DNA of 19,307 bases from Nocardia spumae (GTDB lineage: Bacteria; Actinomycetota; Actinomycetes; Mycobacteriales; Mycobacteriaceae): NCBI RefSeq assembly GCF_020733635.1, contig NZ_JAJFZL010000004.1, positions 1 through 19,307 on the forward strand. The letters are read 5' to 3'. Position numbers and translations under genes: made by a program. How positions within the stretch are numbered: the first letter of the stretch is position 1; the number at the start of each line of letters is the position of its first letter. Shown here in pieces: positions 1 through 19,307 of this stretch. Below the pieces are notes generated by a model. It was not told the origin of the DNA and ran no database searches. It saw only the letters and a program-made list of their open reading frames with translations.

Positions 1-800
1 CTCGCAGACCCACGATCACCAGCGCGGGTACGCCGTGACCACCCCGCGGCGAACAGACTCAGGCACGACCGCCGATCTGCTCCCACTTGTGCTCGGTGGG
101 CTCGAACAGCCGGCGCAGGAATCGCGCCACCGCAGCGCGCCGGTGACCGATGCGGACAGCGACGTCACCACGCCACCACCGTCGCCCGCGCTCACCGCGT
201 CGTCGGTCAGCAGCCGCACCAGCGAGTCGGTGTTGCCGCTGAGCGTCGCGGCAGGAATTCCTCGACGACCTTGCGGGCCGAGACCGCATCGACCTCGCGG
301 CGGGTCGGTCGTCGGCCATATGTTGTTTGGCGCGCCGGTAGATCTGATAGCAGTTGGACTCGGTGAGATCGACGATTTCGGCGATCTCGTTGTGCGCGTA
401 GCCGAATGCCTCGCGTAGCACGTACACGACGCGCTCCCTGGCCGACAGCCGTTCCATCAGGGTGAGCATCGCGATCGATACCGATTCACGTTGTTCGACG
501 GTGTCGGCCGGGCCGGACATCGGGTCCGCGGCAAGATCGGCTCGGGCAACCACTGACCCACGTACGCCTCGCGCCTCACCCGTGCCGACGCGAGCTGGTT
601 GAGACAGATATTGGTGAGTACCTTCGTCAACCACGCCTCGGGCGTCTCGACGTACCGCGATCGGCGGCGTGCCACCGTACGAACGCATCCTGCACCGCGT
701 CCTCGGCATCGGTCGCCGAACCCAGCAGGCGATACGCGATCGCTTCCAAACGCGGCCTGGCGTCCTCGAACACCTGGCCCTCGCGCACACCGGTCGACAT
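1..800 (-). pseudogene. ECF sigma factor, SigJ-like, frameshifted and cut by the window edge
   Basis: The protein can be read across several minus-strand frames from an ATG at 800. Region 2 contains DAEDAVQDAF, followed by VETPEAWLTKVLTNICLNQL around 600-650. Region 4 has LSARERVVYVLREAFGY and a helix-turn-helix ending IYRRAKQHM around 320-460. A C-terminal extension follows (SLVRLLTDDAV near 200), as expected of the SnoaL-like domain in SigJ/ECF41-type sigma factors. Reading it whole needs frame changes near 650, 530, 285-240 and again before 60, so no single frame encodes a full factor. The family directs RNA polymerase to specific promoters, with the C-terminal domain modulating activity. 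Each switch looks like a one-base gain or loss, so either decay or sequencing indels could explain it. The family call is firm; the exact subgroup is less so. Confidence 0.75.
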
Positions 801-898
801 GAGTCGAAATTAATCGCCGTCGGCCGTGACCTCCAACCGCCTGTTCCATCCCGCGGCAACCAGGACCGCGGCGGAGCACGGAAAACGGGAGGCACCCG

Positions 899-983
899 CG
901 GTGGGTGTGGGATTTGAACCCACGGTGGCGTGAACCACGACGGTTTTCAAGACCGTTCCCTTAGGCCGCTCGGGCAACCCACC
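899..983 (-). tRNA. tRNA-Ser(TGA)
   Basis: The minus strand folds as a class II tRNA. The acceptor arm GGTGGGT pairs with ACCCACC, with discriminator G. The anticodon stem ACGGT/ACCGT encloses loop CTTGAAA, giving anticodon TGA. There is a long variable arm and the T-loop is GGTTCAAATCC. No CCA is encoded. It lies about 100 bp upstream of the sigma factor remnant on the same strand. Confidence 0.95.
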
Positions 984-1117
984 TCGTTCCGGGCGGGCCC
1001 GGAACGGTGTCTCAGCCTACTGGCGGAGGTGGGCCGATGCCGAATCGGCCGGATACGCCAGCGCGCCACGCTCGCCAGTTTTCGACGCCCCGCTCTGCCT
1101 CTGGCAGGATGACGGCC

Positions 1118-2170
1118 ATGGATCGTCGCCGGATACGGCGTCGGCTGCCCGGCGTCGCCATCGCCGCACTCCTGATGTGTGCGGCGATGTGCACGGCTCC
1201 GCTGACAGCCGCCGCGCCCGCACCACCGGCCGATTCCGGCTCGGCAGAGGGACCGGCTCCGTCGGTGGACACTCCACCGCCCAGTGCCGCGTCGGTCGAT
1301 CGTGTCGAGCAGATCACCGACCGCCGGGTGCGAGTATTCGTGCGGTCACCCGCGATGGCGCGCACGCTGCCGGTGGAGGTGCTGCTGCCCGCCGACCGCA
1401 GCCGTCCCCGCCCGACGGTGTATCTGCTCGACGGCCGCAGTGCCAGCAACGATTACAACAATTGGACCGAACGCGGCGGTGCGGTGCAGTTCTTCGCCGA
1501 CAAGGACGTCAACGTGGTGCTCACCATCGGCGGCCCGGCGGGCTACTACACCGATTGGCAGCAGCCGGACCCGGTGCTCGGCACCAACCGGTGGGAGACA
1601 TTCCTCACCCGCGAACTACCGCCGCTGATGGACGCGACCTTCGAGGGCAACGGCCGCAACGCCGTCGAAGGCGTGTCGATGGGCGCCGAGGCCGCGATGA
1701 TGCTGACCATGCGCCACCCGCAGCTGTACCGGGCGGTCGCGGCCCACAGTGGTTGTTATGCGATGGGGTCGGATATCGGGCAGGCGCAGGCCCGCGCGGT
1801 GGTCCGCACCTATGGCGGCGAGCCGGACAACATGTTCGGCAAGCAGGACGATCCGGACTGGCTCGCCCACGACGTGATGATGCACGCCGATAGCCTGCGC
1901 GGAACTGCGATCTACCTGTCCGCCGGATCCGGTATGCCCGGACCCTACGATGGTCCCGGCAATCCCGAGGCGGCGTCCGCGATCGGATTCGGCGGGCCGC
2001 TCGAGGCGGGCGCCAACGCCTGCACGATGGCCCTGGCCGATCGCCTGGAACGCATGCAGATTCCGGCCGATGTCGACCTGGAGAAGGTCGGCACGCACTC
2101 GTGGCCGTATTGGAAGGACGAGTTGCCGCGGGCCTGGCCGACGCTCGCCGGCGCGCTGGGTACCCGCTGA
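1118..2170 (+). CDS. Secreted mycolyltransferase-type esterase (antigen 85 family)
   Basis: A 350-residue alpha/beta hydrolase of the esterase D/antigen 85 family, which transfers mycolic acids to trehalose or arabinogalactan outside the cytoplasmic membrane. An Arg-rich N-terminus, a hydrophobic stretch (about 12-30) and an Ala-rich cleavage region form a signal peptide. The core has VYLLDGR, then a nucleophile elbow G-V-S-M-G with Ser187, and near the end His327 in T-H-S-W-P-Y-W, the antigen 85 histidine motif. This ATG is chosen because AGGA lies 8 nt upstream; an in-frame ATG at 1109 lacks a spaced ribosome-binding site. It ends one base from the convergent aminotransferase gene. True mycolyl transfer rather than simple esterase activity is inferred from the motifs. 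Confidence 0.85.
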   Translation: MDRRRIRRRLPGVAIAALLMCAAMCTAPLTAAAPAPPADSGSAEGPAPSVDTPPPSAASVDRVEQITDRRVRVFVRSPAMARTLPVEVLLPADRSRPRPTVYLLDGRSASNDYNNWTERGGAVQFFADKDVNVVLTIGGPAGYYTDWQQPDPVLGTNRWETFLTRELPPLMDATFEGNGRNAVEGVSMGAEAAMMLTMRHPQLYRAVAAHSGCYAMGSDIGQAQARAVVRTYGGEPDNMFGKQDDPDWLAHDVMMHADSLRGTAIYLSAGSGMPGPYDGPGNPEAASAIGFGGPLEAGANACTMALADRLERMQIPADVDLEKVGTHSWPYWKDELPRAWPTLAGALGTR

Positions 2171-2171
2171 C

Positions 2172-3251
2172 TCAGCCGGCGAAGCGCGCGACGGTCTCCG
2201 CGGCGGTCGCGAAGGCCAGGAACAGGTCGTTCTCGTGTGGATCGCCCGCGGTGATCCGCACGCCGTCGGTTCCATAGGGCCGCACCAGAACTCCGGCCTC
2301 GGCGCTGGCCGCGCCGAAGTCCGCGCTGTCCGCGCCCAGCGGCAGCCAGACGAAATTGGCCTGGGTGGGCGGTACCCGATACCCGGCCGCCAGCAGCGCT
2401 TCCCGCATCCGATCGCGCTCGGCCACAACATGATCGGTGCGGTCGAGCAGTTCGCCACGGGCCTGCAGGCAGGCCACGGCCGCGGCCTGAGCCAGCCGGT
2501 TCACGCTGAACGGAACATGCACCTTGAGCAGTGCGGTGATCGGATCGGGATGACCGACGGCGTATCCGACGCGCAACCCGGCTAGTCCGTAGGCCTTCGA
2601 GAAGGTCCGCAGCGCGACCACATTGGGGCGATCGCGGCCGAGTTCCACCCCGTCGGCGCGATCGTCGGCCGGCAGCCGCAGATATTCGTAATACGCCTCG
2701 TCGAGCACGACCAGCACGTGCTCGGGAATCGCGTCCAGGAAGCGGACCAGGTCACGCCGTCCGTAGGCGGTTCCGGTCGGGTTGTTCGGATTGCAGACGA
2801 AGATCAGCTTGGTCCGATCGGTGACCGCGGCCGCCATCGCGTCCAGATCGTGGGCGTACTCGTCGTTCAGCGGAACCGGCACCGCGGTGGCGTTGCCGAC
2901 CTGGGTGAGGATCGGATAGGCCTCGAACGAGCGCCACGCGAACATCACCTCGTCCGCGGGGGACGTACAGGTGATCTGAACCAGTTCCTGGCACAGCGCG
3001 ACGCTGCCGCATCCGATGGCGATATTCGCGACCTCGACACCGTGGAAGTCGGCGAGGGCTGCTCGAAGTTCGCCCGAGGAGTTGTCCGGATACCGGTTGA
3101 TGAGTTCGGCCGCTTCCGCGATCGCTTTGGCGACACTCGGCAGAGGCCCGGCAGTGGACTCGTTGCTGGCGAGTTTCACCGCACCCGGGTTGCTGCGACC
3201 TGGAGCGTAGGCCGGGATGGACTCGAGGTCCGGACGAATACGAGCACTCAC
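2172..3251 (-). CDS. pat: Aromatic amino acid aminotransferase Pat (HisC2 type)
   Basis: A 359-residue PLP-dependent class I/II aminotransferase of the HisC/Pat branch, which transfers the amino group of phenylalanine or tyrosine to 2-oxo acids. The sequence shows KLASNE (26-31), YPDN (54-57), NPNNPTG (154-160), LDEAYYEY (183-190) and the PLP-lysine motif TFSKAYGLAGLRVGY with Lys219. Length and order are typical of mycobacterial and nocardial Pat. The start is GTG at 3251 with only a weak GTGATG-like sequence upstream. The gene is intact, convergent with the mycolyltransferase gene and divergent from the hydrolase-like gene. Histidinol-phosphate aminotransferase activity (HisC) cannot be excluded from sequence, but there are no histidine biosynthesis neighbours and the length fits Pat. 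Confidence 0.88.
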   Translation of the reverse strand: MSARIRPDLESIPAYAPGRSNPGAVKLASNESTAGPLPSVAKAIAEAAELINRYPDNSSGELRAALADFHGVEVANIAIGCGSVALCQELVQITCTSPADEVMFAWRSFEAYPILTQVGNATAVPVPLNDEYAHDLDAMAAAVTDRTKLIFVCNPNNPTGTAYGRRDLVRFLDAIPEHVLVVLDEAYYEYLRLPADDRADGVELGRDRPNVVALRTFSKAYGLAGLRVGYAVGHPDPITALLKVHVPFSVNRLAQAAAVACLQARGELLDRTDHVVAERDRMREALLAAGYRVPPTQANFVWLPLGADSADFGAASAEAGVLVRPYGTDGVRITAGDPHENDLFLAFATAAETVARFAG

Positions 3252-3423
3252 CCCATCACCCTAATTGTTCGCCGCACCGGGCCGTTCCCGCGGCCGTCCG
3301 ACGGGCGCTCCCGCCGATCCGGCACTTCGGAACCGTCTGGGCGGTATGTCGGAATTTTTCCGGGAAATGGGTACTTACGTGCAACTTCTCCCGAATGTGA
3401 TGCCCGCGAATTACCCTGGTTTC

Positions 3424-4266
3424 ATGTCGGGCATCTATCGAGACGAGGCACCATTGCGCGACAACGGGCAGGTTGTGGATGGCACTCGGCCACAGGAGGC
3501 CGGGGGGCGAGTGCCGATCACGGTGATGGAGCCGGAGGGCAACGCCCGCGGCGGCATCGTCGTGCTCCATGAATCCCGCGAGTTTGCCAATGTATTGCTG
3601 GATATGATGAAGTCGCTGTCCGGCGAGGGTTGGATCATGGTGGCGCCCAATTTGTTCCACCGGTTCGACCGTCCGGAGGCGAACGTCGGCGCCGCATCCG
3701 GAGGGCTCGACGGGGTCGCGCCGGGGACGCGGGCTGTCGACGGGGGACCCGCCGGGGCGACGGCCACCGCCGTACCGGAGCAGGTGTTCGGCGCGGACCT
3801 GTTCGCCGACTTCGACGCCTGTTTCGACTGGCTGGTCGGCCGGGGTGTCTTCGCCGACACCATCGGCGTACTCGGTTTCGACAACGCCGGCACCGCGGCC
3901 CTGCTGGTGGCGACGAACCGGCCCATCGGTGCCGCCGTGAGTGTCGCCGCGCCCGGCATCGTCGAGCCGCTCACCTCGGAGGCGACGGCACTCGTGCACG
4001 CCGCGCCCCGATTGCAGGCCCCGTGGCTCGGCCTGTACGGCGACGACGATCCCGCCACCCCGTCCGACCAGGTCGAGCGACTCCGGGACGCGGCGGCCCG
4101 GGCCATGGTCGCCACCCTGGTGGTCAACTACCCGGGGCTGCACCATCGGCCGGACCACCCCGGCTTCGAGATGAGCGACTTCGAGCAGCTCGCCGAGGAA
4201 GAGAAGCGAATGCTGATCGACGCGCAGACCCGGATCTTCGACTGGTTCGACAGTCACCTGCGCTGA
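3424..4266 (+). CDS. Dienelactone-hydrolase-like protein with altered nucleophile site
   Basis: A 280-residue alpha/beta hydrolase resembling dienelactone hydrolases. It has strand GGIVVLHES with Glu50 where the family has its activating Glu, an acidic turn GDDDP (206-210), and LHH (239-241) in the place of the catalytic His. The nucleophile elbow reads G-F-D-N-A-G (151-156), so Asp153 stands where the family has Cys or Ser. This may be a pseudoenzyme or a different chemistry. A Gly/Ala/Pro-rich insert (about 88-120) interrupts the first half. The frame is open upstream to 3265, with other ATGs at 3346, 3367 and 3400; this start begins just before recognisable fold sequence, but no clear ribosome-binding site decides it. 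Its substrate is unknown. Confidence 0.75.
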   Translation: MSGIYRDEAPLRDNGQVVDGTRPQEAGGRVPITVMEPEGNARGGIVVLHESREFANVLLDMMKSLSGEGWIMVAPNLFHRFDRPEANVGAASGGLDGVAPGTRAVDGGPAGATATAVPEQVFGADLFADFDACFDWLVGRGVFADTIGVLGFDNAGTAALLVATNRPIGAAVSVAAPGIVEPLTSEATALVHAAPRLQAPWLGLYGDDDPATPSDQVERLRDAAARAMVATLVVNYPGLHHRPDHPGFEMSDFEQLAEEEKRMLIDAQTRIFDWFDSHLR

Positions 4267-4275
4267 CCAGCCGTT

Positions 4276-4304
4276 TTGCGTACTGGCGGGTTGCTCTGTA
4301 CTCT
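4276..4304 (+). promoter_or_regulatory. Candidate promoter of the tRNA-Ser/tRNA-Arg pair
   Basis: TTGCGT at 4276-4281 and TACTCT at 4299-4304 are separated by 17 bp and lie about 50 bp before tRNA-Ser(GCT). This fits a housekeeping sigma-70-type promoter, but both boxes are imperfect. Confidence 0.4.
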
Positions 4305-4352
4305 TGCCTCTCGGCGGTTCGAAAGGACCGGCGCCCTCGAAAGAAGGCTCCA

Positions 4353-4439
4353 GGAGGCGTGCCAGAGCGGCCGAATGGGACTCACTGCTAATGAGTTGTC
4401 CCTTCACGGGGACCGGAGGTTCAAATCCTCTCGCCTCCG
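4353..4439 (+). tRNA. tRNA-Ser(GCT)
   Basis: The acceptor arm GGAGGCG pairs with CGCCTCC, with discriminator G. The anticodon stem ACTCA/TGAGT encloses loop CTGCTAA, giving anticodon GCT. A long variable arm marks class II, and the T-arm carries GGTTCAAATCC. CCA follows directly at 4440-4442, so the mature 3' end is genome-encoded. Confidence 0.96.
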
Positions 4440-4443
4440 CCAC

Positions 4444-4459
4444 GCCCGGGTAACCGGGC
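4444..4459 (+). other. Short hairpin between the two tRNAs
   Basis: GCCCGG, loop GTAA, CCGGGC form a 6-bp perfect stem just after the tRNA-Ser CCA. No T-tract follows, so it is more likely a processing spacer than a terminator. Confidence 0.4.
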
Positions 4460-4484
4460 ACACAACTGAACACGGTAAGACCCT

Positions 4485-4557
4485 GCGCCCGTAGCTCAAC
4501 GGATAGAGCATCTGACTACGGATCAGAAGGTTGGGAGTTCGAGTCTCTCCGGGCGCG
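4485..4557 (+). tRNA. tRNA-Arg(ACG), probable integration target of the element
   Basis: The acceptor arm GCGCCCG pairs with CGGGCGC, with discriminator G. The anticodon stem TCTGA/TCAGA encloses loop CTACGGA, giving anticodon ACG. The T-loop is GTTCGAGTC. The tRNA is complete. The element's integrase ends 72 bp downstream on the opposite strand, the usual arrangement when a tyrosine recombinase inserts at a tRNA 3' end and restores the tRNA. Confidence 0.96.
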
Positions 4558-4560
4558 CAG
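4518..4560. other. Probable attL core within the tRNA-Arg 3' half
   Basis: AICE integrases usually cross over within the segment from anticodon loop to 3' end of a tRNA and leave it as a direct repeat at both borders. This segment sits next to int, so it is the expected left border. The placement is inferred: no second copy was found by eye in this window, so core length and right border are unknown. Confidence 0.45.
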
Positions 4561-4561
4561 A

Positions 4562-4605
4562 AAAGAGCCCCCGAGCTGCATCAGCAGATCGGGGGCTCTT
4601 TCCTT
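4562..4605 (+). terminator. Rho-independent terminator after tRNA-Arg
   Basis: A 13-bp perfect stem (4562-4574 with 4589-4601, AAAGAGCCCCCGA and its complement) with a 14-nt loop is followed by a T-rich tail. It ends the tRNA transcript. Because the stem begins with A residues, it can also work in the opposite direction, closing the leftward int operon. Confidence 0.85.
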
Positions 4606-4629
4606 CCAAGATCATCGAGGTGAAATCCC

Positions 4630-5847
4630 TCACTTTCCCCTTATATTCGAATCCGTACTTTCCTTCGCGTACCGGTCGAGGACCTCGCGAACATCCGGAC
4701 CGTGCGTGCGCCGTTCGACGTAGTGGTGCTCGGTCGTCGCGAGCTGAGCGTGGGACAGCTGGGCTTGTGCCTGCTCGACTCCGAGGCCGTCGCGGATCAC
4801 CGTTCCCACGGTTCGCCGCAGCGAATACGGAGTGACCCACTTCAGGTCATCGGGCAGTGCAGCACGCAGAGACCGCCGAAGGTTGTTCAGGCTCATCCAC
4901 TCGCCGTCGCGATTCGGAAAGACCGGCTTGTCCGCGAGAGTCTCCAACGATTCGAGATCCTTGCTCGCTTCACCGAGCAGCTGAGCCAGCGCTTCGACAG
5001 CCAGCGATGGCAATACGACCGTGTGATCGGGCGCATCGCCCTTCCGAGAATCCTGCCGACGCAACGACTGACCTTTGACCTTGCCGTGATCGATCACCGT
5101 GCCCGCGACCGTCATGACTGGCGGATCGGACAGCAGATCGACATCCGACCAACGAAGCCCGAGCACCTCATTCGGCCGGCACCCGGTCGAGCCCATCACA
5201 TCGACGAACGGAGGCAACAGACGTCCTGGTCGTGGACCGGAAACGTGTTCACGTTGGGTGTACGCGACCACCGCCGCGCGAACCCTCGCGAACTCGTCCA
5301 CGGTCAAGGCACGCACCGGCGTCTTCTTCCTCGTATTACGCGATGTCTCTCGGAGCGGATTGACCGCCAGCACGTCATGCCGGACAGCCATCGCGAACAT
5401 GCCGGTGAGTGCCACCCGGAGAAACTTGGCCTGACTCATCGCCGACTCAGCCACGATCCCGAGGTGGCTTTCAGCGCGACTGGTCGGGAATTCTCGGACC
5501 CGCAGTTCACCGATCTGCTTGGCGCCGTGCTTGTCCCATGCACGCTGGTATTTGTCGACGCTTTGGCGCTTCAGCCCGGCTTTCTCCTTGCTCGCGATCC
5601 ACAACGCGAACAGCTCGGCGAGCGTCGTACGCTCCGTTATCACCGTGCTCGCAGAGGGCGAGGTTCGGGTTTTCAAGTGCCGCTGGAGATTGCGCCGGGC
5701 ATCTTCTTCGCTTCGCCCACTGCGCTCGACCTGGCGGCGCTTCCCGTCCTGATCGCGAACGTAGGTGCTCGCGGTGAACTTCTCCGGCCCGGCCTGAGTG
5801 ACGGAGATCTTGCCCCACTCGCCGGGGGCCATCCGCTGTCTGGGCAT
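4630..5847 (-). CDS. int: Tyrosine recombinase integrase of the AICE
   Basis: A 405-residue phage-type integrase that would recombine attP with a tRNA attB and, with Xis, excise the element. The N-terminus is a beta-rich arm-binding region (10-60), followed by a core-binding SAM-like domain (about 72-170) and the catalytic domain. Catalytic residues visible are Arg224 in TGCRPNEVLGLRW, Lys near 256-269, Arg344 in YSLRRT, His366 in LSHAQ and nucleophile Tyr376 in EHHYVER. The usual His of H-x-x-R is Tyr341. The ATG at 5847 follows the xis stop by 4 nt and is preferred over the in-frame extension to 5907, which runs inside xis. Last gene of the leftward operon and the gene nearest tRNA-Arg. Confidence 0.95.
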   Translation of the reverse strand: MPRQRMAPGEWGKISVTQAGPEKFTASTYVRDQDGKRRQVERSGRSEEDARRNLQRHLKTRTSPSASTVITERTTLAELFALWIASKEKAGLKRQSVDKYQRAWDKHGAKQIGELRVREFPTSRAESHLGIVAESAMSQAKFLRVALTGMFAMAVRHDVLAVNPLRETSRNTRKKTPVRALTVDEFARVRAAVVAYTQREHVSGPRPGRLLPPFVDVMGSTGCRPNEVLGLRWSDVDLLSDPPVMTVAGTVIDHGKVKGQSLRRQDSRKGDAPDHTVVLPSLAVEALAQLLGEASKDLESLETLADKPVFPNRDGEWMSLNNLRRSLRAALPDDLKWVTPYSLRRTVGTVIRDGLGVEQAQAQLSHAQLATTEHHYVERRTHGPDVREVLDRYAKESTDSNIRGK

Positions 5848-5851
5848 GACG

Positions 5852-6025
5852 CTATGCCGCCTGGTCCAGAGCGTCGATGTAGTCGGCCACCGCCTGTTCG
5901 CTGACAAACCGGCGCCGCCCGACTTTCACCGAGCGCAGCTCACCGGAGCCGATCAGTTCGTAGTACTTGCTGTGCCCGATCGGGATGAGCTTGCGAACTT
6001 CCGCCTCATTCAGAAGCTTGGACAT
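5852..6025 (-). CDS. xis: Excisionase (MerR-like winged helix)
   Basis: A 57-residue basic protein with the excisionase/HTH_17 pattern: LNEAEVRKLIPIGHSKYYELI, then G-E-L-R-S-V-K-V-G-R-R-R-F, then a closing helix (SEQAVADYIDAL). Such proteins bend attachment-site DNA and steer the integrase towards excision. The ribosome-binding site AGGAGG overlaps the end of repSA 10 nt before the ATG, and int starts 4 nt after its stop. The three genes are therefore co-transcribed and probably translationally coupled, as in pSAM2. Confidence 0.92.
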   Translation of the reverse strand: MSKLLNEAEVRKLIPIGHSKYYELIGSGELRSVKVGRRRFVSEQAVADYIDALDQAA

Positions 6026-6035
6026 GAAACCCCTC

Positions 6036-7748
6036 CTATGCTGCGTTGTGGATTGCCGAAACTTGTTGTGTGCCTGGTGGTCCCGCTGCCAGGCGAGCGT
6101 TTTCGTATTGAGCGCGCCATTTGATCCGTTGAGCGATCGAGGCCATGACCAGGTGCTCGCGAGGTGGCACGTTCCTGTCTCCCGGCTCGACCGGTTTGAC
6201 GATCAGCCGGGACGTATCCGGTTTCTGAATGCCGACCTGGGCGAGAAGTTGCCGAACAAACTCGGCGCGGTCGGCCTTGTGATCCGGGAGGGTCTTTCCG
6301 GTCCAGCGGCGCGAGACCAGGACACGACGACCGCGCAGGCCGAGGGTGTCTCGGCGGTGGGCTTTGCCCTTGCAACGGCCCGGCTGGGTCTTGTCGGTGG
6401 CCCCCTTCGGATTGATGCCGTAGCGCAGCCAGACACCGCAGTTCGGTGAGCACGGTGTCTTGCACAGTTCCGCGTGGAGCCGGTCGTAGTGGTCGGCGGC
6501 GCGAGCGGTCTGGGGCTCGATCACTTCAGCGATGGATTTGGTGAGGTATTTGGTCAGGTAACCGACGTGCCGGGATGCTTCCTCACTGCCCCCGAGTACG
6601 CCCTTGATGTCTTTCGGGTCGATCTGTTTGCCGAAGGTCACCACGTGGGCGGGTTCGAAGTTGTCGACCGTATCGAGCACGTCCATGGCTTCGTCCCACG
6701 TCGGTAGGGGCTCGGCGGTGTCGGGGTCGACGAATCGGCCGGCGGTGTAGTCCCAGACCGGCATGTGCCCATCGGTGTACTGCTCGTTGTCGGGGTCGAA
6801 GTGCGGCCACCACACCTGGTGGTAGGTCGCGGCCGCGATCTGCAGAATCAACGCCCTGGGGTCGGTGCCGCGCACAGCCATGTGAATATGTGGTGCTCCG
6901 CGCTTCTGTGGCTCTACCGTGGCGAAGTACTGAATGTCGCGGCCGGTCGCGCGGCGGTAGTTCTGTACGAACCGGTCGAACAGCGCCGGGAAGAACACGA
7001 TGTCCCGGGCGGCGCGTCGGTAGTCGTAGCTATCGGGGTCAGCGGCCGATCCGTCCGAGCACGGTTTGCCGTCCGCGTTGGTTGCACCGTCGCGGTTGAT
7101 CTTGCCGTAGGAGTCCAGCGTGAGAGTGATGAACATTGAGGGCCGGTACTTGCCCGCGTATTGACGGCCGATCGTGGCCTTGTCGATCTTCTTGCGTGGC
7201 AGATCAGGGACGTCCTGGCGGCGTCGGGTGGACCGTTTGCGCTCCGATTTCGGCTCGGGATCCAGCGCCGGAAGACGCCCGCGCACACCGGTTTCGCGCA
7301 GATCCGCATCCACGTCCGAGACCACTTCACGGATGCCGTCCATCATGTCCTGATCGCCGGACGCCTTGGCTTCCTGGTAGTTGGTCATCAGGCTTGCGCG
7401 AGTCTCGACCAGCTCCAACTGGTGTTGGGTGGGGTCGCGTTTGATGTCGACGGGTTCGGTTTCGATGTGCCAGCCTTCGTGGGCCTGCTGCATCCGAAGG
7501 GAGCGAGCCTTGGCCGCGCACGAGGGGCACACACTTTCCAGCGTCGATTTGCAGGGGGCACCAACGTATTTCGTATCCCCGGTATCGCGGTCATAGGTGT
7601 ACATCGGAATCGGGCGCCGGCACTCGCCGTATTTGTCGGCGGCGGCCTGGGCGATCTCGTGCAGGTTCGGAATTGAGCGGCGATCGGCGGCGGTGTCCCG
7701 GACAGGGCCGAGGGAGGCCGGATCGGTGTCAGGCTGTTGGTCTGTCAT
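6036..7748 (-). CDS. repSA: RepSA-type rolling-circle replication initiator
   Basis: A 570-residue replication initiator that would nick the element's double-strand origin and start rolling-circle replication after excision. The three classic motifs are present: motif 1 FITLTLD (206-212), motif 2 with the metal-binding HUH triad HIH (287-289), and motif 3 YLTKYLTK with Tyr397/Tyr401 as nucleophile candidates. Cysteines at 43, 66, 74 and 77 (CPSC), and a second Cys group beyond residue 420, suggest zinc binding, common in RepSA proteins. The ATG at 7748 is chosen because GGAGG lies 8 nt upstream; an in-frame GTG at 7781 overlaps the upstream stop as GTGA and is a less likely start. The origin was not identified. 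Confidence 0.93.
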   Translation of the reverse strand: MTDQQPDTDPASLGPVRDTAADRRSIPNLHEIAQAAADKYGECRRPIPMYTYDRDTGDTKYVGAPCKSTLESVCPSCAAKARSLRMQQAHEGWHIETEPVDIKRDPTQHQLELVETRASLMTNYQEAKASGDQDMMDGIREVVSDVDADLRETGVRGRLPALDPEPKSERKRSTRRRQDVPDLPRKKIDKATIGRQYAGKYRPSMFITLTLDSYGKINRDGATNADGKPCSDGSAADPDSYDYRRAARDIVFFPALFDRFVQNYRRATGRDIQYFATVEPQKRGAPHIHMAVRGTDPRALILQIAAATYHQVWWPHFDPDNEQYTDGHMPVWDYTAGRFVDPDTAEPLPTWDEAMDVLDTVDNFEPAHVVTFGKQIDPKDIKGVLGGSEEASRHVGYLTKYLTKSIAEVIEPQTARAADHYDRLHAELCKTPCSPNCGVWLRYGINPKGATDKTQPGRCKGKAHRRDTLGLRGRRVLVSRRWTGKTLPDHKADRAEFVRQLLAQVGIQKPDTSRLIVKPVEPGDRNVPPREHLVMASIAQRIKWRAQYENARLAAGPPGTQQVSAIHNAA

Positions 7749-7777
7749 GGTCTGGCCTCCCTCGAGGTTGGTGGGTT

Positions 7778-8452
7778 TCACGCGGCGTTTCCGCCTTCCT
7801 GACGGGGCAGCCCGCCCAGTCCGCCGGGGATGTGTGCGAATGGGGCAGAAATCGGCTTAGCGAGCGAATCAGCGCGCCGGAAAGCCAGTTCCACGCGAGC
7901 CGGGCCGGTGATGCTGACGCGGCATTCCTGCGCCCCGAACGCATGCGCCAGATGGCTTGCGCGGTTGGCCCAGTCGTCGGGGCACTGACCGGGCAGCATC
8001 GCGACTCGCACGGTGTCGATGGCCGTCCCGATGTCGATGCCCAGCAGCCGCGGAATCTTCACCGCTGCGCCGAGGTCGTCACGGGCCGACAGGCTGCAAT
8101 CGTCCAGCCGTGCTGACCACTGCCGCCGATACCGGAACCAGGACAGAAACCGCGACCGGGCACGGCGAGTGATCCAGCGGGAAAACGATTCCGGAGCCTT
8201 CACCCGCCACAGGGCCAGCGCAGCGACCGAGGCCATTGTCATGCCGAGGGCCGGGAGCCAGCCGTAGAACCAGAAAAGGCCGGCCACCGCAGCGATCGGC
8301 AGCGACACCATCGGGAACAGCAGCGCCCACCAGGCCGCTAGGAACACCGCGATCACCGCCCAGCCGATCAGGGCGAGAAACAGGGTCGCGAGGTCCTCTA
8401 CCGGGTCGCGGCGGGTCCGGACCGTGGTGGTGGTTTTGGTCGTGGTGCTCAC
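7778..8452 (-). CDS. Membrane protein of the AICE transfer/replication operon
   Basis: A 224-residue protein. A Thr-rich basic N-terminus is followed by two or three hydrophobic segments (about 22-82), a basic stretch (RRARSRFLSWFRYRRQ), and a soluble C-terminal domain with DDWANRASHLAHAFGA and VELAFRRADSLAKPI. That C-terminal pattern resembles the domain between the membrane anchor and the motor in some FtsK/Tra proteins of actinobacterial elements, so it may assist the separate motor protein. This link is inferred. GTG start at 8452 overlaps the upstream stop as GTGA, and its own TGA lies 30 nt before the repSA ATG. No enzymatic motif is visible. Confidence 0.75.
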   Translation of the reverse strand: MSTTTKTTTTVRTRRDPVEDLATLFLALIGWAVIAVFLAAWWALLFPMVSLPIAAVAGLFWFYGWLPALGMTMASVAALALWRVKAPESFSRWITRRARSRFLSWFRYRRQWSARLDDCSLSARDDLGAAVKIPRLLGIDIGTAIDTVRVAMLPGQCPDDWANRASHLAHAFGAQECRVSITGPARVELAFRRADSLAKPISAPFAHIPGGLGGLPRQEGGNAA

Positions 8453-8604
8453 TGCTTCACCTCGGATTCGTCGAACAGCCCCAGCTCACTGGGGCGCTGC
8501 CTGCGCGGGAGGTCTTTGACCTTGCGGCGTTTGGTCTTTCGCACCTGATCGGCTGCCGCTTGCACGATCGGATTCACTTGTGGTGCTTCATGTTTGGTGT
8601 TCAT
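8449..8604 (-). CDS. Small basic protein, 51 aa
   Basis: A 51-residue Lys/Arg-rich protein with core KTKRRKVKDLPRRQR (24-38) and an acidic end (LFDESEVKQ). Its ATG overlaps the stop of the preceding gene as ATGA, and its TGA overlaps the next GTG as GTGA. This double coupling and the good codon use in between are the main evidence that it is real. The basic core could bind DNA or RNA; no family is recognised. Confidence 0.65.
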   Translation of the reverse strand: MNTKHEAPQVNPIVQAAADQVRKTKRRKVKDLPRRQRPSELGLFDESEVKQ

Positions 8605-8774
8605 GCGGCCCAGTCCCCTCCGTCGGGGTCGTAGCCGTGGCCGAATACCTCTCCGGTTTCGGCGAGGATGTTCACCGCGATGCCGATGGGGTCGAGTCCG
8701 CGGGCTTCGAGCTGGCAGCGGCGACGGCTGTGCAGGTCGATGACGTCGGCGTATTCACTGGTGCGCTTGCTCAT
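8601..8774 (-). CDS. Small protein of unknown function, 57 aa
   Basis: A 57-residue protein beginning MSKRTSEYADVIDLHSRRR and ending in a Gly/Asp-rich tail (HGYDPDGGDWAA). The first half is predicted helical, with a cysteine at position 20. ATGA overlaps join it to the genes on both sides. No motif or family is recognised; its reality rests on the overlap pattern and high third-position GC. Confidence 0.65.
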   Translation of the reverse strand: MSKRTSEYADVIDLHSRRRCQLEARGLDPIGIAVNILAETGEVFGHGYDPDGGDWAA

Positions 8775-9061
8775 TTCGGGTTCTCCTGTTCATCGGGGGC
8801 GCCACAGCGGTCGCAGCGGCGAAGGGTGTTCGTGGAGGGGAAGCGGTGGCCGCGCAGGTCGCATTCGGCGGTGATGGCGCAGCCGTCGCAGGTGATGCGG
8901 TCCCCGTCGTAGAGCCAGCCGTTACGACCGGCGGCGAGGTAGTAGGCGGCGTGATGGGTGGAGGTGAAGCAGACCGCGTGCCCACCTGCGTCGGTATAGA
9001 GGTCGCCGCAGCTGTCGCAGTAGATGACCACGTGGTTTTCGGTGACCATGCCGCGTTTCAT
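8771..9061 (-). CDS. Zinc-ribbon-like small protein
   Basis: A 96-residue protein with three Cys pairs: C15-x2-C18 (CDSCG), C58-x2-C61 (CDGC) and C83-x2-C86 (CDRCG), plus C31, C67 and H72 as further candidate ligands. The spacing suggests at least two zinc knuckles or ribbons. It may be a nucleic-acid or protein-binding accessory factor of transfer. The ATG overlaps the stop of the FtsK-like gene as ATGA, so expression is linked to the motor. Function is not known. Confidence 0.75.
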   Translation of the reverse strand: MKRGMVTENHVVIYCDSCGDLYTDAGGHAVCFTSTHHAAYYLAAGRNGWLYDGDRITCDGCAITAECDLRGHRFPSTNTLRRCDRCGAPDEQENPK

Positions 9062-10389
9062 GCCGCCACCGGACCCGTGTAGCCGTCACCGGGGATGTCG
9101 TCGCCCAGGTCGTCGGGGTCGAAATCGCTGTAATCGGCGGCCGGGGCGAAATCGGTTGCCGGGGAATACATGTCCACGATCGCGTCGGCTTGCTCGTCGG
9201 AGATCCAGAACGCACGCACACGCACGAACTCCGTGGTGCCGTCTTCGCCGACATAGCCGACACCGGGCGTGGTTTCGGGGATCTTGTCGCACAACGCGCC
9301 CCGGTCCCGCGCTCCTTGCCCGTGCACCATCGCGGTCTGTGTCGGTTCGTCCAGGCGCAGGCCGATGCGGACCGGGAACAGTTGCCGGTTGGGCATCGTC
9401 TCCTTGGACGGGTCCTGCAAGGCCGCGATCACCGAGACACCAGCGGCACGGCCCTTGGACTGCAACATGCCCGTCAGACGCCGGAACTCGTTTTGCTCGT
9501 CACGGTCGGCATACGAGGACAGCGACGCGGCCTCATCGATGACGATCACGATCAGTGGTTCATCCGGCGAGGGGACCAGCTTGCGGACCCCTGCGGCGCG
9601 CATGCGGGCCAGGCGCTCGTCCATCTCGGTCACGGCCTCGCGCAGCATGGCGAGGATGGTGGAGGCGTCGACAGCGAAGCGGACGAACAGCCGGTTTTCA
9701 CCGCGCCCGAACTCCACACCGCCTTTCGGGTCGGCCATCCACACATCCACGAACCCGGCTTTGATCGCCGGACCGAGGCCGGCCAGGATCGACCACAACA
9801 CCGAGCCCTTACCCGAGCCGGTGGCACCGGCAAGAAGGATGTGCGAGTACAGGATTCGCAGCAGCCACGGCGTCCCGTCTTCCCGCACACCTACCGGCAC
9901 CGCTTCCAGGTCGACACCGGCAGCCACCGTGGTGGGGTCGGTGGTGACCGATTCGGCCAGGGTGTCGTGAACGCGGAGTTCCAGCCGCACCCAGCCCGGA
10001 GCAGGCGAGGACGCGGTGACCTGCTGCACTCCGACGTGGTCAGCGATGCGGGAGCGGGTGTCGTCGTTGGTCCAGTCGGCCAGGGTTTGCCCACCGCGCA
10101 TCAGCACGTCGACGGTCAGGCCGTGGCGGGAGTAGTCCCACCACTCGACGCGCGGGAACCCGGTCTCGGCCGAGCCGAGCTTGAGCAGGGAAAACATCAG
10201 TTGTGCGTGTGCCGTGGAGGCGAACGACACGATTGCCGGGCGAAGAATCTCCGGTGCCTCGGCCAGTTCGCGTTCCAGGCTCACGGCGGTCGTGGTGGTG
10301 GGGCGGCGGCCCCACGGCAAGATGTGTGCCGCGAACACCAGCGCCCCTATCGCCGACGCCGCGACCGGAACCATGTCGACGACGGTCAT
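9058..10389 (-). CDS. traSA: FtsK/SpoIIIE-type DNA translocase (TraSA/TraB-like)
   Basis: A 443-residue motor protein. In AICEs one such ATPase moves double-stranded plasmid DNA through the membrane into the recipient mycelium or cell. One transmembrane segment (about 7-25) is followed by a linker domain (about 75-165) with PGWVRLELRVHDTLAE, then the motor domain with Walker A GATGSGKG (188-195) and Walker B LIVIVIDEAA (279-288). The tail is acidic (SDFDPDDLGDD). Start ATG at 10389 overlaps the upstream stop as ATGA, with AAGGAG placed before it. It is shorter than chromosomal FtsK and has a single anchor, as expected for element-borne Tra proteins. The DNA sites it recognises (clt) were not found. 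Confidence 0.92.
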   Translation of the reverse strand: MTVVDMVPVAASAIGALVFAAHILPWGRRPTTTTAVSLERELAEAPEILRPAIVSFASTAHAQLMFSLLKLGSAETGFPRVEWWDYSRHGLTVDVLMRGGQTLADWTNDDTRSRIADHVGVQQVTASSPAPGWVRLELRVHDTLAESVTTDPTTVAAGVDLEAVPVGVREDGTPWLLRILYSHILLAGATGSGKGSVLWSILAGLGPAIKAGFVDVWMADPKGGVEFGRGENRLFVRFAVDASTILAMLREAVTEMDERLARMRAAGVRKLVPSPDEPLIVIVIDEAASLSSYADRDEQNEFRRLTGMLQSKGRAAGVSVIAALQDPSKETMPNRQLFPVRIGLRLDEPTQTAMVHGQGARDRGALCDKIPETTPGVGYVGEDGTTEFVRVRAFWISDEQADAIVDMYSPATDFAPAADYSDFDPDDLGDDIPGDGYTGPVAA

Positions 10390-10679
10390 TGCCAGGGCTC
10401 CTTCGAGTTGTCGAGGCCGCACAGCAGCTGACAGCCCTGCACATCGGCCGGAGGCAAGCCCGGCTCGTGGCAGAACATGGTGCAGCCGGAATCCGGAGCG
10501 ACGAGGGAGGGTTCGTCGTCGCACAACATCACGCAGCCCGGTTTGCCGGTGGCGTGTTCGACAGCGGCCGGAGCCACCTCGTGGCGCGGACCGAACGCCA
10601 AGAAGCCGGCCACACCGAGGGCTGCGGCGGTGACGGCGAGGGTGGTAGCACCCACGGTCACAGCGCCAGTGGTTTCCAT
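10386..10679 (-). CDS. Membrane-anchored protein with three 17-residue Cys repeats
   Basis: A 97-residue protein with one N-terminal hydrophobic segment (about 8-30), followed by three repeats beginning G-C-x3-C: C49/C53, C66/C70 and C83/C87. The period is exactly 17 residues. Repeats read GCVMLCDDE, GCTMFCHEP and GCQLLCGLD. The pattern suggests metal binding or paired disulfides outside the membrane; neither is proven. Position between the DUF2637 protein and the Tra motor is where Spd (spread) proteins lie in Streptomyces elements, so a role in intercellular spread is a reasonable inference. The stop overlaps the tra ATG, and the ATG is preceded by GGGAG. Confidence 0.78.
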   Translation of the reverse strand: METTGAVTVGATTLAVTAAALGVAGFLAFGPRHEVAPAAVEHATGKPGCVMLCDDEPSLVAPDSGCTMFCHEPGLPPADVQGCQLLCGLDNSKEPWQ

Positions 10680-10685
10680 GACAGA

Positions 10686-11297
10686 TCAGCTCCCGATCGG
10701 GACGGACACCGGCAGCAACGGCTGCGCGGGTCGAGAAACAGGAATCGGTTGCGCCACAGCCACCGCAGGCACAGAAGGCACCATCGGGGCAGGCGCGGCA
10801 GGTTCGGGCTCCACAGTTTCGCGGTCGTCTTCGGCAGCGGCGGGAGCATCCTGTTCGAACTCGGCCACCGCAGCGGCGGGAGCCGAATCATGTTGGGCGG
10901 CACGGAACAGCACTGCCAGGCCGTGGGTGTCCACGAGCAGCGATATCGGGGCGATGGCCGCGACGATCGCGCACAGCCACGCGGGTAGCTCTTTGCCGGC
11001 GGCTACGGCGTGGATGCTGTTGCCCGCCACCGACACCAGCGCCCCGACCACCAGAACCCAGGTGAAGAACCTTCGTTCGGCGGATTTGGCCAGGACCAAA
11101 GCGCCGGCGGTGGCCTGAACGATGGTGCCGTCGATGATCAGTGGGAACAGCCACGCATCCGACGCCGGAATATGCGCCAGTTTGGCCAGATCCCGCAGCG
11201 TGGCGAACGACAGCCGGAACGCGGCAGCGCCGACGCCCACGATCACCAGGACCGCGAACACCCGCGCCGCACGCATTCCCCGCTCAGGCGTGAACAT
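10686..11297 (-). CDS. DUF2637-type multi-pass membrane protein (Spd-like)
   Basis: A 203-residue protein with about four transmembrane segments (roughly 12-28, 46-66, 74-92, 104-120), including RLSFATLRDLA and PLIIDGTIVQATAGAL, characteristic of DUF2637 proteins on actinobacterial conjugative elements. An acidic then Pro/Ala/Val-rich cytoplasmic tail follows (about 135-203). Such proteins are thought to help plasmid spread with the Tra motor. ATG at 11297 shares its A with the upstream stop (TGATG) and has GGAGAAGG 8-9 nt before it; the longer in-frame start at 11333 lies inside the neighbour. Intact. Confidence 0.85.
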   Translation of the reverse strand: MFTPERGMRAARVFAVLVIVGVGAAAFRLSFATLRDLAKLAHIPASDAWLFPLIIDGTIVQATAGALVLAKSAERRFFTWVLVVGALVSVAGNSIHAVAAGKELPAWLCAIVAAIAPISLLVDTHGLAVLFRAAQHDSAPAAAVAEFEQDAPAAAEDDRETVEPEPAAPAPMVPSVPAVAVAQPIPVSRPAQPLLPVSVPIGS

Positions 11298-11554
11298 CAG
11301 GCAGCCTTCTCCGCTGCCAGCCCGCTCCGCCACCGTCGTGCTATCAGGATCTGCGGCAGCTGCCTCAGCGATGGGTGCGGCTCCTCGAGCGACAGATACA
11401 GCCGCGCATACCCGATGGCCTCTCGTGGTTCATCTCCACGCTCACCGAGGCCCGGATCGGCCCCGATGGCGGTTGTCGCGCGCCGGGCCGTACTCGGCCT
11501 CGGTGCCATCGAACTTGCTGATGTGTGCGCTGATGAACGGACACGGCGATTCAC
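11297..11554 (-). pseudogene. Small gene upstream of the DUF2637 protein, probably frameshifted
   Basis: An 85-codon frame runs from a GTG at 11554, overlapping the pra-like stop as GTGA, to the TGA at 11297. Its second half (EPREAIGYARLYLSLEEPHPSLRQ and on) looks like real protein. Its first half is Arg/Ser/Thr-rich with poor third-position GC, while the neighbouring frame in that part reads better (CPFISAHISKFDGTEAEYG). Two compensating indels would explain this. Overlaps at both ends support a real gene in the operon. No family is recognised. Confidence 0.5.
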
Positions 11555-12005
11555 GCAGCCTTCGCGTCGCCACGCGCCGGACGGTCGCACCCCGGATCGG
11601 CCGCGGGGACTTTGGCGCCGGAGTTGTCGCCCGCGATGCCGGTAGCCCGCACCGTCCAGCCCAGGGTCTTGACTCGCCCTGACCGGTGACCTTCGGTTGA
11701 AGGGTCACGTTCTCGCGCACGATCGAGCGCATGCCGGGCAGCACCTCCGGAGTCGAGGGCACCGGAGCCACGTCGGCCAGGAAGATCCCCTGAATGCTCG
11801 ACTTCTTCGGGTTGTCTCGGCGGGTTGGTGGCGGTGGCCCTTCCCACCTGCCGCAGACCCGTCCACCGGTCGACCTTCTGACGAGCCGGAGCGTTGCGGT
11901 TCTGGTTGTACTCGGTGTCCGGCTCGATCTCCGCGACCCAGGACGAGGCCCTTCTCGAAGGCTTCGTTGAACGCGACGTTGAAAAGCAGATCTTTGAGCG
12001 CCCAT
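11551..12005 (-). pseudogene. pra: Pra-like activator of replication, integration and excision, frameshifted
   Basis: In pSAM2 the small protein Pra activates the rep-xis-int operon. Reading across frames here gives a Pra-like protein: ALKDLLFNVAFNEAFEKG, EIEPDTEYNQNRNAPARQ, FLADVAPVPSTPEVLPGMR, VRENVTLQPKV and finally TVRATGI, close to the conserved end of Pra. The ATG at 12005 has AAAGGAG 8 nt upstream, but the frame breaks at once: ATGGGCGCTC would need one G less. A second extra G is likely at CCTGGGTCGCG, with further breaks near 11850 and 11665. It lies first in the operon, behind the twin operator region. The family call is by pattern and context. As written, the gene cannot make a full protein. 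Confidence 0.65.
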
Positions 12006-12070
12006 GACTGAATCTCCTTTGCGTCTGGGTTCATTCGAATCTCGCCTCACTCGGTAGCGGCGCTGGATTC

Positions 12071-12099
12071 ATCGTATACGTAGTTGCGTATACGCACAA
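12071..12099 (-). promoter_or_regulatory. Leftward promoter covered by a CGTATACG-N6-CGTATACG operator
   Basis: On the minus strand, TTGTGC (12094-12099) and TACGAT (12071-12076) are 17 bp apart. The two palindromic octamers at 12073-12080 and 12087-12094 fill the spacer and touch both boxes. A protein bound there would block polymerase. The start would fall about 60 nt before the pra-like ATG, so this is the likely main promoter of the transfer operon. In pSAM2 the GntR-type repressor KorSA controls the pra promoter through a repeated site. Assigning this operator to the nearby KorSA-like protein is inference. Confidence 0.7.
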
Positions 12100-12160
12100 G
12101 GAATTTGGTATAGAAGGCGAGAAAGGTCAAACCTCGCTGGTCAGCGCGGCGAAAACTGTC

Positions 12161-12189
12161 TTGTCCGTATACGTATCTTCGTATACGCT
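12161..12189 (+). promoter_or_regulatory. Rightward promoter covered by a second CGTATACG-N6-CGTATACG operator
   Basis: TTGTCC (12161-12166) and TACGCT (12184-12189) are 17 bp apart, with octamers at 12166-12173 and 12180-12187 between them. It is an inverted copy of the leftward site, 93 bp away centre to centre, sharing the pattern TTGTnCGTATACG-N6-CGTATACGnT. It points at the small plus-strand gene at 12279 and onwards to the korSA-like gene. Confidence 0.68.
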
Positions 12190-12278
12190 GAGCGATGTAA
12201 GACGCTATCGCCGACCGGTCGAGAGCTTGCTGCGACGCTCGACACGCGCGCATCACGGACCAAGAAGGTCCGTGCGCA

Positions 12279-12559
12279 ATGAGGTTCCGCCCTACGGCCC
12301 TCTCGCCGTGGCATCGACCCCGATGTCCCCGTCGCCGCCAGACTGGCTCGTGCCAGGTCCAGCGCCTGGCGAGGCTCTGGGCTATGCCGCCTCATTTGCC
12401 GGCGAGTTCGTTGTGCCGTTGCCCTGCTCAGGTCCGCGCGGCCGACGTCGATGCGGTGATCGTCCCTACGGCAAGCCACCTGGCCCCGCTAACCCTGACA
12501 ACCTAAGGGCTTCAGCCGATGTCGAAGCCGACCTACTCGAACCTGTGTTCGCTCGATAG
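12279..12559 (+). pseudogene. Small gene driven from the divergent operator, frameshifted
   Basis: Reading across frames from ATG 12279 gives a protein of about 95 residues with PYGPLAV, ALGYAASFAGEFVV, then VRAADVDAVIVPTASHLAP and a final RASADVEA segment, ending at TAG 12557-12559 in the last frame. The D-A-V-I-V-P-x-x-x-H-L pattern recalls small resolvase-like hypothetical proteins on actinobacterial elements; that is a weak resemblance. At least three frame changes are needed. Position behind the rightward promoter suggests an early-expressed or regulatory gene. Confidence 0.45.
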
Positions 12560-12760
12560 GCGATGCCGCAGGACGTGGACGGCGGGGGTGAACGCGTTGG
12601 GACACCCTCGGACTGCTTTCGTGGTCCAGCTCTGACGGCTGTGGGTGTATTGCGCGTTGCGTACTGGCCGGAGCGCCGTCCCTCCGATCGTTCGGCCGAT
12701 GGGCTGAATGGAGGGTTAGTCGCTACGGGCAACCGGATTCGAATACCTGGAAATTTCGCG

Positions 12761-12806
12761 CGATACCCAGTGCGATACGGTTTAACGATACGAAGTGCGC
12801 TATACT
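12761..12806 (+). promoter_or_regulatory. Triple CGATAC repeat and -10 box before the korSA-like gene
   Basis: CGATAC occurs at 12761-12766, 12773-12778 and 12786-12791, that is every 12-13 bp, roughly one helical turn. A TATACT -10-like box follows at 12801-12806, about 50 bp before the ATG. The hexamer resembles the CGTATAC half of the twin operators, which suggests autoregulation by the same repressor. The 220 bp before it (12560-12760) show no convincing gene. Confidence 0.5.
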
Positions 12807-12854
12807 AGTCCCCCGTCCTACGCGCTAGTGATTTCGAATGAAGGGAATGACCTC

Positions 12855-13529
12855 ATGGCGGAACCTGCCTACGTCTCCATCGCTGGGCGAATATGCTCGC
12901 CGAATTCGCGGCGGAGAATTGCCGCCCGGAACTCAACTGCCGAGCTATTCGGAAATCGCGGCGCGCAACAATGTCTCCGACATCGTGGTTCGGAAGGCAC
13001 TCGAGCTCCTTCAGAGCCAAGGGCTCGTCCGGTCTGTGCGCAGGCGCGGAGTGTTCGTATCGGATCGGCCGACCTGATCCGGATCTCGCCCGAACGTCAG
13101 ATGGAGGACCCGGAAGTGACGTTCGCGAACGAGTCCGACAGCACGTGTTCAGATCGACCGGGCAACGGAGAAGGTGTCGGCACAGAAGCATTGCCGATGC
13201 CCTTGGCGTAGCAGTCGGCGAAGAGATCACCCACGTCGTCACCCGCGCCAGCGAAGATGGCCCGGCCGATTTCCGTGTCTGACAGCTAACCAGCCCGTCG
13301 ACGTAGCGGACACGTCCGACGCTGCCACCCATGAGGAAACGGTGGCGGGACAGCATCCCGGTGCCGTCACACGCGGAGAGGTTGAAGACCACCCCCGGCG
13401 ACTCGTGAAGACCGGTCCACCAGCGCTACATCACCGCGACAGGACGAGTAATTATGGTCTCGGATGTGTCCTACCCGAGGATCGCTATACGCATTTGTTT
13501 TCCGCATGAACCTGAAACCGGAAACTTGA
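12855..13529 (+). pseudogene. korSA: KorSA-like GntR/UTRA transcriptional repressor, frameshifted
   Basis: The protein is clear across frames: an N-terminal GntR winged helix (GEYARRIRGGELPPGTQLP, SYSEIAARNNVSDIVVRKAL, LLQSQGLVRSVRRRGVFV), then a UTRA-type ligand domain (IADALGVAVGEEITHVVTRAS, VHQRYITATGRVIMVSDVSY) ending RMNLKPET. KorSA in pSAM2 is such a protein and silences pra and thereby replication and transfer. The first break is GCTGGGCGAA at about 12891, fixed by removing one G; the next, near 13074, by adding one. About nine breaks occur in 675 bp, so no working repressor is encoded as written. The UTRA core is hardly changed in sequence, unusual for an old pseudogene. ATG 12855 follows a GAAGGGAATG ribosome-binding region. 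Confidence 0.75.
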
Positions 13530-13559
13530 AGCGGCTACCGAGAAATAAAGCTCTGCGCG

Positions 13560-13598
13560 GCCGCGGTCATCCGACTATGGATGACCGGCGGCTCTTTT
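13560..13598. terminator. Bidirectional terminator between convergent genes
   Basis: GCCGCGGTCATCC (13560-13572) pairs with GGATGACC-GGCGGC (13579-13592), with loop GACTAT and one bulged G. The plus strand continues TCTTTTAT and the minus strand runs into A-rich then T-rich sequence (GCTTTATTTC). It can end the korSA-like transcript from the left and the methyltransferase-like transcript from the right. Confidence 0.75.
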
Positions 13599-14439
13599 AT
13601 TGACGACCCAGCCCTGAGCCCGATCGGCGAGATTCCCACCAAGAGATGAATCCCGAATCCTCTGATTCGATCTTCCATCGCGAGTCCAGCGCATCGAAAA
13701 AGGCTTCATCGCCGGTCTTTCCGCCTTTCGGCTCACCGATGTAGACCAACCGGCGACCGCCGTTCGCCTCGAAGGCCGCCAGTGCATCCGGACGCCATCG
13801 TGTTGCCCCATCCAGGCGGCCAACACAGAAACAGGACCTCATCGGCACTGCCACCCGACCGCGCAGCGAACTGCCCCCGAGATCAACCACGATCAGCAGA
13901 CGTCCGCTTGGCCTTCGGCCTGAGTGAACGACGGATTTTCGGACCGGTCCGGCAGGTTCCGGAGGTCTACGCCGCACACTCCAGACCATGCGCTCGCCAA
14001 CTGCGCAAGCCCAGGTAACCGGGCGGCCAGCTCCGAGCTCGACTACCGAACGCCATTGCAGAATTGATGCATCCACGCCACGGTCTCCGGCGACGGAATC
14101 GCGTAGGCATAGGCGGCCTGCAAGATGGTCTGCGCGAATCCCAGTCGCGCGCTTCCTCGAGGCCTGCCACCGTCCACCACCGGCGCCCCTGACGTTCGGA
14201 CACCGATGGCCCGACGATGTCCCAGTATGGGTTCGCGCTGATCGAGGGCCCGCCTGTCATGTAATGCACGAGCCGCAAATCGAACGCTGCGTCGGCCCGG
14301 TCGTCCCCCGTCCCGGCAGCATCGGCGCGGTATCGAGGTACTCCGCCACCTTCGGATACTCGGCCCGAAGACGCTGTTCGTCCCCTAACAACCCGCCAGT
14401 TCTTCACGACGGTCCGCCGTCAGCGCAAGCTCAGCCATG
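13597..14439 (-). pseudogene. SAM-dependent methyltransferase-like gene, frameshifted
   Basis: Reading across frames from ATG 14439 gives about 280 residues: MAELALTADRREELAG, LRAEYPKVAEYLDTAPM, FDLRLVHYMTGGPSISANPY, AYAIPSPETVAWMHQF, then SVVELGAGRGYLG near 14025-14047, a class I methyltransferase motif I, then GLECAAVDLR as the acidic end of the next strand, and finally LVYIGEPKGGKTGDEAFFDAL and FISWW before TAA at 13597. At least five frame changes are needed; the first needs one extra G in GCGGGTTG. Substrate unknown. It could be a DNA, rRNA or small-molecule methyltransferase; no DNA-methylase NPPY/DPPY motif is seen. Convergent with the korSA-like gene. Confidence 0.6.
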
Positions 14440-14547
14440 CTCCAAGTCTGTCCGCGGACAGACCTTCTCGGCGAGCAAATGCACTCACCTGCATAGGTCG
14501 TTGCCGAATTTGGCTATAGAGATCAAGGGCGGCGCTGGCGCGCGCCC

Positions 14548-14631
14548 GAGCGGCGCCGCCACGCGGCAGCCCGCGCAACCGCTCGCTGAAAGGACGCCGC
14601 TCGCGGCGCGTCGGGCGCGTCGGCGCCGCTC
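14548..14631. repeat. Inverted repeat bounding an extremely GC-rich segment
   Basis: GAGCGGCGCCG at 14548-14558 and its exact complement CGGCGCCGCTC at 14621-14631 enclose 62 bp packed with GCG/CGC words. It can form a long hairpin. It may be a miniature repeat or a cis-acting plasmid locus; nothing decides this. Confidence 0.5.
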
Positions 14632-14946
14632 TGGCGACGTGGTAGAACGCCGACTTCCCCTTCTGGCCACTTATGCAACGACGTGGCAGTGCTGGGCGCG
14701 ACGTCTGCCAGTACCACGGCCGGGCCTCCCGCAGCCGAGGCGACCGAATCGGCCGGCCACCAGCTCAGTCGACCGGCTGTGGTCGCCCTCGGTAGCCGGA
14801 TACTCCCAGGAAGCTCACCAGGATCTCGGTGCCGGTGCCGACGCAGTTCGGATTCCACACCAGTACGTTCCCGGCGCCCACCGATCCTTCCGCATTGCTA
14901 TGGACGATCTGCCGAAGGCATACCACCGGCGCAGGGCACTCCAAAG

Positions 14947-14970
14947 GGCGCTACGCGTCACTTCGTGATG
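14947..14970. repeat. 24-bp repeat, copy A
   Basis: GGCGCTACGCGTCACTTCG and the following TGATG match a second stretch at 17165-17188 in 22 of 24 positions. The centre TCAC-N3-GTGA is a small palindrome, followed here by a second hairpin GGGCTTCGCCC. Confidence 0.55.
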
Positions 14971-15052
14971 GGCTTCGCCCACCCTTTTCCGCACCCCACA
15001 CCGGTGGTCTGGACAAGCCCAGATTCGACCACAGCAACGAGGAAGACTCCCG

Positions 15053-15445
15053 ATGAGGCACAACCAATTAACGTCTGCGGAATCCGCGGTTTGCGACGTC
15101 CCTCGCCCACCGAAATCCACCCGAAGCCCCGGTTCGGACGGACCACCTACGCTGCCACCCGCACCACGCGCAGGACCTCACCAACCAGGCCGCGCCGACG
15201 CATACTATCCCGCAGCCGCCCTACCAAGTGACCCCGGAGGGGGCCATCGGCCCTTCCCACGCCTTCGGCCACCGGCAGCGCCGCGTAGCGAGTCCGCCAA
15301 CGACGACGATCCGGCCGATCCGCCGGTGCTGGTCACGACCGGGACCTCCGGTCACCCGGTGCGGACGGGTCCCTTCCGTCCGCACCGGGTTTCCGCCAGC
15401 AGTTTACGTTGGGTCGCTGCCGAATTCGCCTTATATCTGTAGATA
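15053..15445 (+). pseudogene. Unrecognised gene, probably frameshifted
   Basis: ATG 15053 has AGGAAG 7-8 nt upstream, and a 129-codon frame is open to the end. Codon bias jumps between frames: a Pro/His-rich segment (HAQDLTNQAAPTHTIPQ, then QVTPEGAIGPSHAFG, about 15130-15285) is best in one frame and ESANDDDPADPPVLVTTG (about 15295-15350) in another. This suggests a small Pro-rich protein with indels. The strong hairpin at 15354-15390 lies inside the final frame, so the true gene probably ends before it. No family is recognised. Confidence 0.35.
15354..15394 (+). terminator. Strong hairpin terminator
   Basis: A 15-bp perfect stem, ACCCGGTGCGGACGG (15354-15368) with its complement (15376-15390), has a 7-nt loop and ends in GGGTTTCC. 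The T-run is short, as is common in high-GC actinobacteria. It probably ends the plus-strand gene before it. Confidence 0.7.
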
Positions 15446-15463
15446 GAAGCAAGTCAGGTTCGG

Positions 15464-15873
15464 CTACGCGGCCGGTCCGGTATCGCCGTTGGGCCGGACT
15501 TCAAACCCAGTACGCCCGTATTCCTTGCCGTCGCTATCCGTGACTCGCCAGCTGTACCGTCCCGGTGACAGCGGTATTACCGGCGTACATTGAACGCAAG
15601 CATCCTGCGTTCAGACGGTTCGTCGGCGGTGGCTCTATGTATTGCCCGCAGTGGTTCAGCTGATCTGCCGAAGGTGGCCGGCTCGTCGTTCGCATCGATC
15701 AGCTCCGCAACCAATATGAACGTGTGAGCAGTTCGTCTGCTGTGTCCGGATCGTCACGATTGACTACTGACATCGGGGGTGTCGGGTGACGGCACACGAC
15801 CATTCCAAACCGAGGATGGACTTTGCCACTGGATCCCGCTGGCGGAATCCGCAGTGATCACCGTAATCTTCAC
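15464..15873 (-). pseudogene. DUF6941-like protein gene, frameshifted
   Basis: From GTG 15873 the cross-frame reading is MKITVITADSASG, GKVHPRFGMVVCRHPTPP, SVVNRDDPDTADELL, HTFILVAELIDANDEPATFG, then IPLSPGRYSWRVTDSDGKEY and a short tail to TAG at 15464. The order of a strand-rich start, an H-x-F-x-L...ELIDA-type strand and a closing PLSPGRY-W strand fits DUF6941 proteins, whose role is unknown. At least three frame changes are present. It follows the Xre-type regulator by 114 bp on the same strand. The family call is by remembered pattern only. Confidence 0.5.
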
Positions 15874-15987
15874 GTACCCGCCCAACAGCGTCGGAGATCA
15901 GGGGGAGGATGCATGAATGATGCATGAACGACATGGCGATCGAGAATATCGCGCGACGGCGGTGGGAAACGCGATATCGATGCGTGT

Positions 15988-16453
15988 CTAGGGCACTGAC
16001 GCCCAGTCGACAGGGCTTTGCCGCGGCAGGTGGTAGTGATCGCCCCTCACCCAGCATCGCGTTTAGCACTGACTGAATGTCGGAGAGTTGCTTTTTCAAA
16101 CCCGGAGCGCCAACAGTCTCTGGAGGGGCTTCCGCCGCTGCACCCGTTCCGTTGCCCTTCGGATCCACCCACTCGACGTGGTGAGTGACCCGCGCCCCGA
16201 TGGCGTGCGCATACCGCCGAATCGTTGACAGATGCGGATCTGCCGTCAGCTTCTCGAAGTTTGTGACGACGGACCGATGGCGGCCCATCCTGTCTGCCAC
16301 CTCCGCGCCTGACATCTTGGCCACAGACTTGCGGATGTGCACCAGTGCTTCAAGCATGTCGTGGTCTGCCTCGACCAAGTCGCGGGCGAGCGCCTCCTCG
16401 GGGTCCGACGTATCGATCCCCAAAGCCCTCTCGAGATCGTCGAACGTGCTCAT
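15988..16453 (-). pseudogene. Xre-type helix-turn-helix regulator or antitoxin, late frameshift
   Basis: The N-terminal 120 residues are intact: an acidic lead (DDLERALGIDTSDPEEALARDL), a helix-turn-helix at about 36-90 (SGAEVADRMGRHRSVVTNFE, then HLSTIRRYAHAIGARVTHHV) and a linker LKKQLSDIQSVLNAML. After residue ~137 the frame as written runs to 15764 as unlikely sequence across the next gene. Removing one G from GAGGGGCGATCAC gives GEGDHYHLPRQSPVDWASVP and a stop at 15988, before the DUF6941-like start. I take that as the true end. It begins 21 bp after the possible toxin gene, the HigB-HigA order, and would repress their shared promoter. It may still fold as written, since the DNA-binding part is unaffected. 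Confidence 0.68.
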
Positions 16454-16474
16454 ATGTTGAGGTTAACCGCAACA

Positions 16475-16963
16475 TCACGTTCTGTCAGCATATCGGGAGG
16501 CAAGCCACACCTTGAATCGGCAGTGGGAGGTCTCTATCTGGCCGGTTTGCAGCTCACCCCACCCTTCCGGATCAAACTCACTGTCCGGCTTACGCCCAGC
16601 TCCGAGCCAGACCAAATACGTATGGTCAGGATGTTTGGGTACGCCGGTGTAGACCCGGTAGTGCCATCCCCCGAGGTTGCCGGGACGCGGATGCTTCAAC
16701 TCCACGACCACGTCTCCAGACCGAACCTCTTGGAACTCCTGCTGACGTACAGAACCGGTGTGAGCGCGTTTCATCAGGCTGACGATTTCCTGGCGCAGCA
16801 GCATCTTGTCGGAATCACCTAGGGGGACCGTGCCGTCCGGATTCGGTTCGGACGGTGCGAGCACAGTGATGCGCTGCAACTCGTCGGTGAACGCTTTCGT
16901 CCAGTCTGCGTCAGGGCGATCGCCGTACGGCCAAGATCCGTCACCCTCAATCTCCATCGACAC
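16475..16963 (-). CDS. Possible toxin partner of the Xre regulator (HigB-like position)
   Basis: A 162-residue soluble protein. The first third is acidic (DGSWPYGDRPDADWTKAF), then a helix MLLRQEIVSLMKRAHTG, then a beta-rich basic part with VVVELKHPRPGNLGGWHYR, YTGVPKHPDHTYLVWLGAG and CRFKVWLASR. The last part has the strand order and G-W-x-x-R pattern one sees in RelE/HigB toxins, but it is longer than usual and no catalytic set is certain. GTG 16963 is preferred: AGGAGG lies 7 nt before it, while the in-frame ATG at 16957 is spaced too far. GATAAT at 17018-17023 is a possible -10 box. The gene is intact, unlike its neighbours. A non-toxic role is possible. Confidence 0.6.
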   Translation of the reverse strand: MSMEIEGDGSWPYGDRPDADWTKAFTDELQRITVLAPSEPNPDGTVPLGDSDKMLLRQEIVSLMKRAHTGSVRQQEFQEVRSGDVVVELKHPRPGNLGGWHYRVYTGVPKHPDHTYLVWLGAGRKPDSEFDPEGWGELQTGQIETSHCRFKVWLASRYADRT

Positions 16964-17531
16964 CGTCGACCCTCCTGCGGCTACCGGCCGGAAGTGGCGA
17001 ACGGCCGCTGAACACTTATTATCAGACACCTCCGACATCCAGCCCGGAATAAACGGTGATCGCCCTGGTCGACTTCGGCGTCGAACCATCGGGCAGACAG
17101 GAGCCGACGAGTGGCCCAGCCTCCTCATGGCTCGATTGTCTGACTTCGCCACGGCCGAGTAAATGGCGCTTCGCGTCACTGCGTGATGCCTTCGGCCCCA
17201 TTGACTAGGCCGCCACTCAGTACAGAGCGGCCAGTATGAGGAAGCAGGGCAAGGGAAGTCACCGGGGATGCGAAGTTCAGCCCCGGTGAGGCAGGACATT
17301 GATGTCACCACGATGTCACAACTCACTCGGATCTCCCGGACTCTGGCGGACGCAACCCAACGCTCGGGATACATCCAAACCCAAGGTCAAACCCGGGAAA
17401 ATGCTCCGGGGCTGCCTCCGGAGCAGGAGACCAGATCTCAGCCCAGCGGTATCGGTACGCAGTGAGTACGCAACGCTGCGCAGCGGTGCCCTCTTCGCCC
17501 AACGTTGCCGCCCAAAATCCCTAGGTCATGC
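16964..17531. other. Gap with promoter-like and repeat sequences, no clear gene
   Basis: The minus frame is open here but has no ribosome-binding site and poor codon bias, so it is not counted as coding. It holds the 24-bp repeat copy B, an 8-bp direct repeat GATGTCAC (17299-17306 and 17311-17318), and a pair of GTACGCA words (17454-17460 and 17465-17471). Function unknown. Confidence 0.4.
17165..17188. repeat. 24-bp repeat, copy B
   Basis: GGCGCTTCGCGTCACTGCG followed by TGATG matches 14947-14970 in 22 of 24 positions, in the same orientation, 2.2 kb away. It lies about 200 bp before the toxin-like gene on that gene's upstream side. Confidence 0.55.
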
Positions 17532-17723
17532 CTACCGAGCCAACACCAGCTCGCCACCGCAAATGCCGATCCGTCGCAGTTGGGATCGCTTCGGCGTGTC
17601 TCGCCTCGATGGTGTACTGCTTGTGACGGGAGATCTCGAGCCACCTATGGTGCTGCTGGTGGGTTTCGGTCGTGTGCCTGACCGGTGAGATGCAGCATCT
17701 TTCTCGGTTAGAGCTTCGGTCAC
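17532..17723 (-). pseudogene. Unrecognised small gene, probably frameshifted
   Basis: An ATG at 17723 opens MTEALTEKDAASHRSG. From about 17665 the neighbouring frame has much better third-position GC and reads HQQHHRWLEISRHKQYTIEA then RHAEAIPTATDRHLRWRA. A single indel near 17665 would join the two into a small basic protein. No family is recognised and no clear ribosome-binding site is seen. Confidence 0.35.
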
Positions 17724-17857
17724 GTGGCCGCCCCCCTTAGCGGTCTCGTCTACCGAGCGTCATTTACTGGTGTGCTTCCTTGCCTAACTCGCCCGCAAGG
17801 GCACATTCGTTGCTGGGGGGCCCCACGGGGCATTTTGAAAGAAGAAGTTACGGCCAG

Positions 17858-18880
17858 ATGCCTGCGAAGAAGTTGCGCATTCCGCATCCTCCTGAGGTCG
17901 CTGCTCGCGTATTGTTCGATGTCGGACCGAACGTGCTGTGTGTGTCGAAACAAGAAGCCGGTGCAAATTCATCATATTGATGATAATCCAAGTAATAATG
18001 ATTTCGGAAACCTTGCTGTCCTATGCTTCGATTGTCACCGTGAGACTCAGATTCAAGGCGGGTTTGACCGCAAGCTAGATTCTGATCAAGTAGCTCTGTA
18101 TCGCCGGCATTGGCTTGAGCCGTGTGCGCGCGTATCGTTCGGGTTCGTTCCTATGCGGAAGGAAAGCCTGAAGAGCGGTCGATGAGTTGAAGCTGCGGGA
18201 AATACTTGCAAAGCTGGAAGGGAGTTGCTCGGGAACAAGAGGATTGGCTCGCGGTGGCGCGATTGTATAGCCAATCTGGCGATGAACATCTGAGGGATAA
18301 GTATGTCGAGCGGTGCACTAGAAAATGATCCAAGTCCATTTTATCAAGTTCTAATAAGGAACGTCCAGGGAATTGCGGAAAATGCTTCCCGAGGATGTTC
18401 AGGATCGGCAGTCGAGGAGGTTAGTGATATTGGAGCACTAAGGCTGGAGTGCTTGCGGAAGTAGGGCGTGTACAAAGATCCGCCGAGGTGCTCCTGGGGG
18501 GTATTCGGGAGGCGCTGATTGCCGATAACTATTTTACAGCTGGCATACTATATTAAGAATTTGTTGAGCAAATCTGGCCGATGACCTATTCATCCCTGGC
18601 GCTCAAAGATTTCATTCGCGTATGACGACCTGTGGTGGCAACTGCGTGTTTTTGAAGAGCTTGGATGGGAGGATGAGGCGAATGAATTGCTGCTGAAGAA
18701 TGAGCATCGAATTGCAAATTCCGGAGATGCTGTATTTCAGATGAAGCTCGCATCTGCAAAGGGCGTACCGAGGCGTATCTCGCGAAGGTGGTTGAGATCG
18801 AGGCGAGGGGGCCGGCGGCCTGGGATACAGCTTCCCAAATTGACGAAGAAGCAGAGGATGGTAACGCTGAGGAATTCTAG
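17858..18880 (+). pseudogene. HNH endonuclease-type protein with long helical tail, frameshifted
   Basis: ATG 17858 opens MPAKKLRIPHPPEVAARVL; one indel near 17915 moves to SDRTCCVCRNKKPVQIHHID, then SNNDFGNLAVLCFDCH and GFDRKLDSDQVALYRRHWLE. This is a complete HNH core: CxxC, HH, Asn and CxxCH. Downstream, fragments in shifting frames continue the same protein: EDWLAVARLYSQSGDEHLR, YQVLIRNVQGIAE, SAEVLLGGIREALIADNYF, DDLWWQLRVFEELGWEDEAN, AVFQMKLASAKG and an acidic end at TAG 18878-18880. The tail looks like TPR-style helical hairpins. Length would be about 335-340 residues. AT content is clearly higher than around it (for example 17970-18010), a sign of transfer. It may be a defence nuclease, but no partner gene is visible. 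Six or more frame changes. Confidence 0.68.
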
Positions 18881-18887
18881 ACGCGGG

Positions 18888-18924
18888 TTCGAACGGCCGC
18901 CATCAACTTTGACGGCCGTTCGAA
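18888..18924 (+). terminator. Hairpin after the HNH gene, possible terminator
   Basis: TTCGAACGGCCG (18888-18899) pairs exactly with CGGCCGTTCGAA (18913-18924) around a 13-nt loop, starting 8 nt after the stop codon. No T-tract follows, so termination is likely but not certain. About 90 bp beyond it show no gene. Confidence 0.5.
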
Positions 18925-19011
18925 ACGGAGTCATCAGCAGCCCCCGCCTGCGAAGTGGGCTGAGTGGACGGTGCGGCACGCTGGCACCGGGTGCATCTCC
19001 CCAGGGCACGC

Positions 19012-19215
19012 CTAGTGGGACGCAGAGAGTACGCAGCAGGGCTCACGAAGCCTGACATCTACCCACGGATGCCAACACGAAATACGCACGTAAACCGCGT
19101 CTTCGTCATCAGCTCTCGCACGCAAATAGCGCGATAGCTCTTCATCATCAACGTCGTGATCTACTGTCTCGCCAGGGCTACCGTGGGACCCAAAGCCCTG
19201 AGCGTCATTACGGTG
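19012..19215 (-). pseudogene. C-terminal fragment of an unrecognised acidic protein
   Basis: An open minus frame without a start codon ends at TAG 19012. It reads GFGSHGSPGETVDHDVDDEE, LSRYLRARADDEDAVYVRI, SCWHPWVDVRLREPCCVL. The acidic start and mixed strand pattern look like real protein. Its upstream part must lie in another frame or be lost. No family is recognised. Confidence 0.35.
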
Positions 19216-19307
19216 TCACAGGGTGGGTGAGGCCCATCGGACTCGGACATGAACCGTCGTTACTTTGACCGCACAAACGTCTGCGTACATTGGCGTACCG
19301 ACCCAGA

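Follow-up and report, generated by a model that had tools for sequence, protein, structure and literature searches.

The window, that is, the whole stretch of DNA analysed here, is a complete contig (C4, 19,307 bases) of a 7.07-Mb Nocardia genome, and contains a RepSA/FtsK/integrase element (AICE) of ~14.8 kb at a tRNA-Arg gene. With a RepSA-type initiator, an FtsK-type transfer protein, a tyrosine integrase, and a tRNA att site, the element belongs to the AICEs of the pSAM2 type. The 38-bp att sequence (4522–4559) recurs in another contig (C3) and near the far end of the large contig C1, which starts, at its opposite end, inside the element and is identical to the window across 1,161 bases. 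The genes for the tyrosine integrase (4630–5907), the RepSA replication initiator (6036–7781), the FtsK/SpoIIIE-type transfer protein (9058–10524), and a DUF2637 (Spd-like) membrane protein (10686–11333) all lie leftward on the minus strand, together with a second leftward gene (11300–11537, minus strand; in pieces in this contig, with an 83-aa homologue, P0002) and a pra homologue (11554–12005, minus strand; broken in this contig) that heads the series. Among the relatives of the product of this first leftward gene (P0001), some are named ‘Plasmid replication, integration and excision activator’ (Pra) in their source. The plus strand carries a small gene of a ~103-aa family (12279–12590, end approximate), the frame of which is broken here and open in C3 and the relatives, followed by the place of a gene for a tiny single-pass membrane protein (12600–12760, limits approximate), known from the relatives and not intact in the window. 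A korSA-like GntR-UTRA repressor gene (12855–13542, plus strand, end from tblastn) lies 0.6 kb to the right of the operators described below; it is broken in the window, and its intact homologue in the N. elegans copy (P0003) contains both the GntR and the UTRA domains. The original prediction of a transfer operon on one side and a small gene to the right agrees with the gene map, in which the leftward series, headed by pra, also comprises replication and integration genes. On the plus strand at 17724–18185, weak matches to IscB and ZorE models are also seen, far below their cut-offs.

Four exact copies of the octamer CGTATACG are present in the window (12073, 12087, 12166, and 12180), and make up two pairs of the pattern CGTATACG-N6-CGTATACG. 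This pair pattern appeared in none of 200 dinucleotide shuffles of the window, in support of the view that so many octamers are far beyond chance. The leftward (pra) promoter-operator (12071–12099, minus strand) consists of a −35 box TTGTGC and a −10 box TACGAT separated by a 17-bp spacer with the octamers at 12073 and 12087, an architecture that is kept in the relatives. The rightward promoter-operator of the small gene (12161–12189, plus strand) has TTGTCC and TACGCT at the same spacing, with the octamers at 12166 and 12180. On re-reading, the two 29-bp spans, their spacers, the 93-bp offset, and the hexamers on their respective strands were all as originally proposed. Two further octamers are degraded in the window. 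One is a third octamer of the pra promoter (12107–12114), which in the window is represented by GGTATAG (12107–12113) but is exact in C3, C5, N. africana, N. cerradoensis, N. elegans, and N. wallacei; the other belongs to the promoter of the korSA-like gene (12785–12792), where the window reads ACGATACG and where C3, C5, and the closest relatives with pra and the small gene have the exact octamer. A putative −10 box of the korSA-like gene, TATACT, is located at 12801–12806 on the plus strand.

Further, noisy copies of the element are found on contigs C3 (19,704 bases) and C5 (14,825 bases), and within this genome, no exact pair lies outside the element copies on C3, C4, and C5. The divergence of C3 and C5 from the window is ~4–5%, much of it in small gaps; the private differences of each copy are patchy, and those of the window are frequent at 12000–13000. 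The right pair is identical across the three copies. The left pair is perfect within this genome only in the window, with C3 and C5 each differing at both left octamers; because the contigs disagree by ~4–5%, largely in small gaps, it is uncertain what the left pair reads in this strain. Perfect left pairs are found in the copies of N. africana, N. cerradoensis, and N. elegans. The broken frames in this stretch are presumably, for the main part, contig noise. As for the assembly (L005, L006, and contigs C1 and C3–C5 examined), it breaks inside the element: C5 holds a single full unit with no chromosomal DNA, and the end of C3 carries a 107-base repeat of att and the element start. Therefore, the element is either arranged in tandem or also exists as a circle.

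Comparison across genomes demonstrates, at the level of sequence, the octamer sites, how they fit the predicted promoters, and how they are linked to the repressor gene. The exact pair was found in 16 of 150 Nocardia genomes including the present one, and the reversed control pattern in 0 of 150. In the copies of N. africana, N. cerradoensis, and N. elegans, two exact pairs lie at a distance of 94 bp, and in that of N. wallacei strain 740803001, the two pairs are 213 bp apart. All four of these clean relatives contain six octamers: the pra pair and a third 20–22 bp from it, the small-gene pair, and one before the GntR gene (50–64 bp upstream). The predicted four-octamer set is therefore correct for the window, in which all four are exact, but is part of a larger set of six at three promoters. 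Likewise, the two-way switch that had been envisaged is supported in so far as the pra-first operon and the small gene both carry pairs, but a third promoter, the repressor's own, has to be included. The third octamer is located 19–22 bp from the pra-promoter pair in the Nocardia relatives, a distance of about two helical turns that would suit cooperative binding on one face. At four loci without the small gene (L166, L170, L171, and L174), the pair, the third octamer, and the kor octamer lie within a single short intergenic region. Search of the related elements thus found the pattern conserved beside pra and korSA-like genes, as anticipated.

In the N. africana copy, with gene names assigned through matches to the window, the leftward series occupies a single strand with gaps of at most ~106 bp, in the order pra, 83 aa, Spd-like, 99 aa, FtsK, 101 aa, 57 aa, 239 aa, RepSA, 57-aa Xis-like, and integrase; the 57-aa protein between RepSA and integrase is Xis-like by our own reading. 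At L169 and L172, an octamer triple with TTGAGC and TACGCT is situated downstream of the repressor gene, before a putative gene that we likewise read as Xis-like. At these two loci, the promoter geometry is kept and the gene order is not.

To obtain an unbiased view of the association between the octamer and the repressor gene, the repressor protein alone was searched against 148 Nocardia genomes, of which 47 matched (46 besides the present one), and the 47 GntR loci outside this genome (one genome has two) were each taken with up to 1.4 kb upstream. The exact octamer is found upstream of the GntR gene in 33 of the 47 loci within 1400 bp and in 32 within 200 bp, with the runners-up among the 256 palindromic octamers reaching 13 and 4, respectively. 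It is absent within 1400 bp in 14 of the 47 loci, 3 of which are also devoid of a one-mismatch site. Where P0001 finds pra, 22 of 23 GntR loci have the exact octamer; where it finds none, 11 of 24 do. In the relatives, the GntR-UTRA repressor gene adjoins the pra homologue, and in the four clean relatives, C3, and C5, octamers are common to the pra and kor promoters, as expected of a KorSA/Pra switch.

When the motif was taken as the starting point, 13 of the 15 other Nocardia genomes with the exact pair had a GntR gene in the fetched region; at two Nocardia pair loci (L167 and L175), it is absent from that region. Among the matches listed, a GntR gene (E ≤ 1e-15) was detected in 33 of 117 genome_contigs stretches, including those of Actinomadura, Planobispora, Kibdelosporangium, and Catenulispora, and 31 of these 33 have octamers within 2 kb upstream of it, whereas the fetched stretch contains no GntR gene in the other 84. 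The same octamer pair also occurs, with no GntR gene in the fetched stretch, in Bradyrhizobium (L033, L035, and L096) and Cupriavidus (L041, L044, L054, and L073), where it probably serves another regulator. Of the 15 pair matches on viral contigs, none (0/15) had a GntR gene, pra, or the small gene within the stretch fetched. A phylum-wide search with the protein yielded a match at E ≤ 1e-50 in 1 of 395 other genomes, and was not usable as a second unbiased test because the matches were too sparse.

The flanks of 80 exact sites in the 47 GntR loci gave the operator consensus TnCGTATACGnA, in which the flank +2 position is A in 137 of 160 strand readings and T in the other 23. At the pra promoters, where the second octamer reaches into the −10 box, this position is T and completes TAnnnT. 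In a scripted survey of 23 pra loci, which allowed up to three mismatches and included three loci with one extra base between the octamers, TTGT at −35 and the T completing TAnnnT were present in all 20 pra promoters where the script chose the correct pair. At the remaining three (L178, L179, and L181), the script took the small-gene pair on the wrong strand, and their pra pairs, read separately, also have TTGT and the T. Among the small-gene promoters (n = 6), the final T is found in 6 of 6 and TTGT in 5 of 6, one of these being shifted by one base. The two hexamers predicted for each of the two promoters are accordingly conserved in the relatives. The kor promoter has an imperfect pair in 14 of the 47 loci, and in nine of them, the second unit GTATACT provides TATACT as the −10 box.

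Based on this evidence, it is most likely, with a probability of roughly 0.86, that the KorSA-type GntR-UTRA repressor encoded by the element itself has CGTATACG (extended, TnCGTATACGnA) as its operator unit and acts at three promoters. Sites of a host regulator or nucleoid protein, lying near the repressor gene incidentally, would account for the pairs found without a GntR gene in the fetched stretch in, for example, Cupriavidus and Bradyrhizobium. Such an explanation is very unlikely, given that the exact pair in this genome is confined to the element copies, that the pair tracks the GntR gene, and that the promoter geometry is kept at L169 and L172 despite their different gene order. In Streptomyces plasmids, the FtsK-like TraB recognises 8-bp repeats, and the repeats in the window, also of 8 bp, adjoin the transfer operon; they could then be DNA-transfer (clt/TRS-like) repeats for the FtsK-type translocase, or replication sites. 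This is hardly credible for octamers that sit in promoter spacers, overlap a conserved −10 box, and recur at the repressor's own promoter.

An explanation of another kind, compatible with repressor operators, is that poor contig quality is partly responsible for the perfect reading of all four octamers, as the disagreement of C3 and C5 with the window at both left octamers and the accumulation of private differences of the window in that very kilobase would suggest. We regard it as possible but rather doubtful, since the three copies agree in the right pair and, in three clean relatives, both promoters carry perfect pairs, at the 94-bp distance.

The reading of the octamers as operators of the KorSA-type repressor leads to the following model. 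Two units 14 bp apart would fill the −35/−10 spacer of both the pra-first operon and the small-gene promoter, with a third unit upstream of the −35 box at the pra-first operon, and the repressor's own promoter would have one unit or, in some relatives, an imperfect pair. The bound repressor is assumed to exclude RNA polymerase from all three promoters, so that the element stays integrated. When repression is lost, the transfer, replication, and excision genes and the small-gene cassette would fire together. The UTRA domain suggests that the repressor has a ligand, through which this loss may possibly occur. Judging from the compared loci, a single KorSA-type repressor very probably has control of three promoters, including that of a captured host-family gene; its binding to the octamers, the repression, and the induction are what we infer from this arrangement.

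KorSA of pSAM2 has an operator of 17 nt. It acts on its own promoter and on the pra promoter, and according to the parts of the two reports consulted, a KorSA site of its own was not found upstream of traSA (PMC8584621, PMC3218068). The closest likeness to the present arrangement is SCO3932/SCO3933 in the AICE remnant SCO3937 of S. coelicolor, in which a GntR/HutC-UTRA KorSA homologue is divergent from a Pra homologue and the kor/pra region has been footprinted, revealing a K1 site near kor and a larger K2 site with a repeated motif over the pra-side start (PMC8584621, consulted in part). As far as that part goes, the SCO3932 motif, AC[TC]T[AG]TT[GC][TG][GT]ACG, differs from CGTATACG, kor and pra share one intergenic region with no small-gene promoter between them, unlike here, and SCO3932 is also reported to have the host targets cpkD and actII-orf4 (PMC8584621). 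In pSAM2, as described in the consulted material, pra is downstream of korSA and repSA-xis-int form a Pra-activated operon, whereas here pra heads one long leftward series; the targets within pSAM2 are pra and korSA, whereas a third promoter with sites, that of the small gene, carries the pair here. Because of this third promoter, the switch was filed as a variant and not as the pSAM2 regulon itself. It is a variant of the known KorSA/Pra type (pSAM2; SCO3932/SCO3933), from which it differs in operator sequence and in having an additional target. CGTATACG was not seen in the consulted parts of PMC8584621 and PMC3218068; in the literature searched, the octamer by itself appears in 133 papers, and together with GntR in one, which deals with an E. 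coli promoter. Within that literature, the operator code, its spread across AICE repressors of several actinobacterial genera, and the cassette-bearing third target appear to be new. The predicted code, TnCGTATACGnA paired at 14 bp, is concrete and testable for this branch of AICE repressors, and lets repressor targets be read from sequence; a host-family gene under conjugation control would also make the old question of AICE kil functions more approachable.

The small-gene family has matches (E ≤ 1e-12) in 84 of 148 Nocardia genomes, with up to 16 per genome. Among the 30 small-gene loci listed, 7 have a GntR gene nearby, including the own C3 copy; all 7 of these show a pair with at most one mismatch per octamer in the 400 bp preceding the small gene, as against 0 of the 23 loci that lack the GntR gene, two of which have one stray octamer site. 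By this count, the octamers follow the repressor and not the small gene, which fits a host cassette that was captured and provided with an operator. The other Nocardia cassette loci, without the octamer pair, tend to lie beside divergent XRE-type (HTH_31) regulators of ~400 aa (7 of 10 hand-picked neighbouring ORFs), in contrast to the element cassette with its pair. A strong hydrophobic stretch occurs in a downstream frame within ~330 bases in 24 of the 30 listed loci, a raw count with no background control, and these frames mostly have a WP-type motif behind; the two-gene order of small gene and tiny membrane protein is common to the element relatives. To our knowledge, this Nocardia-wide cassette has no published name. 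We tentatively suggest, as a possibility open to considerable doubt, that the element captured a host-genus cassette (a small α/β protein and a ~50-aa membrane protein; at other loci, an XRE-type regulator is often its neighbour) and, through an additional operator pair, placed it under the conjugation repressor, so that a kil-like or host-modulating function would be released only when the element is active. The direction and history of such a capture are themselves deduced from the present-day loci.

The small protein gave no Pfam match above the cut-off, no NCBIfam, PADLOC, or PHROGs match, and, against PDB sequences, a single match at chance level. Its structure model has a four-stranded α/β fold with a mean pLDDT of 85.8. 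A Foldseek search with the model returned no match at E ≤ 0.001 and 1499 weaker ones, and among the best 50 of these is a single chain with the title serine recombinase (6dgb, rank 37); a resolvase-like origin suggested by this model match is only a lead. A distant homologue of the small gene (36–37% identity) takes the place of pra at L188, L189, and L190, divergent from the GntR gene with octamers between them. In elements of Actinomadura and Planobispora (L064 and L065), the product of a gene divergent from the GntR gene and its octamers looks, from the translations, WhiB-like rather than Pra.
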